Assembly: GCA_025998755.1 (NCBI GenBank)
Contig: AP024674.1
Coordinates: 3,178,162-3,242,161, forward strand
Origin: Armatimonadota bacterium
GTDB lineage: Bacteria > Armatimonadota > UBA5829 > DSUL01
DNA length: 64,000 nt
Direction: 5' to 3'
Shown here: one piece after another, positions 1 through 64,000 of the stretch
Layout of the letters: the number at the start of each line of letters is the position of its first letter
Position numbering within the stretch: position 1 is the stretch's first letter
The notes under the pieces: model-generated
Seen by the model: the letters and a program-made list of their open reading frames with translations, nothing else
The model's database searches: none
Told to the model about the DNA's origin: nothing
Translations under genes and position numbers: made by a program

Positions 1-2
1 CG

Positions 3-2306
3 ACGCCGCGCACATCGCACTCCGTTACGCTGACCGGGCTGCAGCCGAACACCACGTATTATTTCCGGGTCATCTCGACCAACGAGTTCGGCGAGAGCGC
101 GTCCGGGCCGCACACGTTCACGTCCAGCGGCCCGCCGCAGATCTCCAACGTGCAGGTCACGGGCATCACGGCCACGTCGGCCACCGTTACGTGGACCACC
201 AATGCGCCGGCTACCAGCCAGGTGCGCTACGGCACCTCACCTTCCTACGGCAACGTCACGCCTCTCAGCGAGGTGCCGGTGACCTCACACTCGGTCACCA
301 TCTCTGGTTTGACGCCGAACACGGACTATCACTGCCAGGCCGTCTCCACGAACAGCTACGGAGCAGCGGAGTCCGCCAATGTTTGGTTCCGGACTGCCGC
401 CTTCTCGGGCGAGATCATCGTGGACGGCACCACGGACCCTGAGTTCCAGTTCATTCAGGGGACGTGGAATATCGCGTCCGCGTCGTCCAAGTATGGAACG
501 AACTATTTCTGGGTCAATTGCACGGGAAACGCGGCCGAATCGTCGGTCACCCACAAAGCCCGCTGGACGCCGTCGCTTCCGGTCAGCGGTTATTGGGACC
601 TGTATGTCTGGTACGCCCGCGGCACGAACCGGGCCACGGACAGCTACTGGAAGATCATCAACGCCGGGACCACGCAGAACATCCGGCTGAATCAGCAGAT
701 CAACGGCAACGGATGGACTCTGCTGGCGCAGTCTGTGCCGTTCAACAAAGGTAGCTCGGGCTATGTGGAGCTCTGGAACAACGGAGCCGACTCATCCAAG
801 CTGGTGCAGGGCGACGCGGTGCGTTGGGTGTACGTTGGCGGAGACATCCAGGCTCCCACCGCTCCGTCCGGGCTTACCGCCACGGCGCTTTCGCCTTCTT
901 CGGTCCAGCTGACCTGGAATCCGGCCACAGACGACCACGGAGTCGCCCGGTACAACATCTACCGGGCAGGTGTGAAGGTGGGAGAGTCCACAGCCACCAC
1001 TTTCGTGGACAGCTCCGGGCTTAACGCCAACACCGTGTATCTATACGAGGTCTCCGCCGTGGACGGGGCGTCCAACGAGGGGCCGCGTAGCTCTTCCGTG
1101 CCTGTGGCGACTCTGTCGGTGCCGCCGTCCACCGCCACCGTGACCAGCAACAGGCCGGTGGATGTCTGGCAGGCGGAGCCGTCGTTTGCGTTCACGGCTG
1201 TCGGCGGCTTCGGCTCCGGGCGCATCAGTTACTACCGATACGCCTGGAACTCCTCGTCCACTTACAGTTTCAGCGGCTCGGAGACCCTTTGGTCGTCCGG
1301 GACGCTCAACCTGACCGCCCCGCAGACCGGCAGCTTCTATCTGCACGTGCAGGGCTACAATACACAGCACATCCCGAATGGCACGCTCTCGCTGGGCCCG
1401 TTCCGTTACGACGGCACACCGCCCGTGGTGCTTGCGGTGCAGGATGAGACGTACACGGTCTCGACGGACACCCTGAACGCATCGTGGACCGCTGAGGACC
1501 CCGAGTCGGGGATACAGCGTTTCGACGTCTCTGTGGGGACGGCCGTCGGCCAGACCGACATCCGCGGCTGGACCGACAATGGTCCCGCCACAAGCGTCAC
1601 GCTGCAGGGACTGTCTCTTGCTCTGGGCCAGACCTACTTCGTCAACGTGCGCGCCGTCAACGGAGTTGGCCGAACGAGCGACGTTGCAAGCTCGCAGGGT
1701 GTCACGGTCGCCGTTCCAACTTCCCGCATCGGTCAGGCCAAAAGCCTTGCCGACGGCACCCCCGTGATGATACCTGCCCGCACCGTGACTGCTGTCGTCC
1801 CGGGGGCGTTCTACGCGCAGGATCCGGACCGCGCGTCCGGCATTCGTGTTGTGAGCTCCGAGCCGGTGTCGCCCGCGCAGTCGGTGGACCTGTTTGGAAG
1901 GCTGGCTCTGCTGGGAGGCATTGAACGGGCGCTGGTGGACTGCCGTGTCGAAGTTCTGGGCGAGGCGCCGGCGATTTCTCCGGTTTCCATCGCTCATTCC
2001 CGCGTGGGAGGCGTCGCGCTGAATGCGTTCACGCCCGGTGTTACGGACGGGCAGGGGCTGAATAATGTCGGCCTGCTGGTGCGCTGCGCAGGGCGGGTAA
2101 CTTCGGTGGAGAGCGACGGGTTCTACTTCGACGATGGCAGCGCCTTGCAGGACGGTTCCGGGAAGACCGGTCTGCGCGTCCGGACCTCCGGTCCGCCCGC
2201 TGTTTCCGCCGGGCAATTCGTGACGGTAACCGGCATTGTGTCCACCCGGTCCGTATCCGGCGCGGTGCGCCCAATGCTCATCGCCGTGGCGGTGGAGACC
2301 TTGTAG
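3..2306 (+). CDS. Secreted multidomain FN3 / golvesin-like protein, 5' end outside window
   Basis: The reading frame is already open at base 3, so the start lies upstream; 767 residues are visible. The GTG at 150 is internal because the residues before it continue an FN3 repeat (LTGLQPNTTYYFRV). Visible order: partial FN3 (1-45), FN3 (about 46-132), a golvesin/xanthan-lyase-like beta domain (about 139-280, WDLYVWYARGTNR, GDAVRWVYVG), FN3 (about 286-375), an Ig-like stretch, another FN3-like repeat, and two OB-like modules (about 575-660 and 675-767) with FYAQDPDRASGIRV and FYFDDGS. It is probably an extracellular adhesin or glycan-binding protein, possibly with an enzymatic domain in the missing part. 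The OB-like modules recur in proteins at 21903, 37520 and 48000. The specific function is unknown. Confidence 0.85.
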   Translation, partial: TPRTSHSVTLTGLQPNTTYYFRVISTNEFGESASGPHTFTSSGPPQISNVQVTGITATSATVTWTTNAPATSQVRYGTSPSYGNVTPLSEVPVTSHSVTISGLTPNTDYHCQAVSTNSYGAAESANVWFRTAAFSGEIIVDGTTDPEFQFIQGTWNIASASSKYGTNYFWVNCTGNAAESSVTHKARWTPSLPVSGYWDLYVWYARGTNRATDSYWKIINAGTTQNIRLNQQINGNGWTLLAQSVPFNKGSSGYVELWNNGADSSKLVQGDAVRWVYVGGDIQAPTAPSGLTATALSPSSVQLTWNPATDDHGVARYNIYRAGVKVGESTATTFVDSSGLNANTVYLYEVSAVDGASNEGPRSSSVPVATLSVPPSTATVTSNRPVDVWQAEPSFAFTAVGGFGSGRISYYRYAWNSSSTYSFSGSETLWSSGTLNLTAPQTGSFYLHVQGYNTQHIPNGTLSLGPFRYDGTPPVVLAVQDETYTVSTDTLNASWTAEDPESGIQRFDVSVGTAVGQTDIRGWTDNGPATSVTLQGLSLALGQTYFVNVRAVNGVGRTSDVASSQGVTVAVPTSRIGQAKSLADGTPVMIPARTVTAVVPGAFYAQDPDRASGIRVVSSEPVSPAQSVDLFGRLALLGGIERALVDCRVEVLGEAPAISPVSIAHSRVGGVALNAFTPGVTDGQGLNNVGLLVRCAGRVTSVESDGFYFDDGSALQDGSGKTGLRVRTSGPPAVSAGQFVTVTGIVSTRSVSGAVRPMLIAVAVETL

Positions 2307-2353
2307 CTTCCGGCGTTGGGGAGTGTTTTCTCGGCCAACTCTGAAAGGAAATG

Positions 2354-2377
2354 AGGCCCGTCCGTCCGGACGGGCCT
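2354..2377. terminator. Perfect hairpin between convergent genes
   Basis: A 10-bp perfect stem (aggcccgtcc / ggacgggcct) with a 4-base loop sits between the FN3 gene stop and the convergent thuA gene stop. There is no strong T-run on either side, so it may act as a bidirectional, partly efficient terminator. Confidence 0.55.
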
Positions 2378-2405
2378 CCCGCCTTTAGATGGTTCTCTTG
2401 GGCCC

Positions 2406-3212
2406 TTATCTCCGGGCCGCTCTCCCCTCCAGCCCCAACGCCCAGCGGATGCCGCCCAGGAGGTGCTTCTGGAACTCCGCGCTCTCCCAGACATCGTCCC
2501 GGTGGCCCAGAGCGGTGTAGAAAACACGACCCTTGCCGTAGTTGCGGCACCAGGCGATCAGATAGTCCCCGGGCTGTCCCGCCTCGGGGTGCCCGTCGTC
2601 TGGATGCCTGTCCAGCGCCATGAGGACGTGCAGCTTGTCCCGGTTGTTCTCCCGGAACTCGTAGATCTCGTCCTTCACCCTCCAGACCGACTCCAGATGC
2701 CGGGTGGACGGATGCTCACGATCCTCCACAATGATGTCCACCGTGGCCTGAGCGCCGTGCGTCTTAAACTGCCCGCCCACCATATCAATGTAGCTGCGGT
2801 CTCCGCCGATCTGCTCGGGATGATAGGTGTCCGTCGCCGCGTGGATGCCCACAAACCCCTTGCCCTGCCGGATCCAGTTCAGAAACGCCTGCAGGTCCGG
2901 GATACCCAGATTCCCGGTGGTATTGTTGAAGACCACCGCATCGAAACGCTGGAGCGCCTCGGGATTCATCAGACGTTTCACATCCTCGGCGGTCCGGCAG
3001 AAGGTCACATGGAAATCGCGGTCTTTCTGAGACAGCTTCAGCAGGATCTTCTCGCCAAGAGGGATCGCGCTGTGCCGGAAATTCGCCGTGTGCGAGACCA
3101 CAAGCACTCGCTTCGGCGCAGTCTCCGCTTCGCAGCGCAGCGCGCTGATCGCTACCACTGCCAGCGAAACGGCACCCGTGAGCGCCGCCATCATCAGAAC
3201 TCGTCGGCTCAT
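2406..3212 (-). CDS. Exported ThuA-domain protein
   Basis: 268 residues with an N-terminal signal segment (hydrophobic run at about 8-25, ending near CEAETAP). The mature part has the ThuA (trehalose-utilisation-like, class I glutamine-amidotransferase-like fold) pattern: RVLVVSHTANFRHS at the start, FDAVVFNNTTG, GFVGIHAATDTYH and a late GRVFYTALGHRDDVW. ThuA-like proteins are linked to sugar metabolism and often occur with secreted carbohydrate enzymes, but the reaction is not settled for most members. The ATG is preceded by AAGGAAGG. It lies 27 bases downstream of mrp on the same strand and may be co-transcribed with it. Confidence 0.85.
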   Translation of the reverse strand: MSRRVLMMAALTGAVSLAVVAISALRCEAETAPKRVLVVSHTANFRHSAIPLGEKILLKLSQKDRDFHVTFCRTAEDVKRLMNPEALQRFDAVVFNNTTGNLGIPDLQAFLNWIRQGKGFVGIHAATDTYHPEQIGGDRSYIDMVGGQFKTHGAQATVDIIVEDREHPSTRHLESVWRVKDEIYEFRENNRDKLHVLMALDRHPDDGHPEAGQPGDYLIAWCRNYGKGRVFYTALGHRDDVWESAEFQKHLLGGIRWALGLEGRAARR

Positions 3213-3239
3213 CGGTCCTTCCTTTCGGCTGCGGCCGCT

Positions 3240-4409
3240 CTATCGCGGCCCTGTTGCGGCGTCTGCAGGCCGCCGGGACGGTCTTTGCCCAGTGATCGTC
3301 TGCACGCTGATCTCCGCGGCCACCTGCGAAGCGATGCTCGCGTATGCCCGGCCCGGACGGCTTTCGGGGTCGCGGATGAAGGTGGGGATTCCGGCGTCGG
3401 AGTCGGTGACGATCCGCGGATCCAGCGGGATCCTGCCCAGGAAGCGCACTCCCAGCTCTTCCGCGGCCCTCTGGCCGGCTCCCGTGTGTCCGAAGATCTC
3501 GGACTCCTCGCCGCAGTTCGGGCAGACAAAGGTCGCCATATTCTCCACAATGCCCAGCACCGGCGTGTTGAGATGCTCGAACATCCGCAGAGCCTTAGTG
3601 GCAATGGTCAGCGCCACATCCTGCGGAGTCATCACAATGACCACCCCCGTCAGGGGGACGATCTGCGCCAGGCTGATCTGCGCGTCTCCCGTGCCGGGAG
3701 GCAGGTCCACCACCAGGTAATCAAGCTCCCCCCAGTCCGTCTCTGTCAGCATCTGCCGGACGGCGCTGGCCACCATCGGCCCGCGCCACATCACGGGAGC
3801 GTCGCCCTCCGCCAGAAACCCCAGCGACATCAGCTTCAGCCCGTATTTCTCGGGCGCCGCCATACGTTTGACCTCTTCTCCCGTTTCAGGGTCTCTCACC
3901 TTCACGAGCATGGGGGTCTGCTGGATGTCAAGCATGAGAGGGATGCTAGGCCCGTAGATATCCGCATCCAGCAGTCCCGTTTTCGCTCCGGAGGAGGCGA
4001 GTGCCGCCGCCAGGTTCACGGCTACCGTGGATTTCCCCACACCACCTTTGCCGCTGGCCACCGCAATGATGTGCTTGACTCCCGGCACGGGCTGCTGCTC
4101 CCGCCTGCGGCCCTGTGGCACCCGGCTGGACCATTCTATGTTCACCTGCTCCACTCCGGGGATGGTCATGACGGCATTCCGGCAGTCCTGCTCGATGGTA
4201 GCTTTCAGAGGACAGGCCGGCGTGGTCAGCTGCACCTCGAACGCCACCTGGCCTCCGCAGACCCGCACGTTGCGGATCATGCCGAGTTCCACCAGAGGGC
4301 GCCCGATCTCCGGATCCTTCACATCCTTCAGCGACCCGAGGACGGTCTCGGTGGTGATGGCGCCGGTCTGCCCCGTTCCATCTTCGCTGCCTTTTTTGCG
4401 GAATATCAT
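3240..4409 (-). CDS. mrp: Mrp/ApbC-type Fe-S cluster carrier ATPase
   Basis: 389 residues. The N-terminal 100 residues form a MIP18/DUF59 domain (VKDPEIGRPLVELGMI), followed by a ParA/MinD-like P-loop with the deviant Walker A ASGKGGVGKST and a late CPNC motif (in TFVCPNCGEESE) that in this family bridges an iron-sulfur cluster between two monomers. Known role: scaffold/carrier delivering Fe-S clusters to apo-proteins in the cytosol. That fits a window containing many Fe-S clients (NuoE, NuoF, a 2[4Fe-4S] ferredoxin), although the gene is not adjacent to them. The ATG at 4409 has GGAGG about 11 bases upstream. The C-terminal tail is Arg-rich and probably disordered. Confidence 0.95.
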   Translation of the reverse strand: MIFRKKGSEDGTGQTGAITTETVLGSLKDVKDPEIGRPLVELGMIRNVRVCGGQVAFEVQLTTPACPLKATIEQDCRNAVMTIPGVEQVNIEWSSRVPQGRRREQQPVPGVKHIIAVASGKGGVGKSTVAVNLAAALASSGAKTGLLDADIYGPSIPLMLDIQQTPMLVKVRDPETGEEVKRMAAPEKYGLKLMSLGFLAEGDAPVMWRGPMVASAVRQMLTETDWGELDYLVVDLPPGTGDAQISLAQIVPLTGVVIVMTPQDVALTIATKALRMFEHLNTPVLGIVENMATFVCPNCGEESEIFGHTGAGQRAAEELGVRFLGRIPLDPRIVTDSDAGIPTFIRDPESRPGRAYASIASQVAAEISVQTITGQRPSRRPADAATGPR

Positions 4410-4745
4410 CGCGCGGATGCCTCCTCTAGCTGCTTATGCGCTCTCTCAAGTCTACACCATCAGGGACGGCGCGGCCTGCGTCATCCGTTCGCCGCCGCAT
4501 ATCTTTGTTTCCGCAGCGACCCCGGCAAATCTCCTGATGCCTCCACGGCCTGGGCTGTGGAATCACCTTAATGAAAGGGCGACTTTGGAACAGCATGACC
4601 TGCTCGTTTCCTGCCCCATGACCGGGCGGGGAGGGCGGTCGGCTGCCATGAGTGGCCTGGCATATCGTCCGGGACGGGTGAGGAGCGCGTTCGGTCTCAG
4701 ATTTTGCGCGCGCCTGTCGAGGACAAGCGGGAGGAAGGCGCTTTC
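4410..4745. other. Divergent intergenic region mrp / HDOD gene
   Basis: This gene-free stretch must hold the promoters of the leftward mrp-thuA unit and the rightward HDOD gene. I see no convincing -35/-10 pair, hairpin or repeat in it. Confidence 0.5.
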
Positions 4746-5639
4746 ATGGCTGATTCGAAGGGTGACGCAACCCCTATGACAGGAATGGACATACCCAGCT
4801 TGCCGGGCGGGCTGGCAAGCGTACTGTCGGTTGCGGGTTCAGAGGATGCCACGGCGGAGGACGTGGCCCAGGCCATTATGCTGGACCCGGGGCTGTCCAC
4901 CAAGGTGCTCAGAATGGCGAACTCAGCCTTCTACGGGCGGCTGACGCGAGCAGAGACGGTGACAGAGGCTGTGGTGACGCTGGGATTCGGCGCGGTGCGA
5001 ACCATAGCGCTGGCCGCTTCTGTGGTGGAGCACATTCTCCCCGAGGAGAGCGTGCCCGGCCTGAGTTGGCAGGCATTCTGGAAGCATTGCGTCTCCACAG
5101 GAGCATCAGCGGAACTGCTGCTCCGCCATATGACAGGCAGCAGGCGCAATGCTGAGGTAGCGTTCGTGGCAGGGCTCTTGCACGATGTCGGCAAGCTGGT
5201 GGTCGCACGGAACGCCCCGACGGCGTTTGCGGCCTCGATCCAGGCGGCTCGAGCGAGAGGGGGCAACTCCATCGCCGCCGAAACGGAGGTGCTGGGCACC
5301 GACCATTCCCTGGTCGGCGCCATGCTGGCCGAGGCCTGGCGCATCCCGGATGTCATTGCTACTGCCATCTCCTCCCATCACTGCGACACGGATCCCGCAG
5401 AGCTTGATCCGTCAGTGGCCGCGGTGCGGGCGGGCAACATCATCGCGAAAATGGCTCAGGGCTCCTATCTTGCCGGATGTGAGGTGACCCAGACCGCGGC
5501 AGATGCGGCGGCCGCTGCAGGCGTTGATCCGCAAGTCATTGCCGAGGTTCTCGAAGCTCTGCCCGGAAGGCTTCTCGAATGCGAGGAGGTCACTTCCTGG
5601 GGAAGCGCCCTGCCGGGCGCTCCCGCGGTGGCCGCTTGA
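4746..5639 (+). CDS. HDOD-domain signalling protein
   Basis: 297 residues made up almost entirely of one HDOD domain: an early VLRMANSAFYG-type helix, ITEAV-like AVVTLGFGAVRTIALA, FWKHCVSTGASAELL, and GLLHDVGKLVVA, where the HD pair of related phosphohydrolases is retained in sequence. HDOD proteins usually act as non-catalytic regulators of chemotaxis, motility or cyclic-di-GMP-linked signalling. I place the start at ATG 4746, which has GAGGAAGG 7 bases upstream; a TTG 14 codons earlier lacks a good ribosome binding site. It appears monocistronic. The C-terminal 20 residues are low complexity. Confidence 0.9.
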   Translation: MADSKGDATPMTGMDIPSLPGGLASVLSVAGSEDATAEDVAQAIMLDPGLSTKVLRMANSAFYGRLTRAETVTEAVVTLGFGAVRTIALAASVVEHILPEESVPGLSWQAFWKHCVSTGASAELLLRHMTGSRRNAEVAFVAGLLHDVGKLVVARNAPTAFAASIQAARARGGNSIAAETEVLGTDHSLVGAMLAEAWRIPDVIATAISSHHCDTDPAELDPSVAAVRAGNIIAKMAQGSYLAGCEVTQTAADAAAAAGVDPQVIAEVLEALPGRLLECEEVTSWGSALPGAPAVAA

Positions 5640-5682
5640 CAAACATCGAAAAACCCATCACGGCCGCGTGAAGGACGGGTTG

Positions 5683-5731
5683 GGCCATCGGTCTAATGCC
5701 TGGATATAGTTCTCAGGTGAGACCGATGGCC
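5683..5731 (+). promoter_or_regulatory. 12-bp inverted repeat spanning a start region
   Basis: ggccatcggtct (5683-5694) is perfectly complementary to agaccgatggcc (5720-5731) across 25 bases. The right arm contains the ATG at 5726, and the alternative ATG at 5696 lies just inside the loop. As RNA it would sequester the downstream start; as DNA it has the size of a regulator site. Function is inferred only. Confidence 0.5.
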
Positions 5732-6868
5732 ATTTGCTTTCCGTATAGATTGTGTGTTCTGCTGTCCCTGGCTCTGGCCGCAGCGCTGCCGGCTTCCGCC
5801 GCCGGGCTTGTATCGGGCGGGCAGGTGCTGGACGCTGCGGATGGACGTCCCCTGGCTGGAGCCACGGTGGCCGTCTTCGATGACCGGGGAGAGGTGGTGG
5901 GCACCGACAACACGGACGCCGACGGAGTATGGGCCGTGCCGGTCGACTGGGCACACTGCCATCTGAAAGCGCCGCCCGGCGGCAAGGGACTGTTCTCCAC
6001 GGTGACCGGAGTGGTGCTCTGGCCGTTCCGGATTGTGTCGGATATCGTTGTCACACCGGCCTCCTCAGCCATCAAGGGGGCCATCAAAGCGGCCGGAGGA
6101 GCCGCAGCGGCCGGAGTGGGCGTAGCGGCCGCCGCCGGAGCGGGTCCTGTCGCCGCCGCTGCGGCCGGGGCGGCCGCACGGACGGTGGGCAGCTACGCCG
6201 CCGAGCAGGTTGTGGGAGATCCGGACGAGGATTTGGAGCACAATAAGATGAAGCCCCTGCAGTCCTCCCGCGGAGCCACCGGACAGGTGCGCGTCCGGGT
6301 GTGGAAGAAGGGGTTTCAGGACTACACCGGCGTCACAGGAGTTTATCTCCTCAGCTCCATCCGGATGGAGGAGGGCCGGCACGTTCCACTGGCCCTGACC
6401 GATGCGGTGCAACTGGCCCGCAGCGGCTCCGGCCTGACATCTTCGGCCCCGGTGCGGTTCGGGTGGTTCCGCCGCGTGGAAGCCGATCCGGCCGTCGCGC
6501 CGGGAGGCTCGCGGGTGCGTCTTTCCGCCGAGATCACGCTTCCCCGGGAGGCCGCCGAGAGGGCTTGGGTGATCGCCCGCAATCTGACCACACGGAAGGA
6601 CTATGTAATGATCCACGCGGGCGGGGATGTCTGGCAGGCAGACATAGACGCGCCGGAGAGAGGTCCGTTCCGCAATCACGAGATCGCCATTGTTGCCTAT
6701 CGTTCGCCGCTCGAGGATGGCGGAAGAGACCGCGGGGCGGAAGGGCGCATGGATCGTCAGGGCGCGTTCGACCCGAAGAAGCCATTCCCCGTGGATCCGG
6801 CTCTGCTGCTTTCCCGCAATAGAGGGTACACGGTCGTCACGGTAACGCGTCCTGAGAAGCAGCGCTGA
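5726..6868 (+). CDS. Exported protein with Cna-B/carboxypeptidase-regulatory-like N-terminus
   Basis: 380 residues from ATG 5726 (390 from ATG 5696); I prefer 5726 because it gives a compact signal peptide and an AGGTGAG lies just upstream. After the signal peptide, residues about 25-70 resemble a transthyretin-like carboxypeptidase-regulatory domain (GGQVLDAADGRPLAGATV, NTDADGVWAV). A Gly/Ala-rich hydrophobic stretch (about 105-165, AAGGAAAAGVGVAAAAG) could span or coat a membrane, and the C-terminal half is beta-rich (PLALTDAVQLARSG, RVRLSAEITL). I do not recognise a family for the C-terminal half. The stop lies only 9 bases from the convergent gene end at 6878. Confidence 0.7.
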   Translation: MAICFPYRLCVLLSLALAAALPASAAGLVSGGQVLDAADGRPLAGATVAVFDDRGEVVGTDNTDADGVWAVPVDWAHCHLKAPPGGKGLFSTVTGVVLWPFRIVSDIVVTPASSAIKGAIKAAGGAAAAGVGVAAAAGAGPVAAAAAGAAARTVGSYAAEQVVGDPDEDLEHNKMKPLQSSRGATGQVRVRVWKKGFQDYTGVTGVYLLSSIRMEEGRHVPLALTDAVQLARSGSGLTSSAPVRFGWFRRVEADPAVAPGGSRVRLSAEITLPREAAERAWVIARNLTTRKDYVMIHAGGDVWQADIDAPERGPFRNHEIAIVAYRSPLEDGGRDRGAEGRMDRQGAFDPKKPFPVDPALLLSRNRGYTVVTVTRPEKQR

Positions 6869-6877
6869 TACGGGAGC

Positions 6878-8953
6878 CTATGGCTGCTCCAGTTTCTGGC
6901 GTTCTTCCTTCAGGGACGCCACATTGGAGGCAAAGAGTTCGTCGTAGCGCTTCTGAAGCCGTTGGCGCAGTGTGGGGTCGGATGTGGCGATGATGAGCCG
7001 GCTGAGAAAAATCTCTCCCGGTTCCAGCCCCAGCCAGCCGTCCCGGACGCTCCATTTTACCTCGGCGATACCGTCGCCTGTCACCTCGAAGACGTCGGCT
7101 GCCTCCAGCCAGGACGGCAGCTTCACGCGGATGCGCGCCTCCATTGCCGGACGCACCACGGTGCCCAGACGGTCGCTCGCAGCGTTCTCGTTCACCGTGA
7201 TCACGGCCAGAGTGTCTGTGCCGGACAAAAGCGTTCGCACCCAGAGGTAGCGCGACGCCTGAGTCTCCAGCGGTGCCGGGCAAGATGTGGTGATCACGGG
7301 CCCGGCCGTGCGCACCTCTGCGCCCAGCAGCCCGATCTCGTTCCAGAGAGCCTTTGCCTCCGACGTTGCTGCCTCGAGTCCCCGGCAGAACCGGTCATAT
7401 GCGAACCACCAGTAGGAGAGACCTTTGGCTCCTTCCCCGATGGCGTAATACACCTCCATCCGCTTCTCTTCCGGTGTCGGGAAGCGTCCCAGGTAGCCGT
7501 CCGGATGCTCGTACTGGGTGGAGCAAAGGATGACGTGGAGCGGTTTTGGCTGCCCGGAGGACTGGGAGATGGCGGTCACCGCCTGCACGTAGGTGGGCCG
7601 GATGTGGGATCCCAAGTAGTAGGGGTGCCGGGTGTAGGAGTGGTCCAGCTGCTCGGGGTGATAGGGATCCACACAGGGGATGTCCGCAAGCTGGTGATAC
7701 ATATACCAGTTTTCGGGCTTGTAGGTGTTGTCTATGTTCAGCAGCACGGGGCTGTTTGGGCCAAAACGCTGCAGGATCTGCGTCCAGCCCACCAGAAACT
7801 GTCCCAGCACTCCCAGCCGCTCCTTCTCGGGAATGTCGCGGAAAGCCGCGTCGTTGGCGTCGGGCTCGTCCATCGCGAACAGGAACAGGGCATCGTTCTC
7901 TTTCGATGGCCAGTGCACCATCCGCCGGACACCCTGCGAGTCGCACCACCGCCACCCTTCGGGCGAGTTGAAGTACTCGCGGCACTGTCCCACCACAAAG
8001 GGCATAACGGCGTTGATGTTATGCCGTTTGTAGTCCGCGATGAACTGTTTTGTCGCCGTCTCCGGGTCCAGGCCTTCGCCGGAAGGTGAGCTCCACACGC
8101 CGTAGACCATCTCGTGGCCCCATGCTCGCATGCCCGCCATCGCGGCTGAACCGTCGGCATATTCCGCCCGGAAGACGTGCCAGGACAGCCAGCCGAGCGG
8201 CTTCTCCGGGCGCAGAGTCATGGCGCTGCAGGGAAGCGCCGGATCGGAAACGATGCGGGTCTGCGCCGTCACGTCTTGTCCGTCCATCAGCAATCTGACG
8301 GGTACCGCGCCTCCGGTGGGGTGAAAGGCATAGAGATGGACCGTTTTCAGATCCGGGCTGAAGGCGATGGTTCCAAACCGGGGATACTCGCGGCGGGTGT
8401 GAACGACGGTCCGGCCGGCCACCTGCCCCCCGGCCAGAAGTTGGATGTCCAGCCGGTCCGGTTCCGGCGCGCGTTTCAGCCGGATGACCAGTTCGCCGTG
8501 CCCGCCGGGTGGAATGATCTGAGGGCCGGCCTTCCACCACGCGGGCCAGCCGCACCTTTTCGCCTTCGCGATGTCTGCCTGCGGCAGCCGGGAGAGCAAC
8601 AGGCTGCTGTAAAAACGGTCCTCGGCGCGCTCCGGGCGATGGGATGGCTCCAGGACCTGCGTCAGCTTCAGCCCCTGAACAGCCGCATCGTTGACGGTGA
8701 CGGGTTCCGGGCCCGTGTTCCTGAAGTAGACGAACAGATATCCGCCTAGCGGCATATCGGGACGGGCGTAAACGAGGGGCTCGCCATCGTCGTCCCGGAA
8801 CGACCATCCTTCCTGCCAGAGGTTCATAAACTGCGGGAACGGGATGTCCGCGAAGTAGCAGGAACCGGTGATCTCAAGCGTCGCGGCCGGACCGGGTGCC
8901 GGCAGGCTCATCAAGGCGGCGCAGATCAGCAGGTAACAGGCATATCGGGGCAT
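6878..8953 (-). CDS. Secreted large protein, possible TIM-barrel glycoside hydrolase
   Basis: 691 residues from the ATG at 8953, which has GAGGAGG 8 bases upstream and opens a clear signal peptide (CYLLICAALMSLPAPGPAA). Upstream in-frame codons have no export signal and no ribosome site. The N-terminal half looks like beta-sandwich domains (LVYARPDMPLGGYLFVYFRN). The middle has barrel-like features: KRHNINAVMPFVVGQ, LFLFAMDEPDAND with an acidic DEPD, SPVLLNIDNT, PLHVILCSTQYE and GLSYWWFAYD, followed by a beta-rich C-terminal domain. This is the layout of GH42/GH123-like secreted glycosidases, but I cannot assign a CAZy family or substrate. The acids in DEPD are catalytic candidates only. Confidence 0.75.
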   Translation of the reverse strand: MPRYACYLLICAALMSLPAPGPAATLEITGSCYFADIPFPQFMNLWQEGWSFRDDDGEPLVYARPDMPLGGYLFVYFRNTGPEPVTVNDAAVQGLKLTQVLEPSHRPERAEDRFYSSLLLSRLPQADIAKAKRCGWPAWWKAGPQIIPPGGHGELVIRLKRAPEPDRLDIQLLAGGQVAGRTVVHTRREYPRFGTIAFSPDLKTVHLYAFHPTGGAVPVRLLMDGQDVTAQTRIVSDPALPCSAMTLRPEKPLGWLSWHVFRAEYADGSAAMAGMRAWGHEMVYGVWSSPSGEGLDPETATKQFIADYKRHNINAVMPFVVGQCREYFNSPEGWRWCDSQGVRRMVHWPSKENDALFLFAMDEPDANDAAFRDIPEKERLGVLGQFLVGWTQILQRFGPNSPVLLNIDNTYKPENWYMYHQLADIPCVDPYHPEQLDHSYTRHPYYLGSHIRPTYVQAVTAISQSSGQPKPLHVILCSTQYEHPDGYLGRFPTPEEKRMEVYYAIGEGAKGLSYWWFAYDRFCRGLEAATSEAKALWNEIGLLGAEVRTAGPVITTSCPAPLETQASRYLWVRTLLSGTDTLAVITVNENAASDRLGTVVRPAMEARIRVKLPSWLEAADVFEVTGDGIAEVKWSVRDGWLGLEPGEIFLSRLIIATSDPTLRQRLQKRYDELFASNVASLKEERQKLEQP

Positions 8954-9472
8954 CGCGGCGGCCTCCTCAGGTGTGTTGTCCGGGCAGAGGTGTGATGATG
9001 GGATGTTACTCCTGCGCTCCCGTTTTTCCTCCCTTGAAACCCCGCAAGATTGCTGGAACATCCTGCGCGCTGATGCAGTCAATGAAATGCCCGTACCGGG
9101 TCGGGAGTCTGCCGGCGCGGGGAGGGGGAAAGAAGGGATCCGTCCTTGACAGCGCTCCGTGCGTATGGTACGATTACCAGGGGAGTTCGTGAAGGACGCC
9201 GTGCCCCGCAGTCCCCGCATCCCGCGTCAGGCTCGCTACCCAGGCCGTCCGTTTGCCGCGCTGTTTGACGTCTGCAGGCGCAAGGTAAGGGATGCGAGAA
9301 GGCCGGCTGGCCGCCGCATCAGGCGCCGGTGGGGCGTGGCTCCGGCGGCTCCCTGGAGTCCCGTTGATGCTCCGGGCGTTTCGAAACGGAAGTCAGCGCG
9401 CTTCCTGCAGACCCGCCGGAGTTCAACCGATTATTGGCTAATCCTTTACAAGAAGGGCAGGAGAGATCCGCA
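8954..9472 (+). other. Intergenic region and long 5' leader of the pilin-like gene
   Basis: 519 bases without a convincing gene. Bases 8954-9145 should contain the leftward promoter of the 8953 gene, though no clear boxes were seen. The 9146-9174 promoter then starts a leader of roughly 290 bases before ATG 9473, long for bacteria and possibly structured. Confidence 0.5.
9146..9174 (+). promoter_or_regulatory. Sigma-70-type promoter of the DUF1559 gene
   Basis: TTGACA at 9146-9151, a 17-base spacer and TACGAT at 9169-9174. The -35 is a perfect match and the -10 matches 4 of 6 with optimal spacing. Transcription would start near 9181. Confidence 0.75.
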
Positions 9473-10252
9473 ATGAAGCAGCGTGGTTTCACTCTCATCG
9501 AGCTTCTCGTTGTGATCGCGATCATCGCCATTCTGGCGGCGATCCTGTTCCCGGTCTTCGCGAGAGCCCGGCAGGCGGCGCTGGCTTCCGGTTGCCAGAG
9601 CAACCTGAAGCAGATCGGCACCGCCGTCAACATGTACACGCAGGACTACGAAGAGACGTATCCCACTAACCGCGTCAATCCCACCTCCGCCATCGCCGAG
9701 CAGACGTTCCTTACGCCTCCCGGCGCGGCCACCCAGCTGCAGCTGACCTTCGTTGAGGGGCTGGACAAGTATATCCAGAAGGCTACACAGGGCGACGCGG
9801 CCAGCGTGTGGAAGTGCCCCGCCGTGAAGGTTTTCTTCCCCACCACCGACGGCAAGGTTCCGGGATACGGTGACAGCCGCGTCACCTACGGGATGAACTT
9901 CAACCTGTTCGAGGAGACGGAAGGGACCGCCAAGTTCCCGGCGCAGACCATGCTGTTCCGTGAGCTGGGCGTCATCGGCCAGTCCTACGCGGTGGCTCGC
10001 CCGCCCAGCGCAGGCGCTAAGCCCACCAAGATCTTCCTAGCCGACGCCGACACATGGGGTCTCACCAGGGCGCAGAGGAATATGCACGGCAACGCCAGCC
10101 ATATCCTCTTCCTGGATGGTCACGTGGAGAAGGTCCAGCACGACCTGGCCAGGACGCAGAACGTCCGCAACGACTGCCCGGCGCGTCCGGGAGCGTGGGC
10201 TGCCTGCGAGAACAACGATCCCAACAGGCCGAAGATCTGGATAACTCCGTAA
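9473..10252 (+). CDS. DUF1559-type prepilin-like protein with H-x-DG box
   Basis: 259 residues. A short basic leader (MKQRG) meets a type IV prepilin cleavage site G|FTLIE and the hydrophobic helix [21 protein letters not shown]. The helix is followed by [17 protein letters not shown] and a C-terminal [12 protein letters not shown] box, the hallmark pair of this family. Such proteins are processed by a prepilin peptidase and are abundant in Planctomycetes, Lentisphaerae and Armatimonadota; their roles are largely unknown (surface fibres or secretion pseudopilins). ATG 9473 has AGGAGAG upstream. It has its own promoter (9146) and terminator (10269), so it is a single-gene unit. FPVFAR is the Armatimonadota-like signature. 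Confidence 0.93.
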
Positions 10253-10268
10253 GGTTCAGGCTTTTTGA

Positions 10269-10298
10269 CCCGGGCCGGCTTCCAAAGGCCGGCCCGGG
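10269..10298 (+). terminator. GC-rich terminator hairpin
   Basis: An 11-bp perfect stem cccgggccggc / gccggcccggg with an 8-base loop lies 17 bases after the stop of the pilin-like gene. No T-run follows, so termination strength is uncertain. Confidence 0.6.
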
Positions 10299-10561
10299 AG
10301 TGTTCCAACCGGTTTCATCCGCCAGTCCTTCGGGCAGGCGGGTGATGAGCGTAAACTGAATATCGTTCGTCGCTGCTCCCCGGCCGCACGGAACGGGGGA
10401 GAAGGCTCAGGCGAGGGCGCGCGGATTCTGACGTAGACAGGTCCGCCCCGGGCAATCATCATTCGTTCATACCTGCTGACCGCTCGAAGCGCCCGGCCAT
10501 CCGGAGCCCCGGTCCCGCAGCCGGCGAGGAGACTTCCCATCGCAAAGGGGTCAACAAAGTC
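10299..10561. other. Intergenic region before the broken pilin-like gene
   Basis: No gene seen. It contains a gggggagaaggc segment (near 10395) resembling one arm of the repeats at 23066-23154. A ribosome-site candidate AAAGGGG lies about 11 bases before ATG 10562. No clear promoter. Confidence 0.4.
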
Positions 10562-11364
10562 ATGCTGAGCATCACCAAGAAAAGGACGGGGTTCACGCTC
10601 ATCGAGCTCCTCGTCGTCATCGCGATCATCGCCATCCTGGCGGCCATTCTGTTCCCGGTGTTCGCCCGCGCCCGCGAGGCCGCGCGCAAGTCGGGATGCC
10701 AGAACAACCTGAAGCAGCTGGTGCTGTCGCTCAAGATGTACATGGACGACAACAACCAGACGCTTCCGTCCTCTCGCATCCGGAATTCGAACATCGGCGC
10801 GGGGTCTGACGCTGTTCTTTTGCACTACGCTTGGCGACCTGAACGCCACTAACCTGGCTCCGATCCGGCCAGACCATCGCCACCGTGCTGAAGAACTACG
10901 TCAAGACTCGCGAGATGTGGGGTTGCCCGTCCGACAGCGTGGACGTGACCAATCCCAGCTACACCGGTGAGATGTCCTACTATTACCGCCGTTGCGTTGA
11001 CCAGGGCGCGAACAACGGCCTCGCCAGCGAGTACGTATTCGAGTATCCGGCGAGCCAGGGCATCTTTGTGGAGCGCCTGGGCTACCACGGCGGTGAGTCA
11101 GGCAAAGGCTGGGCCGCGGGAGTGAAGTTGAACATGGCTTTCCTGGACGGGCATGTGCAGTATTGCGCAGCCAACGGCGGAGAGACTACGGCGGCGGGAC
11201 CGAACAACAGAACAGCCCTGAACCAAGGTTGGTGGGATGGCACGAATGGGTGGCCGATGTTTTACAACTATCGTGCGGCTGCCGATGGAAACCAAACAAC
11301 GATCGGAACCGTCCCAGCAAGTAGGTTCTTCAATCCATCATTTTATAGAGACGACGTTCGCTAA
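10562..11364 (+). pseudogene. DUF1559-type prepilin-like gene with two +1 frameshifts
   Basis: The start encodes a canonical prepilin helix ([40 protein letters not shown]-like) in frame 2, but this frame stops at 10852. A short segment reading [13 protein letters not shown] is in the third frame (about 10825-10866). The rest (TIATVLKNYVKTREMWGCPSD, then NMAFLDGHVQYC with the DG box, to TAA at 11364) is in frame 1. Two single-base insertions, plausibly an extra t in cttttg near 10820 and an extra c in atccgg near 10870, would reconcile all three into one protein of about 267 residues. It is either a recent pseudogene or carries two sequencing/assembly errors. Both flanks, including the strong terminator, look intact. 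Confidence 0.8.
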
Positions 11365-11428
11365 GACAGTCAACACTGCGTGACGCTGTTAGCTAACGCA
11401 GTGACAGGCTGAAACGGAATTCGACAGC

Positions 11429-11465
11429 AGCCCCGGAGCGGCCATCACGCTCCGGGGCTTTTTTC
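11429..11465 (+). terminator. Strong intrinsic terminator
   Basis: A 12-bp perfect stem agccccggagcg / cgctccggggct with a 7-base loop, followed by tttttc. It ends the DUF1559-type unit at 11364. Confidence 0.9.
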
Positions 11466-11595
11466 ACCTCCCGGGGTGCCTGACTGCAAAGGGTTGTCCT
11501 AGACGGCACTCCGCAAGACGGCTTTTCTCTGATTGCGTAGGGTTTCTCGGAGCCACACGCGGTATTCCGGGAACTTGTCCCCGGAATCCACGCTG

Positions 11596-11693
11596 CGGTG
11601 GTTGAGCCGTCCGCCGCAGGGGGACGAGTCGAAACCACAGGCACCCATCGGCGTGGTCTCGATACGCGCGGCTTTCGCCGCGCTACTCGACCA
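11596..11693 (+). repeat. Twin-hairpin dispersed repeat, copy A
   Basis: About 98 bp with two palindromic halves: cggtggttgagccgtccgcc with its partner ggacgagtcgaaacc, then ggtctcgatacgcgcggc with gccgcgctactcgacc. The same unit recurs at 34014-34109 (inverted), 39945-40040 and, degenerate, 44681-44776. It lies in gene-free DNA between a terminator and the 3' end of the leftward DUF2007 gene. Confidence 0.85.
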
Positions 11694-11770
11694 ACGTAGA
11701 ATGGAGTAAGAGGAGCATCAGGGGGAAGAGGGTTTCACAGGGGAGGAGGTGCCAGGAATGGGGATGGAGG

Positions 11771-12088
11771 TTATTCTCCCGGTTGGTTCTGGTCTTCACG
11801 TACCTCCTCTTCCAACCCCTCGGCCGACTCCAGCGTCTCTCGCAGGACTCGCAGGGCCTCCTCCCGCCGGTCTGCCGGGACGGCCACACTTTCGTCGGCA
11901 AGGGGTCCGATCGGGAAAGGATAGAGTGCTCCCACCTGTCCCACTTCGATGACCGGGATGCCGGCGTCGCGCAGAACCTCCCGCACGATCTGCGCTTCCA
12001 TTTCGTCTCGCGCTTCGTAGACGATGACGAAATCGCCCCTGTCTTCAGGGGAGCGGGCGGAAGGCTCGTGGGAGGCTGAAGTGCTCAC
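11771..12088 (-). CDS. DUF2007-like putative signal-transducing protein
   Basis: 105 residues from a GTG at 12088 preceded by AGGAGTG. The core FVIVYEARDEMEAQIVREVL, then GIPVIEVG and a late DESVAVPADRREEALRVL, matches the small alpha/beta DUF2007 domain, found alone or at the ends of larger proteins; its biochemical role is unsettled. It is the last gene of the nuo operon, 6 bases after nuoN, so it is probably expressed with complex I, but no direct link is known to me. The C-terminus is acidic. Confidence 0.8.
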   Translation of the reverse strand: MSTSASHEPSARSPEDRGDFVIVYEARDEMEAQIVREVLRDAGIPVIEVGQVGALYPFPIGPLADESVAVPADRREEALRVLRETLESAEGLEEEVREDQNQPGE

Positions 12089-12094
12089 AGGGAT

Positions 12095-13774
12095 TCACTC
12101 CTGCGAGGGAACGGACGCCGCCGGGCCTGGCTCTGGAATGTCCACCGGCGGCAGGGACGGCTGCGCTTCGCCGATGCCCGTTCTGCCGGGAGCCGCACCG
12201 CGGCCGGTCTCCACCGCGGCAATGGCCGCGCGGTCTGACCAGCGCAGCACAGGCGAAGAGAAGATGCCAAGCAGGGTCACGCCGGCGGCGAGCGCGGCCA
12301 GAGCAGCTGCCGAAAGCCGGGCAGGCTCATACTGAGGCGCCTCCGATGGCTCCTCACGGGGCTCCTCCATCCACATCATCACACTGACGCGCAGGTAGTA
12401 GTAGACCGCCAGGACGCTCGTCAGAACTGCGATGACAGTCAGACCCACATATCCCTGCTCCAGCGCGGCCAGGAAAAGATAAAGTTTGGCGAAGAAGCCC
12501 GCGAACGGCGGGATACCCGCCAGCGAGAACAGGAACACCGCCATCAGCGCACCTGCGAAGGGATGACGGCGGGCCGCGCCGCGATAATCATAGAGCGTCT
12601 CGATCCGGTCGCCCTTTCCGGCCAGGAACGCCGCCACACCAAAAGCGCCCAGGGTGGTCACTCCGTAGGCGGCCAGGTAGAACACAAGAGCGCTGAAACC
12701 GTTCACCGTGCCGGTCAGCACACCCAGAAGCAGATACCCAGCGTGGCCGATGCTGGAGTAGGCGAGCAGCCTCTTCACGTTCTGTTGAGCCAGCGCCAGA
12801 AGGTTCCCCCAGACCATGGTCGCCGCGGCCAGCGCCCAGAGCAGCGCGTTCCAGCCCGGTAGGTCGCCGTGAGCTCCCGCGCTGACGATTCGCACCAGCG
12901 CCGCAAATCCGGCCGCCTTGGCCACAATGGACATGAACGCCGTTACGGGAGTCGGGGCGCCCTGGTAGACGTCCGGCGTCCACCAGTGGAACGGCACCAG
13001 CGCCACTTTGAACGCCAGGGCGATCAACACCATCGCGACGCCGGCCGCAAGGAGCGCATCTGCCCCGCGTCCAAGTAGCAACAGTCCCAGCGCCATCTGG
13101 TGGTAACCCGTGCCGCCCACCGACGCGAACACCAGAGCCGCTCCGAACACCAGAAAAGACGACGCGAACGCCCCCAGCAGGAAGTATTTCAGAGCGGCTT
13201 CCTTGCTCTGCTCGCGCCCGCGGGCGAAACCGGCCAGCACATACAGCGGGATGGACAGAAGCTCCAGTCCCATAAACAGCAGGATCAGGTCGTCCGCCGC
13301 GGCCATCAGGAGGGCTCCGGCGGCCGAGAACATCATCAGGCTGTAGTACTCGCCGCGAGCCATCTCCTCGCGGTTCACGTAGTTCACGGACAGCAGCACC
13401 GCGATGGCCGTCGCCGCGAGGACCAGAAGGCTGAAGATCACCGTGAAGGAATCGAGCGCGAGCAGGCGGACAGGTCCCTGTTGCGTCCCCGGAGCGGCCA
13501 GCGTGGCCCATCCCGTACCCGCGATCCCCGCTAGCGCGATCCACGGAAGCGCCCGGCGGGCGGACGCGGGCCAGAACGCTCCGAACAGCATCACCAGCGT
13601 CGCCGCCGCGCACAGAGCCGCCGCCGGGGCGCTCACTAGCAGGAGGTCCATAAGCGGCAACGCCGGACTGTTTCCCGCAGGCGCAACAGGGGCAACGGCA
13701 ACAGCGTGAGCGGTCGAAGCGCAGGCCGCCGCGAGTGTGGATGAAAGCAGCAAAGTGGCTTCCTTCAGCCTCAT
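12095..13774 (-). CDS. nuoN: NADH-quinone oxidoreductase subunit N
   Basis: 559 residues, about 14 membrane helices, one of the three antiporter-like proton-pumping subunits of the complex I membrane arm. The diagnostic loop PFHWWTPDVYQGAPTPVTAF and the Lys-containing helix SIVAKAAGFAALVRI are present. The ATG overlaps the nuoM stop (ATGA), indicating translational coupling. The first 28 residues look like a signal peptide ending in AHA and precede the usual first helix (starting near MDLLLVSAPAAA); a shorter start there is possible, but the ATGA overlap favours the long form. Confidence 0.95.
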   Translation of the reverse strand: MRLKEATLLLSSTLAAACASTAHAVAVAPVAPAGNSPALPLMDLLLVSAPAAALCAAATLVMLFGAFWPASARRALPWIALAGIAGTGWATLAAPGTQQGPVRLLALDSFTVIFSLLVLAATAIAVLLSVNYVNREEMARGEYYSLMMFSAAGALLMAAADDLILLFMGLELLSIPLYVLAGFARGREQSKEAALKYFLLGAFASSFLVFGAALVFASVGGTGYHQMALGLLLLGRGADALLAAGVAMVLIALAFKVALVPFHWWTPDVYQGAPTPVTAFMSIVAKAAGFAALVRIVSAGAHGDLPGWNALLWALAAATMVWGNLLALAQQNVKRLLAYSSIGHAGYLLLGVLTGTVNGFSALVFYLAAYGVTTLGAFGVAAFLAGKGDRIETLYDYRGAARRHPFAGALMAVFLFSLAGIPPFAGFFAKLYLFLAALEQGYVGLTVIAVLTSVLAVYYYLRVSVMMWMEEPREEPSEAPQYEPARLSAAALAALAAGVTLLGIFSSPVLRWSDRAAIAAVETGRGAAPGRTGIGEAQPSLPPVDIPEPGPAASVPSQE

Positions 13775-15336
13775 CTGGCCTCCTTCCGAGCGGCTGCGTC
13801 CGCCTGATACGACGCAGGCGAGCTGACTCCCGCTGACTGCGCCATCCTGATCACGTTGTCCACGCTCGGCTCCATCCGGTCCAGGAAGGGCTTCGGATAA
13901 ACCCCGAGCCAGATGGTGCCCGCCACCAGAGGGACAAGCACCGCCATCTCCCGGAAGTTTAGATCCTTTAGAGAGCGGTTCTCATCCCGGGTGATGGGGC
14001 CCTGAAGCACCCGTTGAAGCATCCATAGCATATAGCAGGCGGAGAGGATCGCGCCCGTGGCCGCCAGGACGGCATACCAGGGGTTGGCAAGCCAACTGCC
14101 CACCAGCACCAGCCACTCTCCGACAAAACCCGACAGAAACGGCAGGCCGATGCTCGCCATCGTCACGATGACGAAGATTGCGCCATACTTCGGCATCGAT
14201 GCCCAGATTCCGCCGTAATCCTCGATCAGCCGCGTATGCCTCCGCTCGTAGATCATCCCCACCAGCAGGAACAGAGCACCCGTCGAGAACCCGTGGCTGA
14301 TCATCTGTACCAGGCTGCCCTGAGCTCCCTGGAGGGTGAACACGAAGATCCCGAGGACGGACACACCCAGATGACTGACGGACGAATACGCCACCAGCTT
14401 TTTCATGTCCGGCTGCACCAGGGCCACCAACGCCCCGTAGATGATGCCGATGATGCCCAGGGCGATCATCACCGGAGCGAATGCCAGGCTCGCCTCCGGG
14501 AAGAACGGGATGCAGAAGCGAAGGAAGCCGTAGGTGCCCATCTTCAGGAGCACGCCCGCCAGGATGACTGAACCCGCCGTGGGAGCCTCCACATGCGCAT
14601 CCGGCAGCCAGGTGTGGAACGGGAACATCGGCACTTTGATGGCGAATGCCAGCGCATACGCCAGGAAAAGAAGCGTTTGCGTCCCGCGCGCCATCTCCAG
14701 TCCGTAAAGCTCCTGCACGGAGAAGGTCAGCACCCCAGTGGCCTGATACTTGATGACGGCCATCGCGATGATCGCCACCAGCATCAGCAGGCTGCCGGCC
14801 ATCGTGTAGATGAAGAATTTCACCGCCGCGTAAATGCGCCGCGGGCCGCCCCAGACCCCGATGATGAAATACATCGGGATGAGCATGGCCTCCCAGAACA
14901 CGTAGAAAAGCACCAGGTCCAGGGCGACGAACACGCCCAGCATACCGGTCTCCAGCATCAGCATCAGGGCGTAATACTCGCGCTCACGGTCCTTGATCCC
15001 GGCGAACGAGCCTGCAATGGCGATCATTGTCAGGAACGTGGTCAACAGGACCATGAACAGGCTTATGCCATCTATCCCCACGCTGTACCGAATGGCCTGC
15101 TGTCCCAGCAGTGTGATCCAGGGCACATCCACGGTGAACTGCATGCCGGGCGTGCCCGTGCGGAACCAGAAGAACAGCGGTACGCTGATGGCGAAAGTGG
15201 CGGCGGACACCAAGAGCGCCACAGTCTTGATGGCAGTCGTGGCGCGCCGGGGTATGAACGCAACAAGCGCTGCTCCCGCGAGGGGCAGGAACGTGATGAT
15301 GGTCAGTATATGCTTCTGGAACTGCTCAGCTCCCAA
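13771..15336 (-). CDS. nuoM: NADH-quinone oxidoreductase subunit M
   Basis: 521 residues, polytopic antiporter-like complex I subunit. The conserved FPFHTWLPDAHVEAPTAGS loop and AGVLLKMGTYGFLRF helix identify NuoM. An early YSVGIDGISLFMVLL and the Glu in LMLETGMLGVF match the proton-channel helices of the family. The start is TTG at 15336, with GAGG 7 bases upstream; no better ATG lies before the first helix. It overlaps nuoN by 4 bases and follows nuoL by 9. Confidence 0.96.
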   Translation of the reverse strand: MGAEQFQKHILTIITFLPLAGAALVAFIPRRATTAIKTVALLVSAATFAISVPLFFWFRTGTPGMQFTVDVPWITLLGQQAIRYSVGIDGISLFMVLLTTFLTMIAIAGSFAGIKDREREYYALMLMLETGMLGVFVALDLVLFYVFWEAMLIPMYFIIGVWGGPRRIYAAVKFFIYTMAGSLLMLVAIIAMAVIKYQATGVLTFSVQELYGLEMARGTQTLLFLAYALAFAIKVPMFPFHTWLPDAHVEAPTAGSVILAGVLLKMGTYGFLRFCIPFFPEASLAFAPVMIALGIIGIIYGALVALVQPDMKKLVAYSSVSHLGVSVLGIFVFTLQGAQGSLVQMISHGFSTGALFLLVGMIYERRHTRLIEDYGGIWASMPKYGAIFVIVTMASIGLPFLSGFVGEWLVLVGSWLANPWYAVLAATGAILSACYMLWMLQRVLQGPITRDENRSLKDLNFREMAVLVPLVAGTIWLGVYPKPFLDRMEPSVDNVIRMAQSAGVSSPASYQADAAARKEAR

Positions 15337-15345
15337 AGTCTTGCC

Positions 15346-17343
15346 TCAACGTGTCAGAACCCAGATCACGATCAGCGCTCCCGCCAGCATCCCCGCCGCG
15401 TAGCCCCGGACATAGCCGGATTGAATCACACGGAACAGTCGGCTTGCGATCCCGAAGAACCAGGCCACAGCGTTTACCAGCCCGTCAATGATCAGCACGT
15501 CCACGCCCCTCCACAGAAAGCGGCTAAACGCCATTCCCGGGCGGACGATGATGGCGCTGTAGATCTCGTCCACGTAATACTTGTTGAGCAAAAGGTTGTA
15601 GAGCACGGGCGCACGGGCAGCAAGCGCCGCCGCCGTTCCGGGCCTTCGCACATACCAGCTTGCTCCCAGTGCAATGGACAGGAGCGCCAGAACGACGGTC
15701 AGACCCATCAGAGGCAGCTCCAGCGCATGATCCACATGCGGCGCGGGCATGACAAAGCCCACCGTAGCATTGCCCGCTGCGTTCGCAATGAGGAGCGCAG
15801 CTTCTTTTTTCTCGACGATTGAAGGCTCCAAAAAGCGCGTGAACGCTGCAATGGAGTTCTCCGGCAGATGCAGCCTGTGGCCGATCGCCTCCGGAATGTT
15901 CACCAGCCCCGCGAACACCGCTCCCACCGCCAGAACGGTGAGGACGGTGGTCATAGAAAGCGGCGATTCGTGGATCTTGCTGCGGATCTCTTCCGGCATC
16001 CTGGGCTGGCCGTGGAAGGTCTTGAAGGTCAGCCTGGCCATATAGAACGCCGTCAGGACAGCAGTCACCACGCCGACTCCCCAGAACGCCCAGTGCCCCA
16101 AGGGACCGGCCAGGGAATACCAGATGATCTCGTCTTTGGAGAAGAACCCGGAGAGCGGCGGGATGCCGGCGATGGCAAGAGTTCCGATCCAGAAGGTGAA
16201 TCCCGTGATGGGCATCCACTTCATCAGACCGCCCATCCTGCGGATGTCCTGCTCCTCGTGCATTCCATGGATGACGCTGCCTGCTCCCAGGAAGAGCAGC
16301 GCCTTGAAGAAGGCGTGGGTCATCAAGTGGAAGATGGCTGCCGCGAACGCCCCCACTCCGCAGGCCATGAACATGTAGCCCAGTTGGCTTACGGTGGAGT
16401 AGGCGAGCACGCGCTTGATGTCGTTTTGCACCAGGCCGATCGTTGCCGCGAACAGCGCTGTGCCTGCTCCGATGATGGCGATCACAAGAAGCGCCACGGG
16501 AGCGTTGACGAACAGGATGGAGCAGCGCGCCACCATGTACACACCCGCAGTCACCATCGTCGCGGCGTGGATGAGCGCGGAGACGGGGGTGGGGCCCTCC
16601 ATTGCGTCGGGAAGCCAGACGTAAAGCGGGATCTGCGCGGACTTGCCCGTTGCTCCCACAAATAGCAGCAGACAGATGGCCGTGAGCGTGGCGGTGATGG
16701 CTCCCGGCTCTGCAGCCACTTTGTCGAACACCACCCGATAATCCAGCGAGCCAAATACGGCGAAAATGAAGAGCATCCCCAGCAGGAAACCGAAATCGCC
16801 CACGCGGTTCACCAGGAACGCCTTCTTGCCCGCTGCGGCGGCGCTGGGCTTCTGGAACCAGAACCCGATGAGCAGGTAGCTGCAGAGACCCACGCCTTCC
16901 CAGCCGACGAACATCAGCAGAAAGTTGTCCGCCAGCACCAGCACCAGCATGGCGAACGTGAACAGGTTCAGATACGTGAAATAACGGTGGTAGCGCGGGT
17001 CGTGCGCCATGTAGCCCGTGGAGTAGACGTGGATCAGGAAGCCCACCACCGTCACCACGCACGCCATCACCGCAGAAAGCGGGTCCAACATCAGGGAAAC
17101 CGAGGTCTTGAAGCTGCCGGTGCTTATCCAGGGGAAGAGAGTCTGGTGTATCTCTCGCACCTGACCGGGCGGGATCTGCAGGAGGTACACCAGCCCCATC
17201 ACCGAGACGACCGCGCTTCCCAGCACGGCAAGGCAGGCAACCGTTCCCGAGAGCATCCGGGGAAGGCGGTGACCCAGCAGGCCATTCACCAGCACGCCTG
17301 CCAGAGGAAACGCGGGGATGAGCCAGAGGTAATCGCCGATCAC
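15346..17343 (-). CDS. nuoL: NADH-quinone oxidoreductase subunit L
   Basis: 665 residues, the longest antiporter-like subunit with the extra C-terminal lateral helix. IPLYVWLPDAMEGPTPVSAL and HAATMVTAGVYMVAR are the family signature; GWEGVGLCSYLLIGFW gives the conserved Glu of helix 5. The C-terminal 100 residues (NLLLNKYYVDEIY, FFGIASRLFRVIQSG) form the amphipathic lateral arm and last anchor helix. The GTG start at 17343 has GGAGGGGG about 11 bases upstream. It lies 20 bases after nuoK. Confidence 0.97.
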   Translation of the reverse strand: MIGDYLWLIPAFPLAGVLVNGLLGHRLPRMLSGTVACLAVLGSAVVSVMGLVYLLQIPPGQVREIHQTLFPWISTGSFKTSVSLMLDPLSAVMACVVTVVGFLIHVYSTGYMAHDPRYHRYFTYLNLFTFAMLVLVLADNFLLMFVGWEGVGLCSYLLIGFWFQKPSAAAAGKKAFLVNRVGDFGFLLGMLFIFAVFGSLDYRVVFDKVAAEPGAITATLTAICLLLFVGATGKSAQIPLYVWLPDAMEGPTPVSALIHAATMVTAGVYMVARCSILFVNAPVALLVIAIIGAGTALFAATIGLVQNDIKRVLAYSTVSQLGYMFMACGVGAFAAAIFHLMTHAFFKALLFLGAGSVIHGMHEEQDIRRMGGLMKWMPITGFTFWIGTLAIAGIPPLSGFFSKDEIIWYSLAGPLGHWAFWGVGVVTAVLTAFYMARLTFKTFHGQPRMPEEIRSKIHESPLSMTTVLTVLAVGAVFAGLVNIPEAIGHRLHLPENSIAAFTRFLEPSIVEKKEAALLIANAAGNATVGFVMPAPHVDHALELPLMGLTVVLALLSIALGASWYVRRPGTAAALAARAPVLYNLLLNKYYVDEIYSAIIVRPGMAFSRFLWRGVDVLIIDGLVNAVAWFFGIASRLFRVIQSGYVRGYAAGMLAGALIVIWVLTR

Positions 17344-17363
17344 TGTCGCTTCACCCCCTCCTC

Positions 17364-17681
17364 TCAGCCTCTCATCCCGCTCATCTCGTCCACGTCAATG
17401 GTGGACTTCGTCCGGAAGATGGCCACAATAATCGCCAGACCAACAGCCACCTCAGCGGCCGCCACGGCCATGACGAAGAACACGAACACCTGACCGTCCA
17501 TCGTGCCCAGGTAGCGGGCGGCAGCGATAAACAGAAGGTTCCCCGCGTTCAGCATCAGCTCGATGCACATAAACATAATGATGGGATCCTTACGGATGAG
17601 GAACCCCACTGCTCCGATGCTGAACAACACTGCGGACAGCATCACCCAGCTGGCGAACGGGACGGGTGCGTTCCAGGCCAT
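17364..17681 (-). CDS. nuoK: NADH-quinone oxidoreductase subunit K
   Basis: 105 residues, three membrane helices. IIMFMCIELMLNAGNLLF carries the conserved Glu of the NuoK proton path, and AAAEVAVGLAIIVAIFR the second conserved Glu region. Its length is typical for the family (about 100). The ATG directly abuts the nuoJ TAA, so expression is coupled. Confidence 0.97.
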   Translation of the reverse strand: MAWNAPVPFASWVMLSAVLFSIGAVGFLIRKDPIIMFMCIELMLNAGNLLFIAAARYLGTMDGQVFVFFVMAVAAAEVAVGLAIIVAIFRTKSTIDVDEMSGMRG

Positions 17682-18191
17682 TTACGCCAGCCTCCTTTTC
17701 GCAAGGACCACTGCTCCCATCATGGCCGCCAGCAGGATGAACGCCGCGATCTCGAAGGCCAGCAGGTGATCCCGAAAAAGAGTCAGACCCACCAGCTTCG
17801 GCGAACCGAAATCAGCGGGCACCGCGGACGCCTGAGCGCCGCCCAGTCCGGCCGCCATCGGCGCCAGCACCCCGATCTCCGCCAGCAGCAGGATGCCCAG
17901 CACGGCGGCTATCAGGATCTGCGAGCGAGGCTTCTGTTCTAGACCGCCTTCCTGCCCCTGGATGTTCAGCAGCATCAGCACGAACAGGAACAGAACCATG
18001 ATGGCGCCTGCGTAGACCGCCACCTGCACCACCGCAATGAACTCCGCGCCCAGCATCAGGAAGAAGACTGCCACCACCGCGAAGTTCACCACGAGGCACA
18101 AAGCGCCGTGCACGGCGTTGCGGTTCAACACGAGAAGCAGCGCGAAAGCGATCGCAACGACGGACAGCGCAACGAACGGAAGAAGAGTCAC
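17682..18191 (-). CDS. nuoJ: NADH-quinone oxidoreductase subunit J
   Basis: 169 residues from GTG 18191, which lies 4 bases after the nuoH stop and has GGGAGG 8 bases upstream; an earlier in-frame codon inside nuoH would add an Arg-rich non-helical tail. Five membrane helices. VAVYAGAIMVLFLFVLMLLN is the family hallmark (the pi-bulge helix 3 region). nuoI, which normally lies between nuoH and nuoJ, is missing here. Confidence 0.95.
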   Translation of the reverse strand: MTLLPFVALSVVAIAFALLLVLNRNAVHGALCLVVNFAVVAVFFLMLGAEFIAVVQVAVYAGAIMVLFLFVLMLLNIQGQEGGLEQKPRSQILIAAVLGILLLAEIGVLAPMAAGLGGAQASAVPADFGSPKLVGLTLFRDHLLAFEIAAFILLAAMMGAVVLAKRRLA

Positions 18192-18195
18192 CGCC

Positions 18196-19335
18196 TCAGC
18201 CTCCCGCCTCCGTGGCCGGAGCAAGGCGGGGAGCCCTGCGCTCCACGCGCCGTCCGGCGATCTTGATGACCGCTCCCACCACCACCGCCAGCGTCACATT
18301 CACCACCGTCAGCAACGGCATCGCCCGGTCCGCCGACAAGGTCACGACGACAGCTGTTACGGCAAGGTTCAGGAACCCCACCGGAATGAGCACCTTCCAG
18401 CCGAACGCCATCAGCAGGTCGTAGCGTATTCGCGGCAGCGTGGCGCGGATCCACATGTAGAAGATGATGAAGGCGAAAATCTTCACCAAGAACCAGACAA
18501 TGGGTATTTCCGGCAGACCGAACGGGGCGTGCCAGCCTCCCAGAAACATCACGGTCGCCAGCGCGCTGACCGTCACCAGGTTGACGTATTCGCCCATGAA
18601 GAACATGGCGAAACGGAAGCCTGTGTACTCCGTGTGAAAGCCAGCCACGAGCTCCGATTCCGCCTCCGCCATGTCGAACGGCGGACGGTTCAGCTCGGCG
18701 TTGCTGGCGATCAGGAAGATGATGAAGCTGATGAGCTGCGGAAAGACAAGCCAGTATCCGCTTTCCCGCTGCAGGTCCACAATATCCTTGAGGCTGAGCG
18801 ACCCCGCCATCAGGACCACAGAGACCACCGCCAGCCCGATGGGGATCTCATAGGAGATCATCTGCGCGCTCGATCGGAGCGCTCCCAGCAGCGAGTACTT
18901 GTTGTTCGAACTCCATCCGGCCAGAGTCACACCGTAGACCGCCAGCGAGGAGAGCGCCAGGATATACAGGATCCCGATATTGACATCCGCCACTTGCAGC
19001 GCCACCGTCCGGCCAAAGATCGTCACGGGCTCCCCGAAGGGCACCACCGCAAACGCCGCCAGTGCAGGCACGATGGAGAGGATGGGGGCCAGATAGTACG
19101 TAATGCGATCCACGCCCGCCGGGATAATGTTTTCCTTGATGATGAGCTTGACAGCGTCCGCCATCGGCTGAAGCAGTCCGAACGGTCCGCAACGGTTCGG
19201 GCCGATCCTCTGCTGCATCCACGCGACGACCTTACGCTCCAGCCAGATCAAAAGGGGAACCAGGCTCATCAGGACGGCGAAGACCAGCACGGCCTTCACC
19301 AGCGAAGCGATCCACGTGAACAGGGTGTCGCTCAT
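18196..19335 (-). CDS. nuoH: NADH-quinone oxidoreductase subunit H
   Basis: 379 residues, the quinone-site membrane subunit at the junction with the peripheral arm. WLERKVVAWMQQRIGPNR and ELNRPPFDMAEAESELVAG, followed by the acidic loop to FRFAMFFMGEY, are diagnostic. The ATG at 19335 overlaps the nuoF TGA by 4 bases; the frame extends further upstream through nuoF but has no reason to start there. nuoG is absent between nuoF and nuoH. The C-terminal tail beyond the last helix is Arg-rich. Confidence 0.97.
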   Translation of the reverse strand: MSDTLFTWIASLVKAVLVFAVLMSLVPLLIWLERKVVAWMQQRIGPNRCGPFGLLQPMADAVKLIIKENIIPAGVDRITYYLAPILSIVPALAAFAVVPFGEPVTIFGRTVALQVADVNIGILYILALSSLAVYGVTLAGWSSNNKYSLLGALRSSAQMISYEIPIGLAVVSVVLMAGSLSLKDIVDLQRESGYWLVFPQLISFIIFLIASNAELNRPPFDMAEAESELVAGFHTEYTGFRFAMFFMGEYVNLVTVSALATVMFLGGWHAPFGLPEIPIVWFLVKIFAFIIFYMWIRATLPRIRYDLLMAFGWKVLIPVGFLNLAVTAVVVTLSADRAMPLLTVVNVTLAVVVGAVIKIAGRRVERRAPRLAPATEAGG

Positions 19336-20636
19336 CCCGCGGCCGCCGCTCCTTCCAGTGCAGCTCCCTCGCGCCGCCGCATGGGGCACCCCCGGTTCTC
19401 CACGTGCGCCTCGAACTCGTGACGCCAGTGCTCGATGCCGGAAACGACGCTGGCGATGGAGGTGTCTCCCAGGGGGCAGAAGCACTTGCCGTCCATGTTG
19501 TCCGTGATATCGAGCAGGAGATCGATGTCTTCCTTGCGGCCGCCGGTCTCCTCCAGCTCGTTCAGGATCTTGTACATCCAGTCTGTGCCCTCCCGGCAGG
19601 GCGTGCACTTGCCGCAGGACTCGTGCCGGTAGAAGTGCACCAGATTCCTGGCCGCCCAGACCATGCAAGTGGAGTCATCCATCACGATCATCCCGGCCGA
19701 CCCCAGCATGGAGCCAGCCGCCTGAATGGACTCGTAGTCCAGATTGATGTCGCACTTCTCGGCGGGCAGAATGGGAACGCTGGATCCGCCAGGGATGATG
19801 GCCTTCAACGTGTGGCCTTCCCGAATCCCTCCAGCATAGTCGTTCAGGAGGGTCATCAGGGGAGTGCCGAGGGGGATCTCGTAGTTGCCGGGTTTCCTGA
19901 CGTGACCAGAGACGGAGAAGATCTTGGTGCCCGGACTCTTCTCCGTTCCCCACTGGCGGAACCACTGCGCGCCGTTGTTGATAATGTGCGGGACGTTGCA
20001 CAGCGTCTCGACATTGTTGATGATGGTGGGGCTGCGGTAGAGTCCGGAAACGGCTGGGAACGGCGGCTTGAGCCGCGGCAGGCCCCTGCGACCTTCCAGC
20101 GAATCCAGCAGGGCGGATTCCTCACCGCAGATGTAAGCGCCCGCCCCCGGATGCAGACTTATGTGGCAGTCGAACCCTGTGCCCTGGATATTTTCGCCCA
20201 GCCAGCCACGCGCATATGCCTCTTCGATGGCCTGATTCAGAACACGGAGAGGGCCGACATATTCTCCGCGCACGTAGATGAAAGCCCGGTTTGCCCCAAT
20301 CGCGTGGCAGGCGACGATCATCCCCTCCAGAAGCTGATGCGGATTCACCTCCATCAGCTCACGGTCTTTGAAAGTGCCCGGCTCGCTTTCGTCGGCGTTG
20401 CAGACCAGATAGTGCGGTTTGCCGGTGTTCTGCGGCACAAAACTCCACTTCATCCCGGTGGGAAAACCAGCTCCTCCGCGCCCTCGCAGACCCGAATCCT
20501 TGACCTCGGCGATCACCTCGGCCGGGGTCATCTCCAGCGCTTTCTTCACGCTACGGTAGCCGCCGTTCTCCAGATATACGTCAATTCCGCGGATGCCGGG
20601 AATATGGTTCTGACTGAAGACGATCTCGTTAGCCAT
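19332..20636 (-). CDS. nuoF: NADH-quinone oxidoreductase subunit F (FMN/NADH site)
   Basis: 434 residues. GLRGRGGAGFPTGMKWSF binds FMN/NADH, GAGAYICGEESALLDSLEG is the second nucleotide-binding signature, and ESCGKCTPCREG plus the downstream GKCFCPLGD supply the four cysteines of the N3 [4Fe-4S] cluster. It oxidises NADH and passes electrons through Fe-S clusters. All catalytic motifs are intact, so it should be functional if partners exist. It follows nuoE by 3 bases and overlaps nuoH. The last 20 residues are Ala-rich. Confidence 0.97.
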   Translation of the reverse strand: MANEIVFSQNHIPGIRGIDVYLENGGYRSVKKALEMTPAEVIAEVKDSGLRGRGGAGFPTGMKWSFVPQNTGKPHYLVCNADESEPGTFKDRELMEVNPHQLLEGMIVACHAIGANRAFIYVRGEYVGPLRVLNQAIEEAYARGWLGENIQGTGFDCHISLHPGAGAYICGEESALLDSLEGRRGLPRLKPPFPAVSGLYRSPTIINNVETLCNVPHIINNGAQWFRQWGTEKSPGTKIFSVSGHVRKPGNYEIPLGTPLMTLLNDYAGGIREGHTLKAIIPGGSSVPILPAEKCDINLDYESIQAAGSMLGSAGMIVMDDSTCMVWAARNLVHFYRHESCGKCTPCREGTDWMYKILNELEETGGRKEDIDLLLDITDNMDGKCFCPLGDTSIASVVSGIEHWRHEFEAHVENRGCPMRRREGAALEGAAAAG

Positions 20637-20639
20637 AGG

Positions 20640-21170
20640 TCAGTCCGGGGCCTCCATTCCGGTCAACTGAGGCGCCCGCTGCGGCTCCTCGGCGGGACGG
20701 CTGCGAAGTTCATCTATGAGCCGGTCTAGCTGATCCAGCGTCAGGTTTTCGTAGTAGCGGTCTCCGAAAAGCATCACGGGTGCGGACCCACAGGCTCCCA
20801 GGCACTCAACCACTTCGAACATGAACTTCCCGTCCGCAGTGGTCTGGCCCGCCCGCACGCCGAGTTTTTGTTCCAGGAAGCGGATGACGTCTTCCGCCCC
20901 GCACAGGGCGCAGGAAAGCGTTCCGCAGACCTGGAAAATATACCGTCCAACCGGCCGGTTGTAATACATCGTGTAGAACGATGCGACCCCTTTCACCTCC
21001 GCCGGGGAGATGCCCAGGATTCCGGCGATGTCCTCAATGGCTTCGTCCGTGACGTATCCATCCTGCTCCTGCGCCACATACAGGGCCGGAAGCAGGGCGG
21101 AGCGTCGCTCCGGGTATCGCGAAGCAAGGCGCTCCACGCGCTCCCTGGAACTCTCTGTCAGCGAGGCCAT
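20640..21170 (-). CDS. nuoE: NADH-quinone oxidoreductase subunit E ([2Fe-2S])
   Basis: 176 residues, thioredoxin-like [2Fe-2S] subunit. A helical N-terminus (LLPALYVAQEQDGYVTDEAI) precedes FQVCGTLSCALCGAED and VECLGACGSAPVM, which supply the four N1a cysteines. It forms the NADH module with NuoF. It follows nuoA directly by 34 bases; in a standard operon nuoB, nuoC and nuoD would lie between them. The ATG at 21170 has a GGGGGAA site upstream. Confidence 0.96.
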   Translation of the reverse strand: MASLTESSRERVERLASRYPERRSALLPALYVAQEQDGYVTDEAIEDIAGILGISPAEVKGVASFYTMYYNRPVGRYIFQVCGTLSCALCGAEDVIRFLEQKLGVRAGQTTADGKFMFEVVECLGACGSAPVMLFGDRYYENLTLDQLDRLIDELRSRPAEEPQRAPQLTGMEAPD

Positions 21171-21204
21171 GCGTTCCCCCTGCCCAAGCGCCCCGCGTGC
21201 CGGG

Positions 21205-21561
21205 TCACTCCCATTCCAGCGCCCCTACACGCCATTCGTAGATAAGTCCCACCGTCAACACCAGAAAGAACACGCCCATCCCGATCAGTCCATACATCCC
21301 CAGCTCACCCAGCGCCACCGCCCAGGGATACATGAACACGACTTCAATGTCGAAAAGAATGAAAAGCATCGCCACCAGGTAGAACTTCACGGGGAAGCGC
21401 TCTCGGGCGGTGCCGACGGGCTCAATGCCGCACTCATACGGAGCCAGCTTGCGAGCATTCCCTCCACGGGGCCGTCCCACCACGAGAGCCAGAAGCAGCG
21501 CAGCGACGGCGAAGCTGGTGGCGATGATCAGCATCATCAGGATGGGCATATAGGGGTGCAT
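21205..21561 (-). CDS. nuoA: NADH-quinone oxidoreductase subunit A
   Basis: 118 residues, three membrane helices, first gene of the operon. APYECGIEPVGTARERFPV and FYLVAMLFILFDIEVVFMYPW are the NuoA signature. The start is ATG 21561 (MHPYMPILMM); the frame stays open upstream but the added residues are not family-like. The ribosome site is not ideal: AAGGAGGG lies about 20 bases upstream and only CAGGG is close. A promoter is proposed at 21682-21711. Confidence 0.95.
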   Translation of the reverse strand: MHPYMPILMMLIIATSFAVAALLLALVVGRPRGGNARKLAPYECGIEPVGTARERFPVKFYLVAMLFILFDIEVVFMYPWAVALGELGMYGLIGMGVFFLVLTVGLIYEWRVGALEWE

Positions 21562-21681
21562 CGTCCCTGCCTGTTCGTTCCCTCCTTGCGTCCGCCGCGC
21601 GACGCCCAGAAACATCGTGTGGTTTTGCACAAATCCGCGGCGCAAAAAGCGGCCGGACACCGTCGGCCGCAACACACGTGA

Positions 21682-21711
21682 ATGTTAGCACAATCGCGGA
21701 AACGCCGTCAA
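21682..21711 (-). promoter_or_regulatory. Candidate promoter of the nuo operon
   Basis: Read leftward: TTGACG (21711-21706), an 18-base spacer and TAACAT (21687-21682). Transcription would start near 21675, giving a leader of about 115 bases before nuoA. Confidence 0.55.
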
Positions 21712-21831
21712 CAGATGCAATACGTTTGCAGAAAAGGGCAGTCGCGCGGCCTGTGTAGCGGTCTTGTCTTTTGGCGCCGTAAGCGGCGTGCCTTTCCCGG
21801 TCGGCAGGTCGCTCTTCGTCTGGCCCGTTAC

Positions 21832-21869
21832 GGAAAAACGCCCGGCCGGCGCCCGATGGCGCCGGCCGG
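21832..21869 (-). terminator. Intrinsic terminator of the SGNH gene
   Basis: A 12-bp perfect stem ccggccggcgcc / ggcgccggccgg with a 4-base loop; on the leftward strand it is followed by gcgttttt. It lies 34 bases after the SGNH gene stop and insulates the nuo promoter. Confidence 0.85.
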
Positions 21870-21902
21870 CATAGATGCGACAACATTGCTACAGGCTCGT
21901 GA

Positions 21903-22826
21903 CTACTCCCCGGTGAGCTCCGGGCCCATGGCATCCCAGAAGAGATCCGCATAGCCCTGCATCCCGGCATCGTTGGGATGCCAGTTCACCGCTCCGCCTC
22001 CAGGGTCGTGGCAAAGGGGATTGCTACCCACATCCCTCAGGGAGCGGAAAGGAATCTCCCTTGCATCACAGGCGGCTTTCATCGCCTGTTCCATCAGATA
22101 CACCCTTGCCCCCGGCTGGTACGCCCGGGGGTCGATGGCCCAGGTTCCAAAGCAGAAGATGCGCGGACGCGGAATGTTGTCCAGCAGCGCGTCGAGCACT
22201 TGCTCGTAATACTGACGGAACTGATCGATAGTAAGATCGTGATCGTTCTCTCCGATCTGGAGCGTGATCAGGTCGGCCTTGTAGCTCTTATACAAAGCCA
22301 TCTTTCCCAGGATGTGGATGATCTTGCCGCCCTCCTGGTTGGCTCCATAGCTGCTGTAGTGTTGTACCGCGTTTCCCGTATCCGCTGAGCGCATCATCGC
22401 CATCACCAGGTGAACGTAGTCCTTCTCCTGAGCTGAGGCCTTCATTCCCCACGCTCCGTACCAGCCGATGCTGGGAAGCGGGGGATGGTAGGTGATGCTG
22501 TCGCCCAGCGACAGATACTTCGGATATACGCGCTTCAAGACGCGCGGCGTCGAGCTCGCCAGCAGGCGCTGTCCGTCCCAGTCGCCGGAGACATACAGAA
22601 ACTGGCCGGGCTCGGCCTTAGCCACACCGTCCACCCGGATGCTCCACTTGCCGTCCGTCAGCGTCAGGGGATTCACCCTTGTGACCCTTCCGAAGACCTG
22701 AACGGGGTTTGGCGGCTGGGGCTGATGCTGAAGATCGCTGATGCGGACATTCATAGCAGCGCCGCATGGCGCGGCGTACAGGACGGCAATAGCCAGCAGA
22801 ACCCAACGCATAAGATAGAGTGTCAA
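21903..22826 (-). CDS. Secreted SGNH hydrolase with N-terminal OB-like module
   Basis: 307 residues. Signal peptide at 1-24 (MRWVLLAIAVLYAAPCGA). Residues about 40-95 form a small beta module (VQVFGRVTRVNPLTLTDG, IRVDG, GQFLYVSGDW) like those at 1, 37520 and 48000. The hydrolase has SLGDSIT (block I Ser), GENDHDL (block III Asn) and NWHPNDAG (block V His, with a nearby Asp two residues after). SGNH enzymes cleave or transfer acyl esters, often on polysaccharides; the substrate is unknown. The start is TTG 22826, which has GGAGGTGG at ideal distance, whereas ATG 22811 lies too far from it. Confidence 0.85.
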   Translation of the reverse strand: MTLYLMRWVLLAIAVLYAAPCGAAMNVRISDLQHQPQPPNPVQVFGRVTRVNPLTLTDGKWSIRVDGVAKAEPGQFLYVSGDWDGQRLLASSTPRVLKRVYPKYLSLGDSITYHPPLPSIGWYGAWGMKASAQEKDYVHLVMAMMRSADTGNAVQHYSSYGANQEGGKIIHILGKMALYKSYKADLITLQIGENDHDLTIDQFRQYYEQVLDALLDNIPRPRIFCFGTWAIDPRAYQPGARVYLMEQAMKAACDAREIPFRSLRDVGSNPLCHDPGGGAVNWHPNDAGMQGYADLFWDAMGPELTGE

Positions 22827-22905
22827 TCATCCACCTCCGTAAGGGGAATGCGCAAGGATGGCGAAACCTCGGTAGCCAGGGCTTCGGATTGCGCCCACAT
22901 AAACC

Positions 22906-22914
22906 ATTCTACCA
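22906..22914 (-). promoter_or_regulatory. Candidate extended -10 promoter
   Basis: Read leftward: TGG then TAGAAT, an extended -10 box about 80 bases before the SGNH start codon. There is no clear -35, as is common with extended -10 promoters. Confidence 0.4.
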
Positions 22915-22956
22915 TACCGGAGAATCGGTCCGGACCATCCTTCTCGCCAAAAATCG

Positions 22957-22990
22957 TGCGTCCCGCCCCATGCGGGACGGCTCAACCACC
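22957..22990 (-). repeat. Half copy of the twin-hairpin repeat
   Basis: The 8-bp stem cgtcccgc / gcgggacg is followed by ggctcaaccaccg, the same order as the end of the inverted copy at 34014-34109. Only one of the two hairpins is present. It may also serve as a hairpin downstream of the ankyrin gene. Confidence 0.6.
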
Positions 22991-23065
22991 GTCCGGGGGC
23001 GTTCTAGGAACGGGTTCCCGGATCACTGAAACCGGTATGATCGTGGTTTCAGCCCCCTCATCCAG

Positions 23066-23154
23066 ACCTTCTCCCGCCACAGGGGGGGAAGGCGAACACG
23101 GCACGGACGTCGGCCGTCCAGCCGAAGCCTTCTCCCACCACAGGGGGAGAAGGC
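23066..23154. repeat. Two imperfect palindromes in direct repeat
   Basis: accttctcccgccacagg.. (23066-23093) and gccttctcccaccacagg.. (23127-23154) are near-identical 28-base imperfect hairpins (cttctccc against gggagaag). They lie just after the leftward ankyrin gene end and could also act in termination. Confidence 0.65.
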
Positions 23155-23190
23155 TCTCACTCCCTCTGCGCTGCTTCACTATCTGTCTTT

Positions 23191-23559
23191 TTAATCTGCG
23201 ACAGCTCTCCGGGGGCCAACGGCGGCAGGTTGGAAGCCCTCTCCGAGCGTGAGAGCCTTCGGGTCGGCCCCGCGGTCCAGCAGGACCGTGGCGGCGCGGG
23301 CCTGTCCGCTGTAGGCCGCCCAGTGCAGCGGGGTCCAATCTTTCCCCACCACCTCGTATGCACCCTGGTGCTCCCGGTCCCGCGCGTTTACCAGAGCGGC
23401 ATCCTTGTCCAGCAGCATACCGATGGCCGCCGTGTCCCCCTTTTTCGCAGCCTCGTGGATGGCGGCGGCCCGGATCTCCCCGGCAGCCGAAAGCGCCACC
23501 GCCAGAGTCACAGCTGCAGCCAGCGCCCCGTTCAGTCTGAATGTCAGTGATCTGTGCAT
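23191..23559 (-). CDS. Exported ankyrin-repeat protein
   Basis: 122 residues with a signal peptide (to about residue 32, SAAGEIRAAA) and about two ankyrin repeats: IHEAAKKGDTAAIGMLLDKD and DWTPLHWAAYSGQARAATVL followed by LLDRGAD. Ankyrin repeats mediate protein contacts; here they would be outside the cytoplasm. AAGGAGG precedes the ATG. It lies 26 bases downstream of the MtrB-like porin gene on the same strand, so it is probably the third gene of that operon. The repeat set is short and the C-terminal 15 residues (after LTLGEGFQPA) are not repeat-like, so the gene may be 3'-truncated. Confidence 0.8.
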   Translation of the reverse strand: MHRSLTFRLNGALAAAVTLAVALSAAGEIRAAAIHEAAKKGDTAAIGMLLDKDAALVNARDREHQGAYEVVGKDWTPLHWAAYSGQARAATVLLDRGADPKALTLGEGFQPAAVGPRRAVAD

Positions 23560-23585
23560 CTCTGCCGGCCTCCTTTTTGTGGCCT

Positions 23586-25826
23586 TTAGAACCGGTACTG
23601 CACGCGGCCGTAGAGTGTCTGCACGGTGTAGTCCCGGAACAGAGTCCTCATCAGCAGGGCTCCGTTGTAAGCTCCGGTTCCCGTAACCGGCACGTACGGC
23701 GCGCCGTCCTGGAAGTCACGGGTATCATAGGACTCCACGGCGTATCCCAGCGACACGGACAGGGCGCGGCTGGCCCGATAGCGCAGCCGAGCATCCACCA
23801 GGGTCAGTTTACTGGTATCCGCGTCCTCGAAATCCAGAACAGGGTTAGGCACGTTGTCGGCCAGCGGTCCTGCAAAGGAGATGCGCCCCTTGCTTCGTGA
23901 ATAGGACGCCGTCACCTGCAGGTCCAGCTTCTCAGGTCGTAGCGGGAAAGTCATCCCGGCCCCGAGCGTTGTCACCCGGTCTCGCCCCCGGGCGGTCCAG
24001 TTGTTGGGGGAACCCAAGCCTGTGTCCGTCACATACGGATCCCCTGCAGCTCCGGGGATCCACTGCCTTGCCGCCTGGTCGTTGGTATATCGCTCCCGGC
24101 TGGCGAACGCAAAGAATGTCGCTCCCCCCGGAGTGGTGTAGTCCACATCCAGGCTGATGTCGCTTTGCCTGCTGCGGGTCAGCCCGAACGGAGAATCGGG
24201 ATAAGAGTCCCTGCCCATCCCTAGGCTGGCTGTCACGCTCCAGAACTCCGAGGGATAGGCCGTGGCCAGAAGACGGAACAGGTTCCGGTTCCGGTTGGCC
24301 TCATCGTATTTCCGCAACCAGGGAAGCTGAGGTGGCTGAGGATTGCCCGGGAACGGAACAGTAAAGTCGTAGGACCCCCATCGCCGTCGGGAAAGCTCGT
24401 AACGCGCGTGCAGGTTCAGCCACTGCAGCGACCGGTGGTCGAACTCCAAGCGGTAAATGTCATCCGACGTCCTGGCAGCCTCGCGATGCTTGCGCTTCAC
24501 GACGTCGTGGTCGTAGCCCAGCGTCAGCTCTGTGCGACCGGCCAGACGATGCCGCCACTCCAGACCGGTTGTCGTCAGCCGGTGGCTGATCGGCTCGCTG
24601 CGGATCTCCCCCGCCATCCACCCGGCATCCGTGCGGACATATCCCGGAAAGGTATACACCGGCGTGCGGTTGTCGTAGTCGTACATGCGGTAGCGCGCCT
24701 GCAGGCTAGAGCGGGGGCTGACGTTTAGAGAGTAGCGCACATTGTAGAGTGTGGTGTCCACGCGTCCGTCCACCCTTGACACCGGGAGCGACGCCGGATT
24801 GGATGCATCCAGGGGAGTGGTGATGGCCGTGTTCGTGGTATAGGGCAGAAGCGGGTCGTTCTGCCGCATCTTTCCCCACGAAACTGTGGCGGCCAGTGTC
24901 CCCTTGGCCGGAAGCTGTGTGGCCGCTCCGGTGAGCGTGAAGCTGGTGAAGCGGTTGTCCGGGTACAGGTCCAGCAACCCTCTGGCCGGGCCTGCCTGAT
25001 AGGTGTTCAGGTAAGCGGTGGGTCCTGTGGAATCCACCAGCCGGAACGGGTTGTCCCAGGCCAGCTCGCCGATGTTATTGTCGAAGCGGGATGAATGGAA
25101 CGCGGCGCTCACATAGTTGCCTTTTAGGGCATACTCCGCCGAGATATTGACGTCGGTGGTGTCATAGTTGATGGGCTCCACCACCTCCACCGTGCTGCCG
25201 ATGCCAAACGACCCGAAGAATGGCCGCCCTCCGTCCCTTCGCTCCGTCTGCCACCCCAGATGCACTGTCACAGGGTCCGAGAGGATGAAGTCCATCCGCG
25301 TTCCCGTGGTCTTGCGGTTCAGCCAGATATCATATAACCTGCCGTCCGAAGCGAGCGCCGCAGTGACACGCGCCGCCAGATCCTGCGGCGAGGTGCTGGC
25401 CTGAAGCGTGGCGCGGATAGACGCCGGTATCGTCAGGTCGCCTGTGCCGATCCCGGAGTAAAGCGTGAGTGCGTCGAAGGCGAAGCGGTGAGGGATCTTG
25501 TCGTGGATGAGTTCCAGCCTGTACTCTCCCTGACGCCCCCCGCGGATGCCGATATACTGGTCGCTCTGCCCGATGCGGTCCCACCGGAACAGATAGTTCT
25601 TCCTTCCGTGATGGAAGATCTGCTCGAAGGATCCCGCCGGACCGGACGGGACGTCGCGATACTCCTGGAACCGCGCCGACTCCCTTTCACCGGAGACAGT
25701 CCTCCAGTAGATGTCCAGCGAAGTGTGGCGGCGCACATCGTCCGGAGTCTGGCCCGTCTGCGCCGCAAGCGGTCCGGCCCCGGCGGCCGTGCAAAGAATG
25801 CCGAAGGCAAGCAGGAGTTGTCTCAT
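23586..25826 (-). CDS. MtrB/PioB-family outer-membrane beta-barrel
   Basis: 746 residues from ATG 25826 (AAGGAG 9 bases upstream; signal peptide ending near GPLAAQTG). The rest is a long series of alternating amphipathic strands with short turns and long loops (for example LQARYRMYDYDNRTPVY, RTELTLGYDHDVVKRKHRE, LQVTASYSRSKGRISF) and ends in a terminal Phe (VQYRF), as outer-membrane barrels do. Length and partner match the MtrB/PioB/DmsF family, which encases a decaheme cytochrome to carry electrons across the outer membrane. The N-terminal CxxC seen in some MtrB proteins is absent. It is encoded 13 bases after the decaheme gene, and the pairing is the strongest evidence. Confidence 0.85.
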   Translation of the reverse strand: MRQLLLAFGILCTAAGAGPLAAQTGQTPDDVRRHTSLDIYWRTVSGERESARFQEYRDVPSGPAGSFEQIFHHGRKNYLFRWDRIGQSDQYIGIRGGRQGEYRLELIHDKIPHRFAFDALTLYSGIGTGDLTIPASIRATLQASTSPQDLAARVTAALASDGRLYDIWLNRKTTGTRMDFILSDPVTVHLGWQTERRDGGRPFFGSFGIGSTVEVVEPINYDTTDVNISAEYALKGNYVSAAFHSSRFDNNIGELAWDNPFRLVDSTGPTAYLNTYQAGPARGLLDLYPDNRFTSFTLTGAATQLPAKGTLAATVSWGKMRQNDPLLPYTTNTAITTPLDASNPASLPVSRVDGRVDTTLYNVRYSLNVSPRSSLQARYRMYDYDNRTPVYTFPGYVRTDAGWMAGEIRSEPISHRLTTTGLEWRHRLAGRTELTLGYDHDVVKRKHREAARTSDDIYRLEFDHRSLQWLNLHARYELSRRRWGSYDFTVPFPGNPQPPQLPWLRKYDEANRNRNLFRLLATAYPSEFWSVTASLGMGRDSYPDSPFGLTRSRQSDISLDVDYTTPGGATFFAFASRERYTNDQAARQWIPGAAGDPYVTDTGLGSPNNWTARGRDRVTTLGAGMTFPLRPEKLDLQVTASYSRSKGRISFAGPLADNVPNPVLDFEDADTSKLTLVDARLRYRASRALSVSLGYAVESYDTRDFQDGAPYVPVTGTGAYNGALLMRTLFRDYTVQTLYGRVQYRF

Positions 25827-25839
25827 CTCATGTAGCTCC

Positions 25840-26781
25840 TTACCTCGTATAGCTCTTCCCGGACGGATGGTTGCTGCCGTGCACCTGCACATGGCAGTTC
25901 TGGCAGGCCCGATAGAAAGCTCGGTTGTTCAATGCCACATAGACAGACTGCCCCGCCGCGTTGGACGGAATGGCATAAAGCAAACCCGGATGCCGCGGAT
26001 TTGAGTGGCAGGTCTGGCACAGGTAAGGGATCTTTGCCGTCAGCAGCTTCTCGTGCGAAGAGCCGTGCGGGCGATGGCAGTTGGTGCAGTCTTCCGTCAC
26101 CGGTGGATGCTGCCACAGGAAGGGACCACGCTTTTCTGCGTGACACTTGTAGCAGTTCTCGTTGATGGAGTTCGCCGCGATCAGCCCGTCCGTGGCTGTT
26201 CCGTGCGGGTTGTGGCAGTCGCTGCACTCCATCTTGCTTTCGCGCAGGGGATGGTGCGATGGCCGCTGCAGGTCGGCTTTGACATCCTTGTGGCAGCGGA
26301 CGCACAGCTCCGTGGCCGTGTCGGCGGTCAGGTTGCGTGGATGGCCTTTATGGACGCTGTGGCAGTCGCTGCAGGCGATCCCCCGCCGGTCGTGGGCGCT
26401 CCCGTGCCACAGAGCCATCTTCCCTTTGGTGTGGCAGGAGAGGCAGAGCTCGTTCTTCTGCTCGGCAGTGGTGCGTGCGGTGGGATCCAGGGCGACGATT
26501 CCCGCAACTCCCTTCCCGCCACCGGTCTTCACGTGCTCGGAGCCAGGACCGTGGCAGGACTCGCAGCCCTCCTTCGCGGCAGGGGTGCGGGGGTCGTCCT
26601 TCACCCCGTGGGTGCCCAGCTCGTAGCTTTCCACCTTGTCGGCGTGGCAGGCCTTACAGACCTCCGGGCCGACATAGGTAGGCTCCGCCGGGGCCTCCTG
26701 GGCAAGGTTCACGGACATTCCCGCGAACCCCGCCGCCAGACACGCCCCCAGCGACAGCGCGACAATCAACGCTTTCCTCAT
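25840..26781 (-). CDS. Periplasmic decaheme c-type cytochrome (MtrA/DmsE family)
   Basis: 313 residues with a signal peptide (about 1-28) and exactly ten CxxCH haem-binding motifs, at residues 42, 73, 113, 137, 160, 186, 210, 232, 255 and 293. The even spacing, extra distal histidines (for example HGSSHEK-like, HHPLRES) and the C-terminal CHVQVHGSNHPSG match DmsE/MtrA. In the family it forms a multihaem wire inserted into the MtrB barrel. It is first in an operon with the porin and an ankyrin protein. The start region carries a 17-bp tandem duplication giving two ATGs; only the one at 26781 is in frame. Confidence 0.95.
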   Translation of the reverse strand: MRKALIVALSLGACLAAGFAGMSVNLAQEAPAEPTYVGPEVCKACHADKVESYELGTHGVKDDPRTPAAKEGCESCHGPGSEHVKTGGGKGVAGIVALDPTARTTAEQKNELCLSCHTKGKMALWHGSAHDRRGIACSDCHSVHKGHPRNLTADTATELCVRCHKDVKADLQRPSHHPLRESKMECSDCHNPHGTATDGLIAANSINENCYKCHAEKRGPFLWQHPPVTEDCTNCHRPHGSSHEKLLTAKIPYLCQTCHSNPRHPGLLYAIPSNAAGQSVYVALNNRAFYRACQNCHVQVHGSNHPSGKSYTR

Positions 26782-26813
26782 GGTGCTCGAACCCTCATGG
26801 TGCTCGAACCCTC
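26776..26813 (-). repeat. 17-bp tandem duplication at the cytochrome start
   Basis: The unit cctcatggtgctcgaac occurs twice in direct tandem (26776-26792, 26793-26809) plus 4 bases. Each copy contains a leftward ATG with GAGGG about 10 bases ahead. The upstream ATG (26798) opens a 6-codon frame whose TGA overlaps the real ATG. Confidence 0.9.
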
Positions 26814-27011
26814 CGGCAGCTTGCGTTGACAGCGGAAGGCGCTCCGCCGGACCCTTTCTCTCTTGGCCCGGCCGGCCCGTCAGACTGTTGTGGCCTAATA
26901 GTGCGCCTCCTGTAACATTTCTGCAATGGAACTTTGGTACCGCCTTTCGTTGTCGCCTTGCAGTAGCGGGGGCAAGAGCGCGGACCCTCCTGGCCCGGCG
27001 ATCTGGAGACT

Positions 27012-27509
27012 TCAGCGGAAGCGGATGCGGCTGGAGGCGATGAAAGCGGCGATCAGGATCCCGGCGAGCGTGAATGGCTCAGTCAGGCCGGTGACGGCGA
27101 GCCAGGAGATCTTGCGATCACCGGCGGATAGCAGGGCAAAAGCAGCCCGCACGCCAGGCAGGCCCGCCGCCGCAGACAGCACGGCGATGATCTCCACAGC
27201 CCTGCCGCTGCGGCGTCCCGAGGAGAGATGAGCCGTTTCGCCCACCACCCATCCATATGCCAGAACCGCGATGAAGAAGAACGGCAGCGACTGGGCCACC
27301 AGAGCCGCCAGAAGGGAGACGGGCACCGTGACCGCGATGCATCGCAGGATGTTCGCCGCAGGCACGTCCGAGACGGTCCGCGCGTGCCGGGAGCATTCCG
27401 GGCACTTGATGCCTACCGGAGCGGGCACGGAGCAGTCAGGACAGATGGGCGTCCCGCACGAAGAGCAGGTCAGGGACGTCTCCACCGCTGGATGCCGGGA
27501 GCAGCGCAT
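27012..27509 (-). CDS. Zinc-ribbon membrane protein
   Basis: 165 residues. The N-terminus MRCSRHPAVETSLTCSSCG, then PICPDCSVP and IKCPECSRHA, is a B-box/zinc-ribbon-like head common in front of rhomboid or other membrane domains. Three to four hydrophobic helices follow (LRCIAVTVPVSLLAALVA, FFFIAVLAYGWVVG, TLAGILIAAFIASS). No rhomboid GxSG motif is present, so protease activity is not supported. It follows tldE by 7 bases and is probably the last gene of the tldD-tldE operon. Function unknown. Confidence 0.75.
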   Translation of the reverse strand: MRCSRHPAVETSLTCSSCGTPICPDCSVPAPVGIKCPECSRHARTVSDVPAANILRCIAVTVPVSLLAALVAQSLPFFFIAVLAYGWVVGETAHLSSGRRSGRAVEIIAVLSAAAGLPGVRAAFALLSAGDRKISWLAVTGLTEPFTLAGILIAAFIASSRIRFR

Positions 27510-27516
27510 TGCCGGG

Positions 27517-28842
27517 CTACTTCCCGCCGGCGACCCGCATGCTCCGGATCAGGACAGTGGGCATCACGCAGCCGGGCTCGATGCGCGCATCCGAGCTGAT
27601 GGCCTCGATGCCCTCCAGAAGCTCTCTTCCGGATGCGGCCACCATCGTCCCGGCAACCGGCCTTGTGATCTCTCCGTTCTCGATCAGGAAGCCGAAGTCC
27701 ACCGTGGCCGAGACATCGCCCGTGGCGCCGTCCGGAGCGATGCCTCCCATATTCACGTAGAGGCCTCTTTTTACACTCCGGATGATCTCTTCCGACGTTA
27801 TCTGGCCCAGAACGGGGTTTACATTGCTCGGCGCGATGCCGCCGCCGGCAGCGTGTCCGGTGTAAGGCACTCCGGCCTTGTTGGCGGTATAGGAGTTGTG
27901 GAGCAGGTTTGTCAGCACCCCGTCTTCAATGACCGTCAGGGGCCGGCAGGGGACGCCCTCGGAGTCGTGCGCGCGCGAGGATAGCCCCGCCGGGATGGTG
28001 GCGTCGTCGCGCAACGTGAGGACATCGGAAGCTATCTTCTTTCCCAGCATTCCGCAGAGCCAGCTTCGGCCGCGCTGATGCGCTTCTGCGCCGGCCTGCG
28101 AGGCCAGCGCCTCGAACAAGGAGCTTGCCGCCAGCGGCCCCAGGACCACCGGCATCTCTTCCGACTCCACTTTGACGGCCCCTAAGAAGCGCATTGCGGT
28201 TCTGGCTGCCTCCGCACCGATGCCGCGGTGGTCGAAATCTTCCATCCGCCGCGCGGCATCGAACTCGTAAAACGCGCCAACGTCGTCGCCGCACCGGATG
28301 ATGGGTTCTATCCACGCCGAGACGCTCGTCCCACGGGAGGCACACGCCACCCCCAGACTGTTGGCCACCACGCCCCGTCCTGCCCAGGCGGATACCGCTC
28401 CTGTGCAGACGGCTTCCGGGGCCACGACGCGGGCGGACTCCACACATTCGGATGCAATCCTGGCCAGCGCGGGGACGTCCAGATCCTCCACAGCCGGATC
28501 ATACAGCCCTTCCACACGGGAAGCCCCATCAGGTCCGGGCAGCGTCACGAAGTCGCGGTCCGGTACGGCGTAGCGCGCCATCTCCGCCGCCTGACGGGCG
28601 CACTGCGTCAACCGGTCCAGGTCCAGGCCGTCCACAGACACTGCTCCCAGTCCGCCGTTCACAAACGCCCGCACGGACGCTCCTTCCCCCCGGGAGACCT
28701 CCACGGAATCTATGGCCGAACGCTCCACGCGGACGCTGGCGCTCCGTCCTGCTCTGACGCTGACCTCCACGAAATCCGCGCCGGCCTGCTTGCCTGCCTC
28801 GCACGCCTCCTGCGCAAGCTGCAAAAGCTCCTGCTCCGTCAT
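27517..28842 (-). CDS. tldE: TldE/PmbA metalloprotease partner
   Basis: 441 residues from the ATG at 28842 that overlaps the tldD TGA (ATGA). Matches PmbA/TldE: FVEVSVRAGRSASVRVERS, GVVANSLGVACASRGTSV, LTNLLHNSYTANKAG and GIAPSNVNPVLGQ. As in the family, the HExxxH zinc site is missing here and supplied by TldD; the two form a heterodimeric protease that trims unfolded peptides and, in some bacteria, matures RiPPs or processes CcdA. The C-terminus GCVMPTVLIRSMRVAGG is normal. Confidence 0.93.
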   Translation of the reverse strand: MTEQELLQLAQEACEAGKQAGADFVEVSVRAGRSASVRVERSAIDSVEVSRGEGASVRAFVNGGLGAVSVDGLDLDRLTQCARQAAEMARYAVPDRDFVTLPGPDGASRVEGLYDPAVEDLDVPALARIASECVESARVVAPEAVCTGAVSAWAGRGVVANSLGVACASRGTSVSAWIEPIIRCGDDVGAFYEFDAARRMEDFDHRGIGAEAARTAMRFLGAVKVESEEMPVVLGPLAASSLFEALASQAGAEAHQRGRSWLCGMLGKKIASDVLTLRDDATIPAGLSSRAHDSEGVPCRPLTVIEDGVLTNLLHNSYTANKAGVPYTGHAAGGGIAPSNVNPVLGQITSEEIIRSVKRGLYVNMGGIAPDGATGDVSATVDFGFLIENGEITRPVAGTMVAASGRELLEGIEAISSDARIEPGCVMPTVLIRSMRVAGGK

Positions 28843-30242
28843 GCCTGCTCCTGACCTCCCACCACCAGCTCCCGCACGCGCACGTGCGGACCGCCTGCAT
28901 TCACCGGCATCCCCTGTCCGCACTTCCCGCACATCCCGGGCATGCTCATCTCGAATGCGTCGCTCACGGCATCTATGTTGGCCAGCGTCTCCAGCGTGAT
29001 GCCGGCCACGCTCACGTCACGGATCTCCTCCGCGAGCTCGCCGTTGCGGATCATCCATCCTCCTCCGGCGTGGCAGGTGAACTGCCCCCGCTCGCAGAAA
29101 ACGTAGCCCCACTGTCCGCCTGTCAGATACACCCCCAGCGGGATGTCCTTCAGCATCTCCTCCAGCGGGGTGGTGCCCGGCTGGATGAATGTGTTACTCA
29201 TCCGCACCAGCGGCCGGTAGCCGTAGTCCTGCGCCCGCCCGCTGCCGTTTGGCTCCGTGCCCAGCCGCGCCGCCGTCTCAAGACTGTGCATCAACCCCAC
29301 CAGCACTCCGTTCTCGATCAGCACCCTGCGCTGTCCCGGGACTCCTTCCGAGTCGTAGCGGTAGGATCCCCACGAGCCGGGCAGAGTGGCATCGTCAATG
29401 ATGGTCACCAGCGGACTGGCCACTGTGTCTCCCAGCTTGCCCTCCAGAATGGATGTTCCGGCCACCACGTGATCCGCCTCCGCGTTGTGCCCGAGCGCCT
29501 CGTGGGTGAGCAGGCCCGTTATGGACGGGTCGAAGATCACGGGGAATTTGCCCGAAGGAGCCTTGCGCGCGGAGAGCAGGCTGACCGCCCTGCGGGCGGC
29601 GGCCTCGGTGAAGTCTGCGGGCTCCAACTCCTCCATCAGCTCCCATCCGGCCAGGGCCGCCCGGCGTTTGTAGGCGCTCTGGCGGATCTGTCCATCCGAC
29701 GCGAAGAACGTGCAGGTTGCAGACGTCCGAACGTATTCCGACGTTACGGACGCTCCGAAGCTGTTCACCACCGTTTCCCGCTGCCACCCGTCGCCGTAGG
29801 AGAGCACGCGGTTGACGATGCGGCCTTCTCTGCGGGCCATTCCGGCGCGGTCCAGGGCAGCCAGTGTGTCCATCTTGCGCGACAGCGGCACAGAACGGGG
29901 GTCAATGCGGAAATCGGTGGCCCAGTGGTCCGTCAAAGGACGAACCTCCGCCACCACGGCTTCTTCCGTGCGGCCGGCGCGCGAGGCCTTGGCGGCGGCA
30001 AGCGCCGCCTCCAGAAGCTCCAGTCCTTGCTCCCGGGACGCGCCGTTGCCGCTGGCGAAGCCCCAGGCTCCGTCCGCCAGAACCCGCACCCCCAGTCCGA
30101 AGCTGGAGGCGCGGAACAGCTTGTCCGCATTCCCATCCTGAAGGACAATGCTGGTGGAATCACGCTCCACTGCGCGAGCTTCTACGAAGGAAGCGCCTTT
30201 CTTCAGTCCCTCGTCGCGTATGTACTCCAGAATCTCCTGCAC
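28839..30242 (-). CDS. tldD: TldD metalloprotease catalytic subunit
   Basis: 467 residues. The zinc site HEALGH (within LLTHEALGHNAEADHV) and the downstream metal-ligand region GGWMIRNGELAEEIRDVS are present, along with SEGVPGQRRVLIENGVLVG. The start is GTG 30242, with AAAGG 8 bases upstream. It forms a heterodimer with TldE, whose gene overlaps by 4 bases. A possible -10 TATACT lies leftward near 30305, but no -35 was seen. Confidence 0.94.
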   Translation of the reverse strand: MQEILEYIRDEGLKKGASFVEARAVERDSTSIVLQDGNADKLFRASSFGLGVRVLADGAWGFASGNGASREQGLELLEAALAAAKASRAGRTEEAVVAEVRPLTDHWATDFRIDPRSVPLSRKMDTLAALDRAGMARREGRIVNRVLSYGDGWQRETVVNSFGASVTSEYVRTSATCTFFASDGQIRQSAYKRRAALAGWELMEELEPADFTEAAARRAVSLLSARKAPSGKFPVIFDPSITGLLTHEALGHNAEADHVVAGTSILEGKLGDTVASPLVTIIDDATLPGSWGSYRYDSEGVPGQRRVLIENGVLVGLMHSLETAARLGTEPNGSGRAQDYGYRPLVRMSNTFIQPGTTPLEEMLKDIPLGVYLTGGQWGYVFCERGQFTCHAGGGWMIRNGELAEEIRDVSVAGITLETLANIDAVSDAFEMSMPGMCGKCGQGMPVNAGGPHVRVRELVVGGQEQA

Positions 30243-30420
30243 TGCGAGCGCCTTTCAGGTAATCGGCCGGGTGCGCCTCCCGGCGCCGCCCTTGATTAGC
30301 AGTATACCCCAATGGTGTTTTCTGACGGCGGCGCAGGAGTGGGGCGGGCGAGCAGAGTATCGGTAGCATGGGGAACGGCAACTGGCCGATGCCGCCCACG
30401 AACTGTTGAGAGGGCTTCTT

Positions 30421-31401
30421 ATGAGCAACCGGAAAATACGCTGGGGAATTCTGGGCACGGGCAACATCGCCAACAAGATGGCGGATGCGCTGAAGTCTCT
30501 GGAAGACGCGGAGCTTGCGGCCGTCGGCTCCCGGACCAAGGAGAAGGCAGAAGCGTTCGGGGAGAAGCACGGCATCCCGCGGCGACACGGCAGCTATCAG
30601 GCGCTTGCGGATGATCCGGAGGTGGATATCATCTACGTCTGCACCCCGCACACGCTGCACGCCGAGAACACACTGCTCTGCCTGGACCGGGGGAAAGCGG
30701 TTCTCTGCGAGAAACCGTTCACGGTGAATGCCGCCCAGGCCCGGGCGGCCGTGGCGAAGGCGCGGGAGAAGGGGCTTTTCCTGATGGAAGCCATGTGGAC
30801 ACGGTTCCTGCCGGCGATGCGGAAATGCAGGGAGATCGTGCGGTCCGGGCGGATCGGCGAGGTGCGGATGCTGCAGGCCGACTTCGGTTTCCGCGCGGGA
30901 TGGGATCCGCAGGGGCGTCTGCTGAACCCGGAGCTCGCGGGCGGCGGACTGCTGGATGTGGGAGTCTACTGTGTCTCCCTCGCATATTTCCTTCTGGGAG
31001 CGCCTTCCCGTCTGGAGTCGCTGGCGCACATCGGGGAGACCGGCGTAGATGAGCAGAACGCGTTGCTGCTGGGCTATCCGGGCGGTGAGATCGCCATCCT
31101 GAGTTCTGCGGTCCGGACGAACACCCCCCATGTGGCCTTTGTGATGGGCACGGAAGGGATGATCCGCATCCCCGCCTTCTGGTGCGCGCGCGAGTTGACG
31201 GTCATTTCGGGAGGCCAGGAGGAGTGCATCGAGGCGGAATACTCCGGTAACGGATTCGAGTTCCAGGCGATGGAGGCCATGCGATGCCTGCGGGAGGGCC
31301 TGACGGAGAGCGAGACCATCCCGCTCGACGAGAGCATCGCCATTATGGAGACGATGGACCGGGCGCGGGAGCAGTGGGGTCTGAAATACCCCGGTGAATA
31401 G
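30421..31401 (+). CDS. Gfo/Idh/MocA-family NAD(P)-dependent dehydrogenase
   Basis: 326 residues from ATG 30421 with GAGAGGG upstream. N-terminal Rossmann motif WGILGTGNIANKMADAL, then YVCTPHTLHAE and the family motif CEKPFTVN with the catalytic-region Lys; GGLLDVGVYCVSLAYFLLGA carries the conserved D-G-x-Y/H segment. Resembles the trans-1,2-dihydrobenzene-1,2-diol/D-xylose dehydrogenase type subgroup. The substrate is likely a sugar or cyclitol and cannot be fixed. An aldo/keto reductase follows 30 bases later, suggesting a two-step carbonyl/sugar redox unit. Confidence 0.9.
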   Translation: MSNRKIRWGILGTGNIANKMADALKSLEDAELAAVGSRTKEKAEAFGEKHGIPRRHGSYQALADDPEVDIIYVCTPHTLHAENTLLCLDRGKAVLCEKPFTVNAAQARAAVAKAREKGLFLMEAMWTRFLPAMRKCREIVRSGRIGEVRMLQADFGFRAGWDPQGRLLNPELAGGGLLDVGVYCVSLAYFLLGAPSRLESLAHIGETGVDEQNALLLGYPGGEIAILSSAVRTNTPHVAFVMGTEGMIRIPAFWCARELTVISGGQEECIEAEYSGNGFEFQAMEAMRCLREGLTESETIPLDESIAIMETMDRAREQWGLKYPGE

Positions 31402-31431
31402 TCAAGTTTTCTGCCAGAAAGGATGACATCA

Positions 31432-32400
31432 TTGGACTACGGATCCGTTCCTGGAGTGGATAAGCCGGTTTCGCGGCTGGTGCAGGGCACGGTGATGGTG
31501 GGGCCGCACGACCTGGACTACAGTTTCCGCCTGCTGGACGATGCGCTGGAACTGGGCATCAACACATTTGATACGGCCCACATCTACGGGGGTGGCGACA
31601 ATGAACGGACGGTGGGCGCCTGGGTGAACAGCCGGGGTCTGCGTGACAGAGTGGTCCTGATCGGCAAAGGAGCGCACTTCAATGCAGACCGTCAGCGGGT
31701 GACGCCGTGGGACATCACCTCGGACCTGTATGACTCGCTTGCCCGTTTCAAGACGGACTACATAGACCTGTATCTGCTTCATCGCGACGATCCTTCGTTT
31801 CCGGTGGAGCCCATTGTGGACTGCCTGAACGAGCACATGCGCGAGGGGCGCATCCGCGCGTTTGGCGGGTCCAACTGGAGCGTCTCACGTTTGAAGGAAG
31901 CGAACGACTACGCCCGCAGCTCGGGTCAGACTCCCTTTGTGGCCAGCAGCCCCCATTTCAGCCTGGCGGAGCAGTATGAGGAGCCCTGGCCCGGATGTCT
32001 GACCATCACTGGCGTGGCGGCAGCCGCCGAACGCGAGTTCTACCGCCAGACACAGATGCCCGTCTTCAGCTGGTCCAGCGTGGCTAACGGTTTCTTCTCG
32101 GGCCGGTTCACGCCGGACAATCTGGACAGCTTCGAGGACGGCTCCGACCAGCTCTGCGTGCGCTGCTACTGCCGCCCGGACAACTTCCGGCGGCTGGAGC
32201 GGGCACAGAAACTGGCCGCGGAGAAGGGCGTCACAGCCACGCAGATCGCCCTGGCGTGGCTGCTGCGCCAGCCGCTGAATGTTTTCCCATTGGTCGGAGC
32301 TCGATCCCGCCAGGAGCTGGAGGCCAACCTCGCTGCCCTGCAGATTCCTCTTACTCCCGGCGAGATGGCCTGGCTGAACCTGGACAGCGACTCCTTGTAG
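31432..32400 (+). CDS. Aldo/keto reductase
   Basis: 322 residues. AKR barrel with the catalytic tetrad regions: FDTAHIYGGGDNE (Asp, Tyr), VVLIGKGAHF (Lys) and YLLHRDDP (His), plus a late TQIALAWLLRQP and LVGARSRQELEANL for NADP binding. I favour TTG 31432 because AAAGGA lies 8 bases before it; ATG 31423 sits directly on the ribosome site, leaving no spacing. It reduces aldehydes or ketones with NADPH; the substrate is unknown. Likely co-transcribed with the dehydrogenase before it. Confidence 0.88.
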   Translation: MDYGSVPGVDKPVSRLVQGTVMVGPHDLDYSFRLLDDALELGINTFDTAHIYGGGDNERTVGAWVNSRGLRDRVVLIGKGAHFNADRQRVTPWDITSDLYDSLARFKTDYIDLYLLHRDDPSFPVEPIVDCLNEHMREGRIRAFGGSNWSVSRLKEANDYARSSGQTPFVASSPHFSLAEQYEEPWPGCLTITGVAAAAEREFYRQTQMPVFSWSSVANGFFSGRFTPDNLDSFEDGSDQLCVRCYCRPDNFRRLERAQKLAAEKGVTATQIALAWLLRQPLNVFPLVGARSRQELEANLAALQIPLTPGEMAWLNLDSDSL

Positions 32401-32471
32401 GGGTGGTCTGGCGACCTGTTCCGTGGGCCGGGTCACATCCGGCCCATAAGCCCGACTGCGGCGTCCGCCCT

Positions 32472-32501
32472 TTGAAACCGGGAGCATTTTGCGGTTATCC
32501 T
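32472..32501 (+). promoter_or_regulatory. Candidate promoter of fumC
   Basis: TTGAAA (32472-32477), an 18-base spacer and TATCCT (32496-32501). Transcription would start near 32508, 41 bases before ATG 32549. Confidence 0.45.
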
Positions 32502-32548
32502 GTCGGCGATTGACCCGACTATCACCGTCAGACGGAGGAGATAATCCA

Positions 32549-33958
32549 ATGCAGCCCGCAAATGCCCGTCCGGGAGAGTTCCGCATCGAATCCGACAGCT
32601 TGGGGACCATAGAGGTTCCGGCCGACCGCTACTGGGGAGCGCAGACACAGCGATCGCTCAGGCATTTTGCCATCGGAGAGGACCGGATGCCCCGCGAGCT
32701 GATCCGGGCGTTCGGCATCCTGAAACAGGCCGCCGCAGAGATCAACCGCGATCTGGGCAAGCTGGACGCCGAACGGGCCGGCTGGATCATTCAGGCGGCG
32801 CAGGAGGTGATTGACGGAGCGCTGGACGATCACTTCCCGCTCAGGGTCTGGCAGACCGGAAGCGGCACCCAGACCAACATGAACGCCAACGAGGTCATCG
32901 CCAACCGGGCCATTGAGCTGGCGGGAGGTGAGATCGGCTCCAAGAAACCCGTCCACCCGAACGACCACGTCAACATGTCTCAGTCTTCCAACGATACCTT
33001 CCCCACCGCCATGCACATCGCGGCGGCGGAGCGGATCGTGAACGCGCTGATCCCGGCCGTGCGCACGGTGCGGGATGCCCTAGATGCCAAGTCACGGGAG
33101 TTTGCGGACATCATCAAGATCGGGCGCACACACCTGATGGACGCCGTCCCACTGACGCTGGGGCAGGAGTTCTCCGGATGGGTGGCCATGCTGCATGACG
33201 ATCTGGAGCGCCTGGAGGCAGTCCTGCCGAAGCTCTACGAACTGGCAGCGGGCGGGACCGCCGTCGGGACGGGCCTGAACACGCACCCGGAGTTTGCAGA
33301 GCGCATCGCCGCGAAGATCGCCGCCAAGACGGGCCTGCCCTTCGTGACGGCGCCGAACAAGTTCGCCGCTCTGGCGGCCCACGATGCCCTGGTGATGGCG
33401 AGCGGAGCGCTGCGCACACTTGCCTGTTCCCTCATGAAGATCGCAAACGACATCCGCTGGCTGGCGTCCGGGCCGCGCTGCGGGCTGGCGGAACTGATGC
33501 TCCCGGAGAACGAGCCCGGATCCTCCATCATGCCGGGAAAAGTCAACCCCACTCAGTGCGAGGCGATGACCATGGTGTGCGTGCAGGTGATGGGCAGTGA
33601 CGCGGCCGTGGGCTTTGCGGGCAGCCAGGGCAACTTCGAACTGAACGTCTTCAAGCCCGTCATCATCTACAATGTGCTGCACTCCATCCGGCTGCTGTCG
33701 GATGCCTGCCGGTCATTCACGGAGCATATGGTGGTGGGAATCCAGGCGGACCGCAGGCGCATCTCGGAGTATGTGAACAACTCGCTGATGCTGGTGACGG
33801 CGCTCAGCCCGCGCATTGGGTACGACAATGCGGCTAGGGTGGCGCATAAAGCGCACCACGAAGGGACTTCGTTGAAGGATGCGTGTGTGGCGCTGGGCTT
33901 TCTGACGCCGAAGGAGTTCGACGAGGTTGTGCGCCCGGAGCAGATGCTCGGCCCTTAG
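32549..33958 (+). CDS. fumC: Class II fumarate hydratase
   Basis: 469 residues from ATG 32549 with GGAGGAG upstream. The superfamily signature [16 protein letters not shown] is intact; [37 protein letters not shown] and [18 protein letters not shown] are fumarase-type substrate-site regions. It interconverts fumarate and malate in the TCA cycle without an Fe-S cluster. Length is typical. It appears as a single-gene unit between the aldo/keto reductase and a dispersed repeat. Confidence 0.96.
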
Positions 33959-34013
33959 CGGCTGGCTCGACTGCGGTACACCCCAACCGAGCAGCTCCTC
34001 GCACTCTTACGGC

Positions 34014-34109
34014 GGTCGAGTAGCGCGGCGAAGGCGCGCGTATCGAGACCAGGCAGGTTGATGTCCGGGGTTTCGACTCGTCCGCCTGAGGCGGACGGCT
34101 CAACCACCG
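34014..34109 (-). repeat. Twin-hairpin dispersed repeat, copy B (inverted)
   Basis: 96 bp, reverse orientation to copies at 11596 and 39945. It has the two palindromes ggtcgagtagcgcggcg..gcgcgcgtatcgagacc and gtttcgactcgtccgcc..ggcggacggctcaacc. It lies in the 255-base gap between fumC and the GH130-like gene end, with no other feature there. Confidence 0.85.
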
Positions 34110-34213
34110 TAGGCGGTAGCTTCCGCGAGCGTTTACTATTCTCCAGCCATCGTCCCAGAAAAGCCGGAGAACGTTTCGTGTTCTCTGTAACACTCTCAGC
34201 CGCCTCCGCTCCC

Positions 34214-35152
34214 TCATCCCCTCCGATATTCTACCGGCCCGTCCGCCAGACATTTCTCCACAAGCTCAGAGATGCGGGCGGTGGCCAGGCATACGCAGGT
34301 GTCCGCCGCGCCGTAGTAGATCTTCAACTCATCCGGATCGTCTCCGAACACCAGCGCGGCCGTCGGGAACACCACGTTGTCCACCTGCCCGGAGCGCTCA
34401 TACGGCTCCTGCGGCCACATCAGGCAGGCGCGCATCTTGCCGATAACCCGCGACGGGTCCTGCAGGTCCAGCAGCATGCATCCCGCGTTGTACTGGAACC
34501 CGTTCATGCTCTGGCGGCAGCCGTGATAAATGCAAAGCCACCCCTTGTCCGTCTTCACCGGCGGAGCGCCCGGGCCGATCTTCGCGGACTCCCAATACCG
34601 AGTGTTGCGCTCCAGCACCAGTTTTGTTCGTCCCCAGTGCACCAGGTCCGGGGAGTAGGAAATATAGATGTCGCCGGAGTCGCCCACATTGGGTCGCTCC
34701 AGTCGCGCGTAGTTGCCGCCGATCTTCTCCGGGAAGATTACGCAGTTGCGGTGGTCGGGCTGCGTAATGAAGCCGATCTCCTCGAAATCCACAAAGTCCC
34801 GGGTGCGAATCAGCATGATGCGCCCGCCCAGACGCGAGGCCACGTTGTAGGTGATGTAAAACCAGTCCTCCAACGCGGTGATGCGTGTGTCGAAGATGCC
34901 CTCGTGCGGAACATAAGGATATTCCTTCGGAGGGACCACCACGTTGCGCGGCTCCACGGTGAAGCGGATGCCGTCCTTCGACCGCCCCACCAGGAACTTC
35001 GGCGTCCAGTCGCTGGTCCACGTGTTGACCATCATCACGACCTCGTCGCCGGCCACCACCGCTCCGCTGTTGAACACGCAGTTCGCGCGTTCGGGAATAT
35101 TGTCCACCGTCAGGATGGGGTTGCGAGGGTGTCGCTCTACGAAGTCTTTCAC
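34214..35152 (-). CDS. GH130-like glycoside phosphorylase/hydrolase
   Basis: 312 residues from GTG 35152 with AAGGAGAG upstream. Five-bladed propeller-type sequence: NCVFNSGAVVAGDEVVMMVN, YPYVPHEGIFDTRITALEDW with the conserved region around the proposed acid, YARLERPNVGDSGDIYISYSPD, WLCIYHGC and LKIYYGAADTCVCLATA, all typical of family GH130 (beta-mannoside phosphorylases and hydrolases). No signal peptide, so cytoplasmic. The start overlaps the stop of the secreted DUF2961 gene (GTGA), linking outside cleavage with inside breakdown. Substrate is probably a mannoside-type oligosaccharide (inference). Confidence 0.85.
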   Translation of the reverse strand: MKDFVERHPRNPILTVDNIPERANCVFNSGAVVAGDEVVMMVNTWTSDWTPKFLVGRSKDGIRFTVEPRNVVVPPKEYPYVPHEGIFDTRITALEDWFYITYNVASRLGGRIMLIRTRDFVDFEEIGFITQPDHRNCVIFPEKIGGNYARLERPNVGDSGDIYISYSPDLVHWGRTKLVLERNTRYWESAKIGPGAPPVKTDKGWLCIYHGCRQSMNGFQYNAGCMLLDLQDPSRVIGKMRACLMWPQEPYERSGQVDNVVFPTAALVFGDDPDELKIYYGAADTCVCLATARISELVEKCLADGPVEYRRG

Positions 35153-36345
35153 CGGCTCTCTCCTTCCGCCGTATCGCGGTGCAGTTCCAGTTTCTCGGCC
35201 TCTTCCAGCTCCTTCCTGGCTGCGGCCAGCGCTTCCGGCTCCACTGCCTTTTCGATGAAGTGGCGAAGCAGAGCCCGGTACTCCTCCAGCCTGCCCTGCT
35301 CCCGCAACACCTTCTTGCGGTCGCTGAAGCTTAGGCGTTCGAACTTCGACGGAAGCGGCGGAAACGGCAGGCGCGGATGCGTCTGATACCAGAAGGCTAC
35401 ACTGAAGAAGTCGTCGTTGCGGTCGTTCTGGCTGCCGTGTTCGTGCTCGAAACGGATGGAGCGTTCGAAAGCGATGGCGTCCTCCAGATGCCAGCGGTAG
35501 ACCGTATTCTCGTTGCCGTCGCCCGTCATATACACCTCGAACAACGGGGATCCAAAACGAGCGAAGCTCTGACCGGGCTTCATTCCCCACGCTCCGCCGA
35601 AGTAGTCCTCCATTCCGGTCCCGTGCAGCAGTCGGCCGTCAACGTGGATCACGTCGTCGCCCTCGCCCCACCATCCGCCGGAGTTGGAGCGGATGTAATA
35701 GAACTGCCCCACGTAGTGTCCTTTGCCCCGGGCCTCGAACACCAGATAGTTTTCCGGTCCCAAGGCGGGCTTCTGCTGGCGATACTGCGCGTGGAAATAC
35801 AGGATATCGTTCCGCGGCTCACGGAACCGTTTGTAGTTTACGTAGTAATACACCGCCTGCAGGGTCTGATCCGACTGATTTTCCAGCGTGACGCGCGCTC
35901 TGCGGTTGAATGGCATCGGGAAGAAGCAGTTCAGGCCGCGGTCGTTCACCACGGAGACGGGCAGCGAGTCGAAGCTGTAGATCTTTCCGTGTCCCAGCCC
36001 GAAGAACGCCCCCACCGGAGACTGCACGCTGGGTTCTTTCTCCCCGTCCCAGTACATCCGCAGGATGACGTTCGTCAGCACGTCTTTATCCATTGGAGCG
36101 AAGGTGAGCCAGATGTGCGCAATCTCGCCGGGCCCCTCCAGCTCGGCGATCACGCGGGTCTCTCCCGGCTTGACGGGGTTCGCCTGTCCGCCGTCGGCGT
36201 TTCCGCCGTCAGTGGCGTAGCTGGAGACCCGGTGGCTGGTGTAGTCACGGGGTTTGGCCAGATCGCTCAGCAGAGAGGCCTTGCAGACTGCGGCCGCTCC
36301 GGCCCAGAACAGGAGCAGTCCGCTCAAGCAGGCTGTCAGGCGCAT
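35149..36345 (-). CDS. Secreted DUF2961 protein (GH172-type glycosidase)
   Basis: 398 residues from ATG 36345, with signal peptide MRLTACLSGLLLFWAGAAA and AAAGG about 10 bases upstream; a longer version from ATG 36396 or GTG 36429 is possible. The core has the DUF2961 pattern: SYATDGGNADGG early, GEIAHIWLTFAPMD, MYWDGEKEPSVQSPVGAFFG, WWGEGDDVIHVDG, HGTGMEDYFGGAWG and YRWHLEDAIAFERSIRFEHEHG. Members characterised as GH172 act on furanosides such as arabinofuranosides and difructose dianhydride. A charged helical tail follows (RLEEYRALLRHFIEKA, ELEEAEKLEL). Confidence 0.87.
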   Translation of the reverse strand: MRLTACLSGLLLFWAGAAAVCKASLLSDLAKPRDYTSHRVSSYATDGGNADGGQANPVKPGETRVIAELEGPGEIAHIWLTFAPMDKDVLTNVILRMYWDGEKEPSVQSPVGAFFGLGHGKIYSFDSLPVSVVNDRGLNCFFPMPFNRRARVTLENQSDQTLQAVYYYVNYKRFREPRNDILYFHAQYRQQKPALGPENYLVFEARGKGHYVGQFYYIRSNSGGWWGEGDDVIHVDGRLLHGTGMEDYFGGAWGMKPGQSFARFGSPLFEVYMTGDGNENTVYRWHLEDAIAFERSIRFEHEHGSQNDRNDDFFSVAFWYQTHPRLPFPPLPSKFERLSFSDRKKVLREQGRLEEYRALLRHFIEKAVEPEALAAARKELEEAEKLELHRDTAEGESR

Positions 36346-36547
36346 GCGCAGGTCCGCCTTTCTTTGTCTTTTCAGGTGAAGAAAACAGCTTTTCATTCGG
36401 TGGCGTGGCTCTCGCCTCCTGCCGCTCACCAGGCAAGGGAACTCAAGTATTCATTGCGACGTTGTTGCATAATAGATAAGTGAGGCACGGGGGCTTGTGT
36501 CGGGTTTGCCGGCGGCAGGATCCCCGGAGAGGAAAGGAGGAAAGGTC

Positions 36548-36769
36548 ATGAAAAGCATCCTCGCATTGACAATAGGTGCATTCCTAGTTCTGTCCGCAAG
36601 CGGCGTCTCCCGGGCGGGACAGGAGGATTTTTTCTGGGTGAAAGACTGGAGTCCGCGCAAGATTGTCATTGTCTGCGCCTGCGGTGCGGTCCATACGGAG
36701 CCTTCCGCAAGCCGGGCAAGTGATGACTCCACGGACACCCGCGCTGTGGCGGCGGCGCCCAATTACTGA
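36548..36769 (+). CDS. Small exported protein
   Basis: 73 residues: a signal peptide (MKSILALTIGAFLVLSASG, cleavage near SRAG), then FFWVKDWSPRKIVIVCACG and a Ser/Asp/Ala-rich tail. An excellent GAAAGGAGG site precedes the ATG. No family recognised. The pair of cysteines in CACG could form a disulfide or hold a metal. It lies 163 bases before the Lys/Cys-rich secreted protein gene and may share its transcript. The 163-base gap shows no other feature. Confidence 0.65.
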   Translation: MKSILALTIGAFLVLSASGVSRAGQEDFFWVKDWSPRKIVIVCACGAVHTEPSASRASDDSTDTRAVAAAPNY

Positions 36770-36932
36770 TCGCCTTCCTGAAGCGGCATCCAGGTCCTGG
36801 CGCAAATTTCCATCAGGCCTGTTAACTCTGTGGGAACCCGCCACGTCCAATTGCTGTAGATGCTTCTGAGTCTCAAGAGCAGGCTCTCTTCCCTTTTGGG
36901 AGGCATTCGGTCTGCAGAGAAAGGATATCGTC

Positions 36933-37343
36933 ATGACGAAAATCGTTTTCGCTGTGCTCGCAGCTTTTGCTCTTCAGGTGATCGGGGGAGCGGCTTTCGC
37001 TGCCCCGGATGTTCTGAAGGCGGATAACGCTATCTCCAATCCGATGGCTGCCTGTTGCGGCGCCGGCAAGGACGGCAAGGAGGAGAAGGATAAAAATAAG
37101 GAGTCCAAGAAGGGCTCAAGGTCTGTTGTGTCCGTCTCTGAATTTTTGCCCGCCTGCGGCGGAAGCTGCGACACCAGGAAGAAGGATGAGAAGCAGGAGC
37201 CTAAGGCGGCTGTTGCCTGCGGCAAGGACAAGAAGGATAAGGAAGATGCCAAGCAGCCGAAGTCGGTGATGGCCTGCGGTGGCAGTTGCGATTCCAAGAA
37301 GAAGGACGAGAAGCAGGAGCCGAAGGCCGTTTTCCTTTCCTGA
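36933..37343 (+). CDS. Secreted Lys-rich protein with Cys repeats
   Basis: 136 residues. Signal peptide to about residue 23 (GGAAFA), then a highly charged, presumably disordered chain rich in Lys, Asp and Glu, punctuated by cysteine motifs: ACCGAGK (40-46), PACGGSCD (73-80), VACGK (94-98) and MACGGSCD (113-120). The segment CGGSCD + 12 residues ending KKDEKQEPKA occurs twice (75-92 and 115-132) from a 120-bp direct repeat at DNA level. AGAAAGGA precedes the ATG. No family recognised; thiol or metal binding at the cell surface is a guess. A strong terminator follows at 37376. Confidence 0.75.
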   Translation: MTKIVFAVLAAFALQVIGGAAFAAPDVLKADNAISNPMAACCGAGKDGKEEKDKNKESKKGSRSVVSVSEFLPACGGSCDTRKKDEKQEPKAAVACGKDKKDKEDAKQPKSVMACGGSCDSKKKDEKQEPKAVFLS

Positions 37344-37375
37344 CCTCTCGCCCGGATTCGGAAAGGTCTTGAGAG

Positions 37376-37404
37376 GGCCGCCGGAGATCTCCGGCGGCCT
37401 TTTC
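37376..37404 (+). terminator. Intrinsic terminator
   Basis: A 24-base perfect palindrome (37376-37399; arms ggccgccggaga / tctccggcggcc) followed by ttttc, 33 bases after the stop of the Lys/Cys-rich gene. Confidence 0.85.
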
Positions 37405-37519
37405 GCACTCCGGTTATTGACGCAGGCGGCGGGCTGCCGTACACTGAATCCGGTAAAATCGCAACTTCCTGGGTCGCGGGAGTGCCGCGGTTGCCGCGGA
37501 CAGAAGGGAGAAAACCGGA

Positions 37520-39721
37520 GTGTCGTTTCCACCTTCGCGCCATATCGTTCTTCTTGCCATTGCCGCCGTCCTCCTGGCCACTCCGGCCGGGGCTGATGTC
37601 ATCGTGGACATTCCGCTTGATGCCCAGATAGACAGCGGGCTCGGCCCCGCCATTACAGGTTTCACCTCTTTTGAGTCCGAGAACGGCGTCGGTTTCGTGC
37701 GCAAGTATGTCACACCCGGAGGATGGTATTTCGGTCCGGTGGTGGACCTGGTAAAAGCCGGCTACGGGCCGTGGGTTGACCTCTCCCGTCCAGGGACAGA
37801 GATCCGCTATGTCGCGCGTTATTTCCAGGGAGGGGGAAACAGCAATCCTTACGGTGATGCCCCCATCTTCATGGTTCTGAGGGACGTAAACGGGAAGAGC
37901 GGGGGGTTGGGGATCTCCTACGGACCGCGACCTGAACCCACCTTCCCGCAATGGATCGAGTGCGTGGACTCTGTGGTGGCCGATCACTGGCCGCTGGATC
38001 CGGACTTTGACCCTTCCCGCGTGGTGGCCATCGAGTTCTTCGGGACGGACTGGTCCGGGACCGGGGACGATTTCATTGACATCCGCAACCTCCGGATCGT
38101 GACCCCGCGCGTGTTCAACCCGATCCCGCTATCCGAAGCCCGGATGGCGGGTGACGGACAGGCGGTGGAGACGTCGGGTTTTGTCACGGCGGTCTTCGAT
38201 GCGGTCGGACGTTTTTACATCCAGCAGCCCGGCCGGTTCTGCGCGATTCAGGTTCGTGCGGAGAACCTCCCGACGGAAGGGGCGACCGTGGCGCTTGCAG
38301 GAACACTCGCCCGGGACGACGAGACGGGCGAGCGCTACATTCAGGCCGAGGAATGGAGGCTCATCCCACAGGCTGGCACAATCCGGCCGCTGCATATGAA
38401 GGCGTCTGCTGTGGGAGGCTTGGCGACACCGTGGCAAGCAGGGGTGGAGGGTGCAGCCGGGCCCAACAACGTGGGTCTGCTGGTCGAGCTGACAGGTCTC
38501 ATCATCCGGAAGGAACCCTTTGCCGAGGCGCTTTACCTGGACGACGGCTCCGGGGTTGGGGATGGCCCCGGAGGGAAAGGTGTGCGTGTGGACTGCTCGT
38601 GGCTCGCCACGCGCGACCGGCCGTATCTTTGCGAGGGGGAGAGACTGACCATCCGCGGGATCTCCAGCCTGTATAGGCAGCCGGACGGGCGTCTGATCCG
38701 CGCGCTTCGCCCCTCGGGGAAACCCGTCCGTGAAAACTTCTTCTCCCCGGGCAACGAGCCGGTCACCATCAGGGCCCTGGTGATCAACTTCGATCCGCGC
38801 TGCCCGGCGTACGGCAACCGTCCTACCCACGAGGTGTTTGGATGGTATGACCCGCCGACTCAGATACAGTCTTACATCCGAGATCTGAGAGAGGCGAGCG
38901 GCGGCTGGTGCAACTACGTGGTGGTGGACTGGATCGAGGCGGATTATCATCCCTACTTCGAGGACGGTTTCGCATACGACCCGGACGAGTATGTCTATCG
39001 CTGGAACAACCGGGACACCATCCCCCTGCACCCGGGCACGATGGACTATGTCCGCCTGGTGACCGACAAGACTTATCCCCATAATCAGCCATTCAGCATC
39101 GCCGAGCGGGTGGCATCCGGCGAGGTGGACGAGGTGTTCCTGTTCGGCGCTCCGGCCGGGATGTCGGCGTGGGAGGCCGCGATGGCCGGACCCAGTCCTT
39201 TCTTTGTGAACGGGGGGACGTATTATGTGCCGTCCGCGGGCCGCAACTTCGTGCTGATGGGGTTCAACTATGAGCGGGATGTGGACTGCATGCTGGAGGA
39301 CTTCCTGCACCGGACGGAATGCGTGCTCAGCCGGGTCTACTCGCCTCCGCAGTGGTGGTTCCCCACTTGGCCTATCACGAACGACTGGGACCGGTTCCGG
39401 ATGTTCGATCTCATTCGGCCCGGCGAGGCGGCTGTCGGCATCTGCCACTTCTCGCCGAACAGCCTGAGCGACTATGACTGGGGAAATCCCACCTATGTCT
39501 GGAGTATGTGTGACGACTGGAAGCTCAACTGGCCCAACCTGGTGGGCGCGGCTTCCAAGAGGCTGGTGAATCACCGGGAGTGGGGCGGAGGGGATCAGCG
39601 CCTGCACCATCTCTGGTGGCTGGAGCACCTGCCCCGCGCGCCGGGCGTAAGCCCGGACGGCCGCCAGAACAACTGGTGGAAATACACCTGCACGTTCAAC
39701 GACTACCCTGAAAGCCGCTGA
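37520..39721 (+). CDS. Large secreted protein with OB-like modules and unknown C-terminal domain
   Basis: 733 residues from GTG 37520 with GGGAG about 9 bases upstream; signal peptide LLAIAAVLLATPAGA. Residues about 27-205 look like a beta-sandwich carbohydrate-binding region (GGWYFGPVVDLVKAGYGPW). Two OB-like modules follow (about 209-290 with FYIQQPGRFCAIQVRAENL, and 298-395 with GPNNVGLLVELTGLI and LYLDDGSG). The C-terminal 340 residues (NFDPRCPAYGNRPTHEVFGW, IAERVASGEVDEVFLFGAP, FVLMGFNYERDVDCMLEDFL, VGICHFSPNSLSDYDW) form one large conserved-looking domain I cannot name. Probably an extracellular enzyme or binding protein; single-gene unit between terminators. Confidence 0.75.
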   Translation: MSFPPSRHIVLLAIAAVLLATPAGADVIVDIPLDAQIDSGLGPAITGFTSFESENGVGFVRKYVTPGGWYFGPVVDLVKAGYGPWVDLSRPGTEIRYVARYFQGGGNSNPYGDAPIFMVLRDVNGKSGGLGISYGPRPEPTFPQWIECVDSVVADHWPLDPDFDPSRVVAIEFFGTDWSGTGDDFIDIRNLRIVTPRVFNPIPLSEARMAGDGQAVETSGFVTAVFDAVGRFYIQQPGRFCAIQVRAENLPTEGATVALAGTLARDDETGERYIQAEEWRLIPQAGTIRPLHMKASAVGGLATPWQAGVEGAAGPNNVGLLVELTGLIIRKEPFAEALYLDDGSGVGDGPGGKGVRVDCSWLATRDRPYLCEGERLTIRGISSLYRQPDGRLIRALRPSGKPVRENFFSPGNEPVTIRALVINFDPRCPAYGNRPTHEVFGWYDPPTQIQSYIRDLREASGGWCNYVVVDWIEADYHPYFEDGFAYDPDEYVYRWNNRDTIPLHPGTMDYVRLVTDKTYPHNQPFSIAERVASGEVDEVFLFGAPAGMSAWEAAMAGPSPFFVNGGTYYVPSAGRNFVLMGFNYERDVDCMLEDFLHRTECVLSRVYSPPQWWFPTWPITNDWDRFRMFDLIRPGEAAVGICHFSPNSLSDYDWGNPTYVWSMCDDWKLNWPNLVGAASKRLVNHREWGGGDQRLHHLWWLEHLPRAPGVSPDGRQNNWWKYTCTFNDYPESR

Positions 39722-39775
39722 CGCTGCCGGCGCGTTCCGCGCGCAGATCGGCAATGCATCATCCTGACCCGAAGG

Positions 39776-39802
39776 CTCTCCCGAGCCCGGGAGAGGGCTT
39801 TT
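39776..39802 (+). terminator. Hairpin terminator
   Basis: A 7-bp stem ctctccc / gggagag with a 6-base loop followed by ggctttta, 55 bases after the stop of the 37520 gene. Confidence 0.65.
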
Positions 39803-39944
39803 ATACCATCGCCCGCAATCAGGACAGCAAAAAAATCTAAGATGCCTGCAGGGAGGAGGGCAAGAAAAAGCCCTCTCCTGTTGTGGTGTTTAGATTGGTG
39901 GAAGAGGGTTGGGGTGGGCGGTAACCTGGTAATCGGTGTCCCTA

Positions 39945-40040
39945 CGGTGGTTGAGCCGCCCGGCGGAGCCGGGCGAGTCGAAACCACATCCTGCATCCCG
40001 CGGTCTCGATACGCACGGCTGGCGCCGCGCCACTCCACCA
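39945..40040 (+). repeat. Twin-hairpin dispersed repeat, copy C
   Basis: 96 bp in the same orientation as copy A: cggtggttgagccgcccgg..gggcgagtcgaaacc then ggtctcgatacgcacggc..gccgcgccactccacc. Stem changes are partly compensated (ccgcccgg against ccgggcg), which suggests the hairpins themselves are preserved. Confidence 0.85.
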
Positions 40041-40056
40041 GCTTAGAGAACTGATG

Positions 40057-40088
40057 AAAAAGCCCCCTTACGGTTTGAAGGGGGCTTT
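40057..40088 (-). terminator. Intrinsic terminator of the PEP-CTERM gene
   Basis: An 11-bp perfect stem aaagccccctt / aagggggcttt with an 8-base loop; read leftward it is followed by ttc after a run of five T. It lies about 85 bases after the stop of the 40172 gene. Confidence 0.85.
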
Positions 40089-40171
40089 CGCGACTCTCCT
40101 TGGGAGCGCGTTCCACTCAAAGCGCGCTTATCACTCTCGGATGCGGCGCCGCCACCGGGCGCCGATGACTG

Positions 40172-41008
40172 TCAGACGGGCCGCTCGCGCTTCCTCAGCC
40201 TGAGAAGGCCCAGTCCTCCCATTCCGGCCAGCGCTCCCATCTGGAAGAAAACGGGCTCGGGAATGGAATACACGAACTCCTGGCGGTGATCATACCAACT
40301 GAATTCGCCCGATCGCGGGGCCTGCACCCAGATGGCGTTACCGGTATAATTGGCCGAGTTGGCGAAGGCCAGTTGCACGTAGCTCTGAGCCGACGCCGCC
40401 CAGCTGCCGCCTATCGCGTTGATAAGCGTGTAGTTGCCTCCGTACTGAACGATATCCCAGATGGCCAGCTGCACGGGGACCTGAACACTCTGGGTCCACA
40501 CATTGACGTAGTTGTCTGTCAGCCACGCCACCGCAGCGGCCCGCTTGGCCGCAGTATCAGTCCCAGACGGAAGCGTGGCATTGCTCGCCAGATAGTCTCT
40601 GTCGTGCAGCGCGGAGCTGAGGCCTGCCCCTTGACTGGAGTCATTAGGGTTCTCGTAGTACCAGAGGTTATTGGGTTCCTGCGACAGGTCCGGGTAACCG
40701 TCCGGCGTCCCGGTGGGCCGCAGGTCGGGGGCCGAAGCGTCCGTTACCCGGCCTAGCGCTGCCAGGGTCTGGTAGGTCTCGTTACCGGCAATATGGTGGT
40801 TGTAGTCGACGCAGAACATCCGGTAGGCAACACCGTTTATCTCTCCGCGGTAACCCCCCACATATACGCCTCCAAGGATGGCGGACACGCTAGTGTCCAC
40901 TCCCAGGAACTTGAACGGCTGCAGGGCAGCTCCGGATGCCCCTGGCGCGGCCGCCACCGCCACTGCCAGTATCAGAACAACCACACGGGAAATCCTTGAG
41001 ATTCCCAT
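40172..41008 (-). CDS. PEP-CTERM-sorted secreted protein
   Basis: 278 residues. A signal peptide (VVVLILAVAVAAAPGASG) and a C-terminal sorting signal: Pro-Glu-Pro in SIPEPVFFQ, a hydrophobic helix MGALAGMGGLGLL and the basic end RLRKRERPV. PEP-CTERM proteins are cut at this signal by exosortase and delivered to the surface or polysaccharide matrix. The body shows NGVAYRMFCVDYNHHI and VPVQLAIWDIVQYGGNYT, shared with the protein at 43526, so the two are paralogues. GGGAGG precedes the ATG. Function of the body unknown. No exosortase gene is visible in this window. Confidence 0.85.
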   Translation of the reverse strand: MGISRISRVVVLILAVAVAAAPGASGAALQPFKFLGVDTSVSAILGGVYVGGYRGEINGVAYRMFCVDYNHHIAGNETYQTLAALGRVTDASAPDLRPTGTPDGYPDLSQEPNNLWYYENPNDSSQGAGLSSALHDRDYLASNATLPSGTDTAAKRAAAVAWLTDNYVNVWTQSVQVPVQLAIWDIVQYGGNYTLINAIGGSWAASAQSYVQLAFANSANYTGNAIWVQAPRSGEFSWYDHRQEFVYSIPEPVFFQMGALAGMGGLGLLRLRKRERPV

Positions 41009-41255
41009 TTCTTTCTTTACCTCCCTTCCTAAGTCTCCGATCTTACCGGAAGCGGGGAAGGAACACCCGCTCGCCGGGGGTCGCTTTCACCGGCCGATCT
41101 CCTTGCCCACGGAGCAAGCATGTCGCTTGTGTCCCTCACGGCCGGTCACACTCCTTTCAATCCAAGCTTGGTTGTCTCTTCACTGCCTCCTTTCAACAAT
41201 GGGATATTGTGGCCGGGACAGCCCCAGCATGGCGGCCATCCCGGCAACACCTGGG

Positions 41256-42320
41256 TCACTGCACCTTTATGACTTCAGAATACTGCGGCCAGAACGCCTT
41301 GACCTCGGCGTTTTTCTGAAACTCCGCGAACTTGGCTTCCACCTTCTTTGCCGTTTGCGGGCCTGCCTTGACAAGCTTGGCGCCAATCTCGCACTCGGTC
41401 TTGACCTCTTCGAACGGCATGGTCTGGGCCGGACGCTTGTCCAGGCAACGGATGATCCACCAGGCTCCCGCGAACTGCCGGGGTCCGATGCGGTCTCCCA
41501 CCTTCATGCCGAACACGGCTTCTTCCAGGCCGGGAATGACGCTGGCCCGCGTGCGGCCGCGCACGGTGGGAGGAAGTACGCCGTCATTCTCCTTGCTGTC
41601 GTCCAGGCTGTAGTTCTTCACTACCGTCGCCCAGGCGATGCCGCGGTTCAGGTCCGCCAGCGCCTTCTTCGCATCCTCCTCGGTGCGCGTCACAATCACC
41701 GCGAGCTGCACCGTCTCGGGCATGTAGAACCGAGCGTTTGGGTTCTTAGGGTCGGTGTTCCGCCGGTAGAACTCCCGGATCTCCGCGTCGGTGACCTTGA
41801 CCCCTTTGGTCAACACATTTGTCTGAGCCAGTTGGAGCTTGAGGTTGCTCTTGAACTGCTCCTCGGTTAGGCCCTGGCGCTGCAGGTTTTCCTTGAAGTT
41901 CTTGCGCTTTGCCAGCTCCTGGAAGCGGGCCTCCACCTGTTCATCCGTGGGAAGCACCCCTTCCTTCTCAGCGAACTGCAGCTGGAGCTGCTCGGCCACC
42001 AGCGCCCGGGCCACCGGCGCGCCAGCCGCCCGTTGCAGGCGGTCGAAGAAGGTGTTCTTGTCCACGGTGGCCCCGTTGACGGAGAATACCACCTCCTTTG
42101 CGTGATACCGGGCGCGCATCCCGAAGACGCCGATCACCAGCCCGATGAACAACGCCAGGAGCGCCACTCCCCAGACCAGAAGGGGAGAGCCCTTCTTCGC
42201 GGCGGCTTGCGTCCCGGCGGCCGCCTGCCGCGGAGTCGCGGCCCGTCGGGGCACCGCTTTCGATTCTGCGGCACCGGGTTCGGCGGGAGACGGAGCAGTC
42301 TGCTCTGTCGCGTCTGTCAT
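41256..42320 (-). CDS. Membrane-anchored SurA/PrsA-like peptidyl-prolyl isomerase
   Basis: 354 residues. A 45-residue Ala/Pro-rich cytoplasmic tail leads into one membrane helix (LLVWGVALLALFIGLVIGVFG) and an extracytoplasmic region: SurA-N-like helices (ALVAEQLQLQFAEKEG, AEIREFYRRNTD) and a parvulin domain (ETVQLAVIVTRTEEDAKKAL, GVLPPTVRGR, VFGMKVGDRIGPRQFAGAWWIIRC). Parvulin foldases help secreted proteins fold. Its position between a sugar transferase gene and PEP-CTERM genes recalls the EpsD-type PPIases of exopolysaccharide/exosortase loci. There are 247 featureless bases between it and the downstream PEP-CTERM gene. Confidence 0.88.
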   Translation of the reverse strand: MTDATEQTAPSPAEPGAAESKAVPRRAATPRQAAAGTQAAAKKGSPLLVWGVALLALFIGLVIGVFGMRARYHAKEVVFSVNGATVDKNTFFDRLQRAAGAPVARALVAEQLQLQFAEKEGVLPTDEQVEARFQELAKRKNFKENLQRQGLTEEQFKSNLKLQLAQTNVLTKGVKVTDAEIREFYRRNTDPKNPNARFYMPETVQLAVIVTRTEEDAKKALADLNRGIAWATVVKNYSLDDSKENDGVLPPTVRGRTRASVIPGLEEAVFGMKVGDRIGPRQFAGAWWIIRCLDKRPAQTMPFEEVKTECEIGAKLVKAGPQTAKKVEAKFAEFQKNAEVKAFWPQYSEVIKVQ

Positions 42321-42451
42321 CTATCGAGTCCTCCAAGCTTCTCCGACCACGCGGAGGTTCCTCTGCAGACACGGGCGGCTTCATCCGCCTCCCGCCGAGA
42401 GGCCGTGCTCCGGTAACACGAGCACCCTTGCCTTCCTCTCATCATAGTTCG

Positions 42452-43270
42452 CTAATAAGCCCCTTCGCCCCGCAGCACAGCGCGCACCGCCCGTTTCAGG
42501 ATATTGAAGTCCGTCTTCAGGGAGCGCCGGCGAATGTACATCAGATCCAGCTCGATCCAGCGCTCGAATGGCAGATCCGAACGCCCGCATACCTCCCTGA
42601 GACAGACCAGACCTGGCGGAACGGTCAACCTCAGCTCGTGGTGCAGCAGGTACTTGTCCACCTCGTGCGGCAGATGGGGACGTGGACCCACGAGGCTCAA
42701 ATCCCCCTTCAACACGTTGTAGAACTGGGGCAGCTCGTCCAGCGAAGTCTTACGCAGAAACCGCCCGACGCGCGTCACTCGCGGGTCATTGCGGATCTTG
42801 AAGACCGGCCCGTTCTGCTCGTTCTGCTGAGCCAAATGATGCTTGATTTCGTCCGCATTGACCACCATACTGCGGAACTTGTAGAACGTGAACGGACGCC
42901 GGTGTTGTCCAATGCGCGTCTGGCGGTAGAAAATCGGTCCGCGGTCTTCCAGCCAGATGGCCAGCGCGATCAACAGGAACAGCGGAGAGAGCAGAATTAA
43001 CATCCCTGCCGAGACCGCGATGTCCACAGCGCGTTTGATGCGGGGATACCACGGGCTGGTGGATGCCTCCAGTGAAAGCCCGCAGAGGAAGAAGAGCTCC
43101 TCCTCCTCCTTCGTCAGCCCCAGGCCACCACCCGCCACGCCGGGCCAGGCAAACGGATAGGAAATCTCAGGCTCTTCCTGGGGCGACGGTGTTGCTTGGC
43201 TCCCTTCCTGAGGCGCGGCGGTCATATCCGTTTCAGGCTTCTCGCCCAACTTATTCTCGGCGACTGCCAT
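42452..43270 (-). CDS. Polyprenyl-phosphate sugar-1-phosphate transferase
   Basis: 272 residues from ATG 43270 with GGAGG 10 bases upstream; the frame is open further upstream but without family-like sequence. A 75-residue variable N-terminus precedes the WcaJ/EpsL-type catalytic domain: KRAVDIAVSAGMLILLSPLF (single membrane helix), GPIFYRQTRIGQ, FTFYKFRSMVVNAD, GRFLRKTSLDELPQFYNVLKG and DLSLVGPRPHLPHEV. It transfers a sugar phosphate to undecaprenyl phosphate, the first step of exopolysaccharide repeat-unit synthesis. It lacks the CoA-binding/multi-helix N-terminal half of long WcaJ proteins. Confidence 0.92.
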   Translation of the reverse strand: MAVAENKLGEKPETDMTAAPQEGSQATPSPQEEPEISYPFAWPGVAGGGLGLTKEEEELFFLCGLSLEASTSPWYPRIKRAVDIAVSAGMLILLSPLFLLIALAIWLEDRGPIFYRQTRIGQHRRPFTFYKFRSMVVNADEIKHHLAQQNEQNGPVFKIRNDPRVTRVGRFLRKTSLDELPQFYNVLKGDLSLVGPRPHLPHEVDKYLLHHELRLTVPPGLVCLREVCGRSDLPFERWIELDLMYIRRRSLKTDFNILKRAVRAVLRGEGAY

Positions 43271-43467
43271 AATTCCCCAACCTCCACGATCGCTCCTTGC
43301 CGGCTTCCCACCCGACTCGCTTCGCCGGCGTTCGACCGCGGTCTCTCGTACTCGAAAGCTTCTTTCTTTCCTGTGGAGGACGGTTACCTCCATGATGCTG
43401 GGCAAGGCAGCCCCGATCACCCGGGACTGCCTCCTCCACTTTTACGATTAAACCACAGATTATTCCG

Positions 43468-43491
43468 AAAATTGATCCCGACTGGGATCAA
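43468..43491 (-). terminator. Intrinsic terminator
   Basis: A perfect 8-bp stem ttgatccc / gggatcaa with a 4-base loop; leftward it is followed by ttttcgg. It lies 34 bases after the stop of the 43526 PEP-CTERM gene. Confidence 0.8.
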
Positions 43492-43525
43492 CCAGCCAAG
43501 CGGGATCCCATCCCGCCTGCAACTC

Positions 43526-44359
43526 TCAGGCCCGCCTCCTGCGGAGGAGGCTCAGTCCGCCAAGGCCGGCCAGGGTCCCGAACTGGAAGAACACCGGCTC
43601 CGGAACCGGCACCACCTGAATATACGTGCCCGGGTCATGAAAGATGAAATCCTGCAGATGATCGCCTGCGCTGGTAGTACGGCGCGCCTGAATAAAGACT
43701 GTCTCATCCGGCCCGCCCCAGTTCGCGTTCGCAATAGCCTCCGAAATATATGTGGGAGCAAGCGAAGCTACACCGTTACCGGAGACCTGGAATGTCCCTG
43801 ATCCAAGGCCGTCACCGCCATCCTGAACGATGTCCCAGATGGCCAGCTGAATCGCCGCCGCCTGCTGAGCCGTCAGGCTGGCATTCAGATATGTGGTTCC
43901 CAGCCAGGCCACAGCGCGGCTGCGCTGGACGACGTTCAAGGACCCTGACGGGAACGCGGGCATATAGTCAACGTTCGTCAGTGCGGATGCCAGTCCGCCG
44001 GGTGCGCCCTGAGCTCCATTCTCGTAGAAACCCGTCGCGGGTTGCCAGGGATAGGCGGGATCCATAGTCCTCCCCAACGTCGCCAGTGTGGTGAAGCTGG
44101 CGTTCCAGTTGATGGTGTGGCGGACATCCACGCAGAAGATATTGAATGCGGGCGAGCTGTTGAACTTGCCCAGGTAACGGCCTGCGTATACCGCCTTGCT
44201 GACACCATCCAACGAGATCGTCACGTTCGTCCCGATGATCCCCGGGTTGCCGTAGCCGAGGAACGTGAACGTCTGCGTTCCATAGGCGAACGCCCCCTGA
44301 CTGCACACTGCCAGCGTGGACAGTGCCAGAAGGCTGATCAAGAGCTTATTGCTCCTCAT
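43526..44359 (-). CDS. PEP-CTERM-sorted secreted protein (paralogue)
   Basis: 277 residues with a signal peptide (LLISLLALSTLAVCSQGAFA) and a C-terminal VPVPEPVFFQ, hydrophobic FGTLAGLGGLSLL and RRRRA sorting tail, the same extended EPVFFQ form as the 40172 protein. Shared body motifs: VYAGRYLGKFN, FNIFCVDVRHTINWN and AAIQLAIWDIVQDGG. AAGGAG lies about 10 bases before the ATG. It has its own promoter (44471-44500) and terminator (43468-43491). Likely displayed on the surface or in the exopolysaccharide matrix; the body belongs to no family I can name. Confidence 0.86.
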   Translation of the reverse strand: MRSNKLLISLLALSTLAVCSQGAFAYGTQTFTFLGYGNPGIIGTNVTISLDGVSKAVYAGRYLGKFNSSPAFNIFCVDVRHTINWNASFTTLATLGRTMDPAYPWQPATGFYENGAQGAPGGLASALTNVDYMPAFPSGSLNVVQRSRAVAWLGTTYLNASLTAQQAAAIQLAIWDIVQDGGDGLGSGTFQVSGNGVASLAPTYISEAIANANWGGPDETVFIQARRTTSAGDHLQDFIFHDPGTYIQVVPVPEPVFFQFGTLAGLGGLSLLRRRRA

Positions 44360-44470
44360 CTCCCTGTGAGCTCCTTTTCGTATGGTCCCAGGAGGTTTCC
44401 CCCCATCCCTGAAATCCTGTCTCTCTCCATCTGGTCAATGCCCGGTATTGAACGGCCACTGTACTTCCAA

Positions 44471-44500
44471 ATTATACCACTTCCTGCCCTCCTAACGCAA
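44471..44500 (-). promoter_or_regulatory. Sigma-70-type promoter
   Basis: Read leftward: TTGCGT (44500-44495), an 18-base spacer and a perfect TATAAT (44476-44471). Transcription would start near 44464, about 105 bases before the PEP-CTERM gene start. Confidence 0.7.
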
Positions 44501-44680
44501 GACAGGCGGGGCAATTCCCAGCTGATTTTGCGCGGGCCGGAGAGGCAGTAGTTTCTTATACATACACAGAATTGAGCATACGGATTTACCGGCATCCTGT
44601 CAATCCCGGATCGCCAAAACAGGTATTTCTACTGGGTTGCAAGCTTCCCCGGCTGCTCGATTCAAGACCCCGAACACGCT

Positions 44681-44776
44681 GGTGGAGGGGGTGCGCCGCG
44701 GGCGCGCTGCTCGCGACTGCGGCGATCGGCGCCTGTGGCTTGACTCTTCCGCCTCCGGCGAACGGCTCAACCGCCG
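44681..44776 (-). repeat. Degenerate twin-hairpin repeat, copy D
   Basis: 96 bases aligned without large gaps to copy B: ggtggaggggg..cgggcgcgctgctcgcgac then gcttgactcttccgcc..ggcgaacggctcaaccgccg. Several stem positions are mismatched, so it is an older copy. The rest of the 44360-44865 gap holds only the 44471 promoter. Confidence 0.6.
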
Positions 44777-44865
44777 CAGGAGGAAAGAAAGAGAAACCCC
44801 TTCCTTGCGAACGGGAGAGCCCGGGGCTGTAGCTCCGGAGCTAATCTTCACGCTGCTGATCTGCC

Positions 44866-46209
44866 TCACTGGAACAGTTCCATCAAAGCCAGCGCAAACA
44901 TTAGGTGTCCCCGTTCATCAGGGTGGTTCAGCGAGTTCGCCAGCAGAGTCTCGTAGGGTATCCCCTCATTCACCAGATGTCCCCACCGGAGGCTGGCATC
45001 GGCAAGGGCGACACCATGCTTCTCCGCGAAGTGCCGGAGTCCCGCCACATAGGGTCGGGGATCCTCCTTCACGCGGGGAGAGGCCACACCCATCCACCGG
45101 TGCCAGACGAAGTGCGGAGTCAGGATGACCCACTCCGCGCCGATCTCGCGGAAGCGCCGCAACAGGTAGCCATAGCGCTCCTCCACCTGGTCCGGCGTCA
45201 GGTTCGAATCGTTCACGAACTCCGAAATGATCAGGTCCGGCCGTGCGCCCAGAACTCTCTCCTCGAAGTTATAGGGTGAGCCTGGGGGTTCTTTCAGGAA
45301 GCTTTCCGTGTTCCGGCCGCCCCAGGCCAGCGTCTCCAGCCGGATTCCTGCTCTCGGGAACTGTTGCTTCAACAGACCCAGAAAACGGTTCTGCCAGCGC
45401 AAGTGCTCTTCCGGCACTTCCCCGCCCGCTGTCACGCTGTCCCCCCACGCGAGGATCTTCAGGGATCCTCCCATGTTCAGCTTCTCCCACGCTTTCGGAA
45501 GAAGAGTTTGCGCCGGAGGGGGCCAGTGCTTCTTTTCGGGATAGGCGGGTTCAATAACGCGATAGACGCTTTCATCGGACAGCTTCGTCTGGCCGGCCCG
45601 CACCCAGATGTTGGCCAGGATCACTTCGCCGGGGCCAGGGTCGGGATGGCGCACCGTTACCGTGCCGTGCCGGCCGGGCCGGAGAAAAGGTTGCCCGCCC
45701 ACGCGCGCGAGCACCACGATGGAGTCGAGCCGGTCCTGGCAGACAGAGTAGTCCAGGCTCACTTGCGTGCCTTCAGGGATGGCCCCGCCCTGGAGTCTTC
45801 CCACGGTGCCCCACTGCTCGTCCACCTCGTAGTCCTTTCCGCGGCGATAGATCTCGTGCCGGCCATCCGCGCTCCTTACTGCGAGGGTTCCGGGCAGCAG
45901 ATGGTCCGGCGCGGACGTCTCGAAAGTGCGGACCCCTTTGAGTCGCAGTCCTTTGGCCCATCCGGGCGCATCCGGCTGCCACAGCGGGAGCTTCTCCGTG
46001 TCGCTGAGGCGCAGGACAGGCGGGGGCGCCACCTTTAGAGTCACTGCATCATGCACGCGGATGTCACCATCCGGGTGACGCAGCATACCTGCGGTCACTG
46101 TGATCTCCCAGTCGCCGGAGATCACAATCGCAGATTCCTGCTCCGGCGCTCCGTTCACGGTGCCTTGGCAGACCATCGCCAGCACCAGCAGCAGTACACC
46201 GTGCTTCAT
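44866..46209 (-). CDS. Secreted SGNH-type esterase
   Basis: 447 residues with a signal peptide (GVLLLVLAMVCQGTVNGA). An N-terminal 230-residue beta-rich region (EITVTAGMLRHPDGD, GTVGRLQGGAIPEGTQVSLDY) precedes a C-terminal SGNH hydrolase: LKILAWGDSVTAGGE (Ser), LAWGGRNTESFL (Gly), IISEFVNDSNLT (Asn) and NHPDERGHLMF (His with the paired Asp). Predicted to deacylate a secreted polysaccharide or glycan. The ATG overlaps the stop of the DUF4091 gene (ATGA), so the two enzymes are made together. Confidence 0.85.
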   Translation of the reverse strand: MKHGVLLLVLAMVCQGTVNGAPEQESAIVISGDWEITVTAGMLRHPDGDIRVHDAVTLKVAPPPVLRLSDTEKLPLWQPDAPGWAKGLRLKGVRTFETSAPDHLLPGTLAVRSADGRHEIYRRGKDYEVDEQWGTVGRLQGGAIPEGTQVSLDYSVCQDRLDSIVVLARVGGQPFLRPGRHGTVTVRHPDPGPGEVILANIWVRAGQTKLSDESVYRVIEPAYPEKKHWPPPAQTLLPKAWEKLNMGGSLKILAWGDSVTAGGEVPEEHLRWQNRFLGLLKQQFPRAGIRLETLAWGGRNTESFLKEPPGSPYNFEERVLGARPDLIISEFVNDSNLTPDQVEERYGYLLRRFREIGAEWVILTPHFVWHRWMGVASPRVKEDPRPYVAGLRHFAEKHGVALADASLRWGHLVNEGIPYETLLANSLNHPDERGHLMFALALMELFQ

Positions 46210-47891
46210 CGCCTCCGCTCGAGCTCATCCAGCAGAAGTGTTCGCGCCCGACGGAATTCCGCGGGATCCAGGGTGTAGTCCGTCATGGAACGCACCACGG
46301 AAGCACAGATGCGCTCCGCGGCCTTTCTGTCCTTGAGGGCCAGCAAACGCAGCAGCTCATAGTCCTCGATGCCGTCCCGCATAGCCTCAAGCCGGATGCT
46401 GGAAAGCGGGCCGTATTTCCCGGGATACACAATGTGCGTGTCGCCGGGGGGCAGGTATGTCTCTCCGCTGAGGAGCGGTTCCAGGTTGCGGAAAGGATCC
46501 TCGCGCCAGAAGTTCAGCCCCCAGTGCAGATAGCCGGGAAGGTTGTAGCGGAAGTTCTGCCAGTGCAGCAGTCTGACGGGCAGCAGGTGGTAGTCCACCA
46601 TCCGGTTCATGTAGCCCGCCGTGGGCGACAGGCAGGTGTAGAACCAGACCTCCTCTCCCTTCGATCTGCGCTCCTGAAAGAAATCCCAGTGTGCCGCGAT
46701 CTCCTGAGGCTGGGGCACCCAGATATCCACGGAACCTGCCACTTCCCGGCACAGCGTGGCGTCAATGATGCGGAACTCGGGAGCGAACTCCCGGACCATC
46801 GCCGCCAGGCGGTTGTAACTCTCCGCGTTGACCGTGATCGGCTCATCCACCAGGTGCTGCACGTAGCGGTCCAGCCAACCGATCTGCCGTAGATGGTCCC
46901 GCAGCGCTGGCAGGAACTGGGAGAGAAACTCACGCTGAGCCGCGCTTGTCACTTTGACCGGCTCCCAGCGCTTCAGGCTACCGTCCGGGAGCAGGGTGGT
47001 GGGACGCGCGGCGTCGAAGTCCGGCGCTTCCCATTCCGAGCGTCCTCCCAGGTGTCCTCCTTCTATAAGCCCCAGCGCTCCTGCCTCGTCGAACACGCGG
47101 ATCCACCGGTCCAGACGTGAAAAGTCAAAGCTCAGGCGGCCGTTCGCGTCTTCGTGGGCCACGATGAGCGACATCAGGGGCGTGATCACCACATTCTGCC
47201 GGTGATCGGCCATCAGACGCGCCCAGGCTTCCAGCAGTTTCCAGTGCCCCTCGCTCCAGGGTTGCACTCCGGCGGCGCCAGCGATGTTCTCGACGTTAAA
47301 CCAGTTGGTGATGAAAAGCGTCCGCTTTTCCGGCAACGTGACGTCCCTGACCCGCACTCGCACGGGAACTTCCGTCTGCCCGCCGGGTCCCACCAGACGG
47401 ACCGAACCGCGGTAATCACCCGGCGTGCACTCCTGCGGCACGCGCACAGTTACCCAGATGCTCTGCGTCCGGCCGCGCTTGAGAGTGATGGAAGCATCCT
47501 CCAGTAGCGGATCCGGAATCTCGACAGGAGGTTTGGCAACTAACAGGTGCTCCGGCGTGTTTCCCGTTCCCCGGGTGATGGGAACATATCCGGTGAACTG
47601 CACCCGGATCGCCGGCTTTCTGCCGGCGGGTCCGGCCAGGGAAGACGCCGTGGCCTGCACGGTGCCCTCCTCCTCGCTAAGTACGACGATCTGGGCGCTC
47701 TCATACTCTCCCCGCGCGGCCTCGATGACGGCCTCCTGCATGGAGGATCCGGTCGCGGGTTCTTCCGGAAGCACCTTGACCAGCGCATCCACAACTCGGA
47801 CCTGCATCTTAGCCTCCAGTGCGGTGCCCATCGTGAACGTCACTGCGACAGAGAGCGCCGCAGCAAGTGATGTTGACTGGAACATGGACAT
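46206..47891 (-). CDS. Secreted DUF4091 (GH123-like) protein
   Basis: 561 residues from ATG 47891 with GGAGGG 9 bases upstream; signal peptide TSLAAALSVAVTFTMGTALEA. Residues about 30-180 are beta-sandwich (ARGEYESAQIVVLSEEEG, IWVTVRVPQECTPGDYRG). A barrel follows: TLFITNWFNVENIAG, YVQHLVDEPITVNAESY with an adjacent Asp-Glu as in GH123 enzymes, SVDIWVPQP and VWFYTCLSPTAGYMNR, then the DUF4091 end YPGKYGPLSSIRLEAMRDG and IEDYELLRLL. GH123 members remove N-acetylgalactosamine by substrate-assisted catalysis; most DUF4091 proteins are uncharacterised. Confidence 0.87.
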   Translation of the reverse strand: MSMFQSTSLAAALSVAVTFTMGTALEAKMQVRVVDALVKVLPEEPATGSSMQEAVIEAARGEYESAQIVVLSEEEGTVQATASSLAGPAGRKPAIRVQFTGYVPITRGTGNTPEHLLVAKPPVEIPDPLLEDASITLKRGRTQSIWVTVRVPQECTPGDYRGSVRLVGPGGQTEVPVRVRVRDVTLPEKRTLFITNWFNVENIAGAAGVQPWSEGHWKLLEAWARLMADHRQNVVITPLMSLIVAHEDANGRLSFDFSRLDRWIRVFDEAGALGLIEGGHLGGRSEWEAPDFDAARPTTLLPDGSLKRWEPVKVTSAAQREFLSQFLPALRDHLRQIGWLDRYVQHLVDEPITVNAESYNRLAAMVREFAPEFRIIDATLCREVAGSVDIWVPQPQEIAAHWDFFQERRSKGEEVWFYTCLSPTAGYMNRMVDYHLLPVRLLHWQNFRYNLPGYLHWGLNFWREDPFRNLEPLLSGETYLPPGDTHIVYPGKYGPLSSIRLEAMRDGIEDYELLRLLALKDRKAAERICASVVRSMTDYTLDPAEFRRARTLLLDELERRR

Positions 47892-47999
47892 GGCTGTCAG
47901 CCCTCCGCCAAAGAAAGCTGTTGGTCGGGAGACGCTACGAATCCTGCCGGAGCGCACCGACCATGCCGGCTTCCTGGTGGCCTGATGGCGCCGGCCCGG

Positions 48000-50054
48000 C
48001 TAGAATTGCTGGAAGTCTGCGGCGGCCCGCAGCGCCACCAACGGCAGGATGCCTCCGCCTTTCTGCTCGCAACAACTGAATCCGCAGACCACCACTCTGC
48101 TCCCTGCTGCGGGTGGGGTAACAGGTCCGCACAGCACTTTCAGTCCTCCCGGTCGGGAACCGTCGTCAATGACAAACCAGCCCTGCCCCGTTTCGCAGAC
48201 CACCCCCGACGTGCGGATGAGGCAACCCAGATTGTAAGGCCCCTGCGAGCCGCTTGCGCCAGGCGTGTGTGGGTTTAGCCCGCTTCCGCCCACCGCACGG
48301 TTGAGCATGAACTTGGGCCGCACGGGCGAAGATCCACCCTGCTCCGCCAGAGCCCAACCCATCAACACCCTCTGGCCGTTCTGTGTCTGAAGCTCGCCTT
48401 CCAGGCTGATGTGCGCTCCGGCCGCAAGCGAGGGCGCCGCACCGCGGTAGCGGACCCTCAGCCCGGAGGTGCCCGCAGGGTTGGTCACGAAGAATGTCTG
48501 TCCGTCCAGCGCGACACTTGTCCCCGCAAACACCACCGGCCCCAGGAACAGGCGCGTGGAGTCGGCCGACACAAGGGCTGAGGAGACGGGCGGGCCGTTC
48601 TGTACGTGCACAGTGCGCGTGAGGGAGGTCTCGTTCAGCATCCCGTCGTAGACGGTCACCCTGACCGTGTGCGGCCCGGATGCCGCGCCTGCCAGAAGGC
48701 AGGATGTGGTCAGGCTGCCGTCCACGGAACTGTCCGCCAGCACGCCGTCCACATAAAGTTCCGCCTTGCAGAGACCCGGGCTGGCGTCATAGGCGCCCAC
48801 AGGCTGGGCGGTCAGCCTAAGGGAGGAATCCAGCGTCAGATTCACGTCGCCGACCACGGGAGCCACACGGTCGCCTGGCTTCGCGCTGCCCCACGCGGGA
48901 AACCACCTGCGGACCTCCGAGACGCGCCGCCCGCGGACCTCGATCTTTCTGGGATCGTCCGTTCCCAGCCCGAGCCGCGCCGCCCAATAAAGGGCAGGAA
49001 TGCTCTCCGAGTGCGTCTGATAGCCGCAGACCAGGGCCTGCACCGTGTCCGTGGCCACCGGATCCGTCCCCGCCAGGATGGCCCGGATGGGGCCTCCCGA
49101 GGGGAGATTTACGGTCCCTCCTCCGCCATCGCCTCCGCAAGGTCCATTCGTCACGCCCACAAGCCCGTCCGTCACCACCATGTCCGGCGGGCGGCAGAGC
49201 GTCATATCCGCCTGGGTCTTGGCGTTGGTGATCAGCTCGTTGTTGCTGCCGCTCGGCTGATGCAGTAGCGCCCATTTGTAATATGGCAGACCGGGGTAGT
49301 GATAGATGTCCGTCGGAGCCAGACCACAGGCCAGCTTCAGCGCGCCTGTGATGCCCGCCAGATTGTGGCTTTTGATGCACGGGATGCGGATCAGGAAATC
49401 GCAGTTGACCACCAGGTTGGGCAAGACGTATACCCGGTTCAGCAGGAACGGCTTCACGACGTGGGTCACGTAAGCCGGGTTGTAAGGTCCGCTGTAGCCG
49501 GGGAAGTCGGGATAGAGCTGCCCCGCCTGATTGGCGTCCACCAGACGCACGCCAGTCTCGTCGTCAAATAGGTCGCCGTTCGTGTCCAGCCCGCTGTCAC
49601 GGAACGCCTTGAGCGTCATCTCGCGGGCTCCGTAGCTGCCCTGGCTGCCGTAGAAGCTGGCCGATCCTTCGCAGACGAAGATATCCTGCGCCCGCGCGCC
49701 CTTCTCCAGACACATCCGGATGACCTCGCGCACCACGCGTGCGTGAGTGACGACTCCGCTGCCGCTCGTCCATCCCGCCTGCACCAGATTGGGCTGGATG
49801 ACGATGACCTTGCCCGGCCCGATTCCGGAAGGCAGCCCGCCCGCGAGTTCCACCGCCCGGCGGACGGCGGCTTCGATATCGGCGGGGGTCGGAATGTCAG
49901 CGATTCCCACCACCGAGCGGTCAACGCCGAAGCCGGCCATTGCGACCGGTCCGGCCTCGAGTGTGATAGCGTCGCGTCCCACAAGCCACGCCCCGGCGGA
50001 GAAGACTGTGATCCCCTTCAGGAAATCGCGGCGGGAGATGGTATTGCGGTCCAC
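48000..50054 (-). CDS. Tat-exported DUF362 protein with Ig-like and OB-like domains
   Basis: 684 residues from GTG 50054, chosen because GGGAGG lies 8 bases upstream and it gives a compact twin-arginine signal (TISRRDFLKGITVFSAGAW). The DUF362 domain (about 70-390) shows VIVIQPNLVQAGW, ARVVREVIRMCLEKGA, YVLPNLVVNCDFLIRIPCIKSHN and AILAGTDPVATDTVQALVCG. An Ig-like segment follows (GPHTVRVTVYDGMLNETSLT), then two OB-like modules (QTFFVTNPAGTSGLRVRYRG; QGPYNLGCLIRTSGVVCETG with WFVIDDGS). DUF362 is sometimes fused to ferredoxins, but no Fe-S cysteine cluster is visible here. Function unknown; Tat export suggests a folded, perhaps cofactor-bearing, protein. Confidence 0.83.
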   Translation of the reverse strand: MDRNTISRRDFLKGITVFSAGAWLVGRDAITLEAGPVAMAGFGVDRSVVGIADIPTPADIEAAVRRAVELAGGLPSGIGPGKVIVIQPNLVQAGWTSGSGVVTHARVVREVIRMCLEKGARAQDIFVCEGSASFYGSQGSYGAREMTLKAFRDSGLDTNGDLFDDETGVRLVDANQAGQLYPDFPGYSGPYNPAYVTHVVKPFLLNRVYVLPNLVVNCDFLIRIPCIKSHNLAGITGALKLACGLAPTDIYHYPGLPYYKWALLHQPSGSNNELITNAKTQADMTLCRPPDMVVTDGLVGVTNGPCGGDGGGGTVNLPSGGPIRAILAGTDPVATDTVQALVCGYQTHSESIPALYWAARLGLGTDDPRKIEVRGRRVSEVRRWFPAWGSAKPGDRVAPVVGDVNLTLDSSLRLTAQPVGAYDASPGLCKAELYVDGVLADSSVDGSLTTSCLLAGAASGPHTVRVTVYDGMLNETSLTRTVHVQNGPPVSSALVSADSTRLFLGPVVFAGTSVALDGQTFFVTNPAGTSGLRVRYRGAAPSLAAGAHISLEGELQTQNGQRVLMGWALAEQGGSSPVRPKFMLNRAVGGSGLNPHTPGASGSQGPYNLGCLIRTSGVVCETGQGWFVIDDGSRPGGLKVLCGPVTPPAAGSRVVVCGFSCCEQKGGGILPLVALRAAADFQQF

Positions 50055-50224
50055 TTTTGTAACCTCCCGGGACGTATCCGCAGGCATATTGACCGTCCCA
50101 GCAGAAGGCGAGGGGCCAAGGAATCCCCTGACGCCCGCAGGCTTTGCTCCATTCTACCGCCCGTGGCGGAACAGCACAAGCTATCGATTTCCGCCAGGAG
50201 GCACGTTCCGGCGAGAACGCAAAT

Positions 50225-50253
50225 GCGGCCCGGCGTCGTGTGCGCCGGGCCGC
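50225..50253 (-). terminator. Hairpin at the end of the prepilin operon
   Basis: An 11-bp perfect stem gcggcccggcg / cgccgggccgc with a 7-base loop, 27 bases after the stop of the 50281 gene. Leftward it is followed by atttgcg, so the T-run is weak. Confidence 0.65.
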
Positions 50254-50280
50254 TCTGGCTGAAGGGAGGCGATATGGGCG

Positions 50281-50808
50281 TCAGTCTATGAAATACTCTT
50301 TGTGGCCCCCGCCGTAGCTGCGGGCGTTCTCGCGGCTTTCCTTTCCCTGCTCCAGCGCCTGCTGTGCCTCCCTGGGAGATGTGCGGCTCAGGTAGGTAAG
50401 AGCGGCGCGGCTGAGTCCCAGCCCGGCGATACCCGCCGCGCTGGCCACGATCAGCACCAGACCGCGTCTGCGGCGAGACTGCTGCTCCTCCTGTGAACGG
50501 GGAGTTGAAACATTCCCAGCTTCCGCTTTGGACTTCTGGTGAGTCTCCAGCGCGGCAACCAGGTCCGTGGGAGATGCGTTCTGATCCTGGCTGTAGTCGT
50601 ACGCCGGAGGCTGGGCCGGAGTCGGCAGGTCGGGCTGCTCAATAATGGGAGCGCTCTTCTGTTGCTCCTGCCGCTGGCGTTCCAGCTCTTCAGGAGGCAC
50701 GTAGGGCGTATCCGGAGCGTAGGGATTCCGGTGCATCGCGGCCGCCGCTGACGGCAGAGCAATGAGCGCCGCCACGGCCAGAATCAGTAGTCTGCTCGCT
50801 TTCGTCAT
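50281..50808 (-). CDS. Small membrane protein at the end of the prepilin operon
   Basis: 175 residues from ATG 50808, which overlaps the previous stop (ATGA) and has GGAGGGAG upstream. Signal peptide (LLILAVAALIALPSAAAA), a Pro/Gln-rich linker (PPEELERQRQEQQKSAP), an Arg cluster RRRRG, one membrane helix (LVLIVASAAGIAGLGLS) and a charged tail. No family recognised. Its place as last gene of a pilin operon suggests a part in assembly or anchoring of the fibre (inference). Confidence 0.75.
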   Translation of the reverse strand: MTKASRLLILAVAALIALPSAAAAMHRNPYAPDTPYVPPEELERQRQEQQKSAPIIEQPDLPTPAQPPAYDYSQDQNASPTDLVAALETHQKSKAEAGNVSTPRSQEEQQSRRRRGLVLIVASAAGIAGLGLSRAALTYLSRTSPREAQQALEQGKESRENARSYGGGHKEYFID

Positions 50809-52613
50809 ATCTCCCTCCACGCCCGCGTGCGGGCCATCGGGCTGAACGGAAGGTTGATGTCCACCAGCGGTTCGCCCTCCTGAATGCGCCATTTGACCCG
50901 CGTGTCGTAGTTCAAATACATGGGCAGGCTCCGCGTTACCATGGCCTCGTCGCGGCAGATGATGGAGCCGTTGAAGGTAACTCCCTGTGATCCTCCTCCG
51001 ATCTCCCCACCTCCCAGAAAGTTTGTGTAGAGGATGGCGTTGATGACGTTGACGTTCTCGCTTATAGAGTCGATATAGTTGTCTCCCAGAAGAGACTTGT
51101 AGCGCATCACGCCGTACTCATCTATCTCTCTCGCATTGTAAGGCGGGATCCAGTTCCCGAAATCGTCGTAACGCCCCTTGGTGAAAGGAGGTGTCATGTA
51201 CGAGAGGGTCAAGGAGCTCATCCTCTTTGTGTTGCCCATGATGATGCTCCCCCGGGCGCAGAGGGCCAGCAGGTCCTTCTTCTCGTTGGCCTTGTCTATC
51301 AACTCCAGGTTGTTGCCGGAGAAGTTCGGTCCTTGGGCATACTGCACGTTGCCCACAATGTGCACGTTTCGGCCGGCATAGAGCGTCCCCTGGCCGGTGA
51401 AGACACCCTTGATGACGATGTCTCCGGTCACGGTCACCGGACCATGGATGCGGATCGGCTTCGCGGTGGTCCCGATGAGCGCCACACTGCCTTCGAAGAC
51501 TCCCTGGTTGGTGATGCGCTCATACCGGTTCGTTGAGGGGTTGAAAACCTCGATGAACGCCGGCTCGTTATAGTAAGGGTTGTTGGAGTTGTCCCGGAAC
51601 TTTCGCTTGGTGTCCAGATAGTTCCGGCTGAGCTGCTTGTAGTATTCCACGTCGTTCAGGTCCGGCATCGGCAGCTCTCTGGTGGCTCGCGGATCCAGAA
51701 TTGTGCCGTCGAACCTGCGGATGCCGTTCACGTCGCCGATGACCGCTCCGGCAGGCCGGCCGTGGACGATGGATGCTTCAGCGTCGTAGATGATGTCGCG
51801 CCAGGCTTCGAACTGATCCGATCCTTTCACACCCATTCGGGATTGCTGGTAGGCTTGCCGCGCCTGTTGGGGTGCTCTGGACGAATAGTAACTGTTGGAC
51901 CAGAACTGCGGCGTCCTGTTGACGACCCCCGCCGCATTGGGCCACAGTTTGTCATTCCGGCAGGCATAGACGCTGCCGTTGATGGTGGGCGAGCCGTTCA
52001 GAATGCTGAAGTTGCCGTTCGCGCGCATATCGCCGTTGACAATCAGATCCGAAGCGCCGAAACCGTCCAGCCAGCCATAGTTGTTCACGAAATACGCGTA
52101 ATCGAACACGCTGGACGGATCCAGAGAGAGATCCAGCAGCGCTTCGACGGCGCGGGAAACCTCGCCCTGGTCCAGCACCCCGTTTCCGTTCGTATCGCAC
52201 CAGCCTACCGACTGAATGGTAAACCGGCGCGTGCGCGAGTTCACGGATTCATAGCCCACCACGGCAGCTATGTAGCGGGTGCCGTTAGGGAGGGTGCCGG
52301 TTGTCACCAGCCTTGCGGATGTCCCGGGTCCTGCGCCCGTAAACTGGGTGTCCAGATACTGGATCCGCTGCTGGGCACGGAAGGGTATCCAAATGAGGTG
52401 GATCTCCCGCTGCAGACCTCCATCGGCAGCGGCCAGCGCCTCGGCACGCCGCTCTTCTGAGACGACCCGGGTGGTTCCGGAGGTGGAGAACGAGACGATC
52501 CCCGTGCCCATCATTGACAGAAGTCCGAGCCAGACCAGCGCGGCGGCGATGGCCGCGCCGCGCCGTCTGGAAAGTCTTTCGTTCCATTCAGTGAGCATCT
52601 CTCTCATTTTCAA
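50805..52613 (-). CDS. PilX-like pilus-assembly / minor pilin-like protein
   Basis: 602 residues. Starts at TTG 52613, overlapping the previous stop (TTGA), or at ATG 52607. An N-terminal hydrophobic helix after a basic leader (RRRGAAIAAALVWLGLLSMM) precedes SEERRAEALAAADGGLQREI, the PilX-type pattern in which Glu-rich residues follow the anchor. A long extracellular beta-rich part has parallel-beta-helix character (TINGSVYACRND, IHGPVTVTGDIVIKGVFTGQG, TLYAGRNVHIVGNVQ). No consensus G|FTLIE prepilin site is present, as is common in PilX. DTNGNGVLDQGE is an EF-hand-like calcium loop. Confidence 0.8.
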   Translation of the reverse strand: MKMREMLTEWNERLSRRRGAAIAAALVWLGLLSMMGTGIVSFSTSGTTRVVSEERRAEALAAADGGLQREIHLIWIPFRAQQRIQYLDTQFTGAGPGTSARLVTTGTLPNGTRYIAAVVGYESVNSRTRRFTIQSVGWCDTNGNGVLDQGEVSRAVEALLDLSLDPSSVFDYAYFVNNYGWLDGFGASDLIVNGDMRANGNFSILNGSPTINGSVYACRNDKLWPNAAGVVNRTPQFWSNSYYSSRAPQQARQAYQQSRMGVKGSDQFEAWRDIIYDAEASIVHGRPAGAVIGDVNGIRRFDGTILDPRATRELPMPDLNDVEYYKQLSRNYLDTKRKFRDNSNNPYYNEPAFIEVFNPSTNRYERITNQGVFEGSVALIGTTAKPIRIHGPVTVTGDIVIKGVFTGQGTLYAGRNVHIVGNVQYAQGPNFSGNNLELIDKANEKKDLLALCARGSIIMGNTKRMSSLTLSYMTPPFTKGRYDDFGNWIPPYNAREIDEYGVMRYKSLLGDNYIDSISENVNVINAILYTNFLGGGEIGGGSQGVTFNGSIICRDEAMVTRSLPMYLNYDTRVKWRIQEGEPLVDINLPFSPMARTRAWREI

Positions 52614-53140
52614 GGAGCATTCCTGATCTGAACGACGACGGTGCGGGCGGCCGTCCAGTTGGACCGGCCGTCCGAAGTGGATGTCCGCAGCGCCACCCTC
52701 ACGGCGCGCTGGCTGGCGGTGGCGGTGAAGATGGGAGCGCTGGCCGGAACGTTTCGCAGCAGAGGACGATTGAAGCCGGTCATGCGGAGTGTCCCGTCTG
52801 GTGCCCTCCAGATGCGCCGGGCCGTTGCTTCGGGCTGGATGGGAAGCACAGGACGTCCCTGGGCATCGCGGACGGGGAAGAAGTAAGTGATTCCCAGGCC
52901 GTTGGCATCCACCTCCACCGCACAGGCGAACCGCAGCGCCTCCTCCACACGCCGAAGCGCCTGGGAGACATCCGTTTCCTGGGATCCCCGGGCGAAGTCG
53001 CGGTTCCAGCTATTGGCTCCGCCCACAAGGAGCCCCAGCCCTCCCAGTGAAAGAAGGGTGAAAATGGACACCGCGGTCACCATCTCGATGACGGTGGCTC
53101 CGCGGCGGGAAAGCCGGATGCGAGCGATTACAGACTTCAC
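52610..53140 (-). CDS. PilW/GspJ-like minor prepilin
   Basis: 176 residues from GTG 53140 with GGAG 8 bases upstream. A basic leader (ARIRLSRRG) meets a prepilin-like helix ATVIEMVTAVSIFTLLSLGG with Glu at the mature +5 region, followed by the long amphipathic helix and RRVEEALRFACAVEVDANG, as in PilW/GspJ-type minor pilins. It is coupled to the PilX-like gene. Likely part of the tip complex that starts pilus or pseudopilus assembly. Confidence 0.82.
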   Translation of the reverse strand: MKSVIARIRLSRRGATVIEMVTAVSIFTLLSLGGLGLLVGGANSWNRDFARGSQETDVSQALRRVEEALRFACAVEVDANGLGITYFFPVRDAQGRPVLPIQPEATARRIWRAPDGTLRMTGFNRPLLRNVPASAPIFTATASQRAVRVALRTSTSDGRSNWTAARTVVVQIRNAP

Positions 53141-53162
53141 GGTCCGGTCTCCATCCCTGCGT

Positions 53163-53636
53163 CTAGATGCCTGCCACAAGGGTGCTCAGGGTTACCGCGT
53201 GCCACTCGCCATTCTCCTGCCAGCGGACGGTCACGGTGGCCTCGTCCAGTGTCGGGGCCAGCTCATTGATGCGAAGCAGTCCCTGCCCCTGAGGCAGGCT
53301 GTTGGCCGGGCTCTGCCCCGTGCCGAATGTGACGGTTGAAAAACTGTAGGTCAGCGGACTGCTGAGGGCTACGCCGTCTATCAGCCCGTTGGCCGTCAGA
53401 ACGTTCTGGGTCTGGATGCCTTGGAAACCGGCATCCTGGATGGCCTCAATGTGACGCTGCGCCAGAGCGGTGGCGGTGGCGCGGTTGTCCGCCTTGACGC
53501 GCGACTGGGTGGAGACGGGGAAGGTGGCGCTGAACAGAAAGGCGCACAGGAGCAGCACACCCATCGCGAAGGTGACCTCAACAAGGGTCATCCCCCTACG
53601 GTTGCGGAGCATTCCGGTAGGCGTCATTCTGTTCAA
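53163..53636 (-). CDS. PilV/GspI-like minor prepilin
   Basis: 157 residues from TTG 53636, which has GGAGGG 5 bases upstream; ATG 53627 is an alternative with poorer spacing. Leader RNRRG followed by MTLVEVTFAMGVLLLCAFLF, a prepilin helix with the conserved Glu, then ATALAQRHIEAIQDAGFQGI typical of PilV/GspI. The C-terminal part is beta-rich (EATVTVRWQENGEWHAVTL). Lies 16 bases after the pilin-like gene at 53653. Confidence 0.84.
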   Translation of the reverse strand: MNRMTPTGMLRNRRGMTLVEVTFAMGVLLLCAFLFSATFPVSTQSRVKADNRATATALAQRHIEAIQDAGFQGIQTQNVLTANGLIDGVALSSPLTYSFSTVTFGTGQSPANSLPQGQGLLRINELAPTLDEATVTVRWQENGEWHAVTLSTLVAGI

Positions 53637-53652
53637 ATGGACCCTCCCGTCC

Positions 53653-54006
53653 TCAGTCAATCGAGTGCTCGCCGCCAATGCTGCAAGTGGGATCCTCATC
53701 CATCCTCCCGATGGTGTAGGTCCCTCCCAAGGGGCACTGGGGCGGCCTTGCCCTCAGATATATCGGCACCAGGTCACCCCAAGCTGGAGTGGCGTCCGAT
53801 GGAATGTTGTTCTCCATGGCGAAGCGCTCTTTCGCCGTGGCAATGGCGCGGAGGTTCTCTCTGCAGGTCTTTGCTGCCCCTGAAGTGCGTGCCTTCAGCA
53901 TGGAGGGAAGGGCGATACCCAGGAGCATGCCGATGATAAGAATGACAAGCAGGATTTCAATCAGAGTGAACCCGCGCCGGTCCGCTTTTCGCACTGCCCT
54001 TTGCAT
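53653..54006 (-). CDS. Type IV pilin / pseudopilin-like protein
   Basis: 117 residues. Leader to RRG, then FTLIEILLVILIIGMLLGIA, a consensus prepilin helix, followed by CRENLRAIATAKERFAMEN and a C-terminal PQCPLGGTYTIGRMDEDPTCS with paired cysteines. About as long as GspG/PilE-type short pilins and clearly paralogous to the next gene (54148), sharing the C-PxGGTYTI-DPTCSIGG-H end. AGGAGAG precedes the ATG. Confidence 0.88.
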   Translation of the reverse strand: MQRAVRKADRRGFTLIEILLVILIIGMLLGIALPSMLKARTSGAAKTCRENLRAIATAKERFAMENNIPSDATPAWGDLVPIYLRARPPQCPLGGTYTIGRMDEDPTCSIGGEHSID

Positions 54007-54086
54007 GCTGCTCTCCTGACTTTTCAGGACCGGTCTTCCGTGCGGCTTGCCGGCCTTTCAGCCTCAAACGGCTTTATGGGGGAACA

Positions 54087-54124
54087 GGCAGGTGGCGGGT
54101 TGCCCGTTGGGTCCGCCACCTGCC
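54087..54124 (-). terminator. Intercistronic hairpin between the two pilin genes
   Basis: A 12-bp perfect stem ggcaggtggcgg / ccgccacctgcc with a 14-base loop and no T-run. Placed between a likely major pilin gene and its downstream minor genes, it may stabilise the first message or attenuate read-through. Confidence 0.6.
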
Positions 54125-54147
54125 ACATCAAGCCGTGCGGCTGAAGC

Positions 54148-54504
54148 TTACGGAAGCGCGTGGTCCCCGCCGATGCTGCAGGTCGGGTCGGTGTCCACGT
54201 TGTTGATCGTGTAGGTGCCGCCAGAGGGGCACTGCGGGAACGAACCCTTGATGTAGGTCGGCACAAGGTCGGCCTGGGTCACAGCCGCGTTGCCGGCCAG
54301 GCGGTTGTCCATGGCGAACTGCTGCTTGGCGGCGTCGATCTGCTTCAGGTTGCTGACACAGCTCCGGGCGCGGGACGAGTCGCGGGCCTGGACGAAGTTC
54401 GGCACGGCGATCGCCAGCAGGATGCCGATGATCAGCACCACGATCATGATCTCGATCAGGGTGAAGCCCTTCCGAGACTTGCGCATGCGATTGAAGAATG
54501 TCAT
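54148..54504 (-). CDS. Type IV pilin-like protein, probable major subunit of the operon
   Basis: 118 residues, first gene of the leftward operon. Leader MTFFNRMRKSRKG, then FTLIEIMIVVLIIGILLAIA, VPNFVQARDSSRARSCVSNL and a C-terminal FPQCPSGGTYTINNVDTD followed by DPTCSIGG. The helix conforms to the class III/type IVa prepilin consensus with Glu at +5. Paralogous to the next gene. GGAGAG lies 9 bases before the ATG. First position plus the hairpin after it suggest higher expression than the minor pilins (inference). Confidence 0.88.
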   Translation of the reverse strand: MTFFNRMRKSRKGFTLIEIMIVVLIIGILLAIAVPNFVQARDSSRARSCVSNLKQIDAAKQQFAMDNRLAGNAAVTQADLVPTYIKGSFPQCPSGGTYTINNVDTDPTCSIGGDHALP

Positions 54505-54706
54505 CTATTGCTCTCCGTGGGAGTGGAAGTCCCTGATGTGCAAGGCCGGCCGTCGGGAACCGGGTTCCATCGTCTGGCCGGTGATTCTCACCAACTTTGT
54601 TCCACTCCTCTGGAAGGGCGGTCCCGACACAAATACCGGTTTTGACTGCTTCTCTTTGGGCCTGAGGATTCGTTGTGAAACGACCTGAGCGCGCAGGTTT
54701 CGGAAT
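54505..54706. other. Divergent promoter region of the pilin genes
   Basis: Gene-free part of the 424-base gap between divergent pilin-type genes. It must contain the leftward promoter of the pilin operon, but no clear -35/-10 pair was seen on that strand. Confidence 0.4.
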
Positions 54707-54715
54707 TGATATAAT
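54707..54715 (+). promoter_or_regulatory. Extended -10 promoter of the DUF1559 gene
   Basis: TGA followed by a perfect TATAAT (54710-54715), an extended -10 box with no clear -35. Transcription would start near 54722, leaving a leader of about 205 bases before ATG 54929. Confidence 0.6.
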
Positions 54716-54928
54716 GGGTTTGCCAATGCGTTGAGGAGCCGTCAAGCGAGTCCCGCTGGTGGCCAAGGGCGCCGCCCGCCCGGCGACGTCCCTGAAAAAG
54801 AGAGTCCGGCCGCCCGATGATTCCCGATGCCGGTTTTCCCGGCGCATCAGGCGATCCAGCAAACAAGCCTGCGGAACCGTCACCGGCCCTCAGTTTCGCC
54901 GGTGGCGAGAAAGGGGTCTGGAGGACAA

Positions 54929-55666
54929 ATGAAAGTGCCTGCGCTCTTGTCGGGCCTCGGAAGGCGACTGTCCGATGGCCGGCTGAAGGGGTTCACCCTT
55001 ATCGAGCTCCTGGTGGTTATCGCCATCATCGCCATCCTGGCCGCCATTCTGTTCCCTGTCTTTGCGCGCACCCGCGACGCCGCTCGGACGACCGCCTGCA
55101 AGAACAACCTGAAGCAGCTGGGCTTGGCGTTCATGATGTTCGCGGAGGACAACGGCGGAAAGCTCCCTACTATCAACGAGTATTTCCGGAAAGAAGGGAC
55201 GGTCTGGAAGCAGGGGCCCCTCTGGAACTACACCAAGACGGACAACATCATGGCTTGTCCCGGCATGACACGTGCGGAGAAGAAGCTGGCCGACCAGCCG
55301 CCGTTCAGCTACTCCATGAACGGTTACTGCACTGTGGAGGGCTGGAACGGTCCGCCGCAGGTGGCGAAGAATCGCGATGATCCGGCCAACCGGGTCAAGA
55401 TGTCCATTTATCCTAAGCCCTCTGAGACCATCCTGCTTGTCGAGGAGAACCGTGACCTCCTCATGTACGGCATTCCTGTTAATGACGCCGTCTTCATCAA
55501 CGTGGACAGGTCTTCAGAGCGGCATGGCGGCAAGGCCAATGTGGTGTATCTGGACGGGCACGTGGGCATGATCCCCGGAAACCAGCAGTGGGACATCGCC
55601 CGCCTCAACCCCTCCGATCCGCAGAGCCCTCTGCTGTTCTGCCCGGTGATTCCCCTGGTGCCCTGA
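54929..55666 (+). CDS. DUF1559-type prepilin-like protein with H-x-DG box
   Basis: 245 residues from ATG 54929 with GGAGGAC upstream; the frame extends further but without sense. A longer leader ([11 protein letters not shown]) precedes [18 protein letters not shown] and [18 protein letters not shown], with [20 protein letters not shown] and, near the end, [18 protein letters not shown], the H-x9-DG box. The [10 protein letters not shown] region replaces the longer insert of other members. Divergent from the pilin operon and closed by a strong terminator at 55705. Confidence 0.92.
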
Positions 55667-55704
55667 AGCGCTGGGTTCGCGGCATTTCGTGTTTTTGGGT
55701 GTGC

Positions 55705-55741
55705 GGCCCGGCTTTTCCCGTGCGGGAGAGCCGGGCCTTTT
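55705..55741 (+). terminator. Intrinsic terminator
   Basis: A 9-bp outer stem ggcccggct / agccgggcc, with additional inner pairing cccg / cggg, followed by tttt. It lies 39 bases after the DUF1559 gene stop. Confidence 0.85.
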
Positions 55742-55855
55742 GCCGTCCCCGTCGGCGGTTGCGGGTCGCGGACAACGGTGTTAGGTTGATGAGAGGCGCC
55801 GGCCGGGAGGATGCACGAACCAGGCAGGCGCGGGAGCGGATTCTGGAGCCGAACG

Positions 55856-57037
55856 ATGGATCCACAGCGTGACTACTACGAGGTTCTGGGCGTGAGCCCG
55901 GACGCCACGCTGGAGGAGATCAAAAAGAGTTACCGCCGGCTGGTGAGGAAGTACCACCCGGATGTCCATCACGACAAAAAGCTGGCGGAGCGCGCGTTCG
56001 TCCAGATCAGCGAAGCTTATCGCGTTCTTTCGGATCCGGACAAACGTCGCAGCTACGACCTGGAGCGCAGCGCGCGGCGGAGAGAGGCGGCTTCCCGTGC
56101 GCGGCAGTCCGCCACCGGAACGGGAAAGGGTGCTTCGGATTCGCCGCCGCCCCGGGCCGGGAGTGCGCGGCCGCAGGGGCAGACGGCGAGCGGACCGGTT
56201 GCACAGAAGGCCGTGCGCGATGCAGAATTCGCGTTCATCAGGGGGCGGCTATCGGAGGCGGAGAGCCACGCCCGCCGCGCGCTGCGGGCAGACCGGACAT
56301 GCGCTCGGGCGTGGGAGGTTCTGGGGGACGTGCATCAGGCTCGGAACCGGCAGGATCAGGCGCTGCAGTTCTACAGCTACGCGGTGCAGTTCGACCCGCG
56401 TAACCAGAGCGCCTTGGGCAAGCTGGAGCGCCTGATGGCGCGCACGGGACGTCCGCGTCCTGCGGCAGCAAAGGCGGGAGAGGTTCCCCGCCGCGGGTCG
56501 CCAGCAGGAGCGCTGCTACATATGGCGGGCTGGTGCGCGGTATTCCTGGTCCTGTTCGTATGGGTGCCAGCCATCCCGGCACTGGAGCCCGCCCTGTCCC
56601 CGCAGGGACTGGAGAGTGTGCTGGAGGGGTGGAACTGGGCTGTGGCTCCTCCTCTGGCTGTCGCCGGGCTGCTGATGGGCCTGCTGCTGAGGAGCGGAGG
56701 CTTCTTCCGGCACCACGCTGATGAGATGGTCTTCCAGACCATCAGCCGCGGAGCGGCCCGTCCGCAGGCTGCGCCCGTCGGGCTGCTTCTGGTGGGATTG
56801 TCGCTGGTGCTCTTCTGGCTGGCCCTCGGAGTGTATCTGGCCATGGCCAGCGTGCAGGATTCCATGTCGCGCAGCCTGACCCGTGCGTTCACTGTGACGC
56901 TGATCTTTGTGCTTGCCGCTGCGTTGCTTTCACAGATGCACGTGGCCATGCTGCTTTTTGGAGGAAACGTGGTGTTCGTGTCTTTGCTGGCGGGATGGTG
57001 GATGGTGGACTTCTGGCGCGAAGCGGGAGAAGCCTGA
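55856..57037 (+). CDS. DnaJ-domain / TPR membrane protein
   Basis: 393 residues from ATG 55856 with GGAG 7 bases upstream. J-domain at about 5-70 ([30 protein letters not shown] with the HPD motif that stimulates DnaK, and [13 protein letters not shown]). After a disordered Pro/Gln linker, two TPR-like repeats (about 140-210, [39 protein letters not shown]), then five or so membrane helices ([37 protein letters not shown]). There is no zinc-binding or C-terminal substrate domain, so it is a specialised J-protein that recruits DnaK to the membrane. Its TGA overlaps the panB ATG. Confidence 0.88.
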
Positions 57038-57840
57038 TGAGCTCGGAAAAGCCGGTCACCGTTCCGTGCCTGAGCAAAATGAAGAAGGAAGGGCAGAGGA
57101 TTGTCGTCCTTACCGCCTATGACTATCCCTTCGCCCGGTTGATGGATAGTTGCGGCATTGACGTGCTGCTGGTGGGGGACAGCGTCGGCAACGCTGTGCT
57201 CGGCTATACGGACACCATCCCCGTGACGGTGGAAGAGATGCTCCACCATGTGAAAGCGGTCTCCAGGGCGGCGCGGCGGGCGCTGGTGGTGGCGGATATG
57301 CCTTTTATGTCGTATCAAGCAGGGCGCAAACAGGCGCTGGAGAACGCTGGCCGCTTCCTGAAGGAGGGTGGGGCGAAGGCTGTCAAGCTGGAGGGTGGTG
57401 CGAGCGTCGCGGAAACAGTGGCCTTCCTGACGACTGCCGGCATCCCGGTGATGGGGCACATCGGGATGACTCCCCAGAGCGTGAACGTGACAGGCGGGTA
57501 CCTGCGCCAGGGAACGAGCGAGGATGCCGCCGCCGCGCTGGAAGAGGATGCCCGCGCGCTGGAGGAGGCAGGGGCGTTCGCAGTCGTGCTGGAACTGGTC
57601 AACCCTCCTGTGGCCGCCAGGATCACGGAGCTGCTGGAGATCCCCACCATCGGCATCGGATCCGGGCCGGTTTGCGACGGTCAGGTGCTGGTGATGCACG
57701 ATATGCTGGGGATGGACGAGCATTTCCGGCCCCGCCACGCAAAGCGCTATATGGAACTGCACGCGCTGCTGCGCGAAGCGTTCACGGCCTATGCCGAGGA
57801 TGTGCGTTCCGGGCGCTTCCCGTCGGAGGAGCATTCATGA
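57037..57840 (+). CDS. panB: 3-methyl-2-oxobutanoate hydroxymethyltransferase
   Basis: 267 residues. It makes ketopantoate from alpha-ketoisovalerate using methylene-THF, the first committed step to pantothenate. Conserved regions: LTAYDYPFARLMDSCGIDVL, LVGDSVGNAVLGY and VVADMPFMSYQ (Asp ligands of Mg), AVKLEGG (Glu), GHIGMTPQSVNVTGG and PTIGIGSGPVCDGQVLV. The ATG overlaps the preceding TGA (TGATG). panC follows 31 bases later. Confidence 0.96.
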   Translation: MSSEKPVTVPCLSKMKKEGQRIVVLTAYDYPFARLMDSCGIDVLLVGDSVGNAVLGYTDTIPVTVEEMLHHVKAVSRAARRALVVADMPFMSYQAGRKQALENAGRFLKEGGAKAVKLEGGASVAETVAFLTTAGIPVMGHIGMTPQSVNVTGGYLRQGTSEDAAAALEEDARALEEAGAFAVVLELVNPPVAARITELLEIPTIGIGSGPVCDGQVLVMHDMLGMDEHFRPRHAKRYMELHALLREAFTAYAEDVRSGRFPSEEHS

Positions 57841-57871
57841 GCGCCCGCCGCGACGCGGGGAGGGTGGGGTG

Positions 57872-58726
57872 GTGAGGACCATTCAGAATCCACGGGAGCT
57901 TCAGGAACTTGCGCTCTCTGTCCGCAGGTCGGGCGCAACCATCGGTCTGGTCCCCACGATGGGCGCGCTCCACGAGGGGCATTTGAGCCTCATCCGCCGG
58001 GCCCGCCAATCGGATGAGTTCGTGATCGTCAGCATCTTTGTGAATCCCACTCAGTTTGGACCGAATGAGGATCTGGACCGCTACCCGCGAACGCTGGATC
58101 GTGACCTTGACGCTTGCCGGGCCTGTGGAGCGGATGTGGTTTTCGTGCCGTCAGCCGTTGACCTGTATCCCGCAGGCTTCCAGACCTATGTGGAGGTTGG
58201 GCCTCTGGCTTCACGGTTGTGCGGCGCGTCCCGGCCCGGGCATTTCCGCGGAGTGGCCACCATCTGTCTCAAGCTCTTCAGCCTTTGCCAGCCCACCCGG
58301 GCATATTTCGGACTGAAGGATTATCAGCAGTATCGCGTCGTCGAGAGGATGGTGCGGGATTTCGATCTGCCCCTTGAGATCGTTCCGATGCCCATCGTCC
58401 GTGAGCCGGACGGCCTGGCGATGTCCAGCCGCAACAGTTATCTCTCTCCGGAAGAGCGCACGGCGGCCACGGTGCTGTTCCGGTCGCTAGAGGATGCGGC
58501 CAAAGCGTGCGAGGCTGGCGAACGTGACCCTCAGACGCTGGCCGCCCACGTTCGCCGCAACATTGAGGCGGAGCCGCTGGCGCGCGTGGACTATGTGGAA
58601 GCTGTAGACCCCCTCACTCTCGAGCCGACCGGCAGCCTGCCTGCGCTGATCGCCGTTGCAGTCTTCATCGGCAATACGCGCCTGATAGACAATCGCCTTC
58701 TGGAAGCGCCAGACAGTCCAAAATGA
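57872..58726 (+). CDS. panC: Pantothenate synthetase
   Basis: 284 residues from GTG 57872 with GGAGGG about 7 bases upstream; an adjacent GTG at 57869 is equivalent. It joins pantoate and beta-alanine using ATP. VPTMGALHEGHLSLIRRA (HIGH-like), IFVNPTQFGPNEDLDRYPR, RPGHFRGVATIC, YFGLKDYQQYRVV and the KMSKS-like MSSRNSYLSPEER are all present. Lies after panB; no panD or panE is visible in this window. Confidence 0.96.
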   Translation: MRTIQNPRELQELALSVRRSGATIGLVPTMGALHEGHLSLIRRARQSDEFVIVSIFVNPTQFGPNEDLDRYPRTLDRDLDACRACGADVVFVPSAVDLYPAGFQTYVEVGPLASRLCGASRPGHFRGVATICLKLFSLCQPTRAYFGLKDYQQYRVVERMVRDFDLPLEIVPMPIVREPDGLAMSSRNSYLSPEERTAATVLFRSLEDAAKACEAGERDPQTLAAHVRRNIEAEPLARVDYVEAVDPLTLEPTGSLPALIAVAVFIGNTRLIDNRLLEAPDSPK

Positions 58727-58730
58727 CAGC

Positions 58731-58759
58731 GGCCGGAAGGAATGTTGTCCCTTCCGGCC
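58731..58759. terminator. Bidirectional hairpin between panC and porD
   Basis: A 10-bp perfect stem ggccggaagg / ccttccggcc with a 9-base loop, centred between the convergent panC and ferredoxin gene ends. Confidence 0.75.
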
Positions 58760-58785
58760 ACCGAATCCGTCCGATCTGATTGCTG

Positions 58786-59115
58786 TCAGGCCCGGAATTT
58801 CGCCTCGCTCTCCATCGTGAACGCCTGCACTTTCGGCGGGCACTCGCGGGCGCAGATGCCGCAACCCTTGCAGTGGTCGTAGTCCACGCCCTTCACCTTC
58901 GCATCCTCCACGATGATGGCCGAGTCCGGGCAAAATACCCAGCACAGCAGGCAATGGATGCATTTCTGGTCGTCCCAGATCGGGCGCAGGGTGCGCCAGT
59001 CTCCCGTATGATACTGAGCGGCGGTTCCGCCACCGTCGATGATCCCTCCGATAGGGAGATCCTTCCATCCGGGAAGCGTTCCGGACGAAGAGCCGGTCTT
59101 CTTCGCGTCTGCCAT
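58786..59115 (-). CDS. PorD-type 2[4Fe-4S] ferredoxin subunit
   Basis: 109 residues from ATG 59115 with GGAGG about 11 bases upstream. Two full [4Fe-4S] motifs: CIHCLLCWVFCPDS and CKGCGICARECPPK. The lead-in GGTAAQYHTGDWRTLRPIWD, with W-R/P-x-W before the first cluster, matches the delta subunit of pyruvate (or 2-oxoacid):ferredoxin oxidoreductase rather than a free ferredoxin. The alpha, beta and gamma subunit genes are not next to it: panC is convergent downstream and a dehydrogenase is divergent upstream. Confidence 0.88.
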   Translation of the reverse strand: MADAKKTGSSSGTLPGWKDLPIGGIIDGGGTAAQYHTGDWRTLRPIWDDQKCIHCLLCWVFCPDSAIIVEDAKVKGVDYDHCKGCGICARECPPKVQAFTMESEAKFRA

Positions 59116-59428
59116 TCGTAAAGATGCCTCCGGTAAAACTGTTGCGGCTCGTGGGAAAACGCCCGGGTGCTCCCGGGCAGGCGGCTGCATGTTCAATATA
59201 CCACCTTACCGCACCGTGTGGCCACCGTAAGCGCCCCTCTGTGCGATATTTCACTAATGATTTTCGGTAGCGTCCGCCTCCGCCTTCAGGCCGGTTTCCC
59301 CGCGCTCAGGCGCGGCGGTTGCAAATCACCGCATATTGGTGAGCAGGGCGCCGGAGGAGCGGCGTCAAAAGAACCCTCTGCGGCGTCTGCCTGCGGGGGC
59401 GGCCGACAAATCTGGGAGCTATAAAGCA
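59116..59428. other. Divergent intergenic region
   Basis: 313 bases between porD and the dehydrogenase gene. No gene, hairpin or clear promoter boxes were recognised. Confidence 0.4.
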
Positions 59429-60496
59429 GTGTCGAAAATCCGTCTGGGCCTGGTGGGCGCTGGTGGAATGGGCCAGACCGCCCACCTTCAGAACTTCGCA
59501 ACCATTCCCGAATGTGAGATCGTGGCTCTGGCCGAGGGCCGGGCCAAGACGGCGGAGCTGGTGGCGCGCCGGTGGGGCATCCCGCGCGTCTACCCGGACC
59601 ACCGGGCGATGCTGGAGGATTGCCAGCTGGACGCGGTGGTCGCCATTATGGACTACCACCTGCATTCCTGCGTGGTGCCGGACATCCTGAACGCAGGACT
59701 GCCCCTGATGACCGAGAAGCCCATTGCCGTCCGCCCGGAGACCGGCAGGCGGCTAGCGGAGCTGGCGGAGCGTAAGGGCGTGCCCTATATGGTCGGCTAT
59801 ATGAAGCGCTCGCTTCCTGCTGCCGTCGAAGCTGCCGCAAGGGTGCGCCGCTGGCGCGAGTCCGGGGAAGCCGGACCGATGAACTATCTGCGCGCCACAA
59901 TGCCGCCCGGGGACTGGGTATTCGGCATCCAGTGGGGACCAAGCGCCGGAGACGCGCCTCCCGCGTATGAGGGCGTGGTCCCCGAGACCCCTCCCGACTG
60001 GATGGATGCGGCACTGGCAGGGCGTTATGACGCCTTCGTCAATTACTACATCCACCAGGTCAACCTGATCCGCTACCTGGCCGGGGAGGATTACCACGTC
60101 ACTTACGCTGACCGCAACGGAGCGGTCATGATCGGCGAGACGGAAAGCGGTGTGACGCTGACTCTGGAGATGAAGGGGCGCGGCCTGCGCAACACGTGGG
60201 AGGAGTTCTACCTGGTCAGCTTCGAGAACGGCCGCGTGGATCTCTCCATCCCCGCCCCTATGGCTCAGCAGAACGGCGGTGAGGTTCGGATCTACTTCGG
60301 CGGCTCCGGCGAGGAACTACCACGCTGGGAGCGCCCGATTATGCCTCCGGTGTGGAGCATGCTGGCGCAGGCCAGGCACTTCATCGAGTGCGTGCGGGAC
60401 GGCAGGCCGGTCCGCTCACCGGCTTCCGAGGCGGCGAAGGACCTGGAGGTGGCGGAGCAGTATGTCAGGGCTCTGAGCCGCACCCTGCAAAGGTAG
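59429..60496 (+). CDS. Gfo/Idh/MocA-family dehydrogenase
   Basis: 355 residues from GTG 59429 with GGGAG about 12 bases upstream. Rossmann start RLGLVGAGGMGQTAHLQNFA, LDAVVAIMDYHLH and MTEKPIAVRPETGRRL (the EKP Lys), then a long second domain with FVNYYIHQVNLIRYLAGEDYH holding the conserved His. It oxidises or reduces a sugar-type substrate with NAD(P); the exact one is unknown. Unlike the family member at 30421 it is in no recognisable operon. Confidence 0.88.
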   Translation: MSKIRLGLVGAGGMGQTAHLQNFATIPECEIVALAEGRAKTAELVARRWGIPRVYPDHRAMLEDCQLDAVVAIMDYHLHSCVVPDILNAGLPLMTEKPIAVRPETGRRLAELAERKGVPYMVGYMKRSLPAAVEAAARVRRWRESGEAGPMNYLRATMPPGDWVFGIQWGPSAGDAPPAYEGVVPETPPDWMDAALAGRYDAFVNYYIHQVNLIRYLAGEDYHVTYADRNGAVMIGETESGVTLTLEMKGRGLRNTWEEFYLVSFENGRVDLSIPAPMAQQNGGEVRIYFGGSGEELPRWERPIMPPVWSMLAQARHFIECVRDGRPVRSPASEAAKDLEVAEQYVRALSRTLQR

Positions 60497-60518
60497 GGAT
60501 CGCTTCAACAGCGCGGGC

Positions 60519-61856
60519 CTACTCCGGCTGGCGCGGCAGCCACGAGCGGGCGTCCCAGACCAGGTCACCTTCTTCAGTGAGCTGTTTGGTTTTCTTGCGT
60601 GTCCGTCCCTGATCGTCTCTCAGGTCCGGTCCAATGCTGTAAAAAAGGTATCCGTTTCGAGTGCGGGTGTAGCGGAACGGCTCGCCCGAGAACGGATCCG
60701 GGGGAAGGGACCCGCCGGTCGGCATCTGCAACGCATCCAGCGTGCGAGGGTATTCCCCGTTTCTTCGGCGGTGCGCCTCCAGAGCCAAACTGAGCCTCAT
60801 GGCGCTGCAGCAGGCGATAATAGCGTCGCGCTGCCAGAACGGTCCCGTCAGCGCTGGACGTGTGATCTCCACCAGCGACCGGCCCGGGGCCAGCCAGTTT
60901 GTCTGCACTGGGTTGCGCACTGCGGCGGGCCAGTGTCGCCACGGCTCATCCGCCAGACCCCTGGCTGTCTCCAGCAGCTCCAATAGTCGCAGATGCATCG
61001 CCGCGGCATAGGGCCGCCAGATCACCCCACGGAGACTCCGATCGCGCCGCCACCTTCGCGCCTCACTGACCACGACGACCGTGTGAGAGTCCAGCACGTT
61101 CCGGGAACCAGCCATCCAGTCGAGAGACGCAAGCGCTCTGTCCAGCAGGGCTGCCTCGTCTGCATCAAGGGGGCGGATGGCATGGGCTGTCTGGATACCT
61201 GCAAGAGCGAAGTTTACAGCGGGCCAGGCTGCTATCCAGCAGGACCTGTCCTTCTGAATGCGCAGCGAACGGGCGATCCGCAGGGCTGCTTCGAAGCTTG
61301 CCGCCGCCTGCTGGCCATCTCCTGCGGCGTGCAGGACCACTCCCTCCGCCGTTAGCAGCCGACCGGCCAGTGTTGCGCTTGCCGCCGCCCTGCCGTCAAC
61401 ATCGAGCGAGCCGGAAGCCAGGGGATATCTCGCCTCTGTCAACGCCGCTGCCCGGTGGAGCTGCCGCATCGTCGGGGAGAGTTCTCCTGTCAACAGCCTG
61501 CGGAGTTCCTTTATGTCCTTGCTGGCCGGCCGCTTGACCGGCGTGGCCAGCATCCGTTCGAGGACGGCTTCCAGGTCAGGCCGTGATTTCGGGCTTTCAG
61601 GCGGCAGCGCCCGAAGGACGGCTGTGGCTTGGTTGCGGTCTTCGTAAAGGGAATTCCCGGCGAGCTGTTCCGCCGTCACGGGGATTCCCTCCCGCTCAAG
61701 CTGCCGGATGTGTCGCTCCAGTTCCCGGGAGTATCGCTGCTCCATCCAGACGTGCGCTGCGGCCGCCGCAGCAATCAGTCCGGTGGAGACAAGACCCGCG
61801 ACCCTCATCGCGCGGCTGATCCGCGTCCTCGTGCTTTGCCGCCGGTTGTTGTTCAT
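60519..61856 (-). CDS. Membrane-anchored protein with pseudopilin-like C-terminal segment
   Basis: 445 residues. A short basic N-terminus and one membrane helix (VAGLVSTGLIAAAAAAHVWM) are followed by a mostly helical domain with TPR-like texture (GDGQQAAASFEAALRIARSL). The end, LSLALEAHRRRNGEYPRTLDAL then LPPDPFSGEPFRY and NGYLFYSIGPDLRDDQG, resembles the globular part of GspG-like pseudopilins (the D-P-F-x-G-x-P and S-x-G-P-D turns) without an N-terminal prepilin helix. Proteins of this layout are common in Planctomycetes-like genomes and are uncharacterised. GGAG lies 7 bases before the ATG. Confidence 0.75.
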   Translation of the reverse strand: MNNNRRQSTRTRISRAMRVAGLVSTGLIAAAAAAHVWMEQRYSRELERHIRQLEREGIPVTAEQLAGNSLYEDRNQATAVLRALPPESPKSRPDLEAVLERMLATPVKRPASKDIKELRRLLTGELSPTMRQLHRAAALTEARYPLASGSLDVDGRAAASATLAGRLLTAEGVVLHAAGDGQQAAASFEAALRIARSLRIQKDRSCWIAAWPAVNFALAGIQTAHAIRPLDADEAALLDRALASLDWMAGSRNVLDSHTVVVVSEARRWRRDRSLRGVIWRPYAAAMHLRLLELLETARGLADEPWRHWPAAVRNPVQTNWLAPGRSLVEITRPALTGPFWQRDAIIACCSAMRLSLALEAHRRRNGEYPRTLDALQMPTGGSLPPDPFSGEPFRYTRTRNGYLFYSIGPDLRDDQGRTRKKTKQLTEEGDLVWDARSWLPRQPE

Positions 61857-61939
61857 GCAATGCTCCAGCGTGGCATTTTACTGCCTGCGTAATCCCAGCG
61901 GCCACGGCGGTTCTGCGTGTGCGGCGGGGCATACGCTGG

Positions 61940-61969
61940 AGGGCCGCAGACCCATTGGCCTGCGGCCCT
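61940..61969. terminator. Hairpin upstream of the 61856 gene
   Basis: A 10-bp perfect stem agggccgcag / ctgcggccct with a 10-base loop and no clear T-run. It lies between the possible small gene (62011-62238) and the next leftward gene. Confidence 0.55.
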
Positions 61970-61985
61970 CCCCGTAAGCATCCTG

Positions 61986-62005
61986 TGAGGGCTGAGAAGC
62001 CCTCA
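61986..62005 (-). terminator. Hairpin just after the small open frame
   Basis: An 8-bp perfect stem tgagggct / agccctca with a 4-base loop, 5 bases after the stop of the 62011 frame. Two hairpins in a row (with 61940) suggest a transcript end here, though no T-run follows. Confidence 0.5.
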
Positions 62006-62010
62006 GATGA

Positions 62011-62238
62011 CTACCGGTGATGACTCGAAGCCGGGCGGGCGATGCCTCGCAGCACCGTCGCCCACGTTCCTGGAGAGCAGGTCCGTCCCGTGCTTACACA
62101 CGAGCGCAGTCCTGACCTTGCCGGGATGATCAGGTCCAGATACCGGCCCCCGCGGGGCGCCGGATCCGGATCCACTTCATCCCTGAAGGGTTCGGCTGGC
62201 AGAGAATCACTCTTCTCTGCCCGCGTGGCGTTCGTCAT
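62011..62238 (-). CDS. Possible small peptide gene (75 residues)
   Basis: 75 residues, no known family. The start has AAGGGAG about 11 bases and AAGGA 3-4 bases upstream of the ATG. It lies alone between a terminator (62380) and hairpins (61986, 61940). An acidic/charged N-terminal half (PAEPFRDEVDPDPAPRGG) leads into RYLDLIIPARSG and a Cys/Ser/Thr-rich part RSCVSTGRTCSPGTWAT. This layout, an acidic leader with an LDL-type motif and a C-S/T-rich core, is reminiscent of lanthipeptide precursors, but no modification enzyme is nearby and the opposite strand is also open. Gene status is uncertain. Confidence 0.35.
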   Translation of the reverse strand: MTNATRAEKSDSLPAEPFRDEVDPDPAPRGGRYLDLIIPARSGLRSCVSTGRTCSPGTWATVLRGIARPASSHHR

Positions 62239-62379
62239 GGTTCCTTTTCTCCCTTCCGGGAGCCGCTTCCATTCGCCACGGGCCCCTCTGTCTCATTCCC
62301 GCGGCGCAGGCGGCTTCACAAAGATGGACGACCGCCGCGCTCCCGCGGTTCCCCGGCCAATCATCGGGAGCTGGCAAAA

Positions 62380-62408
62380 CGGAGGCCCCTCCCGGCACGG
62401 GAGGGGCC
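62380..62408 (-). terminator. Intrinsic terminator
   Basis: A 10-bp perfect stem ggcccctccc / gggaggggcc with a 5-base loop; leftward it is followed by tccgttttg. It lies about 30 bases after the stop of the 62440 gene. Confidence 0.8.
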
Positions 62409-62439
62409 GTAGCCAGTCTCTGTTCACAGGAGCGGCTCG

Positions 62440-63306
62440 TTACTGTTGGCGCTGAGGGCGGCCGCCTCCGTCGCCCCGTCGGCCACCGTCCCTTTCGCCA
62501 TCGCGCGGCATCCCACGCCACAGCTCGCGGCGTTGCTCGCGGTACTGCTGCCAGACTGGTGAGTTGCTCTGCGCCAGCGCACGGAATGCCTCCATCCGGG
62601 CACGTGCCATCGCCTGCCGGTCTGAAGGGTTCATCGCCATCTCATTGATGAGCGTCTGCTCCAGCGCGGCGGCCCGCTGTTCCGGAGTCATCTGCAGGAA
62701 AGCCTGATTCCGCTGGAGCTCCATTTGGGCATACTGCTGCACGATGGGAGCGCCGGCCAAATTGCCTGCCGGAACTACCGGCTGCGCAGCCGACGCCGCA
62801 GATGCCGTGGATGCCGCGGCTGCCGGTTTGCCCGCGATGTAGTACACTGGCGCAAGTCCCTGCGCCGCGGCCGCCTCATCGGCCTGCTCGTCCTTCTCCT
62901 CCTTGCGGGAGAAGAATGCCTGTGTCCCCGTCGCCGGGTCGTAGACCATGGCGCTCTTCAGCTCCTGAACAGCCTGCAGCAACGCCACTTGCTCGCGCGC
63001 CTGCTTTGCGGCTTCCTCCCGGCTGATGTCAGCGGGAAGATACACCTTATACCACTTCAGCCCCGCAGCCTTGGTGGCCGCCGAAAGCACCTGATCCAGC
63101 GGTGTGTTGTTGAACCCTCCGCTGAACTGCCCCTGCGCTGCAGGGTCCGCCACCACCGTGACACCGGCGGCGCTGGAGAGCTGCTGCGCCAGGTTTGCCA
63201 TCGAAAGGTTGTCCGCATTCAGACTGACCACCGGCCCGCCCATGGCCACTGTCGCGGCAGCGATGGTGAGGGCCAGAGCCATAAGGAATCCTATTGGTCG
63301 CAACAT
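62440..63306 (-). CDS. Exported STN/secretin-N-like protein
   Basis: 288 residues from ATG 63306 with GGAGG about 10 bases upstream; signal peptide MLRPIGFLMALALTIAAATV. Residues about 25-85 resemble an STN/secretin N-terminal fold: VVSLNADNLSMANLAQQLSS, AAGVTVVADPAAQG, FNNTPLDQVLSAATKAAGL. The rest is helical and low complexity (Ala-rich linker; LQMTPEQRAAALEQTLINEM; NPSDRQAMARARMEAFRALA) with a Gly/Arg/Gln tail. There is no secretin channel domain or TonB barrel, so it would act as a stand-alone periplasmic STN protein. Function unknown. Confidence 0.7.
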   Translation of the reverse strand: MLRPIGFLMALALTIAAATVAMGGPVVSLNADNLSMANLAQQLSSAAGVTVVADPAAQGQFSGGFNNTPLDQVLSAATKAAGLKWYKVYLPADISREEAAKQAREQVALLQAVQELKSAMVYDPATGTQAFFSRKEEKDEQADEAAAAQGLAPVYYIAGKPAAAASTASAASAAQPVVPAGNLAGAPIVQQYAQMELQRNQAFLQMTPEQRAAALEQTLINEMAMNPSDRQAMARARMEAFRALAQSNSPVWQQYREQRRELWRGMPRDGERDGGRRGDGGGRPQRQQ

Positions 63307-63424
63307 TTCCGTGTGTCCTCCGTTGCCAGAAAGCTCCATTCATCCCGGAGCGGCCGGTTCAAGGACTGTACGACGCCAATTGGCCTTTTGACCTTAACAG
63401 GCAACGTGCTCGAATTGTATTCAG

Positions 63425-63459
63425 GAAAAAGAAAAGGCCCCCGCCTTCCGGCGGGGGCC
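63425..63459 (-). terminator. Strong intrinsic terminator of clpC
   Basis: A 10-bp perfect stem ggcccccgcc / ggcgggggcc with a 4-base loop; leftward it is followed by ttttctttttcc. It lies 13 bases after the clpC stop. Confidence 0.92.
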
Positions 63460-63472
63460 CAACCTGCAATGT

Positions 63473-64000
63473 TCAGTTCTTGGAAGGCTCCTCCAACGGC
63501 AGATCCTCCAGAGCCGCGACAGACTTGGTGAAGAAGATCTTGCCGTCCTCCACCTCGGCGCGGATGGTGTCGCCCTCGCTGAAGCGCCCCAGCAGGATCT
63601 CCTCCGACAGCGGATCCTCGATGTTCCGCTGCACGGCCCGGCGAAGCGGACGGGCTCCGAACGTGGGATCGAACCCTTCCTCGGCCAGCATCTCCTTGAC
63701 CTCGCGGCTGACCTCCAGCTCCATTCCCTGATTGCGCAGCTGAGCCTTCACCCGGTCCAGCAGCAGATCCACGATCTGCAGGATCTGCTCGTGCGTCAGG
63801 GAGTGGAAGACTATGGTCTCATCCACCCGGTTCAGGAACTCCGGCCGGAAGACCTTCTTCATCTCCTCCATCACGCGGTTGCGCATGCTCTGGTAGGAGC
63901 GATCGTTCTCGTCTCCCTTCTTCGCGGAGCGCAGCCCCATGCTGCTCTCCCCCGCGATCAGATGCGCCCCGATGTTGGAGGTCATTATGATGACCGTGTT
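63473..64000 (-). CDS. clpC: ClpC-type AAA+ unfoldase, C-terminal part only
   Basis: The frame is open through base 64000, so the gene continues beyond the window; 175 residues are visible. They cover the end of the second AAA+ module: NTVIIMTSNIGAHLI (sensor 1 region), FRPEFLNRVDETIVFHSL (arginine-finger region) and FDPTFGARPLRRAVQRNIED (sensor 2 GAR), then the C-terminal small domain. The ATG at 63985 is internal. ClpC/ClpB-type enzymes unfold proteins for ClpP or disaggregate them; ClpC is favoured over ClpB by the RSYQSMRNRVMEEMKKVFRP stretch, but the N-terminus is needed to be certain. Confidence 0.9.
   Translation of the reverse strand, partial: NTVIIMTSNIGAHLIAGESSMGLRSAKKGDENDRSYQSMRNRVMEEMKKVFRPEFLNRVDETIVFHSLTHEQILQIVDLLLDRVKAQLRNQGMELEVSREVKEMLAEEGFDPTFGARPLRRAVQRNIEDPLSEEILLGRFSEGDTIRAEVEDGKIFFTKSVAALEDLPLEEPSKN

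Follow-up and report, generated by a model that had tools for sequence, protein, structure and literature searches.

Background

The described systems closest to the locus analysed here combine a decahaem cytochrome with an outer-membrane barrel, as in MtrAB of Shewanella (PDB entry 6r2q) and GSU2203/GSU2204 of Geobacter. A conduit that lacks MtrC has an experimental precedent in PioAB of the PioAB(C) system of Rhodopseudomonas palustris TIE-1, a conduit of two parts that has no extracellular cytochrome (PMC6831781), and the MtrAB homologues of Gallionellaceae (MtoAB, with CymA or MtoC) usually occur without MtrC. A survey published in 2022 reported MtrCAB in three phyla (groups of Proteobacteria, Acidobacteria and Gemmatimonadetes; PMC8805035), and a network paper from 2023 described homologues of PioA, PioB and PioC as widespread in Proteobacteria and Acidobacteria (PMC10654088); Armatimonadota are named in neither. 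Iron-reduction genes have been described in an Armatimonadota MAG in a metagenome paper from 2026, but these are apparently outer-membrane cytochromes of the DFE type and not MtrAB (PMC13055281). Our literature search, which covered few subscription papers, found no published MtrAB-type conduit in Armatimonadota. What is new here is the phylum, while both protein families and the two-part layout are already known.

Results and Discussion

Organization of the mtrA-mtrB locus

The source genome belongs to Armatimonadota and consists of one contig (3.29 Mb, 98.95% complete). The window, i.e. the whole 64-kb stretch of DNA that was analysed, corresponds to positions 3178162-3242161 of that contig and contains the following features, numbered from its first base:

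23586..25826, (-) strand: outer-membrane barrel of the mtrB/pioB type, 746 aa ending in Phe, with 26 predicted strands
25827..25839, (-) strand: intergenic gap between mtrA and mtrB, 13 bases
25840..26781, (-) strand: mtrA-type decahaem c-type cytochrome of the DmsE family, 313 aa with ten CxxCH motifs and a putative Sec-type signal peptide
26779..26812, (-) strand: 17-bp tandem duplication (CATGGTGCTCGAACCCT x2) over the mtrA start, from direct reading of the sequence

The open reading frames thus bear out the sequence-only reading, which had described a 313-residue exported protein with exactly ten CxxCH motifs, encoded 13 bases upstream of a 746-residue barrel-like protein ending in Phe. 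The additional upstream ATG created by the duplication at the mtrA start is out of frame. Direct reading of the sequence also reveals that the mtrB ribosome-binding site, AAGGAG, overlaps the mtrA stop codon, and translation of the two genes is likely to be coupled. The longest mechanically called frame of the barrel starts at 25892 and encodes 768 aa, i.e. 22 residues more than the 746-aa form, but we prefer the start at 25826, because it is this one that is preceded by the AAGGAG overlapping the mtrA stop. A scan for promoters and terminators gave no signal above chance.

Genes of complex I (nuoA, E, F, H, J, K, L, M, N) lie near the pair, from which they are separated by a short ankyrin ORF and a gene for a GDSL hydrolase; PmbA/TldD-type genes are also found among the neighbors of the pair. 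The proximity of a partial complex I cluster, to which the sequence-only reading had drawn attention, is therefore real, but it carries no functional weight: this neighborhood is absent from the mtrA/mtrB loci of relatives that we examined, and we rejected a functional link between the pair and complex I on that ground.

The cytochrome and the barrel

The ten CxxCH motifs of the cytochrome are located at residues 42, 73, 113, 137, 160, 186, 210, 232, 255 and 293, and its C-terminus reads VQVHGSNHPSGKSYTR. The earlier suggestion of a DmsE-like protein, which had pointed to this C-terminus, agrees with the profile search: TIGR03508 (DmsE family) is matched over its entire length (1-258/258) with 283.7 bits, against a curated cut-off of 192.2 bits. 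The N-terminus, as read from the sequence, is signal-like and suggests that the protein is exported. Among all PDB sequences the top match is chain A of 6r2q (E 2e-72). The PDB names that chain cystathionine beta-synthase, which seems to be an error, as 6r2q is the Mtr complex. The AlphaFold2 model of the cytochrome (pLDDT 76), a method from which haems are absent, retrieves 6r2q_A in a Foldseek search with an E-value of 2e-16, TM-scores of 0.64/0.74 and 42% identity in the structural alignment, and no other match falls below E 0.001. All ten CxxCH histidines align with histidines of 6r2q_A and are conserved in the aligned set. Ten further histidines (58, 83, 130, 144, 177, 193, 225, 239, 264 and 301), likely the distal haem ligands, also coincide with histidines of 6r2q_A; seven of the ten are kept in 37 or more of the 39 homologues. 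Because these additional histidines match the template and are mostly conserved, bis-His coordination is likely for all ten haems.

The barrel ends in VQYRF and exceeds the cut-offs of both relevant profiles, with 345.2 bits for PF11854 (cut-off 23) and 269.3 bits for TIGR03509 (cut-off 240.05). The assignment of the two proteins to the MtrA/DmsE and MtrB/PioB families is thereby confirmed, and with all three family scores (TIGR03508, TIGR03509, PF11854) above their cut-offs, a chance origin of the pair is very unlikely. The best match of the barrel among all PDB sequences is 6r2q chain B (E 2e-17). An AlphaFold2 model calculated from an alignment of 34 barrels (pLDDT 84, pTM 0.80) exhibits 26 long strands according to DSSP, the number reported for MtrB (PMC7198977). 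In a Foldseek search with this model 6r2q_B is ranked first (E 2e-38, TM 0.78/0.89, 19% identity), followed by a TonB-type receptor at E 8e-9.

Homology and the predicted folds make it very probable that the two genes form one operon encoding an MtrAB/MtoAB/PioAB-like conduit across the outer membrane, an assignment from which haem loading, threading and electron conduction would follow. After export the decahaem protein would acquire its ten haems, each with bis-histidine ligation, and would thread the 26-strand barrel, and the resulting assembly would act as an insulated wire from the periplasm to the cell surface.

Search for MtrC, HiPIP and other multihaem genes

The MtrC/OmcA profile TIGR03507 has no match above cut-off in the source genome (best E 0.2), the PioC-type HiPIP profile PF01355 has no match at all, and the window barrel is the only MtrB gene. 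A search with PF22113 (MtrC/MtrF domain) matched other multihaem proteins only. This search was non-exhaustive, therefore the CxxCH pattern was also scanned on both strands; no match was obtained with a paired-haem DNA pattern at a single fixed spacing. The inventory that results from the CxxCH codon pattern, together with two clusters taken from family searches, comprises:

25840-26781 of the window, (-) strand: window decahaem, 10 haem motifs
333 kb: octahaem HAO-like protein, 8 haem motifs
1099-1101 kb: NrfH and NrfA, 4+4 haem motifs, NrfH above its cut-off
1559 kb: ActA-like subunit, 5 haem motifs
2334 kb: 7-haem protein, 7 haem motifs
2652.2-2654.4 kb: CbcL-like protein, 10 haem motifs
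2652-2656 kb region: NapC-type protein, 20 haem motifs

These are the clusters among the matches listed; about 26 forward and about 8 reverse motifs lie beyond them, in the last part of the genome. Their numbers are close to those expected by chance (the control gives about 20 and 10), so that this part may harbor one more small multihaem gene, and there is almost no space in the genome for a further large cytochrome. The absence of MtrC is supported by the agreement of profile and haem-motif evidence, and the earlier observation that no MtrC/OmcA is visible consequently extends from the window to the entire genome.

Comparison with known systems

The window pair resembles Shewanella MtrAB (6r2q) in combining a decahaem cytochrome with a bis-His ligand pattern and a 26-strand barrel, but differs from it in the lack of MtrC, in the phylum and in the barrel, whose single Cys lies inside the signal peptide. 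With no surface decahaem MtrC/OmcA detected genome-wide by TIGR03507 and the haem-motif inventory, it was not assigned to MtrCAB. As a two-part conduit without extracellular cytochrome the pair is similar to PioAB(C) of R. palustris TIE-1 (PMC6831781); membership in PioABC was rejected, as the first CxxCH is at residue 42 (i.e. there is no extension of ~200 aa) and no HiPIP (PF01355) is found. With Gallionellaceae MtoAB it shares the lack of MtrC and the presence of a CbcL/MtoC-type quinone partner in the genome, but here the partner genes are not clustered with the pair and there is no adjacent CymA. The decahaem-plus-barrel composition also recalls Geobacter GSU2203/GSU2204, whose models are both matched below threshold (NF041028 267.6 < 325, NF041027 59.9 < 350), which led us to reject membership; unlike its Geobacter counterpart, the window barrel has no CxxCH. 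Finally, the mtrAB operon contains no DmsEFAB-type molybdoenzyme genes, the immediate neighbors having been identified otherwise.

Distribution and phylogeny

PF11854 exceeds its cut-off in 6 of 61 relatives, and TIGR03508 is matched at E<=1e-10 in 103 of the 291 genomes of the phylum and above the family cut-off in 34. The highest TIGR03508 score in these 291 genomes belongs to the window cytochrome, followed by that of a relative from the same family (G003), which is 56% identical to it in the alignment. In G003 the mtrA-type gene also precedes mtrB, although the latter is split over contig ends.

A tree of 110 rows was obtained in a quick search, its support values being SH-aLRT for single branches. 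The cytochromes of the window and G003 group with proteins from Schekmanbacteria and Nitrospirota, within an MtrA/PioA-type clade of 37 rows (support 96) that includes Shewanella MtrA, while the other decahaems of Armatimonadota form separate clades. An AU test rejected the topology in which all Armatimonadota decahaems were constrained together (p=1.9e-10) and, less strongly, that in which the window pair was constrained with its class relatives (p=0.018). Since the window and G003 proteins sit apart from the other Armatimonadota decahaems, the mtrAB pair was most likely acquired in this family by horizontal transfer.

Adjacent mtrA and mtrB separated by a short gap were found at 33 loci of the clade, from more than ten phyla, and the gaps in relatives are mostly 6-41 bases long. 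Where at least 2 kb is available on both sides, 17 of 18 clade loci have no other gene with at least six haem motifs. Two-gene operons without MtrC are the rule in the MtrA/PioA-type clade.

Candidate inner-membrane partners

The sequence-only reading had also noted that no CymA is visible, which holds within the window but not for the genome, where three quinol-dehydrogenase candidates are present: a CbcL/MtoC-like protein, a NapC-type protein and NrfH. The CbcL/MtoC-like protein (742 aa, genome 2652.2-2654.4 kb) has ten N-terminal CxxCH motifs and a C-terminal half similar to cytochrome b561/formate dehydrogenase gamma (HydC/FdnI-like). Members of the CbcL/MtrH/MtoC family, which are quinone partners, likewise comprise a multihaem part and a cytochrome b part (PMC6295460); the differences lie in the ten CxxCH motifs and in the adjacent 20-haem gene of the NapC type. 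This gene starts four bases before the end of the 742-aa one and encodes a protein of 493 aa in which a NapC/NirT domain and twenty CxxCH motifs are combined with a single membrane segment at the N-terminus. The locus (2652.2-2655.9 kb) lies ~550 kb from the mtrAB pair. The 20-haem gene is present (92% identity) in a genome of the same genus (G001), which is only 69% complete and in which no MtrB or decahaem was detected.

To judge from their domains, the likeliest inner partners of the conduit are the CbcL/MtoC-like cytochrome b with its ten haems and the 20-haem protein encoded next to it, which could pass electrons to or from the quinone pool and span the periplasm. Genes for alternative complex III (ACIII) and an oxidase, named by sequence recognition, are located at 1551-1564 kb, with an ActA/QrcA-type subunit named from a family search. 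As these and NrfHA are also present, the organism would not depend on the mtrAB pair.

Cytochrome-barrel fusions in other Armatimonadota

In six Armatimonadota genomes from three other families we found one-frame fusions of a DmsE/GSU2203-like decahaem domain with an MtrB/GSU2204-like barrel. Five of the six are complete; they are 973-1032 aa long, end in Phe and possess an extra CxxCH in the barrel half. The gene order in genome G034 is hemA, the fusion gene, an unnamed gene, a 7-haem gene and ccsB; in another genome (G242) a 7-haem-like gene and ccsB occur in the same arrangement. Our literature search found no paper describing such a fusion. The fusions provide independent support for a physical association of cytochrome and barrel in this superfamily.

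Direction of electron flow and alternative explanations

As the genome lacks MtrC, the outermost haem of the cytochrome most likely contacts an extracellular partner directly, as proposed for PioAB. We lean slightly towards the discharge of respiratory electrons to an extracellular acceptor when oxygen is short as the main use of the conduit, a view weakly held and derived from the quinol-dehydrogenase-type partners and the respiratory setting. Metal respiration is thus a possibility, but the same pair can carry electrons inward, and the wire is probably reversible. MtrA and MtoA are not distinguishable by sequence, and each may work in either direction (PMC10734462), hence the direction of flow is unreadable from the cytochrome. 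An inward flow as in MtoAB or PioAB, from Fe(II) minerals or another external donor to the quinone pool or to the ACIII/oxidase chain, is a possible though less probable main use. It would fit the lack of MtrC, which the genome shares with PioAB and most MtoAB systems (PMC6831781), the oxidase and alternative complex III, and the occurrence of CbcL/MtoC homologues in Fe(II) oxidizers (PMC6295460), but there is neither a PioC-type HiPIP in the genome, nor the PioA extension of ~200 aa in the cytochrome, nor a CymA gene beside the pair. FeGenie, which treats MtoAB as probable oxidation, moreover scores MtrAB without MtrC as probable iron reduction (PMC7005843).

Two further explanations depart from direct exchange with an extracellular partner through the wire. 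That the pair feeds a surface molybdoenzyme reducing a soluble acceptor, e.g. DMSO or iodate, might be suggested by the NCBI family name ("DmsE family") and by DmsEF of Shewanella being an MtrAB homologue (PMC8805035), but the name spans the whole MtrA-type family and the pair is flanked by the ankyrin ORF, the GDSL hydrolase, complex I and PmbA/TldD-type genes, with no molybdopterin reductase gene beside it, which makes this improbable. More improbable still is that the decahaem protein does no more than store electrons in the periplasm and that the barrel is a common porin: some soluble PioA is indeed free in the periplasm (PMC6831781), but here the two-gene operon is conserved across phyla, the folds match both chains of a single complex, the family of the barrel is defined by its decahaem partner, and cytochrome and barrel are naturally fused elsewhere in the phylum.

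Returning to the outward conduit, we tentatively propose a full chain without surface cytochrome in an oxidase-bearing member of Armatimonadota, although we regard the whole as rather doubtful: electrons would pass from the quinone pool through the CbcL/MtoC-like cytochrome b, the 20-haem membrane-anchored wire and the bare MtrAB to the extracellular partner, the conduit having been horizontally acquired in a phylum that also evolved one-piece fusions.

Conclusions

Our analysis adds Armatimonadota, a phylum of which most members are uncultured, to those with a canonical MtrAB-type conduit. The one-contig genome offers a clean case without MtrC, in which the possible partners can be counted, and the role of MtrAB in the absence of MtrC becomes testable by heterologous expression, while the fusions in other Armatimonadota would help to test how the cytochrome and the barrel fit together.

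Sequence surroundings of mtrA and mtrB

The pair encoding the decahaem cytochrome and the barrel is accompanied by:

window 23191-23559 (-), ankyrin-repeat ORF of 122 aa directly behind mtrB
window 26779-26812, 17-bp tandem duplication spanning the mtrA start codon

The short ankyrin-repeat ORF may be a truncated gene, and beyond it lies a stretch with a repeated motif resembling ttctccccctgtggcgggagaagg. The additional ATG generated by the duplication is out of frame.

Other cytochrome and oxidase genes of the genome

Elsewhere in the window genome (G000; L numbers denote extracted stretches with their own coordinates) we found candidate quinone-side cytochromes, listed first, and further cytochrome and oxidase genes:

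L016:8208-11914 (G000 2652.2-2655.9 kb), CbcL/MtoC-like ten-haem cytochrome b and 20-haem NapC-type cytochrome
L017:7226-9081 (1099-1101 kb), nrfHA
L019:7077-8396 (333 kb), octahaem HAO/hydrazine-dehydrogenase-like cytochrome (PF13447)
L031:1180-14260 (1551-1564 kb), oxidase and alternative-complex-III-like gene cluster

The CbcL/MtoC-like and NapC-type genes overlap by four bases; the 20-haem protein has a single membrane segment and its gene a counterpart (92% identity) in G001, a genome of the same genus. NrfH scores over the family cut-off and its NrfA-like partner carries four CxxCH. The octahaem protein, encoded by an isolated gene with unrelated genes on both sides, scores far under the HDH cut-off. 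The L031 cluster is followed by a second complex I-type gene set (nuoH, I, J-like).

Relatives in other genomes

The decahaem of CALQCC020000007.1 (L099) clusters tightly with Bryobacterales (Acidobacteriota) despite the MAG title Bordetella parapertussis, thus the record is probably mislabelled.

DmsE-like domains also occur in a G043 ORF (L139; 11 CxxCH), where two monohaem cytochrome c domains precede the multihaem domain, and within a 643-aa planctomycetotal ORF with 22 CxxCH (L107:5194-7125).

In 6 Armatimonadota genomes from 3 families, a single polypeptide joins a DmsE/GSU2203-like decahaem domain to an MtrB/GSU2204-like barrel:

L160:3793-6891
L161:5754-8675
L162:5346-8273
L163:4324-7329 (neighbours hemA, a 7-haem gene and ccsB)
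L164:3851-6778
L133 (gene interrupted by the contig end)

The five complete fusions comprise 973-1032 aa, end in Phe and possess an additional CxxCH within the barrel part.
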